This document shows positions 1 to 62,572 of a stretch of DNA of 62,572 nt, piece after piece. The notes under the pieces were generated by a model. The model had not been told where the DNA came from. It saw only the letters and a list, made by a program, of their open reading frames with translations, and did no database searches. Position 1 is the first letter of the stretch; the number at the start of each line of letters is the position of its first letter. This DNA comes from Acidobacteriota bacterium. Its GTDB lineage: Bacteria; Acidobacteriota; Vicinamibacteria; Vicinamibacterales; JAKQTR01. The translations under genes and the position numbers were made by a program. Location of the stretch: NCBI GenBank assembly GCA_026393755.1, contig JAPKZO010000003.1:1-62572 (forward strand). Direction: 5' to 3'.

Positions 1-87
1 GTGGCGATTGAGAAGGGGTCGAAGTTTGCGATCCGCGAAGGCGGCCGCACGGTGGGCGCCGGCACGGTCACGGAAATACTGGCGTAG
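1..87 (+). CDS. tuf: Elongation factor Tu, C-terminal end (partial)
   Basis: The window opens inside this gene. The last 28 codons read VAIEKGSKFAIREGG, then RTVGAGTVTEILA and a TAG stop. This is the strongly conserved end of the EF-Tu beta-barrel domain 3; the FAIREGGRTVGAG stretch is diagnostic. EF-Tu delivers aminoacyl-tRNA to the ribosome as a GTP complex. It sits directly upstream of rpsJ, as in many bacteria where the str operon (rpsL-rpsG-fusA-tuf) runs into the S10 operon. The stop codon forms part of the first helix of the structured repeat that follows. Confidence 0.95.
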   Translation: MAIEKGSKFAIREGGRTVGAGTVTEILA

Positions 88-199
88 CCCTTCGACGGCC
101 TGAACACTGAGCAGGTGTTTGGGCGCTCAGGGCTACGTGCTGAGTGAACCGCCGCGCATCGGGAAGGGCTAAGGCGCGCTGGCGAATCGAAGCACGTAG
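85..199 (+). repeat. Structured intergenic repeat, copy A (tuf-rpsJ)
   Basis: Pairings seen in the sequence: TAGCCCT (85-91) with AGGGCTA (129-135); an internal hairpin with 99-107 against 115-123 and a 7-nt loop; and CTACGTGCT (133-141) with AGCACGTAG (191-199). The first and second long helices share bases 133-135, so they cannot both form fully. TTCGA (91-95) and TCGAA (187-191) are also complementary. The same architecture with different sequence occurs at 7804-7929 and, on the minus strand, at 60263-60387. It lies in the direction of transcription. No function is known to me. Confidence 0.75.
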
Positions 200-216
200 G
201 GCAGTAGGACACAGTT

Positions 217-552
<336 letters not shown>

Positions 553-554
553 CC

Positions 555-1232
555 ATGGTCACAGGCATCATCGGCAAGAAGCTCGGCATGACGCAGGTCT
601 TCCGTCCCGACGGGACGGTGCAGCCGGTGACGGTGATTAAGGCCGGGCCGTGCGTGGTCGTGCAGGCGAAGACGGTCGAGAAGGACGGCTACCAGTCGGT
701 CCAGCTCGGGCTGGTCGAGGAGAAGCCGGCCAAAGTCGTCAAGCCGCTCGCGGGCCACTACAAGAAGGCCGGCGTGCCGCCCACGCGGGTGCGGCGCGAG
801 GTCAAGCTGGCCGCGGGCGCCGATGCGCTCAAGGCGGGCGATCAGGTGCTGGTGGAGTCGTTGTTCAAGGACGGCGAACGGGTGGATGTCACCGGAACCA
901 GCCGCGGGATGGGGTTCCAGGGCGTGGTCAAGCGGCACCATTTCGCTGGCGGAGCCGCAACACACGGGTCGATGTTCCACCGGGCGCCTGGCTCGATTGG
1001 TGCTTCGTCGTATCCGTCGCGTGTCATCAAGGGCATGCGGGCGGCGGGCCACATGGGTGCCGAGCGGGTGACGACGCTGAATCTGCTGGTTGAGAAGGTG
1101 GACCAGCACGTGCTGCTGCTGCGCGGCGCCGTACCTGGTGCGCGGGGATCCTACATCATGGTTCGCAAGGCCGCCGCGCGTAAGCCCGAGCCGAAGCCGC
1201 AGGCCGAGAAGCCGAAGAAGGGCAAGAAGTAG
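555..1232 (+). CDS. rplC: 50S ribosomal protein L3
   Basis: L3 is an early-assembly 50S protein that reaches toward the peptidyl-transferase centre. The product starts [16 protein letters not shown], the family N-terminus. It contains [14 protein letters not shown] and the glycine-rich [20 protein letters not shown] loop region. I chose the ATG at 555; a GTG at 549 would overlap the rpsJ stop and add two residues. The C-terminus carries a Lys/Pro-rich tail (about 20 residues) beyond the usual end. Next comes rplD after two bases, which implies translational coupling. Confidence 0.96.
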
Positions 1233-1234
1233 CC

Positions 1235-1855
1235 ATGACGCTCGACATAGTGAATGCCCAGAACGAGAAGATTGGCTCGCTCGAGCTGCGCGACGAACTG
1301 TTCGGCGGTCGCGTCAAGGGCGACCTGATCTGGCAGTCGGTCGTGCGCGAGAACGCCAGCAAGCGGCGCGGCACGCACGCGACCAAGACCCGCGCGATGG
1401 TCAGCGGGACCGGCAAGAAGCCGTACAAGCAGAAGGGCACCGGGCGGGCGCAGGTCGGCGAGGCCCGCAACCCGCTGTGGCGCCACGGCGGCACGACGTT
1501 CGGGCCGCAGCCGCGCAGTTACGAATACGCGATTCCGCGCAAGCAGGAACGCGGCGCGCTGCGCGAAGCGCTCGCGGCGAAGTTCCAGGCGGGCGACGTG
1601 ACGGTGGTCGACGCGTTCGCGGACGTGGTCAAGACGAAGGCGGCGGTCGAGATGCTGGCGAGACTGGGTGCCAAGGGGCCGGCGCTGGTCGTGGACGTGA
1701 AGCCGGCCGAGGCGTTGACCCTCGCGCTGCGGAACATCCCCGGGACGCAGTGCCTGCCGAGCGGGCGTCTGACGGCCCGGGCCGTGATGTTCGCGAGGCG
1801 CATCATCGCGACCACGGCCGCAGTGGAGCGGTTGCAGGAGGTGCTGGGATCATGA
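1235..1855 (+). CDS. rplD: 50S ribosomal protein L4
   Basis: The 206-residue protein carries the L4 extended-loop signature: [21 protein letters not shown], then [24 protein letters not shown]. That loop lines the nascent peptide exit tunnel. In E. coli, L4 also represses its own operon through the S10 leader; nothing in this window shows whether that applies here. The stop overlaps the rplW start (ATGA). Confidence 0.96.
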
Positions 1856-2142
1856 ATCTCACGGATGTGATCCGGCGGCCGCTGATTACGGAGAAGACCT
1901 CCATCCTTCGTGAGGATGGCAAGACGGTGGTCTTTCATGTGGCGGCGGCGGCGACGAAGGTGGAAATCAGGCGCGCCATCGAGCATCTGCTCGGCGCCAA
2001 GGTGGCAACCGTACGCACGGCAATCGCGCATGGCAAGGAAAAGCGCCAGGGGCGATTTGTCGGACGGCGGTCCGACTGGAAAAAGGCGTACGTCCGGCTT
2101 CGCGATGGCGAGAAGATGCCGGAGTTCCTGGAAGGCGCGTAG
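1852..2142 (+). CDS. rplW: 50S ribosomal protein L23
   Basis: The 96-residue protein begins [19 protein letters not shown], the family signature, and contains KVEIRRAIEHLLGAKV. L23 sits at the exit tunnel and docks trigger factor and SRP. The start ATG overlaps the rplD stop (ATGA), and GGAGG lies in the rplD tail about nine bases upstream, so the start is well supported. Confidence 0.95.
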   Translation: MNLTDVIRRPLITEKTSILREDGKTVVFHVAAAATKVEIRRAIEHLLGAKVATVRTAIAHGKEKRQGRFVGRRSDWKKAYVRLRDGEKMPEFLEGA

Positions 2143-2155
2143 AGCGGGGTGAGTG

Positions 2156-2980
2156 ATGGCAATCCGCAGTTATAAACCGACATCACCGGGGCGGCGTTTC
2201 CAGACGGTGCAGGACTACGCCGAAATCACGTCGGCGAAGCCCTATAAGCCGCTGACCGAGAACCTCAAGAAGTCGGGCGGTCGCAACAACCACGGCGAGA
2301 TCACGATGTGGTGGCGCGGTGGCGGGCACCGTCGGCTCTATCGGATCATCGACTTCAAACGGGACAAGATCGGCATTCCGGCCAAGGTTGTCACGGTGGA
2401 GTACGATCCGAACCGGTCGTCCCGTATTGCGCTGGTGCAGTACGCCGACGGCGAGAAGCGGTACATCCTCCACCCGGTGGGGCTCAAGGTCGGCGACAGC
2501 ATCGTGGCTGGCGACGCGGTCGACATCCTGCCGGGCAACGTGCTCCCGCTCAAGAGCATCCCGCTCGGGACGCAGGTCCACAACGTGGAGCTGCGGCCTG
2601 GGAAAGGCGGCCAGCTGGCGCGTAGCGCCGGGGCGGCTGTGCAGGTGGTGGCGAAGGAAGGCGAGTATGCGTCGGTGAAGATGCCGTCGGGCGAACTCCG
2701 GCGCATCAACATCGAGTGCCGGGCGACGGTGGGCCAGGTGGGGAACCTGGATCACGAGAACGTGTCGCTCGGCAAGGCCGGCCGGAGCCGCTGGCTCGGC
2801 AAGCGGCCGCACGTGCGCGGCGTTGCGATGAACCCGGTGGATCACCCGCTCGGCGGCGGCGAGGGCAAAACCTCGGGCGGCCGGCATCCGGTGTCGCCGT
2901 GGGGCATGCCCACCAAGGGCTTCAAGACACGCAACAGCAAGGCGACGGATCAGTTCATCATCCAGCGGCGGCCGAAGTAG
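2156..2980 (+). CDS. rplB: 50S ribosomal protein L2
   Basis: The 274-residue protein has the normal length and the family start [14 protein letters not shown]. The C-terminal [22 protein letters not shown] segment contains the conserved histidine region near the peptidyl-transferase centre. I use the ATG at 2156 in preference to the GTG at 2153. It lies thirteen bases after rplW, with GGGGTGAG as ribosome-binding site. Confidence 0.97.
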
Positions 2981-3004
2981 GGCGCCGGAGCTTCAGGGTA
3001 GGTT

Positions 3005-3325
3005 ATGAGCAGATCCTTGAGTAAAGGCCCGTTTGTGGACACCCACCTTCTCGAGAAGGTGGAAGTGATGAACCGGGCTGGCGAAAAGAAGGTCGTGCGG
3101 ACATGGTCGCGCCGGTCGACGGTGCTTCCAGAGATGCTCGGGCACACGCTGGCGGTGCACAACGGCAAGAAGTTCATCCCGGTGTACGTCACCGAGAACA
3201 TGGTCGGGCACAAGCTCGGCGAGTACTCGCCGACCAGGGGCTTCAAAGGCCACACCACCAAGTCGGAGAAGGCCGCACAGGTGGCCGCGGCGGCGCCGCC
3301 GGCCGCTCCGAAGGCGGGGAGCTAG
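3005..3325 (+). CDS. rpsS: 30S ribosomal protein S19
   Basis: The 106-residue product begins [16 protein letters not shown] and carries the [16 protein letters not shown] and [16 protein letters not shown] motifs of S19, a 30S head protein that contacts the A-site finger. A short Ala/Pro-rich C-terminal tail ([13 protein letters not shown]) lengthens it beyond the usual 92-95 residues. rplV follows after two bases. Confidence 0.96.
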
Positions 3326-3327
3326 CG

Positions 3328-3759
3328 ATGATTGCAGCGCAGGCAACGGCGAAATATGTTCGCACATCCGCGCAGAAGGCGGGCCTGGTGCTTGAACTGA
3401 TCCGGGGGCGCGAGGTCGATCAGGCGCTGGCCACCCTTCGGTTCTCGACCAAGCGGATTGCGCGGGACATCGAGAAGGTGCTGCGATCGGCCATCGCCAA
3501 CGCGCAGCAGAAGCCCGGATTTGGCGGCGACGTCGAGCGGCTGTTCATTTCGGCGTGCTATGCCGGCCAGGGGCCGTCGCAGAAGCGGGTTCGCCCGGCC
3601 CCGATGGGCCGCGCGTTCCGTGTGGTCAAGCGCACCGCGCACCTGACAGTCAGGGTGTCGGAGCGTCCAGAGAGTACGGGTGCTGTGAAGGCTGGCGCGC
3701 CAGCCCGGGCCCGGAAGGCAACCAAGGCGGCTCACGGCGAGACCGCCGCGCAGGAGTAG
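3328..3759 (+). CDS. rplV: 50S ribosomal protein L22
   Basis: The 143-residue L22 has YVRTSAQKAGLVLELIRGR at its N-terminus and RVRPAPMGRAFRVVKRTAHLTVRVS at the beta-hairpin that lines the exit tunnel, where macrolide resistance mutations fall in other bacteria. The C-terminus has an Ala/Lys-rich extension of about 30 residues beyond the 110-residue norm. The start ATG is two bases after rpsS. Confidence 0.95.
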   Translation: MIAAQATAKYVRTSAQKAGLVLELIRGREVDQALATLRFSTKRIARDIEKVLRSAIANAQQKPGFGGDVERLFISACYAGQGPSQKRVRPAPMGRAFRVVKRTAHLTVRVSERPESTGAVKAGAPARARKATKAAHGETAAQE

Positions 3760-3768
3760 GAGCGAGAC

Positions 3769-4455
3769 GTGGGTCAGAAGGTTCACCCATACGGGTTCCG
3801 GCTGGGCTTCAACAAGACCTGGCGCTCGCGCTGGTACGCGGATCGCGACTACGCGAAACTGCTGCACGAGGATCTGGCGCTGCGCTCGTCGTTGAAGGCG
3901 CGGTTCCAGCATGCGGGCGTTTCGAAGATCGAGATCGAGCGCGCAGCGAACAAGCTGAAGATCGACATCCACACCTCGCGGCCGGGCATCATCATCGGCC
4001 GCAAGGGGACGGAAGTCGACAAGTTGAAGCAGGAGATCCAGAAGCGGACGAGCCGCGAGGTCTTCATCAACATCCAGGAGATCCAGAAGCCTGAGCTCGA
4101 CGCGCAGTTGATCGCCGAATCGGTGGCGATGCAGCTCGAAAAGCGCGTGGCGTTCCGGCGGGCGATGCGCAAGGCGGTCGAGTCGGCCCTGCGGTTTGGC
4201 GCACGCGGGATCAAGGTGCGGGTGTCGGGCCGGCTGAATGGCGCCGAGATTGCGCGGTCCGAATGGTATCTGCACGGCCAGTTGCCGCTGCAGACGCTGC
4301 GCGCCGACATTGACTACGGCCAGGCGGAGGCGGGTACGACGTACGGCCGGATCGGCGTGAAGGTATGGCTGTACAAGGGCGAGCGTCTCGTGCCGCGGAC
4401 AGGCCGCGAAGAAGAGTACCGGACGCCGCGGCGCGCACCGCGCGCATCAGCGTAA
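3769..4455 (+). CDS. rpsC: 30S ribosomal protein S3
   Basis: The 228-residue product starts at GTG and reads [18 protein letters not shown]. The KH-domain core [17 protein letters not shown] carries the GXXG loop (IGRKG). The C-terminal [15 protein letters not shown] and [15 protein letters not shown] segments form the mRNA-entry domain. The ribosome-binding site AGGAGCGA lies within 12 bases of the start. Confidence 0.97.
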
Positions 4456-4473
4456 GGCGAGGTGGCATAAGCG

Positions 4474-4896
4474 ATGTTGATGCCGAAGAAAGTCAAGTAC
4501 CGGAAACAGCAGCGCGGTCGCCGGTGCGGCAAGGCCTGGCGCGGGTCGGACGTGTCGTTCGGCGAGTACGGGCTGATGGCGATGGAAGCGTGCTGGATGA
4601 CGGCACGGCAGATCGAGGCGGCCCGCGTCGCGATGACCCGTTTCATCAAGCGCGGCGGCAAGATCTGGGTGCGCGTGTTCCCCGACAAGCCGGTGACCAA
4701 GAAGCCGGCCGAGACGCGCATGGGCAAGGGCAAGGGCGCGCCGGAATTCTGGGTGGCCGTCGTGCGGCCGGGCAAGATCCTGTTCGAGATGGAGGGCGTG
4801 ACCGAGCTCGAGGCGCGCCAGGCGTTCGACCGGGCGGCAGCGAAGCTGCCGATCCCGACCCGCTTCGCGACGCGGTTCGCCCAGGAGAAGGTGTGA
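4474..4896 (+). CDS. rplP: 50S ribosomal protein L16
   Basis: The 140-residue product starts [17 protein letters not shown], exactly the L16 pattern. It has [20 protein letters not shown] and the [16 protein letters not shown] stretch near the loop that touches the A-site tRNA and the peptidyl-transferase region. The rpmC start follows one base after the stop. Confidence 0.96.
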
Positions 4897-4897
4897 G

Positions 4898-5083
4898 ATG
4901 AAGGTCCAGGAGATCCGCGCGCTCAACGTCGGCGACCTGCAGGGCAAAGTGAGGGATTTGCAGGATCAGATCTTCCGGCAGCGCATCCAGAAGGCCATGG
5001 GCCAGCTGGACACGCCGCACAAGGTGCGCACGCTCCGGCGCGAACTGGCGCGTGTCGAGACGGTCCTCAGGGAAAAACGGTAG
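4898..5083 (+). CDS. rpmC: 50S ribosomal protein L29
   Basis: This 61-residue, two-helix exit-tunnel protein starts [20 protein letters not shown]. The [17 protein letters not shown] segment matches the family loop between helices. Its place between rplP and rpsQ is the standard order. Confidence 0.94.
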
Positions 5084-5089
5084 GAACCT

Positions 5090-5353
5090 ATGGCGGCAAC
5101 AACTGAAATCACGGCGAAGGTCGTCAGCGACAAGATGGCGAAGAGCCGCGTGGTAGCCATCGAGCGCCACGTGCGTCACGGGATGTACGGGAAGGCCCAG
5201 CGGCTGACCACGACGTTCATGGCGCACGACGAGAAGAACGAGACGCACACCGGGGACGTCGTGGCGATGGTCGAGAGCCGCCCGCTGTCGCGTCGCAAGC
5301 GCTGGGTGATTACCCGCATCGTGCAGCGGGTGGCCGGCGCGTCCGCCGAGTAA
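5090..5353 (+). CDS. rpsQ: 30S ribosomal protein S17
   Basis: The 87-residue OB-fold protein has VVSDKMAKSRVVAIERHVRHGMYGK, THTGDVVAMVESRPLSRRKRW and a VQRVAGASAE tail. It binds 16S rRNA early in assembly. A TAGGA ribosome-binding site overlaps the end of rpmC. Confidence 0.95.
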   Translation: MAATTEITAKVVSDKMAKSRVVAIERHVRHGMYGKAQRLTTTFMAHDEKNETHTGDVVAMVESRPLSRRKRWVITRIVQRVAGASAE

Positions 5354-5365
5354 GGGGAACGAACC

Positions 5366-5734
5366 ATGATTCAGATGCGGTCGATCCTCGATGTCGCCGA
5401 CAACTCCGGCGCCAGGAAGATCTCGGTGATCAACCCGATTGGCGGTTCGGTGGGGCGCTACGCGCGGCTCGGCGACATCGTGACGGCGTCGGTCAAGGAA
5501 GCGACGCCCGCTTCGAACGTCAAGAAGGGCCAGGTCGTCAAGGCCGTCGTCGTCCGGACCCGGAAGGAGCAGCGCCGCAAGGATGGCAGCTACATCCGGT
5601 TCGACCGGAATGCCGCGGTGCTGATCAACGATGAGGGCGAACCCATCGGCACCCGCGTGTTCGGGCCGGTGGCGCGCGAGTTGCGCCAGAAGAAGTTCAT
5701 GAAGATCATTTCACTCGCGCCCGAGGTGATTTAG
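5366..5734 (+). CDS. rplN: 50S ribosomal protein L14
   Basis: The product is 122 residues, the exact family length, starting [19 protein letters not shown]. It contains [13 protein letters not shown] and ends [12 protein letters not shown], both diagnostic of L14, which forms bridges to the 30S subunit. The AAGGGGAACG ribosome-binding site is good. It is the first gene of the spc section. Confidence 0.97.
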
Positions 5735-5738
5735 CGTC

Positions 5739-6071
5739 ATGTCACGGTTGCTTACACCCATCCGTCGAAACGACACCGTCATCGTGACGGCCGGCAAGGA
5801 TCGCGGCAAGCGCGGGCGCGTGCTCAAGGTCCTGCCGGTGAAGAACCGCCTCGTCATTGAAGGCGTGAACTTCATCAGCCGTCACACGCGGCCGAACCCG
5901 AGCAAGAACATCAAGGGCGGCATCATGAAGCGCGAGGCGCCTCTGCACGCGTCCAACGTGCAGATCATCTGCCCCGAGTGCAGCGCCCGCACGCGCATCG
6001 GCCGCCGGACGCTCGGAGACGGGCGCAAGGTCCGGATCTGCCGCAAGTGCGAGGGAGTAGTCGACAAATGA
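5739..6071 (+). CDS. rplX: 50S ribosomal protein L24
   Basis: The 110-residue protein has the KOW motif [20 protein letters not shown] and [16 protein letters not shown]. It keeps a C-terminal zinc ribbon: CPEC near residue 77 and CRKC near residue 101. Many bacteria have lost these cysteines. The stop overlaps the rplE start (ATGA). Confidence 0.95.
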
Positions 6072-6610
6072 ACCGGTTGAAGGAGAAATACGTCCGGGAC
6101 GTCGTGCCGGCCCTGATGAAGGAGTTCGGCTACACGAACGTGATGGCGGTTCCCCGGATCACCAAGGTGGTGGTCAACATGGGGCTTGGGGAAGCCACCC
6201 AGAACGCCAAGATCGTGGACGTCGCCCAGGACGAACTCGGACGCATCGTGGGCCAGAAGCCCGTGGTGACACGGGCGCGCAAGTCCATCGCGCAGTTCAA
6301 GGTGCGCGAGGGCATGCCGATTGGCGCCATGGTCACGCTGCGGGGGGTCCGGATGTTCGAGTTCCTGGATCGCCTGATCGCGATTGCACTGCCCCGTGTG
6401 CGCGACTTCAAGGGCATCTCGCCCAAAGGGTTCGACGGCCGCGGCAACTACACGCTGGGGCTGCGCGACCAGTTGATCTTCCAGGAGATCGACTACATGC
6501 GCGTCGACAAGGCGCGCGGCATGAACGTGTCGGTCTGCACAACGGCGCGGACCGACCAGGAGGCCCGGCGGCTGCTGCAGCTGGTCGGCCTGCCGTTCCG
6601 GACGAGCTAG
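6068..6610 (+). CDS. rplE: 50S ribosomal protein L5
   Basis: The 180-residue L5 begins [20 protein letters not shown] and contains [32 protein letters not shown] and [24 protein letters not shown]. It binds 5S rRNA and contacts P-site tRNA. The start is fixed by the four-base overlap with rplX. Confidence 0.97.
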
Positions 6611-6615
6611 ACACT

Positions 6616-6801
6616 ATGGCTACTACCGCGAAGATCGCCAAGGAAGCAAGCGTCCTCAAGTATAAGATCCGTCACCGTAACCGGTGCCGGCTGTGCGGGC
6701 GCCCCCGCGCGTATTTTCGCAAATTCGCGCTGTGCCGTCTCTGTTTCCGCGAGCTGGCGCTCCGGGGCGAGGTGGCCGGGGTCATCAAGAGCAGCTGGTA
6801 A
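6616..6801 (+). CDS. rpsZ: 30S ribosomal protein S14, zinc-binding (type Z)
   Basis: This is the short 61-residue zinc-bearing form of S14. Cysteines C24-x2-C27 and C40-x2-C43 build the zinc knuckle. The [21 protein letters not shown] stretch is typical, although the N-terminus is tyrosine-poor compared with Firmicutes. Some annotations call it rpsN. It lies five bases after rplE. Confidence 0.95.
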
Positions 6802-6825
6802 GCACGACCACAGAGTTGAGAAGCC

Positions 6826-7239
6826 ATGACCGATCCGATTGCTGACATGTTCACGCGCCTCCGCAACGCCGTACAGGCGAAGCACGCGCGTGTCGACGTT
6901 CCGGCCAACACGCTGAAAGCCGAGATCGCGCGGATCCTTCAGGATGAGGGGTACGTCGCCGGCTTCAAGATGGTCGACGAACCCTCGGACAGCGTGCGCA
7001 AGACGCCCGTGCGGCACCTGCGCATTTTCCTGAAGTACGGCCCTCGCGGCGAGGGCGTGATCAGCGGGATCCGGCGCGTCAGCCGCCCTGGTCGCCGCGT
7101 GTACTACAGCCACGACAAAGTGCCGCCCGTGCTGGGTGGCCTCGGCATCAGCATCCTGACGACGTCGCGCGGCGTCATGACGGGGCGCGAGGCCGTCAAA
7201 AGCGGCGTTGGCGGCGAAGTGTTGTGCAACGTCTGGTAG
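6826..7239 (+). CDS. rpsH: 30S ribosomal protein S8
   Basis: The 137-residue protein starts MTDPIADMFTRLRNA. It carries the S8 C-terminal signature VLGGLGISILTTSRGVMTGREA and ends GGEVLCNVW. In E. coli, S8 represses the spc operon by binding mRNA near rplE; no equivalent site was identified here. Confidence 0.97.
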   Translation: MTDPIADMFTRLRNAVQAKHARVDVPANTLKAEIARILQDEGYVAGFKMVDEPSDSVRKTPVRHLRIFLKYGPRGEGVISGIRRVSRPGRRVYYSHDKVPPVLGGLGISILTTSRGVMTGREAVKSGVGGEVLCNVW

Positions 7240-7260
7240 TGAAGGCGTAGGTAGACGTCC

Positions 7261-7797
7261 ATGTCTCGTATTGGCAAGAAACCGATTGCGATTCCCAGCG
7301 GCGTGACCGTCAAGGTCCACGCCGGTGCTGTCGACGTGCAGGGCCCGAAGGGCAAACTGCGCCAGTCGTTTCCCAAGGGCATCAGCTTCGAGCTCAAGGG
7401 CGCCGAATTGTGCGCCATCCCGGAGAGCGATGCCCGCGGACTCGGCAAGTTTCACGGTCTGGCCCGGAGCCTGGTGGCGAACGCCGTCGAGGGGGTCTCG
7501 AACGGCTTCAAGAAGGAACTGGACATCGTCGGCGTCGGCTATCGTGCCGAGCTGAAGGGGCGCCAGATCACGTTCGCGCTCGGGTACTCGCACCCGATCG
7601 TGTTCGACATTCCGGCCGGGATCGATGTGACCGTCGACAAACAGACACACGTGACGGTGACTGGTGTCGACCGTCAGATGGTCGGCCAGGTGGCCGCTGA
7701 CATCCGCCGGATGCGCAAGCCCGATCCCTACAAGCAGAAGGGCGTGCGCTATACCGGTGAGGTGTTGAAGAAGAAGGTCGGCAAGACCGGCGCGTAG
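7261..7797 (+). CDS. rplF: 50S ribosomal protein L6
   Basis: The 178-residue L6 begins [17 protein letters not shown] and ends with [28 protein letters not shown], whose [10 protein letters not shown] motif is diagnostic. It has two similar alpha/beta domains and binds 23S rRNA helix 97. The gene is followed by a 132-base gap, unusually long for this operon, holding repeat copy B. Confidence 0.97.
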
Positions 7798-7803
7798 GAG
7801 CCG

Positions 7804-7929
7804 ACTGAGTCCTTCGATGCACAAAGACGGTGACGCCTTTGTGCCCTCAGGACTCAGTGCTGAGCGAGGACAGTAAGCGGGTCGTTTCTCGAAGATACGT
7901 AACCGCAATAGCGAGTCGAAGCACTGAGT
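7804..7929 (+). repeat. Structured intergenic repeat, copy B (rplF-rplR)
   Basis: Helix 1 is ACTGAGTCCT (7804-7813) with AGGACTCAGT (7849-7858), 10 perfect pairs. The inner hairpin is 7819-7826 with 7837-7844 (GCACAAAG/CTTTGTGC), continued by a CG/CG pair and closed by a GTGA loop (GNRA type) at 7830-7833. Helix 2 is ACTCAGTGCT (7852-7861) with AGCACTGAGT (7920-7929), 10 perfect pairs, using the same central strand as helix 1. The 3' strand of helix 2 ends at the base before the rplR ATG. TTCGA and TCGAA are kept as in copies A and C. Confidence 0.85.
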
Positions 7930-8304
7930 ATGAAGATCAAGACCAAGCTCGATAGTCGCCGGCGCATCAAGATGCGCATCCGGAAGCGCGTCCATGGAAC
8001 GGGCGTGCGCCCGCGCCTCAGCGTCTTCCGGAGTGTGGAACACATGTACGTGCAGGCGATCGACGACACGACCGGGCAGACACTGGCCTCGGCCGCGACG
8101 ACCGAGCCGGCTCTCAAGGCCGTCCTGACGGGCGGGGCCAAGGGCGGCAACCTGAACGGGGCCAAGACCATCGGCAAGACGATCGCCGAACGGCTGCGGG
8201 CCAGGGGCATCATGCACGTGGTGTTCGACCGCAGCGGGTTCCTGTACCACGGACGCGTCAAGGCCGTGGCCGATGCCGCGCGCGAAGCAGGGTTGGAGTT
8301 CTAG
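7930..8304 (+). CDS. rplR: 50S ribosomal protein L18
   Basis: The 124-residue protein has [37 protein letters not shown] and an end reading [17 protein letters not shown], the 5S-rRNA-binding L18 signature. No convincing Shine-Dalgarno sequence precedes the ATG. The ten bases immediately upstream are the 3' strand of a helix in repeat copy B. rpsE follows directly after the stop. Confidence 0.96.
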
Positions 8305-8811
8305 ATGTTCAGAACACGAGAAAAGATCGATCCGTCCCAGCTGGAGCTGAAGGACACCGTCGTCGCCATCAATCGCGTGACGAAGGTCGTCAAGGGCGGC
8401 AAGAACCTGAGCTTCAGCGCGCTGATCGTCGTCGGCGACGGGCACGGTGTGGTGGGCTTCGGCGTCGGGAAGGCGCGCGAAGTGCCGTCGGCCATCAAGA
8501 AGGGGATCGAGGCCGCCAAGAAGGGGCTCATCCGGGTCCCGCTGGTGGGGACGACCGTGCCGCACATCGTCACCGGCAAGTATGGGGCGGGCAGCGTGCT
8601 GCTCAAGCCGGCACCCGAGGGCACAGGCATCATCGCCGGCGGCGCAGTGCGCGCCGTGGTGGAGTCGGCGGGCATCCAGAACGTGGTGACCAAGTCGCTC
8701 GGCAGCGCGAATCCGCACAACGTGGTGCGGGCGACGTTTGTCGGACTGATGACGCTGAAGGACCCCGTGACGGTGGCCCGGATGCGCGGACGCACGCTGG
8801 CGGAACTGTAG
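8305..8811 (+). CDS. rpsE: 30S ribosomal protein S5
   Basis: The 168-residue S5 contains the double-stranded RNA-binding segment [20 protein letters not shown], then [21 protein letters not shown]. The C-terminal domain ends GRTLAEL. S5 helps shape decoding fidelity and the mRNA entry site. It starts at the base after the rplR stop. A 90-base GC-rich gap follows. Confidence 0.97.
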
Positions 8812-8901
8812 ACGGGCCCCGGCCTGACATCCCTCGACACGGGCGCCCGGGCGGCACCCGGCTCGGGACTGTGGCCCGCCGAAGCGAGACGAGGCAGCGA
8901 C
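8812..8901 (+). other. GC-rich gap with potential outer stem (rpsE-rpmD)
   Basis: This 90-base gap has CGGGCC close to its 5' end and GGCCCG downstream, which can pair around a GC-rich interior containing GGGCGCCC. It shows none of the shared motifs of repeat copies A-C. It may be a spacer structure; the evidence is only the complementarity. Confidence 0.3.
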
Positions 8902-9096
8902 ATGAGCGGTGATCGCGGCGCGACAAAGAGACTGAAAGTGACATTGGTGAAGAGCACCATCGGCTTCAATCAGAAGCAGGCGCTGGTGGTCCGCGGCCTG
9001 GGGCTGCGGCGCATCCGCCACACGATTGACGTGCCGGACACCCCAGAGGTGCGCGGGATGATTCACAAGGTCCGGCATCTCGTCACGGTCGAGTAG
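8902..9096 (+). CDS. rpmD: 50S ribosomal protein L30
   Basis: The 64-residue product contains [20 protein letters not shown], then [22 protein letters not shown]. The IGF and GLRRI motifs are classic L30. It lies between rpsE and rplO, as expected. Nine residues precede the conserved core. Confidence 0.95.
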
Positions 9097-9118
9097 CCGA
9101 ACCAGAGGTCGGACGTAT

Positions 9119-9559
9119 ATGGATCTCAGCAATCTGAAACCGCCAAAGGGTGCGACCCGAAAGCGGAAGCGTGTGGGTCGCGGCCCGGGGTCGGGTCAGG
9201 GCAAGACGGCGGGGCGCGGGAACAAGGGCGCCCAGTCGCGGTCGGGCTATCACAAGAAGCGGGGGTTTGAGGGCGGCCAGATGCCCCTGCACCGCCGCGT
9301 GCCGAAGCGGGGGTTCCACAACCTGTTCCGCGTCGAGTACGCGGTCGTGAACCTGGACGATCTGGCGGCGCGGTTCGCGGCCGGCGCCGTGGTCACGCCC
9401 GACGCCCTGCACGAGATGCGCCTGGTGACCAGGAAGCTGCCGATCAAGGTGCTGGGGCGCGGCGACATCGGCATCGCGCTTACGGTGAAGGCGCACAAGT
9501 TCTCCGGCAAGGCAGCCGAAAAGATCGCTGCCGCCGGCGGGTCCATCGAAACGCTCTAG
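9119..9559 (+). CDS. rplO: 50S ribosomal protein L15
   Basis: The 146-residue L15 begins [20 protein letters not shown], followed by the glycine/arginine-rich [20 protein letters not shown] and [15 protein letters not shown]. The C-terminal [19 protein letters not shown] closes the family pattern. L15 is a late-assembly 23S rRNA binder. Confidence 0.96.
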
Positions 9560-9586
9560 TCGTCCGGGATCGACGGTCGAGACCGT

Positions 9587-10975
<1,389 letters not shown>

Positions 10976-11031
10976 ATGGAGCCGACGGGACGGGTGACGC
11001 AGCGGTTCGGGCGATTTAGCGAGGCTGGCCG

Positions 11032-11817
11032 ATGATCGTGTGCAAGTCGGCGGCGGAGCTGGTGCGGATGCGGGCGGCCAACGTGCTGGTGGCCGATGTG
11101 CTGGCCGAGTTGCGGGAGATGGTCCGGCCGGGCGTGACGACAGGCGATCTGGATCGGTTTGCCGAAGAGCGGGTGCGGGCGGCAGGCGGGGTGCCGGCGT
11201 TCAAGGGCTATCACGGGTTTCCTGCGACGCTGTGCACATCGGTGAATGAGGAAGTGATTCACGGAATCCCGTCGGCGCGGGCGCTCAAGATCGGCGATAT
11301 CGTGTCGATCGACCTGGGCGTCCTGCTGGACGGCTTTTACGGGGATGCGGCGATTACGGTGCCGCTGGCGCCGATCGACAGCCGGGTGGCCGAGCTGTTG
11401 AGAGTGACGGAAGAGTCTCTCTACCGCGGGATCGAGCAGGCCACGGTGGGCGCGCGGGTGTCGGACATCGGCCACGCGGTCCAGCGGCATGTTGAAGCCC
11501 ACGGCTTTTCGGTGGTTCGCGAGTTCGTCGGCCATGGAGTCGGGACGGCACTGCACGAGGAACCCCAGGTGCCCAACTACGGCCCGGCCGGACGCGGGCC
11601 GAGGCTGACCGAGGGGATGACGCTGGCCATCGAACCGATGGTGGCGATGGGACGGGGAGCGGTGAAGGTGCTTCGGGACGGCTGGACGGCGGTGACCAAG
11701 GATCAGAGCCTGGCGGCACATTTCGAGCATACCGTGGCCGTCACCGCAGGAGGACCGGTCATCATGACGGGCCGGAATGGCGCGGCCGGGCAGACGAGTC
11801 GAGGCGACGCCACGTAA
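11032..11817 (+). CDS. map: Methionine aminopeptidase, type I
   Basis: The 261-residue enzyme removes N-terminal methionine from nascent chains. The pita-bread fold residues are visible: [24 protein letters not shown], the first metal Asp in [16 protein letters not shown], the histidine in [20 protein letters not shown], the glutamate in LAIEPM and the final glutamate in FEHTVAV. The gene lies between secY and infA, with no adk between secY and map. It has a short C-terminal extension ([15 protein letters not shown]). Confidence 0.96.
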
Positions 11818-11846
11818 CTGTCACGTTGGAGTGTGGAGCCGAACTG

Positions 11847-12065
11847 GTGCCGAAAGACGACACGATTGAAGTCACGGGGATTGTGCTCGAGTCGCTCCCG
11901 AACGCGATGTTCCGTGTGGAACTGGAGAACAAGCACCCGGTGCTTGCGCACGTGTCGGGCAGGATGCGGAAGCATTTCATCCGGATCCTGACGGGTGATC
12001 GGGTGCTGATTGAGCTGTCGCCGTACGACTTGAGCCGGGGCCGCATCACGTATCGGTACAAGTAG
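11847..12065 (+). CDS. infA: Translation initiation factor IF-1
   Basis: With the GTG start at 11847 the protein is 72 residues, the normal IF-1 length: [20 protein letters not shown], then [20 protein letters not shown]. It ends [16 protein letters not shown], fully conserved. A GGAG ribosome-binding site at 11835-11838 lies eight bases before the GTG. A TTG at 11826 would add seven atypical residues. IF-1 blocks the A site during initiation. Confidence 0.94.
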
Positions 12066-12143
12066 GGCGGCGCCGGGAGCGGGCAGCCTGCCGGGCAGGC
12101 GACAGAGGGACCGGGCGCGGCCCGGAAACGAAGGACCAGGGCT
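12066..12143 (+). other. Two short hairpins in the infA-rpmJ gap
   Basis: The gap holds GCCTGC-CGG-GCAGGC and, further on, CCGGGC-GCG-GCCCGG, each a perfect six-pair stem. Neither is followed by a T-run, so they are not classical terminators. They may moderate readthrough or mRNA decay; only the base pairing is observed. Confidence 0.35.
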
Positions 12144-12257
12144 ATGAAGGTCAGAGCGTCGGTCAAACGGATTTGCGACAAGTGCAAGATTGTCCGCCGC
12201 CGCGGGGTGGTGAGGGTGATCTGCACGAACCAAAAGCATAAGCAGAGGCAGGGGTAA
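12144..12257 (+). CDS. rpmJ: 50S ribosomal protein L36
   Basis: A 37-residue gene starting [20 protein letters not shown] and ending [13 protein letters not shown]. The zinc ligands C11, C14, C27 and H32 are all present, so this is the zinc-binding (C+) form. It sits between infA and rpsM, the standard place. The ATG follows AAGGACCAGGGCT. Confidence 0.95.
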
Positions 12258-12261
12258 CGTC

Positions 12262-12636
12262 ATGGCACGTATCGCGGGTGTGGACCTGCCGCGGACCAAG
12301 CGGGTAGAGATCGGGCTGACCTACATTTTCGGCATCGGCCACACGCGGGCCGCCGGGATCTGCAAGGTCGCCGGGGTGAGCCCCGACGTCCGGGTGAAGG
12401 ATCTGTCGGAAGACGATGTGCGGAAGATCCGCCGCGTCATCGAAGCGCAGGGCGGCGTCGAGGGCGACCTTCGCAAGGAGGTCTCCATGAACATCAAGCG
12501 GCTGATGGATATCGGCTGTTACCGCGGCCTGCGGCATCGCCGCAGTTTGCCGGTGCGGGGCCAGCGGACGCGAACCAACGCGCGCACTCGGAAGGGGCCG
12601 CGCAAGGGCGCTATTGCCAAGAAGAAGACGGTGTAG
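12262..12636 (+). CDS. rpsM: 30S ribosomal protein S13
   Basis: The 124-residue S13 starts [20 protein letters not shown] and carries the helix-hairpin-helix region and [20 protein letters not shown], which is diagnostic. Its basic tail, [18 protein letters not shown], reaches tRNA in the P site. It is the first alpha-operon gene after rpmJ. Confidence 0.97.
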
Positions 12637-12640
12637 CCAC

Positions 12641-13075
12641 ATGGCCAAGACAGAAGCACACGAGGGCGGCGAAAAGACTGAGGCCGACAAGCCCAAGAAG
12701 GCCTTCAAGAAGCGCGGCGAGAAGCGGGTGGTGCACCATGGCATCGTCAGCATTCACGCCTCGTTCAACAACACCAGCATCACTATTGCCGATACCGAGG
12801 GCAACGTGATCGCATGGTCGAGCGCCGGAGCGGTCTCGTTCAAGGGGTCGCGCAAGGGCACGCCGTTTGCGGCGACCCAGGCGGCGCTTGCTGCGGCCAA
12901 CGTGGCAAAGGGCATGGGCATGCGCTCCTGCGAGGTGCGCCTGACGGGCCCCGGGGCCGGCCGCGAATCGGCCGTCCGGGCGCTCAGCACGGTGGGCATC
13001 GAAGTGAAGTCGATTCGTGACATCACGCCCATTCCGCACAACGGGTGCCGGCCCACCAAGCGCCGACGGGTGTAG
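12641..13075 (+). CDS. rpsK: 30S ribosomal protein S11
   Basis: The 144-residue S11 has [20 protein letters not shown], then [21 protein letters not shown], and ends [18 protein letters not shown]. The first 28 residues are a charged Lys/Glu/Ala extension before the conserved core. The ATG at 12641 is five bases after rpsM; an in-frame upstream ATG at 12614 lies inside rpsM and is unlikely. Confidence 0.96.
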
Positions 13076-13108
13076 GACGACGGAAACCTAGGTACACGGA
13101 AGATACGC

Positions 13109-13738
13109 ATGGCTAGATACACTGGACCTGTTTGCCGCATGTGCCGCCGCGAGGGCATGAAGTTGTTCCTCAAGGGCGAGCGGTGCTACGCGGAGAAGTG
13201 CGGGATCGAGAAGCGCAACACCCCTCCCGGCCAGCACGGGAAGGCGCGCAAGGCGAAGCTGGCGGGCTACGGCCTGCAGCTGCGCGAGAAGCAGCGCGTC
13301 AAGCGCATTTACGGCGTGCTCGAAAACCAGTTCCGCCGCTATTTCGAGGCGGCCGATCGCCAGCGCGGGATCACCGGCGAGCTGCTCCTCCAGAAGCTCG
13401 AGTGCCGGCTGGACAACGTGGTGTACCGCCTGGGCTTCGCGACCTCGCGGTCGCAGGCCCGGCAGCTGGTGCGCCACGGGCACTTCTCGGTGAACGGCCG
13501 GAAGGTGGACATCCCGTCGCGGCTGGTCCGCGAAGGCGACGTGGTGGGCGTGCGGGCAGGCAGCCAGAAGAACGTGTTCGTGCTGCACGCGATGGAGGAA
13601 GTCAAGGGGCGCGGCATTCCGGAATGGCTCTCGGCGCAGCCGGAGCAGATGTCCGGTCGTGTGGTCGCGCTGCCGAGCCGCGCGCAGATCAACCTGCCGG
13701 TGCAGGAGCAGCTGATCGTCGAACTCTACTCGAAGTAA
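13109..13738 (+). CDS. rpsD: 30S ribosomal protein S4
   Basis: The 209-residue S4 has an N-terminal zinc knuckle (C9, C12, C26, C31), an [10 protein letters not shown]-type helix and an S4 RNA-binding domain with [20 protein letters not shown] and [18 protein letters not shown]4 nucleates 30S assembly and in E. coli represses the alpha operon. The bases ACACTGGACCTGT at its start (13119-13131) recur in the rpsD-rpoA gap at 13793-13805. Confidence 0.97.
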
Positions 13739-13822
13739 TCAAGGCCAGATCGGGCTGGCGGGCGGCTCCGGCGAGCGGCCCGGACGTCAGGGACACTGGA
13801 CCTGTAGAAAGGATCGCCAACG

Positions 13823-14809
13823 ATGCTGTGGAAGGGTTTCCAGCGGCCGAAGAGGCTGGAGTTCGAGCGTGACACTCTGAACGACCGGTTCGCCCGGTTC
13901 TACGCTCAACCGTTTGAGCGGGGATTCGGCACGACTATCGGCAATACGATGAGGCGCGTGCTCCTGTCGTCAATCGAAGGCGCAGCCTGCTCGGCGGTGA
14001 AGATCGACGGTGTGCTGCACGAGTTCTCGCCCATCCCCGGGGTGGTCGAAGACGCCACCGATCTCATCCTCAACCTGAAGCAGATCCCGCTCAAGATGCA
14101 CGTCGATCACATGAAGACGTTGTACGTGCGGGTCGACAAAGCCGGCGAGGTCAGGGCCCGCGACATCGAGCCCGATGCCGACATCGAAATTCTCGAGCCG
14201 GATGCCCACATCGCGACGGTGTCCGAGGGCGGCAAACTCCACATGGAGATGCGGATCAAGCGGGGACGGAGCTACGTCACCGCGGACCGCAACTTCGATG
14301 AGGACCTCGGGATCGGCTGGATCCCCATTGACTCGGTGCATTCGCCGGTCAGGAAGGTCAACTACCTGGTCGAGGCCGCGCGCCTCGGGCAGACCACCGA
14401 CTTCGAGAAGCTGACGCTGGATGTGTGGACCAATGGCGCCGTGACGCCGCGCGATGCGGTGTCGCTGGCCGCCCGGCTCGTGCGGGACCACCTGAACATC
14501 TTCGTCAACCTCGAAGAATCGATGGAGCAGGGCGAGGACGGCCAGGGATCCGCGCCCGGACCGACCGCCGGCAACGAGCACCTCGACAAGAGCGTCGAGG
14601 AACTCGAACTCTCGGTCCGGTCGTACAACTGCCTCAAGAACGCGAACATCCGGACGATTCGCGAGCTCGTGCAGAAGAGTGAAGGCGAGATGCTGAAGAC
14701 CAAGAACTTCGGCCGGAAGTCGCTCAACGAGATCAAGGACATCCTGCAGACGATGGGCCTCAGTCTCGGCATGCGGGTGGACTCGGCGGCCAGGACGGCA
14801 GCGGAGTAA
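13823..14809 (+). CDS. rpoA: DNA-directed RNA polymerase subunit alpha
   Basis: The 328-residue alpha subunit scaffolds the polymerase through its dimerising N-terminal domain ([20 protein letters not shown]) and contacts UP elements and activators through a C-terminal domain of about 70 residues ([34 protein letters not shown]). The linker near residue 240 is Gly/Pro/Glu-rich. It lies 84 bases after rpsD, with AGAAAGGA as ribosome-binding site. Confidence 0.97.
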
Positions 14810-14821
14810 CGGAAGAATCTG

Positions 14822-14906
14822 GAAGTAAGAAGTAAGAAGTAAGAAGGCGAGCAGCCGCGGGCAGGAATTCCTTCCTGCTCCTTGCTTCTGAATTCTTGCT
14901 TCTGAG
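14822..14906 (+). repeat. GAAGTAA-repeat hairpin in the rpoA-rplQ gap
   Basis: The 5' arm has three tandem GAAGTAA units plus GAAG (14822-14846). The 3' arm has TTGCTTCTGA twice (14882-14891 and 14896-14905). AGAAGTAAG in the 5' arm can pair with CTTGCTTCT in the 3' arm through one G-U wobble. Between them is a perfect hairpin, GCAGGAA-TTCC-TTCCTGC (14861-14878). The element is AT-richer than its surroundings and lies inside an operon, co-oriented with transcription. Confidence 0.6.
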
Positions 14907-14918
14907 TGAGAACGAAAT

Positions 14919-15527
14919 ATGCGTCATCGAGTTGCCCATCGGAAGCTGGGACGAGTCACCGAGCACCGCATCAGCCTGCTGCGCAATCAGGCCACCGCGA
15001 TCCTCGAGCACGAGCACATCATCACCACCGTGCCCAAGGCGAAGGAACTGCGGCCGTACGTGGAGCGCCTGATCAGCGTGGCGAAGCGCGGGGTGGCGGC
15101 GGGTGGATTGCAGTTGCTGAACGCCAGACGAATGGTCGGCCAGGATATCGCCAACCGCGACGTCCTCAAGAAGCTGTTCGATACGCTGGCGCCGCGGTTT
15201 GCCGAACGGCCCGGCGGCTACGTTCGCATCCTGAAGGCTGGCGTTCGCAAGGGCGACGCCGCCCCGGTGGCGCTGGTCGAGTTAATCGGCAGCGAATTCG
15301 ATCCGAAGAAGGCCGAGGCGGCTGGCAAGGACGGCAAGGCCGCCGCCAAGGACGGCAAGCAGGGCGGCATGGCCGGCCGGTTGCGCCGCGTGGCCGAGCG
15401 GGTCCGCGGTCGCAAGGCCGACGCCGACGAGACGGGCGCTCCGGTGCACGAGCGCACGAAGGCCCCGACCCGATCCACGGCAAAACCGCGTCAGACTGGC
15501 CGTACCGGCGGCAACAAAGGAAGCTAA
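14919..15527 (+). CDS. rplQ: 50S ribosomal protein L17 with long C-terminal tail
   Basis: The first 120 residues are a standard L17: MRHRVAHRKLGRVTEHRISL, ITTVPKAKELRPYVERLISVAK and GGYVRILKAGVRKGDAAPVA. A further tail of about 80 residues, rich in Lys, Ala, Gly and Arg (AAGKDGKAAAKDGKQGG and on to the end), brings the total to 202. The tail is low in complexity and probably disordered. It is the last gene of the supercluster. Its stop lies 11 bases from the stop of the convergent EF-G-like gene, and I see no terminator hairpin between them. Confidence 0.95.
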   Translation: MRHRVAHRKLGRVTEHRISLLRNQATAILEHEHIITTVPKAKELRPYVERLISVAKRGVAAGGLQLLNARRMVGQDIANRDVLKKLFDTLAPRFAERPGGYVRILKAGVRKGDAAPVALVELIGSEFDPKKAEAAGKDGKAAAKDGKQGGMAGRLRRVAERVRGRKADADETGAPVHERTKAPTRSTAKPRQTGRTGGNKGS

Positions 15528-15538
15528 CCGGAGACCCC

Positions 15539-17638
15539 CTACTCTTCTTCTTCCTCGGCCGCCTCGCCCTTCTCGGCCTTGGCGGCCGCGATGATCTTCG
15601 CCTGCAGGTGAGACGGCACTTCCTGGTAGTGGGAATACTCCATGTGGTACGTGCCGCGGCCTCCGGTGTTCGACGTCAGTGTCTGTTCGTAGGTGAGCAT
15701 CTCGGCCATCGGCACCTGCGCCTTGACCACCGTCGTGGACCCGCGCGTGTCCATCCCCGAGACGTGCCCGCGCCGGCTGTTGATGTCGCCCATGATGTCT
15801 CCGGCAAAATCGCTCGGGACGTACACCTCGACGTTCATCACCGGCTCGAGGATCGTCGGTTTGGCCCGCGTCATGCCATCCTTGAACGCCAGCCGCCCCG
15901 CCATCCTGAACGAGAGCTCGTTGGAATCGACCGGGTGAAACTTGCCGTCGAGCAGGGTGACCCTGAAGTCGAGCACCGGGTAGCCAGCCAGATACCCGCG
16001 CACGCGGGTGTCTTGAATGCCCTTTTCGACCGCCGGGCGGAAGTTCAGCGGGATCGACCCGCCGAAAATCTTGTCGACGAATTCGAAATCGGATCCTCGC
16101 GGGAGCGGTTCCATCTTGATCGTGCAATCGCCGAACTGCCCGTGACCCCCGGTCTGTTTCTTGTGCCGCCCGTGCGCCTCGGTCGCCTGCGTGATCGTCT
16201 CCCGGTAGGGGATCCGCGGCAGCTTCAGGTTGACCTCGACGGCAAACCGGCGCTTCAGTTTCGCGACCGTCACTTCGATGTGCATCTGGCCCTGTCCGGC
16301 GAGCAGCAGCTCGTTGGTCTGCTGGTCCCGGCTGTACCGGACCGTCGGATCCTCTTCGAGGAGGCGGTGCAGCGCCGTGCTGATCTTCTCTTCGTCGCCT
16401 CTGGTCTTCGGCTCGATGGCGTACGAGAGCACCGGATCGGGGAACACGAGAGGCTTGAAGCACACGCCGCCGTCCTTGTCGCCGATCGTGTGGTTGGTCT
16501 GCGTGTCCTTGAGTTTGGCCACCGCGCCGATGTCGCCGGCCTTGATCTCGGGCACGTCGGTCGGCGTCTTGCCCTGCAGCAACGTCAGATGGCCGACGCG
16601 CTCGGCCGATTCGTGCGACAGATTCTGCACCGTCGAGTCGGCCTTGAGCGATCCACGGACGACGCGGAACAGGCTGATGCGACCGGCGAACGGGTCGGCG
16701 ATGGTCTTCCACACGAAGACGGAGAGCGGCCCGCTGTCGGCGACCGTGATGGCGACGTCGGCCCCCGCCTTGTCGGTCGCCTTGAATGAGCGGTCGGATG
16801 CCGCCGGGAAGTAGGCGAGCAACGCGTCGAGCGCGGGCTGCACGCCGACGTTGTTGATGGCGGAGGTGCACACCAACGGGAACATCTTGCGCCCGGCGAC
16901 TGCCCGGCGCAGCCCGCCAATCAGTTCGTCCTGCGTCAGCGTGCCGGACTCGAAGAACTTCTCGATCAGCGTGTCGTCCGCTTCAGCGACCATCTCGACC
17001 AGCGCGTCCCGCGCGGCGTTCACGGCAGCGGCGAGATCCGCGGGAACCGGCTCTTCGGCCATCTTGCCGGAGCCGTCGGTGGCGAAGGTGTAGGCCTTCA
17101 GGCCGATCAGGTCGACGACGCCCTTGAAGTCCTTCTCGTCGCCGATCGGCATCTGGATCGGGACGACCATCCGGCCGAACGACGCCTGGATGGACTCGAG
17201 CGTGCGAGCGAGGCTCGCGCGTTCCCGGTCCATGCGGCTCAGCACGACAATCCGCGGGAGTTCCTGCGCCTCGGCTGCTTCCCACACCTTCTCGGTCTGC
17301 ACTTCAACGCCGGACACCGCGTCAATCACCACGATGGCGCCATCGGCCACGCCGAGCGCCGCCCGGGTATCGCTGAAGAAGTTCGCGAACCCGGGCGTAT
17401 CGATGATGTTGATCTTGGTCTTGTTCCACTCGGCGTAACTGATGCTGGCCGACAGGGTGTGCTTGCGGGCGATTTCTTCTTCGTCGAAGTCGGTGACCGT
17501 GTTGCCTTCGTCCACCTTGCCCAAGCGGTTGACCATTCCGGCGTCGAACAGGATGGCGGACGCCAACTGGGTCTTGCCTGACCCGCTGTGACCGACAAGC
17601 GCGACATTCCTGATGCTTGCGGCGTCATAGACCTTCAT
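15539..17638 (-). CDS. fusA2: EF-G-like translational GTPase (FusA2 type)
   Basis: The 699-residue protein has the five-domain EF-G layout. The P-loop GHSGSGKT is at residues 16-23, in place of the canonical AHIDAGKT. DTPG is at 80-83. The G4 motif at 134-137 reads SRMD instead of NKxD. Domain IV carries QTGGHGQFGDCTIKMEPL and domain V ends near GRGTYHMEYSHYQEVP. The C-terminus is a Glu-rich tail. This P-loop and G4 pattern marks the FusA2/EF-G-II-like group, whose role is unsettled; the canonical fusA would be expected upstream of tuf, outside the window. I chose ATG 17638 because the conserved core begins at once (MKVYDAASIRNVALVG). Confidence 0.88.
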   Translation of the reverse strand: MKVYDAASIRNVALVGHSGSGKTQLASAILFDAGMVNRLGKVDEGNTVTDFDEEEIARKHTLSASISYAEWNKTKINIIDTPGFANFFSDTRAALGVADGAIVVIDAVSGVEVQTEKVWEAAEAQELPRIVVLSRMDRERASLARTLESIQASFGRMVVPIQMPIGDEKDFKGVVDLIGLKAYTFATDGSGKMAEEPVPADLAAAVNAARDALVEMVAEADDTLIEKFFESGTLTQDELIGGLRRAVAGRKMFPLVCTSAINNVGVQPALDALLAYFPAASDRSFKATDKAGADVAITVADSGPLSVFVWKTIADPFAGRISLFRVVRGSLKADSTVQNLSHESAERVGHLTLLQGKTPTDVPEIKAGDIGAVAKLKDTQTNHTIGDKDGGVCFKPLVFPDPVLSYAIEPKTRGDEEKISTALHRLLEEDPTVRYSRDQQTNELLLAGQGQMHIEVTVAKLKRRFAVEVNLKLPRIPYRETITQATEAHGRHKKQTGGHGQFGDCTIKMEPLPRGSDFEFVDKIFGGSIPLNFRPAVEKGIQDTRVRGYLAGYPVLDFRVTLLDGKFHPVDSNELSFRMAGRLAFKDGMTRAKPTILEPVMNVEVYVPSDFAGDIMGDINSRRGHVSGMDTRGSTTVVKAQVPMAEMLTYEQTLTSNTGGRGTYHMEYSHYQEVPSHLQAKIIAAAKAEKGEAAEEEEE

Positions 17639-17733
17639 ATGCGGTAGCCCTCTTTCTGCCGTCAATCCGAAGAACGCCAAAGAACTCATTCTACTAGGGG
17701 GTGGGGGACGGGGGCTACAACTTAGAGGGGATT

Positions 17734-17773
17734 TCCGCCTTCGCCGGGCATGAGCGAGACCGGCTTCGGCGGA
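17734..17773. repeat. CCGCCTTCGCC-type stem element
   Basis: TCCGCC (17734-17739) pairs with GGCGGA (17768-17773) around TTCGCCGGGC and a spacer. A related stem, GCCTTCGCC with GGCGACGGC, lies at 51667-51700. Both copies are in gaps at the 3' ends of genes. It sits about 30 bases from a TAGGGGCG-type palindrome. Confidence 0.45.
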
Positions 17774-17799
17774 CAAGCGGGATCCGGGATTGGGGATTC

Positions 17800-17823
17800 G
17801 GGCGCGATGAATCGCGCCCCTAC
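17800..17823 (-). repeat. TAGGGGCG-type palindrome, copy 1
   Basis: A nine-pair stem: GGGCGCGAT, loop GA, ATCGCGCCC, then CTAC on the plus strand. Read on the minus strand it begins GTAGGGGCG, and its TAG is the stop codon of the permease gene ending at 17820. Copies with different stem bases but kept pairing are at 35685-35708, 35732-35760 and, degenerate, 51733-51757. Confidence 0.7.
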
Positions 17824-19133
17824 TCGTACCTGAGCGCTTCGATCGGGTCCAGACGCGAGGCGCGGATGGCCGGCACCAGACCGAAGAAGATGCCGACGCC
17901 GCCAGAGAAACCGAGGCCCAGCGCGAAGCTCCACCAGGGAAGCGACACCGGGAAGCCGGTCAGGTAGTGCACGCCGACGCCAATCGAAGCGCCAAGGGCG
18001 ACGCCCAGGATCCCCCCGACCGACGTGAGGAACACCGCTTCGAACAGGAACTGCCAGAGGATCTCGCGGCGGCGGGCCCCGAGGGCCTTGCGAACGCCGA
18101 TCTCCCTCGTGCGCTCGGTCACCGAGATCATCATGATCGCCATGACCCCGATGCCGCCGACCATCAGGGCAATCGATGAGATGACGACCAGGCCAATGAA
18201 CGTCGCGCCGGAGATCTGATCCCACATCTTGAGCGCCGCATCCTGCGTGATGATATCGAAGTCGTTGGGCTGCTCCAGCTTCAGTCCGTGCCGGACGCGC
18301 ATGACCTGCTCCACCTCGGCCATCGCCTGGTCGCGCGTGGCGCCTTCGGCGGGTACGACGGCGATCATGGCGCTTCTCATGGCGTTGGCGTTGGTCTGCG
18401 TTCCCCCCACGTGCACATTGCCGGACATGTTGCGCCACCCGAACTGCTTCTGATAGGTCGTGTACGGAATGACCACGAAGTCGTCCTGGCCGCCCCCCAG
18501 CCCACCGACGCTTGGGCGCGGCGCGACGTAGCCGATGACTTCGTACTCGTCCCCGGCGATGCGAACCACCTTGCCGACGGGGTCGACATTCGCGAACAGG
18601 GCCTTGGCGGGTGAATCTCCGAGGACCGCAAGATTGCGCCGGTGCTCGACCTCGGCCTGGACGAAGAACCGCCCGCCGGTCAGCTTCAGAAAGTTGACGG
18701 CGGCATAGTTCTCCGACACCCCGATGATGCCGAGTTGCTTGGTCTTCTCGCCCTTGTAGTAGACGCGCTCTCGGGTGCCGGCCATCCAGGCGCCAAGCCA
18801 CACGTCGACTTTGCCGGCCGATGGCGCGTCACGCTCGATCGCCTTCGCATCAGCGACGGTTAGCACCGGCCGCTTGATCAGATCCTTGAATTCCTTGCCC
18901 GACGCGAAACTCAGGCCGCTGAACTTGGCGACAAACATGGTGTCGGGTCCGAGTTCCCGGATCGAGTCGCGCAGCGACTCGTCGAAGCCCCGGATGATCG
19001 AGGTCATGCCGACGATCGCGGTGATGCCGATTACGACTCCCAGAACCGTCAGCGCCGACCGCATCTTGTTGCCGCGCAGCGTGTCGTACGCCATCACGAC
19101 CACGTCCGACAGAAGCGCGAAGCGCATCGCCAT
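17820..19133 (-). CDS. MacB-type ABC transporter permease (FtsX domain), second of pair
   Basis: The 437-residue protein has a first transmembrane helix near residues 20-45 (MRSALTVLGVVIGITAIVGM), a large periplasmic MacB_PCD-type domain, and three C-terminal helices of the FtsX fold containing REIGVRKALGARRREILWQF, the coupling-helix motif. It ends ASRLDPIEALRYE, typical of MacB permeases. There is no nucleotide-binding domain, unlike E. coli MacB. The start ATG overlaps the stop of the upstream permease by one base (TAATG). The stop codon lies in a TAGGGGCG palindrome. Confidence 0.9.
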   Translation of the reverse strand: MAMRFALLSDVVVMAYDTLRGNKMRSALTVLGVVIGITAIVGMTSIIRGFDESLRDSIRELGPDTMFVAKFSGLSFASGKEFKDLIKRPVLTVADAKAIERDAPSAGKVDVWLGAWMAGTRERVYYKGEKTKQLGIIGVSENYAAVNFLKLTGGRFFVQAEVEHRRNLAVLGDSPAKALFANVDPVGKVVRIAGDEYEVIGYVAPRPSVGGLGGGQDDFVVIPYTTYQKQFGWRNMSGNVHVGGTQTNANAMRSAMIAVVPAEGATRDQAMAEVEQVMRVRHGLKLEQPNDFDIITQDAALKMWDQISGATFIGLVVISSIALMVGGIGVMAIMMISVTERTREIGVRKALGARRREILWQFLFEAVFLTSVGGILGVALGASIGVGVHYLTGFPVSLPWWSFALGLGFSGGVGIFFGLVPAIRASRLDPIEALRYE

Positions 19134-20356
19134 TACTCTTTCCTCAAGGCCTCGATCGGGTCGAGCCGGGCCGCCCGCATGGCCGGATAGACCCCGAACA
19201 CCAATCCGACAAACGCCGTGATGCCAATGCCCAGCATCACCGACCACAATTGCACGGCGGCCGGAAGCGGGCTCAGTTTCGCGATCGCCAGCGCCAACAG
19301 GAACCCGAGCGACGTGCCGACAATCCCACCGGCGACCGACAGCGTCACCGACTCGGCCAGCACCTGCAGCATGATGTCGCGCCGCTTTGCCCCGAGCGCC
19401 TTCCGCAACCCGATCTCGAACGTGCGTTCCGTCACCACCATCAGCATGATGTTCATGATGACGATGCCGCCCACGACGAGCGACAGCGCGACCACGCCGA
19501 TCAACACCGCGAAAATGCCGGCAGTGGCCTGGCGGTAGATCGCCAGGATCGACTCCGACGTGAACATGCCGAAGTTGTCCTTCTGCTTCGGCTTGAGCCG
19601 GCGCTCGATGCGCAGGGCGATGGTCGCGTCGTCCATGGCCTGGTCCACCACCGACGGATCGATCGGCTTCACGTTCAGCTGAATGCTCCGGCGCGACCCG
19701 AAAATCTTCTGGAACGAGCCCAGCGGGATCACCGCGAACTCGTCCTGGGACTGGCCGAAGATGGCCCCCTTCTTCTCGTTGACGCCAATCACCCGATAGT
19801 GGATGCCCTGGATCTTGATGATTTGGTCCAGCGCGTTCCGCTCGCCAAAGAGGCGGTCCGCCGTGCCCCAGCCCAGGAGGGCGACGTTGCGGTTGCGGTC
19901 GACCTCGCTCGGGCTGATCAGGCGGCCTCGCTCGGCGTTGTACGAGGAGAAGTTCACGTACTCGGCCGACACGCCTCGGATCGTGACGCTCTCGAGCAGT
20001 TTCTCCTTGTAGGACACCTGGCCGTTGCTGCCGCTCTCGGCCATCACCGATCGCACCAGCGGACTGTAGCGCCGGATGGCCTCGGCATCCTGCATGGTGA
20101 TGCGAGGATTGCTCCTCGCCTTTTCTGCGTCCTCCTCGCTGCGCGTGATGCCGTAGCGGTCGACCACGAACGAGTCGGCGCCCACATCCGACACGATCGC
20201 CTCGGTGACTGTGGCGTTCAGCCCCTGGATGAGGGACACCACGGCGATAATCGACGTGACGGCCACGATATTGCCGAGCACGCTCATGAACGAGCGCAGC
20301 TTGCTCCCCCAGATGGCGCGGAGCGCGATCGCGACCCCTTCGAGAATGCGACCCAT
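19133..20356 (-). CDS. MacB-type ABC transporter permease (FtsX domain), first of pair
   Basis: The 407-residue protein has the same layout as its downstream neighbour: an N-terminal helix (LRSFMSVLGNIVAVTSIIAVV), a periplasmic domain, and C-terminal helices with FEIGLRKALGAKRRDIMLQVL and AARLDPIEALRKE. It also lacks an ATPase domain. The two permeases differ in sequence and probably form a heterodimer (inference). It begins four bases after the adaptor gene ends. Such permeases usually export peptides, lipids or macrolides with a MacA partner; the substrate here is unknown. Confidence 0.9.
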   Translation of the reverse strand: MGRILEGVAIALRAIWGSKLRSFMSVLGNIVAVTSIIAVVSLIQGLNATVTEAIVSDVGADSFVVDRYGITRSEEDAEKARSNPRITMQDAEAIRRYSPLVRSVMAESGSNGQVSYKEKLLESVTIRGVSAEYVNFSSYNAERGRLISPSEVDRNRNVALLGWGTADRLFGERNALDQIIKIQGIHYRVIGVNEKKGAIFGQSQDEFAVIPLGSFQKIFGSRRSIQLNVKPIDPSVVDQAMDDATIALRIERRLKPKQKDNFGMFTSESILAIYRQATAGIFAVLIGVVALSLVVGGIVIMNIMLMVVTERTFEIGLRKALGAKRRDIMLQVLAESVTLSVAGGIVGTSLGFLLALAIAKLSPLPAAVQLWSVMLGIGITAFVGLVFGVYPAMRAARLDPIEALRKE

Positions 20357-20360
20357 AACG

Positions 20361-21692
20361 CTACTTCTTCGCCGTCGTGTCGATCTTGACGGCGACGCCG
20401 TCCTTCAGTTCGCGAACGGCGCTGAACGGCCCAGTGATGACCTCGTCGCCCTCCTTCAGACCCGAGAGCACCTCGAAGTACTTCTCGCCGGCTATGCCCG
20501 TCTTGATCGGCACGAAGGCGACCTTCCCGTCCTTCGCGATGAACACGCCCTCGGTTTCCTTCTTGGTCTGACCCGGCTTCAACTCCGCCGCCGCCGCGGT
20601 CGCCACGGGCCGGCGGGTCTTCGAGTCGGTCGCAGGCGGCTTCACCACGTTGCCCTTCTCGTCGTAGATCAGCTCCCGCACGGTCGTCGCCTGGATGGGC
20701 AGCGAGACCACGTCCTTCCGTGTTGCCGTCGTGATGTCTGCCGTGCACGTGAAGCCCGGCCGGACCTCTGGAATCTGCCCGTCCATGGTCACCACGACCT
20801 TGAAATTGATCGCCTGCGAACTGGCCGACGCCGCGGTCTGGATCGGGCTGTTGCCGACCTCGGTCACCTTCGCCGCGAAGGTCTTGTCGGGGATGGCGTC
20901 AATGGTGACCTTGACCGGCTGGCCGATCTTGACGTTGGGAATGTCGGTCTCGTCCACTTCCAGCTCGGCTTCAATCACCGACATGTCCGCCACCGTGAGC
21001 AGCACCGTGCCGGCGTTGTTCATCGTGCCGATCATGACGTTTTCGCCCAACTCGATGTTGCGGCGTGTGATGATGCCGTCGATCGGCGAATCGATCGTCA
21101 CCTGGCTCAGGTTGTACCGGGCGTTCGCCAGGTCCGCTTGCGTCTGGCGGATGCGCGTGGTTTCCGAGACAATCCCGGACTCCCGCGCCTCGACATCACG
21201 CTCCCGGAGCGCCACGTCGTTGACGGCGCGATCGAGCGCCTCCCTGGTCGTCAGCTGTTCCTTCCACAGGTCCTGCTGGCGCTTCAGCGTGTCCTTCGCC
21301 AGGCTCAGCTGGAGCTTGGCGGACTCGAGCGCGGTCTTCGCCTGCTCGACCGCCGTGCGCTGGGCCGACAGACCCGCGTCGCCACGTTCGACCTGGGTAC
21401 GAAGCTGCCGCGGGTCGATCTCCATCAGGAACTGACCCGCCTTGACCCGCGCGCCTTCCTCGACGGCCAGCTTGGTCACCCGGCCCATCGTATTGGCGCT
21501 GATGTTCACTGTCGTCCTGGCCCGCACCTTGCCCGAGGCCGAGACAATCGACTCGAGGTTCCGCTTCTGGATCTTTTCCACCTGCACGCTGAGCCCGGTA
21601 TCGCGCTTGAAATACAGGTTGGCCCCGACCAGCGCGGCCCCCAGCACGACGATGACGATGCCGATGATAATCTTCTTGCGATTCACGATCAT
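20361..21692 (-). CDS. MacA-like periplasmic adaptor (RND/HlyD family)
   Basis: The 443-residue protein has one N-terminal membrane anchor (KKIIIGIVIVVLGAALVGAN), a lipoyl half (VRARTTVNISANTMGRVTKL), a long coiled-coil hairpin (about residues 100-190), the second lipoyl half (DSPIDGIITRRNIELGENVM), a beta-barrel and a membrane-proximal domain. A Lys/Thr/Ala-rich insertion near residue 345 looks disordered. It would link the permeases to an outer-membrane channel not encoded here. The start overlaps the stop of the upstream Yip1-like gene (ATGA). Confidence 0.9.
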   Translation of the reverse strand: MIVNRKKIIIGIVIVVLGAALVGANLYFKRDTGLSVQVEKIQKRNLESIVSASGKVRARTTVNISANTMGRVTKLAVEEGARVKAGQFLMEIDPRQLRTQVERGDAGLSAQRTAVEQAKTALESAKLQLSLAKDTLKRQQDLWKEQLTTREALDRAVNDVALRERDVEARESGIVSETTRIRQTQADLANARYNLSQVTIDSPIDGIITRRNIELGENVMIGTMNNAGTVLLTVADMSVIEAELEVDETDIPNVKIGQPVKVTIDAIPDKTFAAKVTEVGNSPIQTAASASSQAINFKVVVTMDGQIPEVRPGFTCTADITTATRKDVVSLPIQATTVRELIYDEKGNVVKPPATDSKTRRPVATAAAAELKPGQTKKETEGVFIAKDGKVAFVPIKTGIAGEKYFEVLSGLKEGDEVITGPFSAVRELKDGVAVKIDTTAKK

Positions 21693-22432
21693 GCCCCCGC
21701 GCGGCCGGACGTGACCGCGGCGATGATGACGGCAATAATGCCGTAGACCACGAACAGCGCCGTGGCAATGGGCCCGGTCTTGCGCTTGTAGAGCACGCTC
21801 AGACCAGTGGCCAGGACGATGACGTACCAGACGAGGAACAAATCGACCGTGCCCAGCAGCTTCGCCAGAAAACTCCCCTCGTCGAGCATCGGGAGAAACA
21901 CGGCGAGGTTGGTGGCGCTCGACATCGACTCGCGCACGTAGTTGAGCGGCGTGACGAACACCTGCTGGACCACCGAGACCGATCCGGCGTGCACGACGAC
22001 CGCGAACAGTTGCTTGAACGAGCTGTCGCCCCCCAGCGCCGCGTTGAACACCGCGAACAGGATGCCGGCGATGATGAGCGTCATGATCGGGCTGAGGATG
22101 ATAATCTGCCCGGCGAACATCGCCCCGGCGTACTTCGCCAGCTTCTCGTACAACGCGTACTGGGCGTCGGTGACCGGCTGTTTGCTCCACATTTCGGCCG
22201 ACCTGACCGCCTGGTCGAGATAGGCCTGCTGGCCGATCTTGGTCGACAGGAACCCGCCCGTCAGGACGCACGAGACGATGATCACAAGAGCCATCATCCC
22301 GAACCACCGGGGCTTGGCCGCGACGTCAGCGAACGCCGCCCGCGGCGACACCAGAATCCCCCAGAATCGGGCGAACACGTTCGAGCCAGACGGCGGTTGG
22401 CTGGTTGGCGCGGGTGCGAGAACTTCACTCAT
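21689..22432 (-). CDS. Yip1-family membrane protein
   Basis: The 247-residue product begins with a Pro/Ser-rich cytoplasmic stretch, then SPRAAFADVAAKPRW, the N-terminal hallmark of bacterial Yip1 (PF04893) proteins, and about five transmembrane helices (for example MMALVIIVSCVLTGG, IIILSPIMTLIIAGILFAV and ALFVVYGIIAVIIAAV). Its function is unknown. It is first in a four-gene unit with the MacA-like adaptor and the two permeases, overlapping the adaptor by four bases, so it may help that transporter. I chose ATG 22432; GAGAAACTGC upstream gives only a weak ribosome-binding site. Confidence 0.75.
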   Translation of the reverse strand: MSEVLAPAPTSQPPSGSNVFARFWGILVSPRAAFADVAAKPRWFGMMALVIIVSCVLTGGFLSTKIGQQAYLDQAVRSAEMWSKQPVTDAQYALYEKLAKYAGAMFAGQIIILSPIMTLIIAGILFAVFNAALGGDSSFKQLFAVVVHAGSVSVVQQVFVTPLNYVRESMSSATNLAVFLPMLDEGSFLAKLLGTVDLFLVWYVIVLATGLSVLYKRKTGPIATALFVVYGIIAVIIAAVTSGRAGA

Positions 22433-22759
22433 GACTCGTGGCCTTTCTGGGAGAAACTGCAATCTCTTGTGGAAGGTCGCTCCAAGGGAACCGGACTCGG
22501 AGATGGCACAACCTGTTTAGTGTAGACGATTTCCAGTGCTTTCTGGTTCCGGTTTGGACGTAGGGCCAGTCTGGCCCGGAGTTGGCAGGAGTGTCGGATG
22601 AAAAGCGGCTTTCGTGGCGCATTCTTGGGGGACGGACTCAAGAACACAGGGAGAAGCGCCGAAAATACGTAGACGGAGCCGGGTGTCACCTGACTGGACA
22701 GCGCCGGGCCGTACGCGTTCGTTCTCTGTTGAATGGCCTAGAATAAGCCTGACGGATCC
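22433..22759. promoter_or_regulatory. Divergent intergenic region, Yip1-like gene and pilB
   Basis: This gap of 327 bases separates the minus-strand transporter unit from the plus-strand pilus locus and must hold promoters for both. GGGCCA-GTC-TGGCCC (22563-22577) is a perfect six-pair hairpin. TAGAAT, about 20 bases before the pilB ATG, resembles a -10 box, but no good -35 is spaced for it. On the minus strand TACACT could be a -10 for the transporter unit. I see no coding sequence here. Confidence 0.4.
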
Positions 22760-24499
22760 ATGGCTGTACGCATCGGAGAGCTGCTCCTCAAGGAGCGGCG
22801 CATCACACCGGACCAACTCCAGGAAGCGCTGGCCTACCACAAGGCCCATGGCGGCAAGCTGGGGTCTGCCCTGGTGAAACTGGGCTTCGTGAAAGGCGAA
22901 GACATCACGGCGCTGCTGAGCCGGCAGTACGGCGTACCCTCCATCAACCTCCCCCAGTTCGAGATCGATGCGGCCGTCATCAAGCTGATCCCGGTTGAAA
23001 CCGCCCAGAAGTACCAGGTCATTCCCGTCAGCCGCACGGGCGCGACGCTCACGATCGCGATGACCGATCCGACCAACGTGTTCGCCATGGACGACATCAA
23101 GTTCATGACGGGCTACAACGTCGACCCGGTGGTGGCGTCGGAGTCGGCGGTCATGGAGGCCATCCAGAAGTACTACGCGACGGCGGCGGCCCAGACCGGG
23201 GGCGAGACGGCGCTCGAGATGGCCTCACGCGTGCTCGACGAAATGCCCATTGCGGGCGATGCGGACGTCGAAGTGGTCGGGGATCTCGAGGAGATCAGCG
23301 TCAACGCGCTGTTGAAGCAGGGGGAGGAGGCGCCGATCATCCGCCTGGTCAACGTGCTCCTGATGTCGGCCATGCAGAAGGGCGCGAGCGACATTCACAT
23401 CGAGCCGTACGAGAAGGAGTACCGGGTGCGGTACCGCATCGACGGCGTGCTCTACACCATCATGAATCCGTCGATGAAGTTCCGGGACGCCATCGCGTCG
23501 CGGCTGAAGATCATGGCGAAGCTCGACATCGCCGAGAAGCGCCTGCCGCAGGATGGACGCATCAAGATTCGCTACAACGACCAGGGCAAGTCCAAGGACA
23601 TCGACTTCCGCGTCTCCGTCCTGCCGACGCTGTTTGGCGAGAAGATCGTCATGCGGCTGCTCGATCGCGACAAGCTGATGCTCGACATGACACGGCTCGG
23701 GTTCGACCCGGAACCGCTGGCACGTTACGAGGCCGCGATCCAGCGGCCGTGGGGGATGGTGCTGGTGACTGGGCCGACCGGCAGCGGCAAGACCAATACG
23801 CTCTACTCGTCGATTTCCCGCTTGAACACCCCCGAAACCAATATCATGACGGCCGAGGATCCGGTCGAATTCAACCTGGTCGGTATCAATCAGGTCCAGA
23901 TTCGTGAGAGCATCGGCCTGACGTTCGCCGCCGCGCTGCGCGCGTTTCTGCGGCAGGACCCGAACATCATCCTGGTGGGCGAGATCCGCGACTTCGAGAC
24001 GGCCGAGATTGCCGTCAAGGCGGCGCTGACCGGACATCTGGTGCTGTCGACCCTGCACACCAACGACGCGCCGAGCACGATCAGCCGACTGATGAACATG
24101 GGTATCGAACCCTTTCTGGTCTCGAGCTCGGTCAATCTGATTTGCGCCCAGCGGCTCGTGCGGCGCGTGTGCGCGGCCTGCGCGCAGCCGGCCCCGGTGC
24201 CCCCGCCGGCGCTCGCCAAGGCCGGGTTCGACGCCGATGACGCCCAAACGGTCGTGCCCCAGCGCGGAGCCGGTTGCGAGAAGTGCAACAGCACCGGCTA
24301 CAAGGGCCGCGTGGGCCTGTACGAAGTCATGGACATTACGGAGTCGCTGAAGGAACTCGTGCTGGTCGGCGCCTCGAGCCAGGAGCTCCGGCGCAAGGCG
24401 GTCGAGGAAGGGATGATTACGCTGCGGCGGAGCGGCCTCGAGAAGATCAAGGCCGGCGTGACAACGATGGAAGAGGTATTGAGAGAGACGGTCAACTGA
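22760..24499 (+). CDS. pilB: Type IV pilus assembly ATPase PilB
   Basis: The 579-residue hexameric ATPase powers pilus extension. An N-terminal MshEN/T2SSE-N domain (RIGELLLKERRITPDQLQEAL, VKLGFVKGEDITALLS) is followed by the GspE core: Walker A GPTGSGKT near residue 337, DPVEF Asp box, Walker B region LVGEIRDFETAEIA, and a zinc-binding segment with CAAC near 471 and CEKC near 506. It heads pilB-T-C-S-R-A, the Myxococcus order. MshEN domains bind cyclic di-GMP in some relatives; whether the key residues suffice here is not established. Confidence 0.95.
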   Translation: MAVRIGELLLKERRITPDQLQEALAYHKAHGGKLGSALVKLGFVKGEDITALLSRQYGVPSINLPQFEIDAAVIKLIPVETAQKYQVIPVSRTGATLTIAMTDPTNVFAMDDIKFMTGYNVDPVVASESAVMEAIQKYYATAAAQTGGETALEMASRVLDEMPIAGDADVEVVGDLEEISVNALLKQGEEAPIIRLVNVLLMSAMQKGASDIHIEPYEKEYRVRYRIDGVLYTIMNPSMKFRDAIASRLKIMAKLDIAEKRLPQDGRIKIRYNDQGKSKDIDFRVSVLPTLFGEKIVMRLLDRDKLMLDMTRLGFDPEPLARYEAAIQRPWGMVLVTGPTGSGKTNTLYSSISRLNTPETNIMTAEDPVEFNLVGINQVQIRESIGLTFAAALRAFLRQDPNIILVGEIRDFETAEIAVKAALTGHLVLSTLHTNDAPSTISRLMNMGIEPFLVSSSVNLICAQRLVRRVCAACAQPAPVPPPALAKAGFDADDAQTVVPQRGAGCEKCNSTGYKGRVGLYEVMDITESLKELVLVGASSQELRRKAVEEGMITLRRSGLEKIKAGVTTMEEVLRETVN

Positions 24500-24541
24500 G
24501 GGCGGCCCGCGAGGGCGGCCGCGTGGGGGAGAAGACAAGAC

Positions 24542-25648
24542 ATGGCGATGCTTCCGGATCTGCTGAAGAAGGCGATCGAAATGGGCGCGTCCGACCTGCA
24601 CATCACCGCCGGCACACCTCCCCAGGTCCGTGTCCGCGGCAGCCTGGTCCGTCTCGAGATGCCGGTGTTGACGCCGGCCGAGACCAAGCAGATCGCCTAC
24701 AGCGTGCTGACCGACCTGCAGAAGAAGCGCTTCGAGGAGACGCTCGAGCTGGACTTCTCGTTTGGCATGCGCAACCTGGCGCGTTTCCGCTGCAATGTGT
24801 TCAGCCAGCGGGGCGCCGTCGGAGCCGTGTACCGGGTGATTCCGGAACTGATCCGGAATCTCAAGGACCTGGGACTCCCCCAGGTCGTCTCCATGCTCGC
24901 CGATCGACCCCGCGGCCTGGTCCTGGTAACCGGGCCAACCGGCAGCGGAAAGAGCACGACGCTCGCGGCGATCATCGACAAGATCAACATTGAGCGGCAT
25001 CACCACATCCTGACAATCGAGGATCCCATCGAGTACATCCACGAGCACAAGAACTGCCTGGTCAACCAGCGCGAACTGCTCGGTGACACCCAGACATTCG
25101 GGGCCGCGCTGCGCTCCGCCCTGCGCGAAGACCCCGACGTGGTGTACATCGGCGAGATGCGCGACCTCGAGACGGTCGAATCCGCGCTCCGCATTGCGGA
25201 GACCGGCCACCTGACGTTCGCCACGCTGCACACCAACTCGGCCTCCCAGACGGTCAACCGGATCGTCGACGTGTTTCCGGCGCATCAGCAGACCCAGATC
25301 CGGACACAGTTGTCCATGGTGCTCGAGGGGATCGTCTGCCAGACGCTGCTTCCACGGGCGGACGGCAAGGGGCGGGTGGTCGCCGTTGAGGTGTTGATCC
25401 CGACGACGGCGATTCGGAACCTGATCCGCGAGGACAAGGTCCACCAGATCTACTCGTCGATGCAGGCCGGCCAGGAAAAGGCGGGGTCGCAGACGCTCAA
25501 CCAGTCGCTGGCCAGTTTGTACTATGCTGGCGCAATCTCACTCGACGTCGCGCGCGCGGCGTCTTCGTCGAAGGATGATCAACCGGGGTGCCGGCACGGT
25601 GCCGGGGGCAGGGACCGGACGGCCTGTCGGGCGCGCTGGAACACGTGA
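24542..25648 (+). CDS. pilT: Type IV pilus retraction ATPase PilT
   Basis: The 368-residue ATPase drives pilus retraction. It has MGASDLHITAGTPPQVRVRG at the N-terminus, Walker A GPTGSGKST near residue 132, the Asp box IEDPIEYIH, Walker B YIGEMRDLETVESAL, the His box TGHLTFATLHTNSA and the PilT-specific AIRNLIREDKVHQIYS motif. The last 30 residues or so, after a SYAGAIS-like end (LYYAGAISLDVARAA), are an unconserved basic tail. The ribosome-binding site GGGGGAGAAG is strong. Confidence 0.95.
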   Translation: MAMLPDLLKKAIEMGASDLHITAGTPPQVRVRGSLVRLEMPVLTPAETKQIAYSVLTDLQKKRFEETLELDFSFGMRNLARFRCNVFSQRGAVGAVYRVIPELIRNLKDLGLPQVVSMLADRPRGLVLVTGPTGSGKSTTLAAIIDKINIERHHHILTIEDPIEYIHEHKNCLVNQRELLGDTQTFGAALRSALREDPDVVYIGEMRDLETVESALRIAETGHLTFATLHTNSASQTVNRIVDVFPAHQQTQIRTQLSMVLEGIVCQTLLPRADGKGRVVAVEVLIPTTAIRNLIREDKVHQIYSSMQAGQEKAGSQTLNQSLASLYYAGAISLDVARAASSSKDDQPGCRHGAGGRDRTACRARWNT

Positions 25649-25664
25649 ACGGGGATAAGGCATC

Positions 25665-26879
25665 ATGGCCACATTTGCGTATACCGGACGGAAGCGTAGC
25701 GGAGAGATCGTCAGCGGCGAACAGGTCTCCGATACGACGGAGAATGCTGTCGCCGCACTGCGGAAAGAACAGATCCTGGTGACCAGGATCAAAGCGGTCG
25801 ACGCCAAGGCCCTGCCCGTCGTCAAGGCCCTCAAGCGAGGCAAGAAGGTCAACGCCAAGAATCTGGCGATCTTCACCCGCCAGTTCTCCGTGATGATCGA
25901 CGCCGGCCTGCCGCTGGTGCAGTGCCTTGAGATCCTGGGCAATCAGGAAGAGGACAAGCACTTCGCGCAGACGATTCTGGAAACGCGCGGCGACGTCGAA
26001 TCCGGCGCGTCGCTGGCCGATGCGATGCGGAAACACCCGGGCGCGTTCGACGGCCTGTTTACGAACATGGTGGCCGCCGGCGAGGCAGGCGGTATTCTCG
26101 ACGCCATCCTCAAGCGGCTGGCGGTCTACATCGAGAAGAACGTCAAGCTGAAGGGTCAGGTCAAGTCGGCGATGATCTACCCGGTCGCCGTGATTTCGAT
26201 TGCGGTCATCGTCATCATCGTCATCCTCTGGAAGGTTATCCCGACGTTCGCCGCCCTGTTCGCGGGTCTCGGCGCGCAACTGCCGCTGCCCACCCGCGTG
26301 GTCATCTGGCTGAGCGGCGCGGTCGTCACGTTCATGCCCGTCATCATCATCTTTGCGGTGGGAGGCAGCTACGGGCTGAAGCAGTACTACCGCACGAACG
26401 GCGGGCGCCATACGATTGACAGGCTGGCTCTGCGCGCTCCCGTGATCGGCGGGATCCTGCGCAAGATTGCCGTCGCCCGATTCTGCCGGACATTGTCGAC
26501 CTTGATCAGTTCGGGGGTGCCGATTCTCGATGGCCTCGACATCACCGCCAAGACGTCGGGCAACGCCATCATCGAAGACGCGATTCTGAAGACGCGCGCC
26601 AGCATCGAGCGCGGCGAGACCATCGCGCAGCCGCTCAAGGAAACGGGCGTGTTTCCGAGCATGGTCAGCCAGATGATTGGTGTTGGTGAGGCGACCGGCG
26701 CGCTCGACACGATGCTCGCCAAGATCGCCGACTTCTACGAGGAGGAGGTCGATACGGCTGTCGCCGGCCTGCTCACGTTGATGGAACCCATGCTCATCGC
26801 CTTCCTCGGCGGCGCGGTCGGCGGGATCGTGATCGCGATGTACCTGCCGATCTTCGATCTGATCAGCAAGCTCACCTGA
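25665..26879 (+). CDS. pilC: Type IV pilus inner-membrane platform protein PilC
   Basis: The 404-residue protein has two T2SSF domains. The first contains LAIFTRQFSVMIDAGLPLVQCLEIL and the second RFCRTLSTLISSGVPILDGLDI. Three transmembrane stretches are visible: near 170-190 (IYPVAVISIAVIVIIVILWKV), near 220-240, and at the C-terminus (MLIAFLGGAVGGIVIAMYLPIF). It converts PilB/PilT motion into pilin insertion or removal. It lies 16 bases after pilT. Confidence 0.95.
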   Translation: MATFAYTGRKRSGEIVSGEQVSDTTENAVAALRKEQILVTRIKAVDAKALPVVKALKRGKKVNAKNLAIFTRQFSVMIDAGLPLVQCLEILGNQEEDKHFAQTILETRGDVESGASLADAMRKHPGAFDGLFTNMVAAGEAGGILDAILKRLAVYIEKNVKLKGQVKSAMIYPVAVISIAVIVIIVILWKVIPTFAALFAGLGAQLPLPTRVVIWLSGAVVTFMPVIIIFAVGGSYGLKQYYRTNGGRHTIDRLALRAPVIGGILRKIAVARFCRTLSTLISSGVPILDGLDITAKTSGNAIIEDAILKTRASIERGETIAQPLKETGVFPSMVSQMIGVGEATGALDTMLAKIADFYEEEVDTAVAGLLTLMEPMLIAFLGGAVGGIVIAMYLPIFDLISKLT

Positions 26880-26892
26880 TCGGGGGCAGGGC

Positions 26893-28569
26893 ATGGCCGA
26901 GGGTCTGTTGCGGCGAACGCTGATCGCGCTGATGATCGTCCGCCTCGTCATCAGTGCGGTGTTGCTGGGATCCGCCGCGTTCATCCAGTGGAGCGCGGCA
27001 CCCGGCAGCCAGCTCTGGCCGCTCTATGGCTTGATTGGGCTCACCTTCGCGCTCTCGATCCTGTACGCGACCGTTCTGAAGCCTTCGGCTCGGCACCCCT
27101 GGTCGCTCGACCTCCAGTTGGCCCTCGACACGCTCACTGTGGCGGCGTTCGTTTGGGTTACTGGCGGGATCACGAGTTACTTCTCCTCCCTGTTCGCGCT
27201 GCCGATCATCGCGGCCAGCATCTTCCAGCATCGGCGTGGCACGCTCCTCGTCGTCGTGCTCGGTGTGCTGCTCTACGCCGCCATGGTCAGTGTCCAGTAT
27301 GCCGTTCCAGGCGCGGCCTCGTGGGTCGGTTGGGCCGGGATTTCGCTTCCGCTCCCCAGCTGGCAGGTGGCCCTCTACACCGTAGCGATCAACGCCGTGG
27401 GGTTCCTGGCCGTTGGGGCGCTCAGTGCCTCGCTGGCAGGCCGCCTCAAGCGCCGCGATGAGCAACTGGCCGAGGCGTCAACCGAGATCGCCAGCCTCCA
27501 GGCGTTCAGCCACCACATCATCAACAGTTTGACGATGGGGCTTGTCACCACCGATACCGGCGGCCGCGTCCTGACGTTCAATCGGGCAGCCGAGGCCATT
27601 CTCGGCAGACGGGCCTCAGACACGCTGGGCAGCCAGGCGGCGCACGTGCTGCAGTTGCCCCCGGCGTTCGCGGCCCAACTCGACGGGCACGCCGACTTGG
27701 CGGGCAACCGCCGGGCCGACTATCGGTACGAGCGCGCGGACGGCACCACCATCGACCTAGGCCTCAGCGTCGCGCCGTTTCTCGCTGCCGACGTGCGCGC
27801 CGGGTTCGTGTTCTCGTTCCAGGACGTGACGCTGTTCCGAAAGCTCGAACGCGATGCCCGGATGCATCAGCGGCTGGCGGCCGTTGGCGAAATGGCGGCC
27901 GGGATTGCCCACGAGATTCGGAATCCCCTGGCATCGATGTCGGGGTCGATCCAGTTGCTTCGTCAGGAACTGCAGTTGACCGAGGACCAGGCGCAGTTGA
28001 TGGACATCGTGCTGCGCGAATCGGATCGCCTCAACCGGACGATTGGCCAGTTCCTGGCCTACGCCAGGCCCCGGCGCTTCAACGTCGCGCGCTTCGACGT
28101 CCGGCTGGCGGTTCGCGATACGGCTCTCCTGCTCCGACATGGCACCGGCGTCGATGAGCGCCATTCAATCGACGTCGATGTGCCGCCGGATGCCGTCTGG
28201 TGCGAGGCGGATGAAGGGCAGGTAAAGCAGATCCTGTGGAACCTCGCCACCAACGGGATCCGCGCCATGCCGGATGGCGGTCGTCTTCGCCTGGCCGCGC
28301 GGTTCGGTCCCGACCAGCTCGAGGCGATTCTCGAAGTCCAGGATGATGGGGTCGGCATTTCCGAAGGCGAACTCGACACGATCTTCCAGCCGTTTCGCAG
28401 TGGGTTCGCGCAGGGGACCGGACTCGGGATGGCGATTGTCTATCGCATTGTCAACGACTACGGCGGAGAGATCCGGGTGACGTCGCAGCCGGGAGCGGGG
28501 ACAACCGTCCAGGTCAGACTTCCCGTCCAGGTCAAGGTCGCCGTTCAGGCACAAGCCCAGGGAGCGTAA
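26893..28569 (+). CDS. pilS: Sensor histidine kinase PilS
   Basis: The 558-residue kinase has about six N-terminal transmembrane helices, a PAS domain (LTMGLVTTDTGGRVLTFNRAA), a HisKA domain with H340 in AAGIAHEIRNPLASMSGSIQ, and a HATPase domain with NLATNGIRAMPDGG (N box) and GTGLGMAIVYRIV (G2 box). It sits just before the pilR response regulator, seven bases apart. In Pseudomonas, PilS senses pilin in the membrane and acts on PilR to tune pilA. Confidence 0.93.
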   Translation: MAEGLLRRTLIALMIVRLVISAVLLGSAAFIQWSAAPGSQLWPLYGLIGLTFALSILYATVLKPSARHPWSLDLQLALDTLTVAAFVWVTGGITSYFSSLFALPIIAASIFQHRRGTLLVVVLGVLLYAAMVSVQYAVPGAASWVGWAGISLPLPSWQVALYTVAINAVGFLAVGALSASLAGRLKRRDEQLAEASTEIASLQAFSHHIINSLTMGLVTTDTGGRVLTFNRAAEAILGRRASDTLGSQAAHVLQLPPAFAAQLDGHADLAGNRRADYRYERADGTTIDLGLSVAPFLAADVRAGFVFSFQDVTLFRKLERDARMHQRLAAVGEMAAGIAHEIRNPLASMSGSIQLLRQELQLTEDQAQLMDIVLRESDRLNRTIGQFLAYARPRRFNVARFDVRLAVRDTALLLRHGTGVDERHSIDVDVPPDAVWCEADEGQVKQILWNLATNGIRAMPDGGRLRLAARFGPDQLEAILEVQDDGVGISEGELDTIFQPFRSGFAQGTGLGMAIVYRIVNDYGGEIRVTSQPGAGTTVQVRLPVQVKVAVQAQAQGA

Positions 28570-28575
28570 CCACTG

Positions 28576-29991
28576 ATGACGACCGACACCCCAGCCCCGA
28601 CGGACCCGCGCGGCCGCATCCTGGTTGTAGACGACGAACGATCCATGCGGGAATTGCTGCACATCGTGCTGCGGCGTGAGGGCTATACCGTGTTTCTGGC
28701 GGAGAACGGCCAGACCGCTCTCGCCACGCTGGAGCGGGAGCCCATCGATTTGCTGATTTCCGACATCAGGATGCCGGACATCAGCGGGGTTGAGCTGCTG
28801 CGGGCCGCCAAGCAGAACGACCCGGATCTGGTCGGCATCATGATTACCGCCTTCGCGTCGACCGAGACGGCCGTCGAGGCGTTGCGTCTGGGTGCGTACG
28901 ACTACCTGACCAAGCCGTTCGATGTGGAGGAACTGAAGGCCAAAGTCCGCAACGCGCTCGAGCGTCGAAGCCTGCGCCAGGAGAACGTGCTGCTCAAGCG
29001 GACCCTGCGCACCGGGTCGGTCTTTTCGAACATCGTCGGCCGCAGCAAGCCCATGGAGGCCGTCTTCGATCTGATCGAGACCGTCGCGCCCACCAACAGC
29101 ACGATTCTCGTGACGGGCGAATCGGGCACCGGCAAGGAACTGGTCGCCCGGGCCATTCATGTGCACTCCATGCGGCGTGATCGGGCGTTTGTCGCGCTCA
29201 ACTGCGGCGCGTTGCCAGAGACCCTGTTGGAATCGGAGTTGTTCGGGCACATGCGCGGCGCCTTCACAGGAGCCGCCGTGACCAAGAAGGGGCTGCTCGA
29301 GATGGCGGAACACGGCACCGTGTTTCTCGACGAAATCTCCGAGATGAGTCCGATGATGCAGGTGAAGCTGCTTCGCGTCCTGCAGGAGCGCACGTTCCGC
29401 CGGCTCGGCGGGGCAGAGGAAATTGTCGCCGACATCCGGATCATCACCGCAACCAACTGCGATCTGTCGCGGCTGGTCGCCGAGGGGAAGTTCCGCGAGG
29501 ACCTGTTCTATCGAATCAACGTGATTCCGATCGCGTTGCCGCCGCTGCGCGAGCGGCGGGAGGATATTCCGCTGCTGGCCGAACACTTTCTGGCGAAGTA
29601 CCGAGGCCAGATGGGAAAGTCCATCGAGGGAATCTCGCCCGACGTGGTGACGTGCCTGGAGGCGTTCGGGTGGCCTGGCAACGTCCGGCAACTCGAGAAC
29701 GTTATCGAGCGTGCGGTTGCGCTCGAGCGAAGCCCCGTCATTCAGCTCGACAGCCTCCCGGCGGACCTTCGCGTGCCTGCCGTCGCCCCTGGCTCGGCCG
29801 AGCCGGGCGAAGGCGCAACCCAGCTGCCGCCTCAGGGCCTCGACCTCCCTCGACTCCTGGAGGCGCAGGAGAGGGAATACGTAGCACAGGCGCTCAGCCA
29901 GGCTGGCGGCCGGCACGACCGCGCTGCCCAGTTGCTGGCGATCAGCCCACGCCAGTTCCGATACCTCCTCGACAAGCACCAGCTCAGGTAG
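28576..29991 (+). CDS. pilR: Sigma-54-dependent response regulator PilR
   Basis: The 471-residue NtrC-type activator has a receiver domain with D63 (LLISDIRMPD), an AAA+ domain with Walker A GESGTGKE near 181 and the GAFTGA sigma-54 contact loop near 228, and a C-terminal Fis-type helix-turn-helix (QAGGRHDRAAQLLAISPRQFRYLL). A matching sigma-54 promoter lies before pilA, only 150 bases downstream, so PilR probably activates it directly (inference). Confidence 0.94.
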   Translation: MTTDTPAPTDPRGRILVVDDERSMRELLHIVLRREGYTVFLAENGQTALATLEREPIDLLISDIRMPDISGVELLRAAKQNDPDLVGIMITAFASTETAVEALRLGAYDYLTKPFDVEELKAKVRNALERRSLRQENVLLKRTLRTGSVFSNIVGRSKPMEAVFDLIETVAPTNSTILVTGESGTGKELVARAIHVHSMRRDRAFVALNCGALPETLLESELFGHMRGAFTGAAVTKKGLLEMAEHGTVFLDEISEMSPMMQVKLLRVLQERTFRRLGGAEEIVADIRIITATNCDLSRLVAEGKFREDLFYRINVIPIALPPLRERREDIPLLAEHFLAKYRGQMGKSIEGISPDVVTCLEAFGWPGNVRQLENVIERAVALERSPVIQLDSLPADLRVPAVAPGSAEPGEGATQLPPQGLDLPRLLEAQEREYVAQALSQAGGRHDRAAQLLAISPRQFRYLLDKHQLR

Positions 29992-30144
29992 ACGTTCGCG
30001 CCATCTCAGTGACATTTCTTGGCATTCAAGACGCCGCACGTTGTCATTGGCGTGTCGCTGACCGGCAGCATTCGTCTCGTGCTGTATCGACCAACGCCTT
30101 TGTGCACAACGAGTTACGCGTGTCTATGTTCCGAGGCGACCGTG

Positions 30145-30160
30145 TGGTACCAGGTTTGCT
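30145..30160 (+). promoter_or_regulatory. Sigma-54 promoter of pilA
   Basis: TGGTAC (30145-30150), five bases, then TTGCT (30156-30160) match the -24/-12 consensus TGGCAC-N5-TTGCW, with GG and GC correctly spaced. The start of transcription should be near 30171, giving a leader of about 106 bases. The gene just upstream is the sigma-54 activator pilR. Confidence 0.85.
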
Positions 30161-30177
30161 TTCTAGGTTGGCGCCAG

Positions 30178-30213
30178 GCAGCCACCGGGCGCGACGTTCG
30201 CGCGGGTGACTGC
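30178..30213 (+). promoter_or_regulatory. Stable hairpin at the 5' end of the pilA mRNA
   Basis: GCAG (30178-30181) pairs with CTGC (30210-30213), CACC (30183-30186) with GGTG (30205-30208), and GCGCGA (30189-30194) with TCGCGC (30198-30203) around a CGT loop. With the predicted start near 30171 it lies within the first 45 bases of the transcript. A role in mRNA stability is plausible for a highly expressed pilin; this is inference. Confidence 0.5.
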
Positions 30214-30276
30214 GGCTAAACAGGAATCACGCAAATCCGTCAACCGAGCAGGAACGAAGGAAGAAGGAGCAGGAAC

Positions 30277-30819
30277 ATGAGAATCCGTAGCAACAAGGGC
30301 TTTACACTCATCGAGTTGCTGATTGTCGTCGCGATCATCGGCATCATCGCCGCCATCGCCATCCCCGGCCTGATGCGTGCACGCATGGCCGGCAACGAGA
30401 CGTCAGCGATCGGTTCGCTGCGTGCGATTAACAGCGGCCAGGCCACCTACGCCGCGTCGGCCGCGAGCGGCGGCTACTCGCCCTCTCTCATCACGCTCTC
30501 GAGGCCGTGCGGTGGTGCAGTTCACGTTGGCGAGGGGTTCCTTTCGGCCGATCTCACGACCCTCGACACGAACGACAAGAGCGGCTACAGGATCACGATG
30601 GCAGCGGCGACCGACCCGGCGGCGGTGGCTGGTCCGGTCGACTGCAACGGGACAGACACTGTCACCGGCTACTACGCGACGGCGGTGGCCTTGACCGTAG
30701 GCACGTCTGGCCAGCGCGGGTTTGCGACGAACCAGGGCGGCACGATTTTCCAGGAAACCGCAGGGACTGCGCCGACTGAGCCGCTCGGCGTGGCCGGCAC
30801 TGTCACTGTGATTCAGTAA
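30277..30819 (+). CDS. pilA: Major type IV pilin PilA
   Basis: The 180-residue prepilin has the short class III leader MRIRSNKG, cleaved before FTLIELLIVVAIIGIIAAIA; Glu5 of the mature protein is present. The globular part has two cysteines, C78 and C123 (precursor numbering), which could form a disulfide. The gene has its own sigma-54 promoter, a strong AAGGAG ribosome-binding site and a good terminator, so it is a monocistronic transcript. PilD, encoded 4 kb downstream, would cleave the leader. Confidence 0.93.
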   Translation: MRIRSNKGFTLIELLIVVAIIGIIAAIAIPGLMRARMAGNETSAIGSLRAINSGQATYAASAASGGYSPSLITLSRPCGGAVHVGEGFLSADLTTLDTNDKSGYRITMAAATDPAAVAGPVDCNGTDTVTGYYATAVALTVGTSGQRGFATNQGGTIFQETAGTAPTEPLGVAGTVTVIQ

Positions 30820-30843
30820 CCACGCCCCGGGCGTGAGGTTTTC

Positions 30844-30875
30844 GGGGGATGCCCGTGTGGGGCGTCCCCCTTTTT
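30844..30875 (+). terminator. Rho-independent terminator after pilA
   Basis: GGGGGATGCCC and GGGCGTCCCCC form an 11-pair stem (one T-G wobble) with a short GTGTG loop, followed by TTTTT at 30871-30875. It starts 25 bases after the pilA stop. Confidence 0.9.
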
Positions 30876-30886
30876 GTTGCCAGCGC

Positions 30887-30915
30887 TTGACGACAAGCCC
30901 TAAAGCCGCTACAAC
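30887..30915 (+). promoter_or_regulatory. Sigma-70-type promoter for the VKOR-DsbA gene
   Basis: TTGACG (30887-30892), a 17-base spacer, then TACAAC (30910-30915). It lies just after the pilA terminator and 30 bases before the next start codon, so it fits as the promoter of the VKOR-DsbA gene and of the tightly packed genes after it. Confidence 0.65.
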
Positions 30916-30944
30916 TGCGGGAGGCAAGGGGTGCCATTCCTACC

Positions 30945-32171
30945 ATGTCGAAAGTCGTCCGCCGCATCCTCCTTCTGTTGACCCTGGTCGGACTGGCCTC
31001 GTCTCTCGCATCGCTGTACGTGCACGTTCAACTGCTGCGACAACCAGGCTACGTCAGCTTCTGCGACGTGAATGCGGCGGTCAGCTGCACACAGGTGTAC
31101 CAAAGCCAGTACGCCAACGTGGCGGGCGTGCCGGTCGCGCTGTTCGGCGCGTTGTGGTACGCGGGTGTGATGGTGCTGCTGGCCGGGTCGCGCTGGGGCT
31201 GGCCGAGCCTGCGCGAAAGCGCCGTGGGGTACGTCTTCGTACTCAGCGTGTTGGGCCTTGGTGCCGTGCTTTACTTTGCGTACGCGTCGCTTGTCATCCT
31301 CAAGATCGTCTGCGCGATGTGCATCATCACCTATGTCGCGGTGACTGGTGTATTTCTCACTTCAGGTGCAAGGATACCGTTCCCCATGATCACGATTCCC
31401 CGCCGATGCTGGCAGGATTTCAGGACGGCGCTGACCAGCCCGTCCGCCATAGGTGTTGTCCTGGTGTTCATTGCGTCTTCGACCGCGGCGATCGCCTTCA
31501 TGCCTCGCCATGGCGAACTCCAGGCGTCACCCGTCCAGCAGGCTGGCGGCGATCGCACCAGCGAGTTCATTCGCTTCTGGGAATCCCAGCCGCGTGTGCA
31601 GGTGCCGGTCCCGGCCGAAGGCGCGAGTGTCGTCATCGTCAAGTTCTCCGACTACATGTGCCCGGCGTGCGCGCAGAGTTACCTGGACGACAAGCCGATT
31701 CTGGCGAAGTACCGGGCGGAGTACGCCGGCGTGGTCAAGTTCATCACGAAGGACTACCCGCTCGAGACGGAGTGCAACGCCAACCTAAGGCAGGATCTGC
31801 ACCTCGCGTCGTGCGAGTCGGCAGTCGCGGTGCGGCTGGCGCGGCTCAAGGGGCGGGGCGACGCGATGGAAGACTGGCTGTATACGCGAAACCAGGCGCT
31901 TACGCCCCCCATCGTACGGCAGGCCGCGCGTGACATCGGCGGCGTGCCGGATTTCGACGAGCAGTATCAACTGGTGCTGAATCAGGTGAAGAGCGATATC
32001 GGGCTGGCGACGATCCTCGGCATCAACCGGACACCGACCTTCTTTATCGGACACCGCGATCCCGGCACAGATACGGTCGTGTACGTCCGGAACGAGGGCG
32101 CGCTTCCGCCTCAGTACTTCGAGCTGGCCCTCCAGTACGAACTGAAGAAGGCCGGCAAGATCAAGCCCTGA
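30945..32171 (+). CDS. VKOR-DsbA fusion (disulfide bond oxidase/oxidoreductase)
   Basis: The 408-residue protein joins two redox modules. Residues 1-140 are a four-helix VKOR domain with the loop cysteines C40 and C48 and the active-site CAMC at 123-126, which would pass electrons to quinone. After a further helix near 168-186, residues 225-405 form a periplasmic thioredoxin-fold DsbA domain with CPAC at 239-242 and a cis-proline region INRTPTFFIG. Together they would form protein disulfides in the periplasm without separate DsbA and DsbB. It lies inside the pilus locus, in the position of Myxococcus pilG. Confidence 0.9.
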   Translation: MSKVVRRILLLLTLVGLASSLASLYVHVQLLRQPGYVSFCDVNAAVSCTQVYQSQYANVAGVPVALFGALWYAGVMVLLAGSRWGWPSLRESAVGYVFVLSVLGLGAVLYFAYASLVILKIVCAMCIITYVAVTGVFLTSGARIPFPMITIPRRCWQDFRTALTSPSAIGVVLVFIASSTAAIAFMPRHGELQASPVQQAGGDRTSEFIRFWESQPRVQVPVPAEGASVVIVKFSDYMCPACAQSYLDDKPILAKYRAEYAGVVKFITKDYPLETECNANLRQDLHLASCESAVAVRLARLKGRGDAMEDWLYTRNQALTPPIVRQAARDIGGVPDFDEQYQLVLNQVKSDIGLATILGINRTPTFFIGHRDPGTDTVVYVRNEGALPPQYFELALQYELKKAGKIKP

Positions 32172-32174
32172 TCA

Positions 32175-33143
32175 ATGGCTGCAATCCAGACAGACAGTCT
32201 CACCAAGGACTATGCCGTCGGCTTCTGGCGCCCGCGTCCGTACCGGGCCCTCGACGGCGTGACGCTGCGCGTGGAAGCCAACGAGGTCTTCGGTTTCCTC
32301 GGCCCGAACGGCGCTGGCAAGACGACGACTCTGAAGCTGCTGATGCAGTTGATCTATCCCTCGTCCGGCCGCATCTCGATCCTCGGCCGGCCCGCCGGCG
32401 ATCTCGACGTGCGGCGCCGCGTCGGGTTCCTGCCGGAGGCCCCGTACTTCTACGACTACCTGACGGCCGAAGAACTGCTCGAGTACTTTGCCGGACTGTT
32501 CGGGATCAGGAATCCGGAACGCCGGAGACGGGTCAGCGATCTGCTCGATCGCGTGGGCATCGGCGGCGAACGGCGGCTGCCGATGCGGAAGTTCTCCAAA
32601 GGCATGCTGCAGCGCGTCGGCCTCGCACAGGCTCTGATCAACGAACCCGAGGTCGTGTTCCTCGATGAGCCGATGTCGGGACTCGACCCGATCGGGCGCC
32701 GCGACGTCCGCACCATCATCCTGAGCCTCCGCGACCGCGGGTGCACGGTGTTCTTCAGTTCGCACATCCTGTCGGATGCCGAAACGCTCTGCAGCCGCGT
32801 GGGCATCTTGGTCGGCGGGAGGATGGTGGCGGCCGGCAGCATGGCGGAGATGCTTGCGTTCAAGGTCGAGGGGTGGGAATTGGTGGCGACCGGCATCGAT
32901 CCGGTCGCGCTTGGCACGCTCGGCGGAGCGGTGCGCGGCGTCGCGGAGGCTGCCGATGGTCGATGCACGGTCGACCTCGCGCCGGACTGCGAGCCCGAAC
33001 GCGTCATCGCGGCGATTCACGATCGAGGCGGCCGCGTGGTCTCGCTCAATCCGCTTCGCGCGACACTCGAAGATGTCTTCATGCAACAAGTCAAAGCCAG
33101 CCAGACCGCGGCGCCGGCCGGGCGGTTCATGCCGGAGGGTTGA
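32175..33143 (+). CDS. ABC transporter ATP-binding protein (PilH-like)
   Basis: The 322-residue ATPase has Walker A GPNGAGKT near residue 43, signature FSKGMLQRVGLAQAL, and Walker B VVFLDEPMSGLDP, followed by a C-terminal accessory domain of about 100 residues. It is paired with the ABC-2 permease that starts in its stop codon (TGATG). In Myxococcus xanthus an ABC transporter, PilGHI, lies between pilA and pilD and is needed for pilus formation; the position here matches, so a pilus role is likely but not proven. Confidence 0.88.
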   Translation: MAAIQTDSLTKDYAVGFWRPRPYRALDGVTLRVEANEVFGFLGPNGAGKTTTLKLLMQLIYPSSGRISILGRPAGDLDVRRRVGFLPEAPYFYDYLTAEELLEYFAGLFGIRNPERRRRVSDLLDRVGIGGERRLPMRKFSKGMLQRVGLAQALINEPEVVFLDEPMSGLDPIGRRDVRTIILSLRDRGCTVFFSSHILSDAETLCSRVGILVGGRMVAAGSMAEMLAFKVEGWELVATGIDPVALGTLGGAVRGVAEAADGRCTVDLAPDCEPERVIAAIHDRGGRVVSLNPLRATLEDVFMQQVKASQTAAPAGRFMPEG

Positions 33144-33955
33144 TGCCGCGCGTCATCCTGCTTGTCGCCTACCACGTCTTCAAGGAATCCGTGCGGGACA
33201 AGGTGTTGTACAACCTCGTCCTGTTCGCGACGCTGATGATCTCGGCGTCGTACCTGGTCGGGCAACTGACGGCGGGGCAGGACATCAAAATCATCAAGGA
33301 TCTCGGCCTGGCGGCCAGCGCCGTGTTTGGACTGTTCATTGCCGTCTTCATCGGCGTGGGCCTGGTCTGGAAAGAAGTCGATCGCCGCAGCGTCTATAAC
33401 GTCCTGGTCAAGCCGCTCCGCCGCCACCACTTCATCGTCGGCAAGTTCATCGGCCTGGCCCTGACACTGCTGGTCAATCTCGCCGTGATGGCGACCGCCG
33501 TCTACCTGGTGCTGGCCGTCATGGCCTGGACGCAGCCGGCGTTGGCCAACGCCGCCATGGTCGATGCGCCAGTGGTTGACCCGAACCTGCTCAAGGCATT
33601 CCTGCTGATCTACGTTCAGCTGCTCGTCGTCACCGCGCTGGCGTTATTCTTCTCGACCTTCTCGAGCCCGATGCTGTCGGCCGCCTTGACCTTTGGTCTG
33701 TACGTGGTCGGCCACTTCAACGCCGACCTGGCGCATTTCGAGAACGTCGTCAAGTCGAGAGCCGCCGCGCAACTGGCGCGTGCGCTCTACTACCTGTTGC
33801 CGAATCTCGCGCCATTCGATATCAAGACGGCGGTGGTGCACGGCCAGGCGGTCCCGGCTGGCTACCTGCTGCTGACGAGCGGGTACGGCCTGCTCTATGC
33901 GGCTGCCGTCCTCGGGCTGGCGATGCTGGTATTTGCCAGGCGCGATTTCAAATGA
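33143..33955 (+). CDS. ABC-2 type transporter permease (PilI-like)
   Basis: The 270-residue protein has about six transmembrane helices, with FKESVRDKVLYNLVLFATL at the start and RRSVYNVLVKPLRRHHFIVGKF, a typical ABC-2 motif, near residue 85. The ATG overlaps the stop of the ATPase gene by one base, and its own stop overlaps the next gene by four bases, so all three are translationally coupled. It has the place of pilI in the Myxococcus locus. Confidence 0.85.
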   Translation: MPRVILLVAYHVFKESVRDKVLYNLVLFATLMISASYLVGQLTAGQDIKIIKDLGLAASAVFGLFIAVFIGVGLVWKEVDRRSVYNVLVKPLRRHHFIVGKFIGLALTLLVNLAVMATAVYLVLAVMAWTQPALANAAMVDAPVVDPNLLKAFLLIYVQLLVVTALALFFSTFSSPMLSAALTFGLYVVGHFNADLAHFENVVKSRAAAQLARALYYLLPNLAPFDIKTAVVHGQAVPAGYLLLTSGYGLLYAAAVLGLAMLVFARRDFK

Positions 33956-34899
33956 GCGCTGACGCCGCGGCACTCTCGGGCCGGCCTAACCGACGCCAGA
34001 TAGTGGTGGCCTTGGTTGCCTGGGCGTTGCTGACGGGCGCCGCCCTCGGCCTGCAGGCCGTGCGAGAGACCCGCTATCGCATCGAATCGGGTGACGCCAC
34101 GTTGCTCTACGTCACGTCGGGGGCGTCCGCGAACCGCCTGGCGTTGTCGTTCCATGCGCTTCTCGCCGACGTGTACTGGATCCGGGCGATTCAGCACTAC
34201 GGCGACACCCGACTGTCAACCAGTCCGAACAAGCAGTACTCAGCGCTCTACCCGCTGCTGGACCTGGCGACCAGCCTCGATCCGCAATTCACCGTCGCGT
34301 ACCGTTTTGGCGCGATGTTCCTGGCGGAGCCGTTTCCCGGCGGCCCGGGCCGGGTGGACCAGGCGATCACCCTGCTGAACAAAGGACTCGCCGCCGAGCC
34401 TGCGAAGTGGCAGTACGCGCAGGATGCCGGCTTCGTGTATTACTGGTGGCTGCAGGACTACAAACAGGCGGCGATGTGGTTCGACAAGGCGAGCCAGATC
34501 GAGGGAGCACCGTGGTGGTTGCGATCATTGGCCGCGACAACCCTGGCACAAGGCGGCGATCGGCGGTCGTCCAGAGTGCTGTGGATGCAGTTGTACGAGA
34601 CCGCGGAGAACGACTGGGTCAGGACCACCTCCCGGCTCAGACTCGCCCAACTCGACGCGCTTGACGAGATGGACCAACTCGCCGTCCGGGTGGCCAGATA
34701 TCAGCAGATCGCCGGTCGATTCCCGGCGGGCTGGGAGGCCTTGCGCGCCTCTGGCCTGCTCGGTGCGATTCCATCCGATCCGTCGGGCGCGCCGTACGTG
34801 CTGGACCCGACGCAGCCTGGCGGAGTCACCATCGCTCAGTCGTCGAAACTCTATCCGCTGCCGCCTCAGTTTGTGCGAAAGGCAGGTCCGCCATCGTGA
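33952..34899 (+). CDS. Membrane-anchored helical-repeat protein of the pilus locus
   Basis: The 315-residue protein has one N-terminal transmembrane helix (QIVVALVAWALLTGAALGLQ) and a periplasmic part with TPR-like helices (YPLLDLATSLDPQFTVAYRFG, QAITLLNKGLAAEPAKWQYA, DYKQAAMWFDKASQIEG). No enzyme motif and no cysteine were seen. It overlaps the permease by four bases and the prepilin peptidase start by one base, so it belongs to this unit. A scaffold role in pilus assembly is a guess from context. Confidence 0.75.
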   Translation: MSADAAALSGRPNRRQIVVALVAWALLTGAALGLQAVRETRYRIESGDATLLYVTSGASANRLALSFHALLADVYWIRAIQHYGDTRLSTSPNKQYSALYPLLDLATSLDPQFTVAYRFGAMFLAEPFPGGPGRVDQAITLLNKGLAAEPAKWQYAQDAGFVYYWWLQDYKQAAMWFDKASQIEGAPWWLRSLAATTLAQGGDRRSSRVLWMQLYETAENDWVRTTSRLRLAQLDALDEMDQLAVRVARYQQIAGRFPAGWEALRASGLLGAIPSDPSGAPYVLDPTQPGGVTIAQSSKLYPLPPQFVRKAGPPS

Positions 34900-35663
34900 T
34901 GCTTCTCTGGCTGTTGACCCTGGCAGGCGTGCTGGGCTTGTGCATCGGCAGTTTTCTCAACGTGTGCATCTATCGGCTGCCGCTCGAGAAGTCGCTGGCG
35001 TGGCCGGCCTCGCACTGTCCGACCTGTTCGCAGCCGCTCAAGTGGTACGACAACGTGCCGATCGTCGCGTGGCTGGCGCTTGGCGGAAAATGCCGATCGT
35101 GCGGGACGCGCATTTCCGTCGTCTACCCGTTCGTGGAGGCGTTCACCGGCGTGATGTTCGTGTGGGCGACCTGGCAGTACGGCATCGATTGGCTGCTCGC
35201 GTCGCGGCTGGTGTTCGGCTGCGCGCTAATCGTGCTCTTCTTCATCGACCTCGAACATCGCATTCTGCCGAACGGGATTACGATCCCCGGCACCGTCATC
35301 GGTTTCCTGTTCAGCTTCGTGGCGCCGCCAGGCTGGGTGTCGTCGCTCATCGGGCTGGTGGTCGGCGGGCTGATTCCGCTTGTGGTCGCGGAGATCTACT
35401 ACAGGGTGCGCCGGATCGAAGGCCTCGGCATGGGTGACGTGAAGATGCTCGCGCTGGTCGGCGCGTTTCTCGGCTGGCCGCAGGTGCTGCTGACGCTGGT
35501 GGTCGCGTCTCTTCTTGGTTCGATCGTCGGTCTGCCCCTCGCGATCCGCCAGCGCGACATGAAGGCGTCGATGCCGTTCGGCACCTTTCTCGCCATTGCC
35601 GCCATGTTCGCCGCGACCGCCGGAGACTCGGTGATCGCCTGGTACCTCGGGTTCTATCGGTAG
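34899..35663 (+). CDS. pilD: Prepilin peptidase PilD
   Basis: The 254-residue bifunctional enzyme cleaves class III leaders and N-methylates the new terminus. Two CxxC pairs are in the cytoplasmic loop (HCPTCSQPLKWYDNVPIVAWL and CRSC), and the catalytic aspartates are in FFIDLEHRILPN and in GLGMGDVKMLALVGAFLGW, the GxGD motif. About seven transmembrane helices follow. I chose the ATG at 34899; a GTG at 34896 is just upstream. Its likely substrates PilA and the PilV/W/X-like proteins flank it. Confidence 0.94.
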   Translation: MLLWLLTLAGVLGLCIGSFLNVCIYRLPLEKSLAWPASHCPTCSQPLKWYDNVPIVAWLALGGKCRSCGTRISVVYPFVEAFTGVMFVWATWQYGIDWLLASRLVFGCALIVLFFIDLEHRILPNGITIPGTVIGFLFSFVAPPGWVSSLIGLVVGGLIPLVVAEIYYRVRRIEGLGMGDVKMLALVGAFLGWPQVLLTLVVASLLGSIVGLPLAIRQRDMKASMPFGTFLAIAAMFAATAGDSVIAWYLGFYR

Positions 35664-35684
35664 CGCAGAACAATGTCATCGAAA

Positions 35685-35760
35685 GGGCGCCATGAATGGC
35701 GCCCCTACAGGATGAAACCGACCGACGTGTCGTAGGGGCACGGCATGCCGTGCCCGCCCC
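35685..35760. repeat. TAGGGGCG-type palindrome pair, copies 2 and 3
   Basis: Copy 2 (35685-35708) is GGGCGCCAT, GA, ATGGCGCCC then CTAC. Copy 3 (35732-35760) is GTAG followed by a 20-base perfect palindrome starting GGGCACGGCA, then GCCCC. They face each other, CTAC to GTAG, across a 23-base spacer, like a paired REP element. Compared with copy 1 at 17800 the stem bases differ but pairing is kept. They lie just after pilD. Confidence 0.7.
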
Positions 35761-35952
35761 TTTGGCGTGGCGGGTTCGGATGCACTTCCTGCAGTCCGCC
35801 GCGTCGCCCAACGTCGCAGTTTCTGCCATCTCACCGATCCCGCGTCTTTCGCCTCGCTTACCTGCACGGCTGCGAACGGCCCATTTCTTCGGGCGACATT
35901 CGTCGAGCGCGCGGAAGGCGAATTGACCCCGACTTCTGGCCTGCCGATTGCA

Positions 35953-36438
35953 GTGCCCATCGTCGTGCAGCGCCCGCTCGACCACTCCGGATCGACCCTG
36001 ATTGAGGCACTGGTGGCGATCGCCATTCTCACGACAGCGATCGTGTCGCTTGCGGGGCTGGCCTCGGTCGCCGTTCGGACGATCGCGCTGACAGGCGAGC
36101 GCACCGCCGCGGCCATTCTGGCGGCACAAAAACTGGAGGAGCTATCCGCCGCACCAGGGCCGCTGTCGCCTTCGCCGCCAGACGCAGTGAGCCACGACGC
36201 AGCCGGGTTCGTCGAGTACCTCGATGCCTCCGGTGCGATCGTGGGCTCCGGCGATGCAGCGCGCAGCGCGCGTTACGTACGCCGCTGGGCGGTAACTGCG
36301 CTCCAGGCTGATCCGTCTCTCCATCTGATCCACGTTGCCGTCTCGCCGTGCCGTCGGGCGGCGGCAAGCGCCGGCGAATGCGGCGACGCCCGTGGCACGG
36401 TGCGACTCGCCACCGTTCGGTCGGGTGAGGCATGGTAA
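35953..36438 (+). CDS. PilV-like minor pilin
   Basis: With a GTG start at 35953 the protein is 161 residues and has a class III leader ending DHSG, then STLIEALVAIAILTTAIVSL; Glu5 is present. The mature part has two cysteines in SPCRRAAASAGECGD. PilV-type pseudopilins prime pilus assembly and sit at the tip. The start is uncertain: a TTG at 35923 follows GGAAGG closely and would lengthen the leader. The last seven bases overlap the PilW-like gene. Confidence 0.72.
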   Translation: MPIVVQRPLDHSGSTLIEALVAIAILTTAIVSLAGLASVAVRTIALTGERTAAAILAAQKLEELSAAPGPLSPSPPDAVSHDAAGFVEYLDASGAIVGSGDAARSARYVRRWAVTALQADPSLHLIHVAVSPCRRAAASAGECGDARGTVRLATVRSGEAW

Positions 36439-37604
36439 AGCGGGCCGGCGGATTTACGCTCGTTGAGTTCATCGTCTCGGCCGCGGTGACCCTGGTGGCG
36501 GTGAGCCTGGCGGTCGTGCTGGTCATCCCGGCCACCGGGGCGTTCCAGTCGCTGCCCGAAGCGGCCGACCTTCAACAGCGCATCCGCGTGGCCGCCGATG
36601 CGCTCAGGTCCGATCTCACCTCGGCCGGCGGAGGGTTCAGCCTCGGATGGGGCGCCGCGGGCGCGTTGACGTGGCCAGCCGTGCTGCCGTGCCGATGGAC
36701 CGGCGTGCCGCTGTCGTCGGTCGCCGGCGGGTGCGCGAGGGCCGACAGCATCACGCTCTTGTCGATGGCGTCCGAGGCGCCTCAGGCACTCACGGATGTG
36801 GTCGTCAACGATCCCGTCTTGCCGATCGGGCTCGTGCCGGCATCGGCGTGCACTCTGGAGCGAGCGGCGTGCCGGCTTCACGCCGGCAGCCTGATGCTCA
36901 TCGCCGATGGCACGTCGGCCTTTGACCTGTTTACGGCCACAGCCGTCTCCCCTGATGGTGGTCAGGTGACCCATGCCTCCAACCCGCTATCGGGGTTCTA
37001 CGCAGCCGGGGCCCTGGTTGGCGAAGTCAGCGCGCGAAGCTACTACCGCGCCGTCGAATCGGCGACAGGCATCCCGCAACTGCGCCGATCCGAGGGCGCA
37101 GGTCTCAGCCTCCCGGTGGTCGATCACGTCGTCTCGTTGTCGTTTCAGTACTTCGGCGATCCGGCGCCTCCGGTTGTGATCAGTCCGGACGACCCGGTGA
37201 GGCGGACCGTCTCGTACGGCCCGAGTCCGCCACTCAGGGGTACGGATAATCCGCTCGACGCCTGGCCAGCCGGAGAGAACTGCATGTTCGCCGATGACGG
37301 AGAACACCAGGTGCCGAGATTGGCGGCATTGCCGGCTGACGCTTCAAGGCTGGCTCCACTGCCGCTATCGATGTTTGCCGATGGTCCCTGGTGCCCTGAC
37401 CCCGGCTCACCGAACCGATACGATGCGGACCTGCTCCGGATTCGGCTCCTTCGCGTGACCCTGAGACTGCAGGCCCAGTCGGCCAGCGTCCGGGGCCTGT
37501 CCGCAGCGTGGTTCAGCCATCCCGGCCTGGCGCGCGACTCGACACGCCTTGTCCCGGACGTGGAGGTGACATTCGATGTGGTCCCGCGATCGATGCGCAG
37601 GTGA
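36432..37604 (+). CDS. PilW-like minor pilin
   Basis: The 390-residue protein has a short leader MVKRAGG, then FTLVEFIVSAAVTLVAVSLA, with Glu5 present. The large globular domain carries six cysteines (PCRW, GGCAR, SACT, AACR, ENCM, WCPD). PilW-type proteins are part of the tip-priming complex. Its start overlaps the PilV-like gene and its end overlaps the PilX-like gene by 29 bases, so the three are coupled. Confidence 0.82.
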   Translation: MVKRAGGFTLVEFIVSAAVTLVAVSLAVVLVIPATGAFQSLPEAADLQQRIRVAADALRSDLTSAGGGFSLGWGAAGALTWPAVLPCRWTGVPLSSVAGGCARADSITLLSMASEAPQALTDVVVNDPVLPIGLVPASACTLERAACRLHAGSLMLIADGTSAFDLFTATAVSPDGGQVTHASNPLSGFYAAGALVGEVSARSYYRAVESATGIPQLRRSEGAGLSLPVVDHVVSLSFQYFGDPAPPVVISPDDPVRRTVSYGPSPPLRGTDNPLDAWPAGENCMFADDGEHQVPRLAALPADASRLAPLPLSMFADGPWCPDPGSPNRYDADLLRIRLLRVTLRLQAQSASVRGLSAAWFSHPGLARDSTRLVPDVEVTFDVVPRSMRR

Positions 37605-38331
37605 CGCGGCGGGCGGCGGCAAGCCCCGCGAGACCCGACGGACACAGCAGAGCGGTGCCGCCCTCATCACGGTGCTGGCCATGCTGATGCTGGTCTCGAC
37701 GATCGGCCTGGGCCTCGCGCTCACCACCAGTCTCGAACCGGCCATCGCGTCGGCGCACGAGGCGTCCCTCAGTTGCGGGTATGCGGCTGAGGCTGGCCTG
37801 GCTATCGCGCTCCATGAACTTGGCGGCGTGGCCGACTGGAACCTGGTGCTATCTGGGCAGGTCGGATCCGCCATTCTCCAGACCGCTGCCGACACTGGCC
37901 TGCTCCTTCCGGACGGCACCCAGGCCGATGTGGGAAGCCTCACCAATCTCGCCAATTGCGGCCACGCCGCAGCCTGCACCAACCTGGAACTCGACGCCTT
38001 CACGACAGATCGGCCGTGGGGTCCGAACAATCCCCGGTGGCAGGTGTTCGGCCACACCCGACTGGATCAACTCGGGTCCTTCGATCTCGCGCCGCTTCCG
38101 TGCGAGGTGATCGTCTGGGTCGGTGATGATCCAGCGGAACTGGACGGCGACCCGCTTCGCGACAGTGAGCCCGCCCCAGATGGCGCGCGTCGGCCGGGCG
38201 CTGGCGTCATCATGCTTCGCGCGGAAGGATTTGGCATCCGCGGCGCCCACAGGGTGGTCACCGCGACCATCAGCCGTTCTCCGGGAGCGGACTCGAGGCC
38301 CCGTGCGGTCGCGTGGCGGGCAGTCCGGTAG
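37576..38331 (+). CDS. PilX/GspK-like minor pilin
   Basis: The 251-residue product has a long basic leader ending RRTQQSG, then AALITVLAMLMLVSTIGLGL. The fifth mature residue is Thr, not Glu, as in GspK/PilX-type tip proteins. Four cysteines follow in the mature protein (LSCGY, NCGHAAAC, LPCEV). The ribosome-binding site GGAGG lies in the end of the PilW-like gene. Confidence 0.8.
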   Translation: MWSRDRCAGDAAGGGKPRETRRTQQSGAALITVLAMLMLVSTIGLGLALTTSLEPAIASAHEASLSCGYAAEAGLAIALHELGGVADWNLVLSGQVGSAILQTAADTGLLLPDGTQADVGSLTNLANCGHAAACTNLELDAFTTDRPWGPNNPRWQVFGHTRLDQLGSFDLAPLPCEVIVWVGDDPAELDGDPLRDSEPAPDGARRPGAGVIMLRAEGFGIRGAHRVVTATISRSPGADSRPRAVAWRAVR

Positions 38332-38415
38332 GGCTGACTATTCACCAGCATGGATTCGACCGATAATAGAGATCGTCCGGGAGTGTCTCCTGGCCGCTTC
38401 GGGAGCAAAGCAGGA

Positions 38416-39015
38416 ATGACGATCACCCCGCGTTGGCGCATCGTGGTTGGAATCGGCGTGATGGCCGCCTTCTGTGGCGGAGTGCGTCCGGGATCCGCCC
38501 AGTCGCTGGTCGAGGCCGCGCGTCAGGAAGCGGCACGCCGGAAGGCCGTCAAAGGCCCGGCCAAGGTTTATACGAACGACAATCTCGTCCAGGTTCCGGG
38601 AGAAACGATTCCAACGCCTCCCGGGCCGGCACCTGTCACGCCAAAGCCCGCAGACGACCCGTTGGCGAAACCGGCCGCAGGTGCCGCGGCGGCCACCGGC
38701 GCTTCAGCGGCGACGCCGCCAGGTGACGTCGCGACGACCCCGGAGTACTGGCGCAAACGGATCGGCGATGTTCGAGACCAGATCGATCGGAACAAGGTGT
38801 ACCTCGATTCACTCCAGAGCCGGATCAACGGGTTGTGGGCCGACTTCACCTCGCGCGACGACCCGGCCCAGCGCGCCGTGATTGCCGGCGAGCGCCAGCG
38901 AGCCTTGAATGAGCTGGACCGGCTCACGAAGGAACAGCAGGACCTCCAGAACAAGGCGGCGGCGATCGAAGAAGAGGCTCGGCGGGCTGGTGTTCCCCCG
39001 GGCTGGCTGCGCTAA
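38416..39015 (+). CDS. Secreted Ala/Pro-rich coiled-coil protein, unknown function
   Basis: The 199-residue product starts MTITPRWRIVVGIGVMAAFC, a signal peptide likely cut after PGSAQS. A disordered Pro/Ala region (about 60-110) leads to a C-terminal coiled coil of about 85 residues (DVRDQIDRNKVYLDSLQSRI, ERQRALNELDRLTKEQQDLQ). I do not recognise a family. It follows the minor pilins in the same direction, which hints at an envelope role. The stop overlaps the convergent aroB stop (CTAA). Confidence 0.7.
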   Translation: MTITPRWRIVVGIGVMAAFCGGVRPGSAQSLVEAARQEAARRKAVKGPAKVYTNDNLVQVPGETIPTPPGPAPVTPKPADDPLAKPAAGAAAATGASAATPPGDVATTPEYWRKRIGDVRDQIDRNKVYLDSLQSRINGLWADFTSRDDPAQRAVIAGERQRALNELDRLTKEQQDLQNKAAAIEEEARRAGVPPGWLR

Positions 39016-40118
39016 GAAGAGCCCTCGGCCGTTTCGGCCAGACCGACAGCGCTCAGCGCCCGCATCAGTTCGTCGTCACCGACATCTTCGACGATCGTGG
39101 CCCTTCCGATTGTGGAGGGAAGGACCATGTGCAGGCGTCCCTCGTGGACCTTCTTGTCCCGCCGCATAAGCTCGATTGTCTGGGGAGCCGAGAGATCTCC
39201 AAGTGGAGGCAGCGGCCCGAGCTGCGCGATCATGCTCGCCAGTGCGTCCCGATCATCGGCGCGCATCAGCCCTCGCGCGACCGCCAGTTCGGCGGCGACC
39301 AGCATGCCGTACGCCACCGCCTCTCCGTGGAGGAAGCGCTGGTAGCGGGTCAGCGACTCGAACGCATGTCCCGCCGTGTGACCGAAATTCAGCAGTCTGC
39401 GGGGGCCGGCCTCGCGTTCGTCGCCTCCGACAATCTCCGCCTTGATCCGGCAGCAGTCCGCAATGACGGGAATCAGCGTGGCGACGTCGCGTTTTGAGAT
39501 CGGGCCGAGACCTCCCTGCAGCTGAACGAACAGGTTCGGGCTGCACGCGACGCCGTACTTGATGATCTCGTAGATCCCTGCGCGAAACTCCCGGCGCGGC
39601 AATGTCCGCAGCGTATCCAGATCGGTCACCACGAGCGCCGGCTGATGGAAGGCGCCCACGAGGTTCTTGCCGCCGGCCAGGTTGACGCCGACCTTGCCGC
39701 CGACCGACGCATCCACCTGGGCCAGCAGCGTCGTCGGTACATGCACCAGCGTGATACCGCGCATGTAGGTGGCCGCCGCGAAACCGCCGATGTCGCCGAC
39801 GACCCCGCCGCCGACCGTGATGAGCGCCGAGGACCGATCCGCGCCGGCCCGCTGCAGTGTCTCGTAGATCCGTGCCACCGTCGGCAGGATCTTGAATCGC
39901 TCACCGTCGGGCACCATGATCGCTTCGGCGCCAGGCAGCGCCTCGCGAACCGCGTCGCCCCAGAAGCGCCAGACGGTCTGATTCGACACCACGAACCGGC
40001 GGGTCCCGCACCCGGCTTCGTCCAGTGCGTGCCGCAGCTGCGGGAGCAGGCCCGATCCCACCAGCACGGGGTACGAACGCGACGGAGTCACGACATCGAT
40101 GCGAATCGGTGATGGCAT
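39012..40118 (-). CDS. aroB: 3-dehydroquinate synthase
   Basis: The 368-residue enzyme makes 3-dehydroquinate from DAHP, the second shikimate step, with NAD and a metal. Visible are GGGVVGDIGGFAAATYMRGI (NAD site), PTTLLAQVDASVGGKVGVN, the AGIYEIIKYG motif and the metal histidines in LLNFGHTAGHAFE and FLHGEAVAYGM. I chose the ATG at 40118; 16 in-frame codons upstream are atypical. No other aro gene is adjacent. Confidence 0.95.
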   Translation of the reverse strand: MPSPIRIDVVTPSRSYPVLVGSGLLPQLRHALDEAGCGTRRFVVSNQTVWRFWGDAVREALPGAEAIMVPDGERFKILPTVARIYETLQRAGADRSSALITVGGGVVGDIGGFAAATYMRGITLVHVPTTLLAQVDASVGGKVGVNLAGGKNLVGAFHQPALVVTDLDTLRTLPRREFRAGIYEIIKYGVACSPNLFVQLQGGLGPISKRDVATLIPVIADCCRIKAEIVGGDEREAGPRRLLNFGHTAGHAFESLTRYQRFLHGEAVAYGMLVAAELAVARGLMRADDRDALASMIAQLGPLPPLGDLSAPQTIELMRRDKKVHEGRLHMVLPSTIGRATIVEDVGDDELMRALSAVGLAETAEGSS

Positions 40119-40220
40119 AGCTACGAAAGGCGCGTCCTCGGAGTGTCCCGGGCACCGCGCGGTCAATGGTAGGATAACATCTGCAGTTGACGCCGACGAA
40201 GGAAGCGCATTCCCGACCCG

Positions 40221-40245
40221 TCATTCCGGCGTACGCCGGAATCCG
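40221..40245. repeat. CATTCCGGC-type palindrome
   Basis: ATTCCGGCGT and ACGCCGGAAT (40223-40242) form a perfect 20-base palindrome inside the divergent aroB-proS gap, flanked by TC and CCGG. TCATTCCGGC recurs in reverse orientation in the 51700-51725 gap. This resembles widespread bacterial REP-like elements. Confidence 0.55.
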
Positions 40246-40312
40246 GGGTGCCGAATACGCGTTTCGCTCCGCACGATGATGTGCATGCAGCTCTCTAGCA
40301 GGATCAACAAAG

Positions 40313-41773
40313 ATGGCCGAGAAAGACGACAACAAGGAACAGCTCATCACCGCGATTACGCCACAGTCTGAGGATTTCTCCAGGTGGTACACGGATCTGG
40401 TCCGTCGTGCCGAGTTGGCCGACTACTCGCCGGTCAAGGGCTGCATGGTGATCAGGCCGTACGGCTACGCCATCTGGGAGTTCATCCAGCGCGGGCTGGA
40501 CGATCGCATCAAGGCCACGGGCCACGTCAACGCGTATTTCCCGCTGCTGATTCCCAAGAGCCTCCTGATGAAGGAGGCGGAGCACGTCGAGGGGTTTGCC
40601 CCGCAGGTGGCTTGGGTGACGAAAGGCGGCACCGAGGAGCTCGACGAACCGCTGTTGCTGCGCCCGACGTCTGAAGCGATCATCGGGACGATGTACGCCA
40701 AGTGGATCCAGTCGTGGCGTGACCTGCCCGTGTTGATCAACCAGTGGGCCAACATCATTCGCTGGGAGAAGGTGACGCGCCTGTTCCTGCGCACCACCGA
40801 GTTCTTGTGGCAGGAAGGCCACACGGCGCACGAGACGGCGGAAGAGGCCGAAGAAGAGACGCTGAAGATTCTGGCGCTGTACAAAGAGTTCTGCGAAACC
40901 GAACTGGCGATGCCAGTCGTGGCTGGCCGCAAGTCAAACAGCGAGAAGTTCGCCGGGGCGTCGCGCACGTACTCGATCGAGGCGCTGATGGGCGACGGGC
41001 GTGCGCTGCAGGCCGGAACGTCTCACAACCTCGGCCAGAACTTCGCCAAGGCGTTCAACATTCAGTTTCAGGCGCGCGACAAGTCGCTGCAGTACATCTG
41101 GGGCACATCGTGGGGCATGACGACGCGGCTGATCGGCGCCGTCATCATGGTGCACGGCGACGAGACGGGCCTGGTGCTGCCGCCGCGCGTGGCGCCGTAC
41201 CAGGTCGTCATTGTGCCGATCCCTCGCGGGAACTGGCGCGAGACCGTCCTGCCGCGGGCGCAGGAGATCAAGGCCGCGCTGGTCGCCGGCGGGATGCGCG
41301 TGATGCTCGATGACCGCGACGCCTACACGCCAGGCTGGAAGTTCTCCGAGTGGGAACTGCGCGGCGTGCCGGTGCGGCTCGAAATCGGGCCGAAGGACAT
41401 CGAGAAGCACCAGGTGATGCTCGCCCGGCGCGACACACGCGAGAAGATTCCGACGCCGATGGACGGACTGACCGGCCGCGTCAAGGACCTGCTCGACGCG
41501 ATCCAGCAGAACCTGTTCGATCGGGCGCTGGCGTTCCAGCGCGATCACACGACCGAAACGTCCTCGTACGACGAGTTCAAGCAGATCATGGACGGCCGTC
41601 CCGGCTTTGTCGTGTCGCCGTGGTGCGGCACCGACGCGTGCGAGGCGGAAATCAAGACGGAGACTCAGGCCACGATACGCAATTTGCCGATGGAGGGCGG
41701 GCCGGCGGGTGGCACGTGCATCAAGTGCGGCAAGCCGGCGGTGGCGGACGCCCGGTTCGCGAAAGCGTACTAA
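40313..41773 (+). CDS. proS: Prolyl-tRNA synthetase, archaeal/eukaryotic type (ProS3)
   Basis: The 486-residue class II synthetase lacks the large INS editing insertion of the long bacterial form. Motif 2 is around NIIRWEKVTRLFLRTTEFLWQEGHTAH, motif 3 is before VLPPRVAPYQVVIVPI, the anticodon-binding domain starts there, and a C-terminal zinc domain ends CIKCGKPAVADARFAKAY with the terminal tyrosine typical of the archaeal type. It attaches proline to tRNA-Pro. The stop overlaps the convergent HEAT-repeat gene (CTAA). Confidence 0.95.
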   Translation: MAEKDDNKEQLITAITPQSEDFSRWYTDLVRRAELADYSPVKGCMVIRPYGYAIWEFIQRGLDDRIKATGHVNAYFPLLIPKSLLMKEAEHVEGFAPQVAWVTKGGTEELDEPLLLRPTSEAIIGTMYAKWIQSWRDLPVLINQWANIIRWEKVTRLFLRTTEFLWQEGHTAHETAEEAEEETLKILALYKEFCETELAMPVVAGRKSNSEKFAGASRTYSIEALMGDGRALQAGTSHNLGQNFAKAFNIQFQARDKSLQYIWGTSWGMTTRLIGAVIMVHGDETGLVLPPRVAPYQVVIVPIPRGNWRETVLPRAQEIKAALVAGGMRVMLDDRDAYTPGWKFSEWELRGVPVRLEIGPKDIEKHQVMLARRDTREKIPTPMDGLTGRVKDLLDAIQQNLFDRALAFQRDHTTETSSYDEFKQIMDGRPGFVVSPWCGTDACEAEIKTETQATIRNLPMEGGPAGGTCIKCGKPAVADARFAKAY

Positions 41774-42804
41774 GAAAACACTTGAGCGCCCGCGTCAGGC
41801 CACGCTTTCAGCATCTTCTTCACGGCCGCGTGCCGTCGGGTCAACCCTTCTCGGGCGACGATGGCGCGGCCCGCGTCCACCAGGCCGTCACGGCTCCGGT
41901 GATCCCGTGTCTCAATGTCGATGGGCATCCGGGCGATCGCGGCCACGATGGGTTCGAGACACGTCGCGTCACCCACCAGGCGCAGCGCCGCCACGAAATC
42001 GTCGGATAGTGGGGCGTTGGCCTGGGCCAGCGATTCGCGCAGGTCGTAGATCGCGACGCGGCTGCCTCGAGTTGCCAGCGCCAGGTGGATCACGCCGCGC
42101 ACCGCGCGCCATTCATCGCCGTCTGCCGCCGATGGCGCCTGCTGTTCCCGCGCGCGGGCCGTCTCGACCAGGCGGTGCAGCGTCGAGAGTGACGCGTCGC
42201 CCCCGGCGGCCTGCACCCACCGTCTCAACGCCGCGGGATCGGCGGGCTGACCGTCGGCCACCAGGTCAAGCCGCGCCAGTTGATCGTCTGGCTTCGTCTC
42301 GTCTGAGGCGCCCTGAACTCCGGCGCGGCGCCGGATCGCTTCGTCCGGATCAGCCTCGAGCCACTTCCGGATGGGCGCAATCAGCCGGGCGGGCAGGCGC
42401 TCGAGCTCGGCGAGGGCCTCGAGGCGGAGGGCCTGCCGGTACGCCGGATCCAGCACAATCGCACTCAGCGCGTCGAGGGCGCGATCGGATTCCGCCGCGT
42501 CAAGGTGGCTGCCGAGCAATCGAACGGCTGCCGAGGCGACCTTGGGGTCGGTGGCGCGCGAGTGCAGCACCCCGAGCGCCGCATCGACCGATCGCCTGTC
42601 GCCAGAGGCTTCGAGCGCCTTCAACACGAGCGCCCGCGCCACCGGAGAGGTCGTCGAATCCAGCGCATCGAGCAGATGCGGCACCGCGCGGACACCCGCC
42701 ACGCTGAGGCGGGCCAGCGCGGCCTCCCGCGCCAGGGGGTCGGCGTCGCTCAAATGTGCGAGAACCTGTCGGATCTCCGAAGCGGCCGACTTGCGAATCG
42801 TCAC
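41770..42804 (-). CDS. HEAT-repeat protein
   Basis: The 344-residue, all-helical protein has tandem HEAT units (DPLAREAALARLSVAGVRAV, SPVARALVLKALEASGDRRS, DPAYRQALRLEALAELERLP). No signal peptide or catalytic motif was seen, so it is probably a cytoplasmic scaffold. It starts at GTG, two bases after the tatC stop, with GGAG in the end of tatC as ribosome-binding site, so it is coupled to the tat genes. Any link to Tat export is unproven. Confidence 0.75.
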   Translation of the reverse strand: MTIRKSAASEIRQVLAHLSDADPLAREAALARLSVAGVRAVPHLLDALDSTTSPVARALVLKALEASGDRRSVDAALGVLHSRATDPKVASAAVRLLGSHLDAAESDRALDALSAIVLDPAYRQALRLEALAELERLPARLIAPIRKWLEADPDEAIRRRAGVQGASDETKPDDQLARLDLVADGQPADPAALRRWVQAAGGDASLSTLHRLVETARAREQQAPSAADGDEWRAVRGVIHLALATRGSRVAIYDLRESLAQANAPLSDDFVAALRLVGDATCLEPIVAAIARMPIDIETRDHRSRDGLVDAGRAIVAREGLTRRHAAVKKMLKAWPDAGAQVFS

Positions 42805-42805
42805 C

Positions 42806-43654
42806 CTACTCCTCTTCGGTCGCCTCGACCTTCCGCTTCTTCCCGAACACCCAGGCGATGATGATGCTGATGAGGTAGAGCCCGATCATGGGAGCGGCCA
42901 TCAGCGTCTGCGTCATCATGTCGCCGCTCGGCGTGATGACCGCCGCGACGATGAAGATGATGAGGATGGCGTACTTGAGATTGCGCCACAGGAAGCCCGG
43001 AGTGGCCAGGCCCATGCGTGCCAGCAGAAAGACGACCGCGGGCATCTCGAAGATGATGCCCATGGCGAGCAGCATCACCGAGTACAGCGAGAAGACCGCC
43101 TCGATCTTCGGCATGAACAGCATGTACTCGGGCTTGAAGTTGGACAGGAATGCCCACGCCCACGGAAAGACGAAGTAGTGCGAGAAGGCCGCGCCGGCCA
43201 CGAAACACACCGACGCCAGGAAGACGAAGGGTATCGCGAAGCGCTTCTCCTTCGAGTAGAGTCCAGGCGCGACAAACAGCCACAGCTGCCACGTAATCGC
43301 GGGCGCGGAGATGACGACGCCGGCCAGCAACGCGATCTTCATGTACAGCATGAAGGCCTCGGTCGGCTCGGTGGCGATCAGGCTCGATCCCTTCGGCATC
43401 GCGCTGGCGAGCGGCAGCATGATGAAGTCGAAGATGCGGTTGATGAAGAGGAACGCGATGGCCACACCCACGGCCAGGGCGATCGCCGACACGGTCAGCC
43501 GTTTCCGGAGTTCGTCCAGATGTTCGAGAAACGACATCTTCCCGGCGCCGTCATCGTCGGCCTCATCCGGATAATCCGGATCAACCGGCGCGAGCAGGGC
43601 AGAGCGGGGCGGGCCGATCTCGGTCGGCGGGTGACGGCGAAATGGCAGGTCCAT
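42806..43654 (-). CDS. tatC: Twin-arginine translocase subunit TatC
   Basis: The 282-residue protein has six transmembrane helices and the N-terminal signature MSFLEHLDELRKRL, here at residues 40-53, followed by YMKIALLAGVVISAPAITWQ and GLYSKEKRFA. It is the receptor of the Tat pathway, which exports folded proteins. The 39-residue acidic/proline extension before the core depends on the ATG at 43654; an ATG at 43537 would give a core-length protein. It follows tatA by 19 bases. Confidence 0.94.
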   Translation of the reverse strand: MDLPFRRHPPTEIGPPRSALLAPVDPDYPDEADDDGAGKMSFLEHLDELRKRLTVSAIALAVGVAIAFLFINRIFDFIMLPLASAMPKGSSLIATEPTEAFMLYMKIALLAGVVISAPAITWQLWLFVAPGLYSKEKRFAIPFVFLASVCFVAGAAFSHYFVFPWAWAFLSNFKPEYMLFMPKIEAVFSLYSVMLLAMGIIFEMPAVVFLLARMGLATPGFLWRNLKYAILIIFIVAAVITPSGDMMTQTLMAAPMIGLYLISIIIAWVFGKKRKVEATEEE

Positions 43655-43673
43655 CGATCGGCGCTAGGGCGAT

Positions 43674-43934
43674 CTACGAGATCTGGCCGGACGTCGGCCC
43701 AGACGGTGGCGTCACGTGCTCGGCGGGAGGGACCTGCCTCGCGGTGGACGTCGCTTTTCCCTCCTCGACTCGGATTTCCTCTTCGAGCGTATTCTTCAGA
43801 TCATTCGAAGCACGCTTGAACTCGGCGATGCTCTTACCGAGCGATCGGCCGAGCTCGGGCAGCTTCCGCGGTCCGAAGATGATCAGCGCGATGACCAGGA
43901 TGACGATCAACTCCGGCATGCCGATGGGACCCAT
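43674..43934 (-). CDS. tatA: Twin-arginine translocase subunit TatA/TatB family
   Basis: The 86-residue product begins MGPIGMPELIVILVIALIIF, then GPRKLPELGRSLGKSIAEFK, the TatA hallmark: one helix, the FGPRKLPELG hinge and an amphipathic helix. The tail is acidic and then Pro/Thr-rich. The ribosome-binding site GGAG is five bases before the ATG at 43934. Only one TatA/B-type gene is in this unit; a separate TatB, if any, lies elsewhere. Confidence 0.93.
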   Translation of the reverse strand: MGPIGMPELIVILVIALIIFGPRKLPELGRSLGKSIAEFKRASNDLKNTLEEEIRVEEGKATSTARQVPPAEHVTPPSGPTSGQIS

Positions 43935-44042
43935 GACAACTCCAATGGGTTCCTGCGCCGCATGCCCGGCCTCGGGTGGCCAGCGTCTGACCGTCCGAAC
44001 CCCACGGGTCACGGGAATGAGGATCGCAAGAGCACCAACTCA

Positions 44043-44072
44043 ATTATAGGAACCCTGGCACCGAACGGTCAA
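44043..44072 (-). promoter_or_regulatory. Sigma-70-type promoter of tatA-tatC
   Basis: On the minus strand TTGACC (44072-44067), an 18-base spacer, then a perfect TATAAT (44048-44043). Transcription should begin near 44036, leaving a leader of about 100 bases before tatA. Confidence 0.8.
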
Positions 44073-44104
44073 GGAGGCGGCGCGGCTGGATCGAGGCGAA
44101 CTCG

Positions 44105-44133
44105 TTGCCGCACCAGCAGTTATCTGGTACGAT
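44105..44133 (+). promoter_or_regulatory. Sigma-70-type promoter of the CtpA-like gene
   Basis: TTGCCG (44105-44110), a 17-base spacer, then TACGAT (44128-44133). The expected start point, six or seven bases on, falls on the ATG at 44140, which suggests a leaderless mRNA. Confidence 0.6.
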
Positions 44134-44139
44134 TTCCTC

Positions 44140-45762
44140 ATGCGGACAACGCGACTGGTGGTGTTGGTGTTCTTGGTGCTCGTGGTGTCGGCCGTGGCGG
44201 GCGGCTGGGTGGGCCGATCCACGGTCGTGAGCCAGGAGCGGCTGCCCGAGCGCTATCGCGCCTACACGACCGCGGTTCGGCTCATCGAGACGACCTACGT
44301 CGAGAAGACGCCGGCCGATCGCGTGGTTTACAGTTCCATCGCCGGCATGCTGCAGACGCTGGATCCGCATTCCACGTTTCTCGATCCGCGCACGTATGCG
44401 CAGATGCAGGAACGGCAGGGCGGGCGGTACTTCGGTCTGGGGATCACGATCCAGACGATCGACGGCGACGTGACCGCGGTGGCTCTGTTCGAGGGCTCGC
44501 CCGCTTACAAGAAGGGCGTGCGCCGCGGGGACGTCATCGCCAAGGTCGACGGCGACAGCGCGAAGGGGTGGACCTCCGACCAGGCGGCCAAACGGATGCG
44601 CGGTCCCAGAGGCACGCTGGTGCACCTGTCGCTCAAGCGCCGGGGCTTCGACCAGTTGATCGAACTCGACGTGCCGCGCGACGAGATCAACATCCCGACC
44701 ATTCCCGCCTCGTTCATGATTGATGAGACCACGGGGTACATCCGCCTGCAGGATTTCGCGCAGCAGACCGACAACGACCTGACCGCAACGCTCAAGGCGC
44801 TCACTGAGAAGGGCATGAAGCGGCTGATGCTCGACCTGCGCCTCAATCCCGGCGGGCCGCTGGATCAGGCCATCAAGGTGTCGAGCAAGTTCCTCCAGCC
44901 CGGCCAGATGGTCGTGTACACGCGCGGCCGCGTGCCGAATTCCGATCAGGACTTCCGCGCCGCCGACAAGAGCGAGTACACGGCGGTGCCGCTGATCGTG
45001 CTGACGAACCGCGGCAGCGCCAGCGCGGCGGAGATCGTGAGCGGTGCCCTGCAGGACCACGATCGCGGGCTCATCGTTGGCGAGACGACGTTCGGCAAGG
45101 CGCTCGTGCAGTCGGTCTACCGGATCAGCGAGGGAGCGGGCCTGGCGTTGACCACGGCGCGCTACTACACTCCGAGCGGACGGCTGATTCAGCGCCCGTG
45201 GGACGGCACATTTGACGAGTACCTCAACTACGGCATGAAAGACCAGAGTGTGGAGCGCGAACACCCGTCGGCGCAGTTGCGCTACACAGACTCCGGGCGC
45301 AAGGTGTACGGCGGCGGCGGCATCGAACCCGATCATCGTCTCGAGGGCCCGATCGAAGGATTCAACCCGTCGCGATTCGGACGATCGCTCTACGCGCGCC
45401 AGTCGTTTTCGTTCTACGCTCAGAAGTTTTCTGCGGTGGGCGACACGCGCATCGCCGCGGCATCCCACGACCGCAAGTCCGTGGCAAAGGATTTTGTCGT
45501 TGATGACGCCATGGTCGAGGATTTCCGCCAGTACCTGCAGGCCGAGCACGTCAAGATTGACGAAACCGCCTTTGCCCAGGATCTCGTGTTCATCAAGTCG
45601 ATGATTCGCTACGAGATCGACCTCAACCTGTGGACCGTCAGCGACGCCCGGCGTCACCTGATTGCCACCGACCCTCAGGCACAACTCGCCCTGGGCCTCT
45701 TCCCGGAGGCCGAGCGGTTGGCCAGGATGGCCCACGCCAAGTCCACGCCTGGAGAGAAATAG
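44140..45762 (+). CDS. S41-family carboxy-terminal processing protease (CtpA-like)
   Basis: The 540-residue protease has an N-terminal signal anchor (LVVLVFLVLVVSAVAGGWVG), a PDZ domain (about 90-170; GLGITIQTIDGDVTAVALFE, GVRRGDVIAKVDGD), and the S41 catalytic core with the nucleophile Ser near 292 in NRGSASAAEIVSGAL and the general-base Lys near 320 in GETTFGKALVQ. It cleaves C-termini of periplasmic proteins in relatives. The C-terminal 150 residues are an extra domain of unknown role. smc starts seven bases after the stop, so they are likely co-transcribed. Confidence 0.92.
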   Translation: MRTTRLVVLVFLVLVVSAVAGGWVGRSTVVSQERLPERYRAYTTAVRLIETTYVEKTPADRVVYSSIAGMLQTLDPHSTFLDPRTYAQMQERQGGRYFGLGITIQTIDGDVTAVALFEGSPAYKKGVRRGDVIAKVDGDSAKGWTSDQAAKRMRGPRGTLVHLSLKRRGFDQLIELDVPRDEINIPTIPASFMIDETTGYIRLQDFAQQTDNDLTATLKALTEKGMKRLMLDLRLNPGGPLDQAIKVSSKFLQPGQMVVYTRGRVPNSDQDFRAADKSEYTAVPLIVLTNRGSASAAEIVSGALQDHDRGLIVGETTFGKALVQSVYRISEGAGLALTTARYYTPSGRLIQRPWDGTFDEYLNYGMKDQSVEREHPSAQLRYTDSGRKVYGGGGIEPDHRLEGPIEGFNPSRFGRSLYARQSFSFYAQKFSAVGDTRIAAASHDRKSVAKDFVVDDAMVEDFRQYLQAEHVKIDETAFAQDLVFIKSMIRYEIDLNLWTVSDARRHLIATDPQAQLALGLFPEAERLARMAHAKSTPGEK

Positions 45763-45769
45763 CGGCCCG

Positions 45770-48700
45770 ATGCGTTTGCAGCGTCTGGAAATCACCGGTT
45801 TCAAGTCCTTCTGTGACCGTTCCGAGCTGTCGTTCGACCGTGGCGTCACGGGGATCGTCGGCCCGAACGGCTGCGGCAAGAGCAACGTCGCTGATGCGAT
45901 CGTGTGGGTGCTCGGCGAGCAGAGCGCCAAGAGCCTGCGCGGCGATCGCATGGAGGATGTGATCTTCGGCGGCAGCGACGCCCGCAAGCCGAACGCCGCG
46001 GCGGAGGTTCGCCTGATGCTGGCCGGCGTCCCGGTCCTGCCCGAGCGCGGGACGGGCACGACGCCAGATCTGGTCGATGACGAAGGACGGCCGATGGTGC
46101 GCGAGGTCGAGGTGACCCGCCGCCTGTACCGGTCTGGCGAGAGCGAGTATCTGATCAACGGCGAGATCGTGCGATTGCGGGACGTCCACGAATTGCTGAT
46201 GGACACGGGGCTGGGGGCCAAGGCCTACGCGATTATCGAGCAGGGGAAGATCGGCCTCATCCTGAGTTCGCGACCGACAGACCGGCGTCAACTGATCGAG
46301 GAGGCGGCCGGCGTCACGAAGTACAAGGCTCGCCGCCGGGCGGCGGAACTGAAACTCGAAGCGTCACAGCAGAACCTGACGCGAATCGACGACATCGTTT
46401 TCGAGATCGAGAAGCAGCGCGGCGTGCTGAAGCGGCAGGCGGCCAAGGCCCGGCGCCACCAGCGGCTGCGCGACGAATTGCGGCGGTGGGAGAAGGTGCA
46501 GGTGGCGAGGCGCCAGCGCGTGCTGGCCCAGGCAATTCGGTCCGCCGAAGCGCGCATCGTCCAGATCAAAGAGGCCGAAGTCGGCGCTTCCGGACACCTG
46601 GCGCATCTGGAATCCGAACTTGAACGGTTTCGCCTCGAACTGGTGCAACTGGAGAGCGCGGCCCGCACTGCGCGCGACGCCGCGCATACCCACGAAGTCG
46701 AGATTGGGCGTCTCGAGCAGCGCATTCAGAACGACGAGGAGCAGGTTACGTCGCTCGGCCGGCGCGCGACCGACATCGCGGGGGAAATCGAGACGCTCGG
46801 CTTGCGGCGGGGACCGGCTTCCGAAGGGGCGGCCGCCAAACAGCAGGAAGCTGAACGCGCCGCACAGGACCGCGAGTCGGCCGCGGCCGCGCTCGCTGAG
46901 GCCAATCAGGCCCACGCCGCCGTCCAGGGCGTGCTTGAAGGCCTCGAAGCCGATGTCGAGGCGGCGCGAAGCGAGCAGTTCGCCGCCGCCAGTGCCGCGT
47001 CGGCGCTTCAGCACGCGATCGACAACGCCAGCAGCGCCAGTGAGCGCGTGTCGCGGGATATTGCCCGCTGGACCGCGGAAGTCTCCGATCTGGACGTCGA
47101 AGCGGCCCGGGCACAGGCCGACCACGACGGCGCCGCGACGTCGCTTGCCGGAGCCAGCCTCAGGCTGGATGCGGTCAACGGGGCACGCAGGGCCCGCGAC
47201 GTCGAGTTGACTGGCCTGAAGGCAGAGCGGGAACGCGCGGGCCAGACGCTCCGCGACGCCGAGCAGGAACTGGCGGGCCTGGCGGCCCGACTCGATTCGC
47301 TCGAACGTTTCGAATCCGCCCGCACCGCCTACGGCGACGCCGCCCGACTCGTGCTGGCCGAGTCGGCGGGCGAGGTCCGTCATCTTGGTTCGGTGGCCGA
47401 CTATCTCGACGTCAAGCCCGGCTTCGAGCACGCCGTGGAGGCGTGCCTGGGAGATACGCTGCAGTTCGTGGTCGTGCCCACCCATGAGGAGGCGGAGCGC
47501 GCCCTGGGTCTGGTCAGCACGAGAGGCGCCGGGCGTTGTGGGTTCGTGGTCGTCGATGGGGCACCGGCGATCCCGGCCGGACGAACGCCGGCAGAAGCGT
47601 TGCCAGGCCTGACGCCACTCGACGCGGTGGTCTCGGTGTCCGGGGCCTGTGCCGGAGCCCTGCGCCCGTTTGTCACCGGCGGTTGGATTGCCGAGACGTT
47701 TGCCGAGGCGGTCGCGGCGGCACGTCAGACCACCATGCCCGTCGCGACACGAGCCGGCGAGGTCTGTCGCGGCGCGAATCTGGTGTGGGGTGGGGCCGGA
47801 CACCACGATCAGGGGGGCATCCTCCAGACCAAGGGCGACATCCGGCAGACCCGCGAACGCCTCGAGATCGAGCGCGCCCATGTGGCGAGGTCGGCATCGA
47901 CACTTGCCGATGTCGATCGCCGCGCGGCAGAGGCGACGGCCGCGATTGACGCGATGTCTGACGAGGTCCACGTCTACGAGAAGGCGATCGTCGAATTCGA
48001 ACTGCGAGTGGCGCAGGCGTCCGAGCAGGCCCAGCGCGTGGATCAGAAGCGATCGGTCGTGGCGCTCGACATTCGCCGCGGAGACGAAGAGATCGCCGGT
48101 CTCGAGGCGAGACAGGCGGAAGCCAGGCAGTCGGTGGCGCGTCTGGCCGACGAGCAGCGCCTGGTTGATGAGAAACTCGGCGCGGCCCAGCGCCGTCTGT
48201 TCGATGCACGCGACGAGTCACGACTGCGAGGCGAACTCGTCAGAGACGCGATGGCGGAACACGCACGGCTGGTCGAACGGGCGGCGACCGTCTCGCTCGA
48301 AGCCGGACGCCTCGAGGAAGCCTGCCGGGAAATCGAAGCCCGACTCCTGGCCAGACGCGAAGAGCAGCAGCAGATCGGCGGCGAACAGGATCGTCTCCGT
48401 CAGGAACTGGTCGAGGCTACGCGAGCCCTCGACATCGCGTTGGCGGCGCTGGACGCCGCGCGCGAGACGGTGCGGAGCGCCGACGACGCGGCGGGGCTCG
48501 TCCGGCAGCAGGGCGACCAGCAGGAATCGACCATCCGCGAGGCCAGGCGAGCGCTGGACGGGGTGCGGTCGTCGTTGTCAGAGGCCGAGATTGGGCGCGC
48601 CAAGGCCGAGAGCGACCTGACGCATCTCACGTCTCTCTGCGTCGAGACGCTCCAGACCGATCTCGCGTCGGTCGTGACCGAAGTCGAGCAACTGGAACGG

Positions 48701-49492
48701 GACGGGGAGGTGAGTCCCGACTGGCGGGCGATCTACGCCGACGAACCTGAGGACGAAACGGCGGAGGACGGCGAGCGGATCCAGGCGCCCGCCGACACGG
48801 GAGCGGCCCCCGTGGAGGGCACGCCGGTGGCAGAGCCGGCGCCGCGTGCGCTGACACCCGAAGACGCCATCACCGAACTCCGGCGCAAGATAGACAAGCT
48901 CGGCCCGGTCAACATGATGGCCATCGAGCAGTATGACGAACTCGAGTCGCGGCACTCGTTCCTCACGACGCAGCGGAAGGACCTGATCGATTCGATCGCC
49001 TCGACCGGCGAGGCCATCAAGAAGATCGACCACACGACCCGCGAACGGTTCCGCGAAGCGTTTCATGCGATCAATCTGCACTTCCAGGACATGTTCGTGT
49101 CATTGTTCGGCGGAGGCCGAGCCAGTCTGGCGCTGCTCGACGAAGACGACGTCCTCGAGAGCGGCATCGAGATCATCGCGCAGCCGCCGGGCAAGCGCCT
49201 CCAGAACGTCCAATTGCTGTCGGGCGGCGAGAAGGCGTTGACCGCGATCGCACTGATGTTCGCCATCTTCCGGTTCAAGCCAAGCCCGTTCTGCGTGCTC
49301 GACGAGATTGACGCGCCGCTCGACGACGCCAATACCGGCAGGTTCCTCGATCTTTTGAGGGTCATGCAGGCGCAGACCCAGTTCATCCTGATTACTCACA
49401 ACCGGAAGACCATGGAGATTGCCGACCGGCTGTATGGCGTGACCATGGAGGAACCCGGCGTGTCGAAGCTGATCTCCGTCAAGCTCAACTGA
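45770..49492 (+). CDS. smc: Chromosome segregation protein SMC
   Basis: The 1240-residue SMC ATPase has the N-terminal head with MRLQRLEITGFKSF and Walker A GPNGCGKSN, two long coiled coils, a hinge domain around residues 520-670 (SVADYLDVKPGFEHAVEACL), and the C-terminal head with signature LSGGEKALTAIAL and Walker B FCVLDEIDAPLDDAN. A Pro/Ala/Glu-rich stretch near residue 1000 interrupts the second coil. SMC compacts and segregates chromosomes, normally with ScpA and ScpB, which are not here. The ATG at 45770 gives the canonical start. Confidence 0.96.
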   Translation: MRLQRLEITGFKSFCDRSELSFDRGVTGIVGPNGCGKSNVADAIVWVLGEQSAKSLRGDRMEDVIFGGSDARKPNAAAEVRLMLAGVPVLPERGTGTTPDLVDDEGRPMVREVEVTRRLYRSGESEYLINGEIVRLRDVHELLMDTGLGAKAYAIIEQGKIGLILSSRPTDRRQLIEEAAGVTKYKARRRAAELKLEASQQNLTRIDDIVFEIEKQRGVLKRQAAKARRHQRLRDELRRWEKVQVARRQRVLAQAIRSAEARIVQIKEAEVGASGHLAHLESELERFRLELVQLESAARTARDAAHTHEVEIGRLEQRIQNDEEQVTSLGRRATDIAGEIETLGLRRGPASEGAAAKQQEAERAAQDRESAAAALAEANQAHAAVQGVLEGLEADVEAARSEQFAAASAASALQHAIDNASSASERVSRDIARWTAEVSDLDVEAARAQADHDGAATSLAGASLRLDAVNGARRARDVELTGLKAERERAGQTLRDAEQELAGLAARLDSLERFESARTAYGDAARLVLAESAGEVRHLGSVADYLDVKPGFEHAVEACLGDTLQFVVVPTHEEAERALGLVSTRGAGRCGFVVVDGAPAIPAGRTPAEALPGLTPLDAVVSVSGACAGALRPFVTGGWIAETFAEAVAAARQTTMPVATRAGEVCRGANLVWGGAGHHDQGGILQTKGDIRQTRERLEIERAHVARSASTLADVDRRAAEATAAIDAMSDEVHVYEKAIVEFELRVAQASEQAQRVDQKRSVVALDIRRGDEEIAGLEARQAEARQSVARLADEQRLVDEKLGAAQRRLFDARDESRLRGELVRDAMAEHARLVERAATVSLEAGRLEEACREIEARLLARREEQQQIGGEQDRLRQELVEATRALDIALAALDAARETVRSADDAAGLVRQQGDQQESTIREARRALDGVRSSLSEAEIGRAKAESDLTHLTSLCVETLQTDLASVVTEVEQLERDGEVSPDWRAIYADEPEDETAEDGERIQAPADTGAAPVEGTPVAEPAPRALTPEDAITELRRKIDKLGPVNMMAIEQYDELESRHSFLTTQRKDLIDSIASTGEAIKKIDHTTRERFREAFHAINLHFQDMFVSLFGGGRASLALLDEDDVLESGIEIIAQPPGKRLQNVQLLSGGEKALTAIALMFAIFRFKPSPFCVLDEIDAPLDDANTGRFLDLLRVMQAQTQFILITHNRKTMEIADRLYGVTMEEPGVSKLISVKLN

Positions 49493-49552
49493 ATGGCAGG
49501 TTCGGGAACATCCGGATTGCGGGAGTCGTCAAAATTGGGTGGGGAGGGATCC

Positions 49553-50407
49553 ATGCCGTACCTGCGCCAGATTCGACGAATGTGCTCGGCCGCGATCGTG
49601 ATGGGAGCCGCCGCCAGCCTCGTGGCCTGCGACGTGGTCATCAACCAGATGGATGGGGAGTTCGGCGGCGGCAGGGCCAAAGCCGAACGGGTCTACGCCA
49701 AGACGTTCAAGCTCGATGGGCCCGCCGCGGCCCTCGAACTCGTGAATACGAACGGGCCGATCACGGTGGAAGCCGTCGATGGCGACACCGTCGATGTGAA
49801 GGCGACGATTACGGCCCGAGGCGCGACAGAGGAAGCCGCTAAGGAGTCTCTCAAGCAGGTCGAAATCAAGGAAGACGCGACGCCAGGCCGGCTCAGACTC
49901 GAGGCCAGGCATCCCCGCTCTCGCAACGCTGTCGGCGTCAAGTTCACGCTGCGCGTGCCGCGGTCCGTCAAGGTCAACCTGCAGAACGTGAACGGCGTGA
50001 TTGAGGTCACCGGCATGATGGGCGGTGTGACGGCCGAAACCACGAACGGAGGCGTCAAGGCTCGTGGACTCGGGAATTCTGTGGACGTCTCCTCGACCAA
50101 CGGCGGTCTCGACATCCAGATGGCCAGCCTTGGACCGGACGGCGTGAGGCTCGAAACAACAAACGGCGGGATCGAGCTCAGGCTTCCGGCTGGCGCCAAG
50201 GCGACAGTTGCCGCGCGGTGCGTGCACGGCGGCGTTTCCGTGACGGACCTGCCGTTCGAGAAGGACTCCGGCAGCAACTCGCGTCGCGTGGACGGCAAGA
50301 TCAATGGGGGCGGCGCCTTGCTCAGACTCGAGACCGTCAACGGGGGCATTCGAGTAAGATTGGCCGGAGCTGGCGACGAGGAGAAGGCCAGGGACAGCCG
50401 CAAGTAG
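49553..50407 (+). CDS. DUF4097-family lipoprotein
   Basis: The 284-residue protein has a lipoprotein signal with the lipobox LVAC, cysteine at residue 26. The mature part is a repetitive beta-rich domain with recurring NGxI/NGGV motifs (LVNTNGPITVEAVDG, TTNGGVKARGLG, STNGGLDIQMASL, TTNGGIELRLPAG), as in the DUF4097 beta-helix group. Its function is unknown; relatives are envelope-associated. The ribosome-binding site GGGGAGGG is strong. It lies between smc and an M48 protease. Confidence 0.82.
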   Translation: MPYLRQIRRMCSAAIVMGAAASLVACDVVINQMDGEFGGGRAKAERVYAKTFKLDGPAAALELVNTNGPITVEAVDGDTVDVKATITARGATEEAAKESLKQVEIKEDATPGRLRLEARHPRSRNAVGVKFTLRVPRSVKVNLQNVNGVIEVTGMMGGVTAETTNGGVKARGLGNSVDVSSTNGGLDIQMASLGPDGVRLETTNGGIELRLPAGAKATVAARCVHGGVSVTDLPFEKDSGSNSRRVDGKINGGGALLRLETVNGGIRVRLAGAGDEEKARDSRK

Positions 50408-50449
50408 GCCGGCCCGGGGCTCCCTCGTTCTGACACGGCCCTGCGACGC

Positions 50450-51640
50450 ATGAACGAGGATAAAGCCACACGATTCCATCGACTTCGTCGCCGCTCCGCC
50501 ATCATAGCGGCGGCGTGGGCTGTCTCGCTGCTGGCGCTGCTGCTCGTGACGGGCGGGTCCCTCCGGTTGCGAGGCTGGGCTGCCGGGCTTCTGGGGCCGG
50601 GCGGGCCGCACCATTTGGCCGATTGGGCCACCACCCCGCTGAACGCGTCGGCCCTGCCCGATTTCGTGTTTGTGCCGACGGTGGCCTTTCTCTGCGCGCT
50701 CGCCGTTGCGCTCGCCCACGAGATCGTCGCCTTCCCGCTGGCGTTGTTCACCGGTTTTGTCCTCGAACGGCGGTACGGCCTGTCGCGCCAGACGGTCGGT
50801 GAGTGGGGTCGGGATCATCTCAAGGCCCTGGCGATTGGCCTGCTGTTCTGGGGACTCTCGGCCGGATTCGTCTATCTCACGTTGACGCTCTGGCGCGACG
50901 GATGGTGGCTCGTCGCGACGGCGGGGGCTGTCGTGGTCAGCGTCATCCTGACGTGGCTGGCACCAGTGGTGCTCATTCCGCTGTTCTTCAAGCTCAACCC
51001 GCTCCAGGACGACTCGCTGCGAAAGCGGCTGACGGCGTTGTGTCAGCGCGTCGGCACCGGAGCGACCGACATCTACGAATGGCGGCTCAGCGACAGGACG
51101 TCGCGCGCGAACGCGGCATTGACAGGATTCGGCCGGACACGACGGATCCTGCTGTCCGACACGCTGGTCAAAGATTACTCGGAGGACGAGATCGAGGTCA
51201 TCCTCGCCCACGAGCTGTCTCATCACGTGTCCCGCGACCTCTGGTGGGCGCTCGGGCTCGAGGCGGTCTTCGTCGGTCTCGGCTTCTGGGCCGGCAACAT
51301 CGTCCTCGGCCGATTGGTCCCGTGGCTCGGTCTCCTGGGCGAAGCCGACCCGGCGGGGCTGCCATTGCTGCTGTTGACGGCGATGTGCGTGTCGGCACTC
51401 TCGCTGCCTCTGCTGAATGCCATTTCGCGTTGGCGGGAGCGCCGCGCCGACCAGTTTGCGCTCGACACCACGCGCAGTCCCGCCGCGTTCATCACCGCGA
51501 TGAAGCGGCTGGGTGCCTCCAACCTGGCGGAGGAGGCCCCTTCGACGTTCGCCCGCCTGTTCTTCTACACACATCCGCCGCTGAGCGACCGGCTGGCGTT
51601 TGCCCGCGCCTGGGCCGCCCGACAATCCACCGAGTCGTGA
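50450..51640 (+). CDS. M48-family membrane metalloprotease (Ste24/CAAX-type)
   Basis: The 396-residue protease has several transmembrane helices, the zinc motif HELSHH (HExxH) near residue 257 and a distal glutamate region RWRERRADQFALD. NAALTGFGRTRRILLSDTLV precedes the active site, as in Ste24. The family cleaves near membranes; bacterial members probably act in protein quality control, since prenylation is absent. I see no Shine-Dalgarno sequence directly before the ATG. Confidence 0.88.
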   Translation: MNEDKATRFHRLRRRSAIIAAAWAVSLLALLLVTGGSLRLRGWAAGLLGPGGPHHLADWATTPLNASALPDFVFVPTVAFLCALAVALAHEIVAFPLALFTGFVLERRYGLSRQTVGEWGRDHLKALAIGLLFWGLSAGFVYLTLTLWRDGWWLVATAGAVVVSVILTWLAPVVLIPLFFKLNPLQDDSLRKRLTALCQRVGTGATDIYEWRLSDRTSRANAALTGFGRTRRILLSDTLVKDYSEDEIEVILAHELSHHVSRDLWWALGLEAVFVGLGFWAGNIVLGRLVPWLGLLGEADPAGLPLLLLTAMCVSALSLPLLNAISRWRERRADQFALDTTRSPAAFITAMKRLGASNLAEEAPSTFARLFFYTHPPLSDRLAFARAWAARQSTES

Positions 51641-51666
51641 TCGGATCGGAAAACTACCGGCGTTTC

Positions 51667-51757
51667 GCCTTCGCCCCCTCTATCGCGTCAAGGCGACGGC
51701 GGAATGACTGGCCGGAATGACGAATCCAGGGAGGGGCGATCCCCTCGGGTTGCCCTA
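51667..51757. repeat. Composite repeat at convergent gene ends
   Basis: This gap holds three elements side by side: a GCCTTCGCC/GGCGACGGC stem (51667-51700), GGAATGAC motifs matching the CATTCCGGC family (to about 51725), and a degenerate TAGGGGCG palindrome (51733-51757; GGGCGATCC against GGGTTGCCC, nine pairs with wobbles). It lies between the ends of the M48 and cupredoxin genes and could help stop transcription from either side. Confidence 0.5.
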
Positions 51758-51783
51758 TTGCAGGGTGGACACGAGGATCGCCT

Positions 51784-52182
51784 CTATGGCCGGCGTGCGG
51801 AGACGATCAACTGGCCGCGCGTCTGCTTGCAGCCGGCGTCATCGCTTGTCAGGTTGCAGTAGAACGGGAATGTGCCGGCGCGATCGGCCCGGAACTCGAA
51901 CGTGACGGGCTTGCCCGGCGACGCGCGCTTCGCGATGCGGTACTCGTCCACCGTGAAGCTGTGCGGCACGTCTTCGGCAACCAGCGTGACCTGGACGACA
52001 TCGCCCTGTGCGACTTCGATTCGAGGGACGGAGAACTGGTACTTCCTGACCTTGATGACGAGTACGTGGCGAGCGGGTTCCTGAGCGTCGGCCGGCCGGG
52101 CCCCGCCGGCAATCACGGCGGCCGCCACGGCCAGAGGCACGATCAGAACTAAAATCCGGCGAGCCAGCACGTGCAGTGTCAT
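51784..52182 (-). CDS. Cupredoxin-domain secreted protein
   Basis: The 132-residue protein has a signal peptide (ARRILVLIVPLAVAAAVIAG, cut near ADAQ) and a plastocyanin-like beta-sandwich: KVRKYQFSVPRIEVAQGDVV, H74 in VPHSFTVDEY, and C109 in GTFPFYCN. Where copper proteins usually have a second His and a Met after the Cys, this one has C118 in DDAGCKQTRGQL. Copper binding may therefore differ from type 1 sites. It is alone, between M48 and pnp. Confidence 0.8.
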   Translation of the reverse strand: MTLHVLARRILVLIVPLAVAAAVIAGGARPADAQEPARHVLVIKVRKYQFSVPRIEVAQGDVVQVTLVAEDVPHSFTVDEYRIAKRASPGKPVTFEFRADRAGTFPFYCNLTSDDAGCKQTRGQLIVSARRP

Positions 52183-52258
52183 CGGCAGCCTCCTCTCATT
52201 GAGACGCCCGGCGCGGTCACACGGCCGCAGTACCGATTCTACCGGTTGACAAGCCTTC

Positions 52259-54499
52259 CTACCGTCGGTCCCGTCCGCGCGGAGGCCCACCAGGCCGTCC
52301 GCCGCGTTCGCGATCGTGATGGCCCCCATGCCCCTGTTCGCGATCCGTTCGCGGCGGCGCGCTGCCATCCGACGGCGCCGGGGTCGGTTCTCCGCCATCC
52401 TCGGCGGCAGGCCCGCCCTCTTCCTCGAGCAGCGCCTTGCGGCTCAAGCGGATCTTCCCGGACGGATCAATGCTGATGACCTTGACCAGCAGTTGCTGGC
52501 CTTCCTCGAGCTCCTCGCGGACATCCTTGACTCGATGACGCGCGATTTCCGAGACGTGCAAAAGACCGTCGGTGCCGGCCATAATCTCGACGAACGCGCC
52601 AAAATCCGTGATGCGCTGGACCTTGCCCATGTACGTCTTGTTGAGTTCGGCCGTCGCCGTGAGCTCCTGGATGATCCCAATCGCTTTGCGGGCCGACGCG
52701 TCGTCGGCCGAGGCCACGTTCACCTGGCCGTCGTCTTCGACGTCGATCTTCACGCCGGTCCGCTCGATGATGCTCCGGATCATCTTGCCGCCCGGCCCGA
52801 TGACGTCGCGGATCTTGTCAACCGGAATCCTGATCGTGACGATGCGCGGCGCGCACGAGGACACATCGGCGCGCGGCGCCGCCAGCGTCTGTCTCATCTT
52901 CTCGAGGATCTCGAGACGGCCCTTGCGCGCCTGCGCCAGCGCCGCGGTCATCACCGCGGTCGTGACGCCGGTGACCTTGATATCCATCTGCAGGGCCGTG
53001 ACGCCTTCCGCCGTGCCGGCCACCTTGAAGTCCATGTCGCCGTAGTGATCCTCGGCGCCCGCGATGTCGGTCAACACGGCGTACTTACCGGTCGTCTCGT
53101 TCATGACGAGGCCCATCGCAATGCCCGCGACGGCCGCCTTGAGCGGCACGCCGGCATCCATCATCGACAGCGTCCCGCCGCACACGCTGGCCATCGACGA
53201 GGACCCGTTCGATTCGAGGATGTCGGAGACCACGCGAACCGTGTATGGGAACCTGTCCTCCGCCGGCATCATGGGCAGCAGCGCCCGCTCGGCCAGCGCG
53301 CCGTGCCCGATCTCGCGACGACCGGGACCGCGCATGAAGCCCACTTCACCGACCGAGAAGGGCGGGAAGTTGTAGTGCAGCATGAACCGCCGATAGGTCT
53401 CGCCGTCGACGGTCTCGATCTTCTGCTGGTCGTCCGAGGTGCCGAGCGTCGTGGTGACGAGCGCCTGGGTCTCGCCGCGCGTGAACACGGCCGATCCGTG
53501 CGTCCGGGGCAGCAGGCCGACTTCGCACCAGATCGGGCGAATCTCGTCGAACGCGCGACCGTCGAGCCGCAGCCCGCGTTCCAGAATCTCTTCCCGCAGG
53601 ACCTTTTCCTTGAGTTCCTTGAAGATGACTTTGGCTTCGGTCTTCCGCTGGACTTCCTCTTCCGGAATCGACGCCACCAGGTCGTCGAGCACCTGGTCGA
53701 CGCGCTCGTAACTCTCGAGCTTGCCCCGGACGTGCATGGCCTCGCTGAGCGGGACGAAGATCTGCTCTTCGACCTCGCGATAGAAGTCGGGGCCGATTGC
53801 CGGGGTCTCGACAGTCGCCTTGGGCTTGCCGCACACCTTCGCGAGCTCGTCGATCGCGTCCACCATTTCCTTGATGGCCGCGTGGGCCGCCTCGAGCGCC
53901 TTGACGATGTGCTCTTCGCTGATCTCCTTCGCGCCGGCCTCGACCATCACGATGCTGTCGCGCGTGCCGGCGACCACCAGATCGAGCAGGCTGCGCTTGC
54001 GCTGTTCGTAGGTCGGGTTGATGACCAGTGCGTCATCGACCATGCCCACGCGCACGCCGGCCAGGGTCTTCTGGAACGGAATGTCCGAGATTGCCAGCGC
54101 CGCCGAGGCGCCAGTCAGGGCCAGCACGTCCGGGTCGTAGTTCTTGTCGGCCGACAGCACCAGCGCGATGATCTGCGTCTCATAATGCCAGCCCGACGGG
54201 AACAGAGGCCGGAGCGGCCGGTCAATCACGCGGCTGGTCAGCACTTCCTTCTCGGTGGACTTGCCTTCGCGCTTGAAGAAACCGCCCGGAATCCGACCCG
54301 ACGCGTACGTGTACTCCTTGTAGTCGACCGTGAGCGGCAGGAAGTCGATGCCGACGCGTTGGTTGGCGGCCTTGCACGCCGTGACCAGCACGACCGTGTC
54401 GCCGTAGCGGACGATGACCGAGCCATTCGCTTGCTTGGCGAGCCGGCCCGTTTCGATCGACAGCGTCTGGCCACCGAGCGTCAGTTCTTTCTTATGCAT
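52259..54499 (-). CDS. pnp: Polyribonucleotide nucleotidyltransferase (PNPase)
   Basis: The 746-residue phosphorolytic exoribonuclease has two RNase PH domains (residues 1-230: [29 protein letters not shown]; about 310-550: [24 protein letters not shown]), a KH domain ([20 protein letters not shown]) and an S1 domain ([21 protein letters not shown]). The C-terminal 60 residues are a Gly/Arg/Pro-rich tail. It degrades mRNA in the 3'-5' direction. It follows rpsO, as in many bacteria. Confidence 0.96.
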
Positions 54500-54613
54500 G
54501 ATGTCTGTCTTTCTGCAAAGGAATCGTCAGTCCCGAAACCTGCCACCGTCGCGTACGGATCCCAGGCACGAGACGGCCGCCGACGGGAAACACCTGCCTG
54601 CCGGCCCGGCCAC

Positions 54614-54883
54614 CTACTTGCGTATGCCAAGGCGCTGGATAATCGTCACGTACCGCGCGTTATCCTTGCCTCTGACGTAGTCCAGGAGGCGCCGACGGTG
54701 GCCGACCAGCATCAGCAGGCCGCGGCGCGAGTGATGGTCCTTAGCGTGGACCTTGAAGTGCTCGGTCAGGTAGTTGATGCGCTCGCTCAGGATCGCAATC
54801 TGGACTTCGGGGGAACCGGTGTCGCCGTCGTGCGTCTCAAACGACTTGATGAGATCGGTCTTTCGCTCTTTGGTCAGGGCCAC
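54614..54883 (-). CDS. rpsO: 30S ribosomal protein S15
   Basis: The 89-residue protein starts at [23 protein letters not shown]. It contains [20 protein letters not shown] and the signature [22 protein letters not shown]. It binds the 16S central domain. In E. coli, S15 represses its own translation through a leader structure; a 95-base gap precedes it here, but I found no clear match. Confidence 0.96.
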
Positions 54884-54978
54884 GTCAGTTTCGCCTCCAC
54901 GAACGGTCCAGATCCTCGTCTCCCGACTCGGCCCGGCACCGCCGTCACAGAATTTCCTGCACCTTCAAAAGGAATATG

Positions 54979-55953
54979 TTACATCACCACGACCGCCGGA
55001 TGCAAAACCGGCCCCGGTGCCGGCTCCGCGATGGCCAGCAGGGCCCCGTCGGGTCCGACCAGCCTCACGCGATCGGGCCATGGTCGCCCGCTGGCCGCGT
55101 CGCGAAGCTCTGACGGTCCGATATTGCGCCCATGCCTCACGTATTGCACTCCGGCCTCGGTGACGACGACGGCCGGGAACTCTTGTAGCAGCGTGTCGAG
55201 GGGGATCATCCGCGTCAGCAGGGTCTCCCGCTGATCCGGCACAGCATCCAGCGTCACCGCCGAATCCAGGCCGAACGCTCCGCTTCGTGTCCGGCGAAGG
55301 CTCTCAACAGAGGCTCCCGTTCCCAGTGAGACGCCCATGTCGTGGGCGAGCGACCGGACGTAGAAGCCCGCTGAACACGTGAGACGGATGTCGACCAGGT
55401 CGCCCTCCATTCCCACGACCTCCGCCTGGTGGAGCGTGACAGCCGACGCCTGGAGCTCGACGGCGATCCCGCGCCGGGCCCGCTCATACGCCCGAACCCC
55501 CTCGGTCATCTTGGCCGAATACGCGGGCGGAACCTGCATCAGGGGGCCGACAAGACCTCTGAGTGTGGCGGCGACGGCCTCGGCTGATGGCCGAATACTT
55601 CCAGCGGGAGCCTCGAAGGTGACCGATCCGGTCACGTCGTAGGAATCAGTGGCGCGTCCCAGGCGAATCCTGGCGTCGTACTCCTTGTCGGCGCCAGAAT
55701 AGAACTGGGCGAGGCGCGTGGCCTGCCCGACCACAAGCGGAAGCACACCCGTCGCAAACGGATCGAGCGTCCCGGTGTGTCCGATCTTCAGGTTTCGCAA
55801 AGTCCGTCGCACGACCGCGACGACGTCGTGCGAGGACATGCCGGCGGGCTTGTCGAGAACCAGCATGCCGCCACGGTCGGCTGTCTGTTTCGGGGCCGTC
55901 GGTCGCTCCACAGAAGAACCCAACTCTTGTTGCGGGTTGAAGCGATCCGTCAC
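54979..55953 (-). CDS. truB: tRNA pseudouridine(55) synthase
   Basis: The 324-residue enzyme makes pseudouridine 55 in the T-loop of tRNAs. The catalytic Asp is in KIGHTGTLDPFATGVLPLVV. KPAGMSSHDVV and SAGFYVRSLAHDMG are further family motifs. An N-terminal extension of about 30 residues precedes the core. The ATG overlaps the stop of the upstream DHH gene (ATGA). Confidence 0.95.
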   Translation of the reverse strand: MTDRFNPQQELGSSVERPTAPKQTADRGGMLVLDKPAGMSSHDVVAVVRRTLRNLKIGHTGTLDPFATGVLPLVVGQATRLAQFYSGADKEYDARIRLGRATDSYDVTGSVTFEAPAGSIRPSAEAVAATLRGLVGPLMQVPPAYSAKMTEGVRAYERARRGIAVELQASAVTLHQAEVVGMEGDLVDIRLTCSAGFYVRSLAHDMGVSLGTGASVESLRRTRSGAFGLDSAVTLDAVPDQRETLLTRMIPLDTLLQEFPAVVVTEAGVQYVRHGRNIGPSELRDAASGRPWPDRVRLVGPDGALLAIAEPAPGPVLHPAVVVM

Positions 55954-56942
55954 TGGCCTGGTTCGGCCGCCGGGAGGGGGGCCAACTCTGGCACGAGGCG
56001 TGCCAGCACGGTCTCGCGAACGTGGGGCAGATCGCCGGCAATCGTGCAGCCCGCCGCGTTCCGGTGCCCGCCGCCCGCGAAACTGCGCGCGACGGCCCCG
56101 ACATCGACCCGGCCCTTTGAGCGGAAGCTGACGCGGTACGTGCCGTCTCCAGCCTGCTTGAAGAACGCGACGGCCTGAATGCGCTTCACGCTCAACGGAA
56201 GATTGATCAGTCCGTCGGTGTCCGCCGGTATCGCTCCGGCCGCCGCCAGCGTGGCATCGTCGACGTGCAGCAGGGCAAGGCGTCCGGATGCCTGCAGATC
56301 GAGCGACCTCAGCAGCGCGCCCTGCAGGCGCAGCCGGCCCAGCGTGTTGCTGTCGTACAGCCGCTCGGCAGTCAGGACCGGATCCGCACCGGCGGCGACC
56401 AGCCGGCCGGACATCGCGAAGGTCCGCGGCGAGACGCCCGGATAGCGGAAGGATCCCGTGTCCGTCACGATGGCGAGGAACAACTGCGTGGCCATCTCGG
56501 CGGTCAGCGGGGCACCCAGTGCGTCGATCAGCTCGAACACCATTTCGCCGACGGCCGCGTAGGTGGTATCGAACCAGCGCGTATCCCCGTAGCCAGAGTT
56601 GCCCTGGTGATGGTCGACGTTGATGACGACGCAGTGATCAAGCCCGCTGAGCCCGGTGCGCGAGAGATCGCCGCATTCGAGTACGACCAGCGCCTCGGTA
56701 CCTGCCGGCACCGCCTCAGCCACCACGATGTCCGAGACTCCAGGGAACTCGGCCAGTGGCACCGGCACCGGGTCGTGGTTGATGACGCAGGCGTCCTTGT
56801 CGACGGCCCGCAGGGCGCTGGCCAGCGCGAGCGCCGATCCGATGGAATCACCATCGGGCCTCACGTGCGACGTGACCACGATCCGTTGATACCGGCGCAG
56901 TTGGTCACAGACGTCGCGACAGGGGGTGGCACTACTGCTCAT
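55950..56942 (-). CDS. nrnA: NrnA-like DHH phosphoesterase (nanoRNase/pAp phosphatase)
   Basis: The 330-residue enzyme has motif I SHVRPDGDSIGSALAL, motif II in LVVLECGDLSRTG (Glu where Asp is usual), the DHH motif VINVDHHQGN, motif IV IVTDTGSFRY, and a DHHA1 domain with SFAGGGHRNAAGC. It would degrade very short RNAs and pAp. It sits between rbfA and truB, a common arrangement. It overlaps rbfA by 11 bases. Confidence 0.9.
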   Translation of the reverse strand: MSSSATPCRDVCDQLRRYQRIVVTSHVRPDGDSIGSALALASALRAVDKDACVINHDPVPVPLAEFPGVSDIVVAEAVPAGTEALVVLECGDLSRTGLSGLDHCVVINVDHHQGNSGYGDTRWFDTTYAAVGEMVFELIDALGAPLTAEMATQLFLAIVTDTGSFRYPGVSPRTFAMSGRLVAAGADPVLTAERLYDSNTLGRLRLQGALLRSLDLQASGRLALLHVDDATLAAAGAIPADTDGLINLPLSVKRIQAVAFFKQAGDGTYRVSFRSKGRVDVGAVARSFAGGGHRNAAGCTIAGDLPHVRETVLARLVPELAPLPAAEPGQ

Positions 56943-57330
56943 GCGGGGGCTCGTCCTCTCGGGTCTCGGGTTCCCGGCTGGCTTCTTCCTCGTGAATCTG
57001 CTGGATCAGCTTCTCGATCCGGTCGTGCTGCTCGACCGACTGATCGAACCGGAACTCGATCTCCGGCATGCGGCGAAGCGTCAGCCGGCCCGCCAACTGA
57101 TGCCTGACAAACGGCGTGGCCCGCTGGAGCGCCTTGGCCGTGTCCGCCCGCGCGGTCCCGCTGGTCATCGTCGTGTAGAACACGCGGGCGATCTGCAGAT
57201 CAGCGGTCACCTGGACCTTGGTGATCGTGATGAGGCCGACCTTGGGATCATGCACTTCGCGGGCGACAATCTCGCTCGTTTCCGCGCGGATCTGGTCAGC
57301 GAGCCGATCGGGTCGAAATCCCTGGGCCAT
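56932..57330 (-). CDS. rbfA: 30S ribosome-binding factor RbfA
   Basis: The 132-residue KH-fold protein matures the 16S 5' end. It contains RPDRLADQIRAETSEIVARE, DPKVGLITITKVQVTADLQI, RHQLAGRLTLRRMPEIEFRF and the typical SVEQHDRIEKLI. The C-terminus is acidic. It lies 38 bases after infB. Confidence 0.94.
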   Translation of the reverse strand: MAQGFRPDRLADQIRAETSEIVAREVHDPKVGLITITKVQVTADLQIARVFYTTMTSGTARADTAKALQRATPFVRHQLAGRLTLRRMPEIEFRFDQSVEQHDRIEKLIQQIHEEEASREPETREDEPPHEQ

Positions 57331-57368
57331 GCGGGTGTCTCGGGGGTCAGCGCGCCGGCACCGCTCGT

Positions 57369-60209
57369 CTACGCGGTCGCCAGCGGCGAGATCTTCTCAA
57401 TCATGTAGACTTCGATCACGTCGCCGACCTTGATGTCGTTGAAGCGCTCGAAGCCGATTCCGCATTCGGCTCCCGACTTCACCTCGCTGACATCGTCCTT
57501 GAACCGGCGCAGCGATCCGATCTTGCCGTCGTGGACGACGACGTGATCGCGCACGAGGCGTGACTGCAAGTCTCCCGTGCGCGCCACGCGGCCCTCGACG
57601 ACCATGCATCCCGCGATGGTGCCGAACTTGGGCACCTTGAACGTCTCGCGCACTTCGGCCGACCCGATGCGAACCTCGCGGAACGTCGGCTCGAGCAGAC
57701 CCAGCATCGCTTTCTTGATCTCGTCGGTCACGTGATAAATGACCGAGTGCTGCCGGATCTCGACGGTTTCGCGCTCGGCCAGGTCGGCCGCGTTGCGGTC
57801 CGGCCTCACGTTGAAGCCGATGATGATGGCGTTGGAGGCCGCCGCCAGCAGCACGTCCGACTCGTTGATGGCGCCAGCTCCCGAGTGGATGATGCGGACC
57901 TTCACCTTGTCGTCGGACAGCTTGCCGAGCGTGTCTGACAGCACTTCGGCAGAGCCCTGCACGTCGGCCTTGACGACGATGGGGAGCTCCTTGATCGCCC
58001 CGTCGACGATCTGCTGCTTGAGCGATTCGAGCGTCAAACGCGACGACTTGGCGCCGAGGGCGCGATCCTTGGCCTGCGTCTGCCTGAAGGTCACCACCTG
58101 GCGCGCCTTGGCCTGATCCGCGATGACCTGGAACGTGTCGCCCGGCTGGGGCAATGCCGTCAGGCCCAGCACTTCAACAGGCGAGGACGGCCCGACCAGC
58201 TTGATCGGATGCCCGCGGTCGTCGAACAGCGCGCGGACCTTGCCGATGACCGAACCCGCAATCACCGTGTCACCCACCCGCAGGGTGCCGTTCTGGATGA
58301 GGACCGTGGCCACCGGGCCGCGGCCCTTGTCCAGCTTGGCTTCGAGCACCGCACCCTGGCCCGGGGCCTTGGGGTTGGCCTTCAGCTCCCCGATGTCGGT
58401 CACCAGCAGGATCATTTCCAGCAGCAGATCGATGTTCTGCCGCTTCTTGGCGGAGACCGGCACGGTGACGGTCTTTCCTCCCCACTGTTCGGGCATCAGG
58501 CCCAGGTCGGCCAGATCCTTCATCACCCGATCCGGGTTGGCGTCGGGCTTGTCGATCTTGTTGATGGCCACGATGATCGGCACGCCCGCCGCACGCGCGT
58601 GGTCGATGGCCTCGCGCGTCTGCGGCATGACGCCGTCGTCGGCGGCCACAACGAGGATGACGATATCGGTGACGCGGGCGCCGCGCGCTCGCATCAGGGT
58701 GAAGGCCTCGTGGCCCGGCGTGTCGAGGAACACCACCGGCCGGTTATTGACCACGACCTGGTAGGCGCCGATGTGCTGGGTGATACCGCCGGCCTCGCCC
58801 TCGGCGACTTTCGTCTCGCGGATTGCGTCCAGCAGCGTCGTCTTGCCATGGTCGACGTGGCCCATGACCGTCACCACCGGGGCGCGCGTCACCTGATCTT
58901 CGGGCTGGCTGTCCTCGGTGCTGACCTCGAGGACTTCTTCCTCGAAGCTGCGCATCTTGACCTCGGCGCCGGATTCGCGCGCCAGCGACGTCGCCATCTC
59001 GGTGTCGAGCGTCGTGTTGATGGTGACCATGATGCGCCGGTCGAGCAGTTTCTTGAGGATCTCCTTGGCGCGGATATCGAGCTTGTCGCTGAGATCCTTG
59101 ACCGTCATCCCTTCGGCCAGGGTGATCGTGCGGGTTACTGGCGGCGGCGTCGACTCGATCGCTGCGGTCGGAGTCGACGTGTCCCGGCTGGGGCCGCGCC
59201 GGGCCATGCGTCCCCCTGGGCGTCCCATCGGTCGCCGCGGAGCCGGCCGGCCAACCACTGGCCTCGGAGGCGCCGTCGGCGCCCCAGGCCGCGCGCCGCC
59301 ACTGGGCATGCCCGGCTGCTGCGTGCGCAGCGGCTGCGACGGCAGGGGCCGTGGGCCTCCCGTCACCGGCTGTCGGGTGCTGTACGGCGGTCTCACGGCC
59401 GGTCTGTCGGTTGTCGCCGCCCCTGGACGGGCGGCCATCGGGGCCTTCGGCGCGGCCGAAGGCGCAGGCGATTTCGCCGCTGGCGTCGCCGCGGTGCCTG
59501 TGGCCGCCGCAGGGCGTACTGGCAGCCGGGGCGGAAGCGGACGAGCGACGGGCTGAAGCGGAACGTGCTTGCGCGGTTCCTCGACCCTCAGTCGCAACGT
59601 GGACGGCACAAAACGGCCGACGGCCGGAGCCGGCGGCGGAACGGCTGGAGCAACGGGTTCCTCGACCACTGCGAGAACCGGCGCGTCTTCCTCGACAGGC
59701 TCGGCAGCGACCGGCGCAGGTTCCGGCTCGGCGGCCTGCACAGATTCGGACGCCGGTGCCTCATGGACCGGAACTGGCTCATGGACTGGCAAAGGTTCCA
59801 GGACGATCGGTTCGGGCTCGACCTCTGGCGCCGCAACAGGCTCGTACTCGACCACCGCCTCCGCTTCCGGCTCGACCGGCGCTTCGACCGGGTGCGGAAC
59901 CTTGACGGTCTTCACCAGACGCGGCGGCGGCATCGACGGCTTCGGCGGTGGCGGCGGCGGCTCGACCTTCTTTGCCGTCCCGCCCTTCTTCACCTTGGAC
60001 GCGGCGCCCTCGGCGAAGATGTCACCCTTTGGCAGCGTGATCCCCCGCGTGCGCGCCAGGCGCGACACGAACTGGTGGGCAACGATCTCTTCGACCGTGC
60101 TCGACGCACTCTTGAGCTCGATGCCGTGATCGCGCTTGAGCAGTGCGACGATTTCCTGGCTCGTGGTGCCGAGCAACTCCGCGATCTTGTAGATCCGAAC
60201 AGTTGACAA
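57369..60209 (-). CDS. infB: Translation initiation factor IF-2
   Basis: The 946-residue GTPase starts at TTG with GAGG about six bases upstream. It has an N-terminal IF2-N domain ([20 protein letters not shown]), a Pro/Ala/Glu-rich disordered stretch of about 250 residues, a second IF2-N, and the G domain with GHVDHGKT near 450, DTPGHEAF and [10 protein letters not shown]. The C-terminal domains that bind fMet-tRNA follow. It carries the initiator tRNA to the 30S subunit. It is separated from nusA by repeat copy C, where many bacteria have ylxR. Confidence 0.96.
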
Positions 60210-60262
60210 CGCTGACCTCGACCTAGTCTGTTAGCCGACTTGCCGGAGGTGCGAACCCGCAC

Positions 60263-60382
60263 CTCAGCGCTTCGACTCGCAAGTATGGAGACGTCTTCTC
60301 GCCCGACTATCCGCTCAAAACGCTCGCTCAGCACTGAGTCCTGAAGGAATAAGTTCGTCGCCGAACTTATGACTCGAAGGAC

Positions 60383-60387
<5 letters not shown>
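60263..60387 (-). repeat. Structured intergenic repeat, copy C (nusA-infB)
   Basis: On the minus strand, helix 1 is CTGAGTCCT (60387-60379) with AGGACTCAG (60342-60334). The inner hairpin is ATAAGTTCG (60370-60362) with CGAACTTAT (60357-60349) and a GCGA loop, a GNRA tetraloop. Helix 2 is CTCAGTGCT (60338-60330) with AGCGCTGAG (60271-60263), one G-U wobble. The nusA stop codon TGA lies inside helix 1. A further perfect hairpin GAGGTGCG/CGCACCTC overlaps its 3' end (60246-60265). It is co-oriented with transcription. Confidence 0.85.
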
Positions 60388-61786
<1,399 letters not shown>

Positions 61787-61788
61787 GC

Positions 61789-62304
61789 TCAGAACTCCAC
61801 TTCCAACCGCGCGCGCCCAATGATCCCCAACGGGATCCGCTGGACCCGGCCTTTAACATCCGCAACCAGCACCTCGTCGCCCTCCAGACCCTGGAGGCGG
61901 CCAGAGAGGTGCTTCTGGCCGTTCACCGCTTCGAGGAGCACCATCTTCGCCAGACATCCCGCGAAGCGCCTGTAGTCGTCCGCGCGTCGCAGCGGCCGAT
62001 CCAGTCCGGCTGACGACACTTCAAGCGTGTACCGATGCCCGATGGTGTCCTCGACGTCGAGCAGCGCGCCGACCTCGTGGCTCACCTCCCGGCAATCGTC
62101 GATGGTCACACCACCGGCAAGGGCCGACCCCGCCCGTCCCGCGACCACCGCCGCGCCAGGCTTGTCCAGGAACAACCGCAGCACCCAGCCCTGCGTCTCA
62201 CGCCGGAACTGGATGTCAAACACCTCCAGCCCGCGCGAGCGTGCAACACGCTCGGCGATGGCCCGGATATTCTCGAGGCGACTGGTCGCGGCTGTGGTGT
62301 CCAC
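61789..62304 (-). CDS. rimP: Ribosome maturation factor RimP
   Basis: The 171-residue protein contains GLEVFDIQFRRETQGWVLRL, then FLDKPG, DDCREVSHEVGALLDVED and YTLEVSSAGLDRPLRRADDYRR, the diagnostic RimP motif. It helps 30S maturation. I chose the GTG at 62304, which follows CAGGAAATCAC. A GTG at 62328 would lie inside the T-run of the hairpin upstream. It is the first gene of the nusA-infB cluster. Confidence 0.92.
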   Translation of the reverse strand: MDTTAATSRLENIRAIAERVARSRGLEVFDIQFRRETQGWVLRLFLDKPGAAVVAGRAGSALAGGVTIDDCREVSHEVGALLDVEDTIGHRYTLEVSSAGLDRPLRRADDYRRFAGCLAKMVLLEAVNGQKHLSGRLQGLEGDEVLVADVKGRVQRIPLGIIGRARLEVEF

Positions 62305-62328
62305 GTGATTTCCTGGCCCCTGAAACAC

Positions 62329-62352
62329 AAAAAGTGGGTACCGAACCCACTT
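62329..62352 (-). terminator. Intrinsic terminator or attenuator before rimP
   Basis: On the minus strand AAGTGGGT-TCGGT-ACCCACTT forms an eight-pair stem followed by TTTTT (62333-62329). Only 24 bases separate it from the rimP start, too few for a promoter, so transcription of rimP-nusA-infB must pass through it or begin further upstream. It may also end the upstream gene. Confidence 0.75.
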
Positions 62353-62385
62353 CAGCAGTCTCAGACGGGACTTCCAAAGCAGCTA

Positions 62386-62415
62386 AGTATATCACTCGCT
62401 GCCCTGGACCGGCAA
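62386..62415 (-). promoter_or_regulatory. Candidate promoter for rimP-nusA-infB
   Basis: On the minus strand TTGCCG (62415-62410), an 18-base spacer, then TATACT (62391-62386). The start would be near 62379, giving a leader of about 75 bases that includes the hairpin at 62332-62352. It overlaps the end of a probable upstream gene, so it is only a candidate. Confidence 0.4.
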
Positions 62416-62571
62416 CGGCCGGACCACCAGGTCAGCCGTTTCGGAACCGAGGTGTTGCCGGGGCCGCAGCGGGCGATCGGCACAGACGACTGGCGCGTGC
62501 GGCGGCGGCGACGTCGCGAGCAGAGACACGTCGACCTGCGGGGCGGAGGGGATCGGGACGAAGCGGGTCGA
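62392..62571 (-). CDS. Probable C-terminal end of an unidentified protein (partial)
   Basis: The minus strand is open for 59 codons from the window edge to a TGA at 62394-62392. The third codon positions are nearly all G or C, as in neighbouring genes. The peptide starts STRFVPIPSAPQVDVSLLAT and ends DLVVRPLPVQGSE. I do not recognise it. The terminator hairpin 40 bases later fits as its end. Confidence 0.45.
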   Translation of the reverse strand, partial: STRFVPIPSAPQVDVSLLATSPPPHAPVVCADRPLRPRQHLGSETADLVVRPLPVQGSE

Positions 62572-62572
62572 G

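Follow-up and report, generated by a model that had tools for sequence, protein, structure and literature searches.

The rimP gene of the acidobacterial contig studied here is the first in a rimP-nusA-infB series read from the minus strand, an essential set that encodes factors of transcription and translation, and the assignments RimP, NusA and IF-2 are confirmed by Pfam. The window, meaning the whole stretch of DNA that was analysed (62,572 nucleotides), stops where the contig does, inside a repeat and 157 nt ahead of the -35 hexamer of this operon. Between the repeat and rimP lie a promoter-like site, a short leader and a hairpin with a run of U. The features are as follows.

62410-62415, minus strand: -35-like hexamer TTGCCG, from the promoter scan; a TTGCC-type -35 occurs in many, not all, relatives
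62386-62394, minus strand: extended -10, TGATATACT, from the promoter scan and the alignment
62353-62379, minus strand: short 5' leader before the hairpin, with the start estimated near 62379
62352-62332, minus strand: terminator hairpin AAGUGGGU-UCGGU-ACCCACUU, eight pairs, read from the sequence and from the scan
62352-62345, 62344-62340 and 62339-62332, minus strand: hairpin arm AAGUGGGU, loop UCGGU and arm ACCCACUU, by direct reading
62333-62329, minus strand: U5 tract, overlapping the stem by two U
62317-62328, minus strand: conserved block GUGUUUCAGGGG past the U tract, a second U run followed by a G run, from the comparison of distinct loci
62311-62314, minus strand: probable Shine-Dalgarno AGGA of rimP, inferred from the sequence
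61789-62304, minus strand: rimP, GTG start at 62304, with Pfam RimP_N and RimP C-terminal SH3 domains
60383-61786, minus strand: nusA, with Pfam NusA_N, S1 and KH domains
57369-60209, minus strand: infB (translation initiation factor IF-2), with Pfam IF-2 domains

A first-pass annotation of this DNA had described a hairpin of eight pairs with five T residues, 24 bases before rimP, and direct reading showed its coordinates and counts to be right; the 24 bases between the U run and the GTG are 62328-62305. NusA, which it had placed second in the operon, is indeed encoded after rimP. In the terminator scan the same hairpin was scored as nine pairs, one of them G-U. By the scan alone the hairpin is at chance level and has no statistical weight, with 1 terminator-like site observed in 2 kb compared to 1.1 +/- 1.2 in shuffles. 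Additionally, folding of the 58-nt leader gave a z of -2.0, and 12 of 200 shuffles were equally good. The promoter scan returned a single promoter-like site, TTGCCG-18-TATACT with TG before the second hexamer (62415-62386), and the extended -10 is separated from the hairpin by 33 bases. The same annotation had seen a candidate promoter ahead of the hairpin and no room for one after it. Both statements agree with the present data: the 24 bases contain no TA, and all 55 hairpin-bearing loci have the conserved -10 ahead of the hairpin.

The repeat at the contig edge (62432-62572) lies 17 nt ahead of the rimP -35. Contig C31 ends in an identical copy, and C40 has a stretch of 80 bases with 91% identity to it. 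Its 16-base terminal motif GGTTCCGAAACGGCTG is shared by another repeat, also of 141 bases, which was seen on C6, on C10 (at both ends) and on C35. These contig-edge repeats look like the ends of a mobile-element family, and the reading of 62432-62572 as coding sequence of an upstream protein was dropped, the region being a repeat.

A search of relatives gave a RimP match in 55 of 60 genomes, the own genome included, and none in the remaining 5. The 55 genomes provided 56 rimP loci, one genome contributing two contigs of the same sequence. The hairpin is present in 55 of the 56 rimP loci of the order, as selected by pickers that, for the order and for the phylum, give GGG stems a bonus. Therefore, the doubt arising from its chance-level score is removed. 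The core GUGGGC..GCCCAC-UUUUU is near-invariant among the loci of the order, and that of the window is GUGGGU..ACCCAC, with one pair altered on both sides. Both alignments consist of 50 sequences, the locus without the hairpin (L052) and five duplicate cores being left out of the 56. Over these 50 distinct sequences pairing is kept in 350 of 350 cells, and a compensatory change is seen in 4 of 7 pairs, compared to 0.2 in shuffles and 0 to 2 in slid versions. Conservation in relatives, which the first-pass annotation had named as a way of checking the hairpin, thus comes out in its favour, with covariation as well. Among the loci of the order, rimP is estimated to start between 2 and 186 nt after the hairpin.

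The only rimP locus of the order without a recognisable hairpin, L052 of genome G038, keeps an TTGTTATACT box just before rimP; the box sits behind a gene end that reads, by eye, like a tRNA synthetase. The upstream neighbour was assigned by Pfam in 10 loci, as a radical SAM/TRAM protein in 6, DUF1646 in 1 and a class II tRNA synthetase in 1, with no hit in 2. The gene with radical SAM and TRAM domains is the same-strand neighbour of rimP in L005, L008, L009, L011, L020 and L031 (6 of the 10 tested), and we take it to be MiaB/RimO-like.

As seen in the hairpin-bearing loci, a TAnnnT box stands 28-38 nt ahead of the core stem in 55 of 55 (a count made without a shuffled control), mostly at 31, 32 or 35 nt, and TG precedes it in 51 of the 55. 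Ahead of the hairpin, the 50 aligned leaders share no invariant or near-invariant block other than TGnTAnnnT, the T, A and T of the box being invariant, and the leader from -10 to hairpin displays almost no sequence conservation across the order. With a transcription start assumed at about 7 nt past the -10, the terminated RNA is likely to be about 50 nt long, leaving 20-30 nt ahead of the hairpin. Therefore, such a leader likely has no room for an aptamer. A structured 5' leader was rejected, as structure beyond that of shuffles was not found in the 49 distinct leaders (mean z -0.34; below zero in 24). Antiterminator pairing within the leader was likewise rejected, since the 5' arm of the hairpin pairs with the leader bases ahead of it at 0.43, compared to 0.48 in shuffles, and exceeds the shuffles in 25 of 55 loci. 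It can be seen from these two comparisons that the leader shows no sign of an antiterminator; one that depends on a protein may exist. The finished hairpin has a mean pairing probability of 0.99.

Of 54 distinct loci, 46 have an intact UUUUU directly behind the core stem and 8 an interrupted one. The interrupted tracts, including those of L033, L037, L039, L050 and L056, read UCUUU, UCUUC or UAUUU, with the hairpin unchanged. Termination may be weak in these 8 loci because of the interrupted U5. A second U run, UUU at +8 to +10, is found in 51 of the 54 distinct loci and a G run, GGG near +12 to +17, in 42 of them, and nothing is conserved further on. The two runs together cover 8-16 nt past the stem, or 62317-62325 in the window. 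The G run also occurs in 5 of the 8 loci in which the rimP start is estimated to lie at least 60 nt beyond, indicating that it is not merely a ribosome site. Conservation at 13-15 nt past the stem seems to exceed what a bare terminator needs, and the G run may be a downstream part of a pause or termination signal.

The distribution of the element was followed with a covariance model, R2, searched in 30 genomes including the own genome. Matches were obtained in 28 of the 30, the best match lying at rimP in each, and the two unmatched genomes are those of the 30 in which RimP was not matched either. In the own genome the single match (E<=0.1) is that at the rimP leader. The 11 weaker rows consist of 4 that represent the same hairpin on the other strand and 7 elsewhere, and the two of the latter that were read (G022:C16 and G006:C98) both resemble ordinary terminators. 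A regulon with the same hairpin at other genes was rejected, all 28 best matches in the 30 genomes being at rimP.

In the wider phylum, the element model matches 86 of 197 genomes at E<=0.001. The rimP leaders of 61 phylum loci were also read directly (85 rimP-bearing genomes, minus 7 of the window's order and 17 others). A terminator-like hairpin was present in 54 of these, 47 being GGG..CCC, a count that leans upward with a picker favouring GGG stems; the other 7 of the 61 loci, all outside the order, keep rimP with no recognisable hairpin. Among 80 named nusA loci, which overlap with the genomes of the relatives and are therefore not independent, 10 of the 12 acidobacterial ones match the model, and L071, one of the two unmatched, begins inside nusA. 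Only two Clostridia loci of the other 68 match below E 0.02. The last hairpin before rimP in E. coli K-12 is GGGC..GCCC with a U tract, at 13.8 bits.

A hairpin of this type was named rimP-leader by Naville and Gautheret in 2010 (PMC2965389), and rimP ranked first among the attenuation-regulated genes of their survey. According to the accessible text of that paper, its general form is a GGGc..gCCC stem with a U stretch and no visible antiterminator, NusA is the best candidate regulator, with RimP also mentioned as possible, and the terminator lies 4-130 nt from the gene. The present hairpin immediately precedes the rimP of a rimP-nusA-infB operon, contains GGGU..ACCC in the window and GGGC..GCCC in most relatives, is followed by five U and lies 24 nt from the gene, with 5'-arm pairing not above shuffles. 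The likeness thus extends to the GGG..CCC terminator, the U stretch and the position shortly before the operon. Compared to the motif as given there, the window has U-A beside the loop in place of c-g, and the order has a stem extended to GUGGGC, a fixed spacing of 28-38 nt to the extended -10, and a block past the U tract that is also conserved.

The Rfam family RF01770, the gammaproteobacterial leader, occupies the same site before rimP, and the last hairpin of E. coli shares the GGGC..GCCC core; RF01770 differs in its 102 positions, and the gammaproteobacterial leader is described with a second terminator upstream in the accessible part of PMC2965389. The RF01770 gathering threshold was not reached at positions 60000-62572 of the window, with no match at E<=5, and 0 of 20 genomes match at E<=1. 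The hairpin is filed outside RF01770 because this model does not match, and its membership in the published rimP-leader is well supported. A known Rfam RNA in the window was also rejected, the single weak hit being asX4 (11.1 bits, threshold 100), inside nusA on the opposite strand.

Several leaders in other phyla are comparable, as far as the available text of each source describes them. In the rimP operon of S. agalactiae, termination 31 nt after the start was measured by RNA-seq (PMC4448216), whereas the acidobacterial leader, from a different phylum, is known from sequence. The rimP leader of B. subtilis is given as 180 nt (PMC2965389), compared to about 50 nt here. A 2025 review states that NusA of B. 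subtilis is autoregulated by NusA-stimulated leader termination (PMC12288461); the operon, the leader terminator and the proposed logic are alike, and the action of NusA was tested there whereas here it is presumed. In the literature search on attenuation and terminators at acidobacterial rimP, only the 2010 survey was found (PMC2965389). The element and the NusA-feedback model are therefore already in print, and the switch is very widespread.

The most convincing explanation, which can be held with reasonable confidence, is an intrinsic terminator in the rimP-nusA-infB leader whose readthrough is set by elongation factors, above all NusA. A polymerase leaving the promoter would transcribe about 50 nt and then meet the hairpin and U tract. 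Some complexes would release their RNA, and the remainder would proceed into rimP-nusA-infB. In E. coli and B. subtilis the hairpin-paused state that leads to termination is favoured by NusA, and when this factor is plentiful, more polymerases would stop and less NusA would be made. The release and readthrough step is proposed from anatomy and conservation, and the NusA step from other species. Because neither an aptamer nor an antiterminator is apparent, readthrough is most likely set by elongation factors. The first-pass annotation had suggested an attenuator with NusA feedback. Its attenuator half is supported by comparison, namely the promoter in 55 of 55 loci, the covariation and the single match in the own genome; its NusA half is an analogy with other bacteria which, together with the lack of a detectable antiterminator, makes NusA probably the effector. 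Sequence and comparison establish the promoter, the hairpin and the U tract, together with their constant order, spacing and conservation; termination in the cell, its partial character and the involvement of NusA are all presumed.

An attenuator that responds to another signal, such as RimP, NusG, Rho, or polymerase speed together with nucleotide supply, is unlikely, although several observations fit it. The near-invariant GUGGGC..GCCCAC suggests a recognition that ordinary terminators do not need, RimP is mentioned as a possible regulator in the survey (PMC2965389), and E. coli fusions with the rimP 5' UTR and ORF respond to a Rho mutation, with lower expression, in the accessible part of PMC7815308. 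However, there are reports of NusA feedback on the operon in E. coli and B. subtilis (PMC2965389, PMC4448216, PMC12288461), and no comparable report for RimP, NusG or Rho was found in the available text. A hairpin acting on RNA stability, processing or translation without termination is improbable. Loci with an interrupted U tract still retain the stem sequence and the block 8-15 nt beyond it, as such a role would allow; yet 46 of the 54 distinct loci have an uninterrupted tract, which a non-terminating role would not need, and a distance to rimP of 2 to 186 nt (estimated) opposes a fixed masking of the ribosome site.

A plain terminator or insulator against transcription from the upstream gene has a slimmer chance still. 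Of 10 loci, in which only the ORFs on the strand of rimP were run through Pfam, 8 have a gene with a recognised domain that ends a short way upstream, but the hairpin follows the conserved promoter instead of preceding it, and must act on the transcripts of that promoter too. Moreover, the upstream gene varies while promoter and hairpin stay, which disfavours a mere terminator of the neighbour. The least probable reading by far is a chance inverted repeat. One terminator-like site per 2 kb is indeed the shuffle level, but conservation, compensatory change and the single match in the own genome contradict it, and it was rejected on the first two.

Within the NusA-governed attenuator, a narrower proposal is tentative and rather doubtful: the stem GUGGGC..GCCCAC, the second U run and the G run 8-15 nt past the stem may be read specifically by NusA or NusA-bound polymerase. 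The leader would then be a minimal, aptamer-free feedback switch of about 50 nt, kept across the phylum with little else conserved. If this is true, the block past the U tract is part of the signal and not of the terminated RNA. Knowledge of the operon itself is unchanged by these findings. They extend the published attenuator to an acidobacterial order missed by the Rfam model and provide a comparative picture of fixed promoter-to-hairpin spacing, no antiterminator and conserved bases behind the U tract, through which a possible sequence preference of NusA at one terminator becomes testable.
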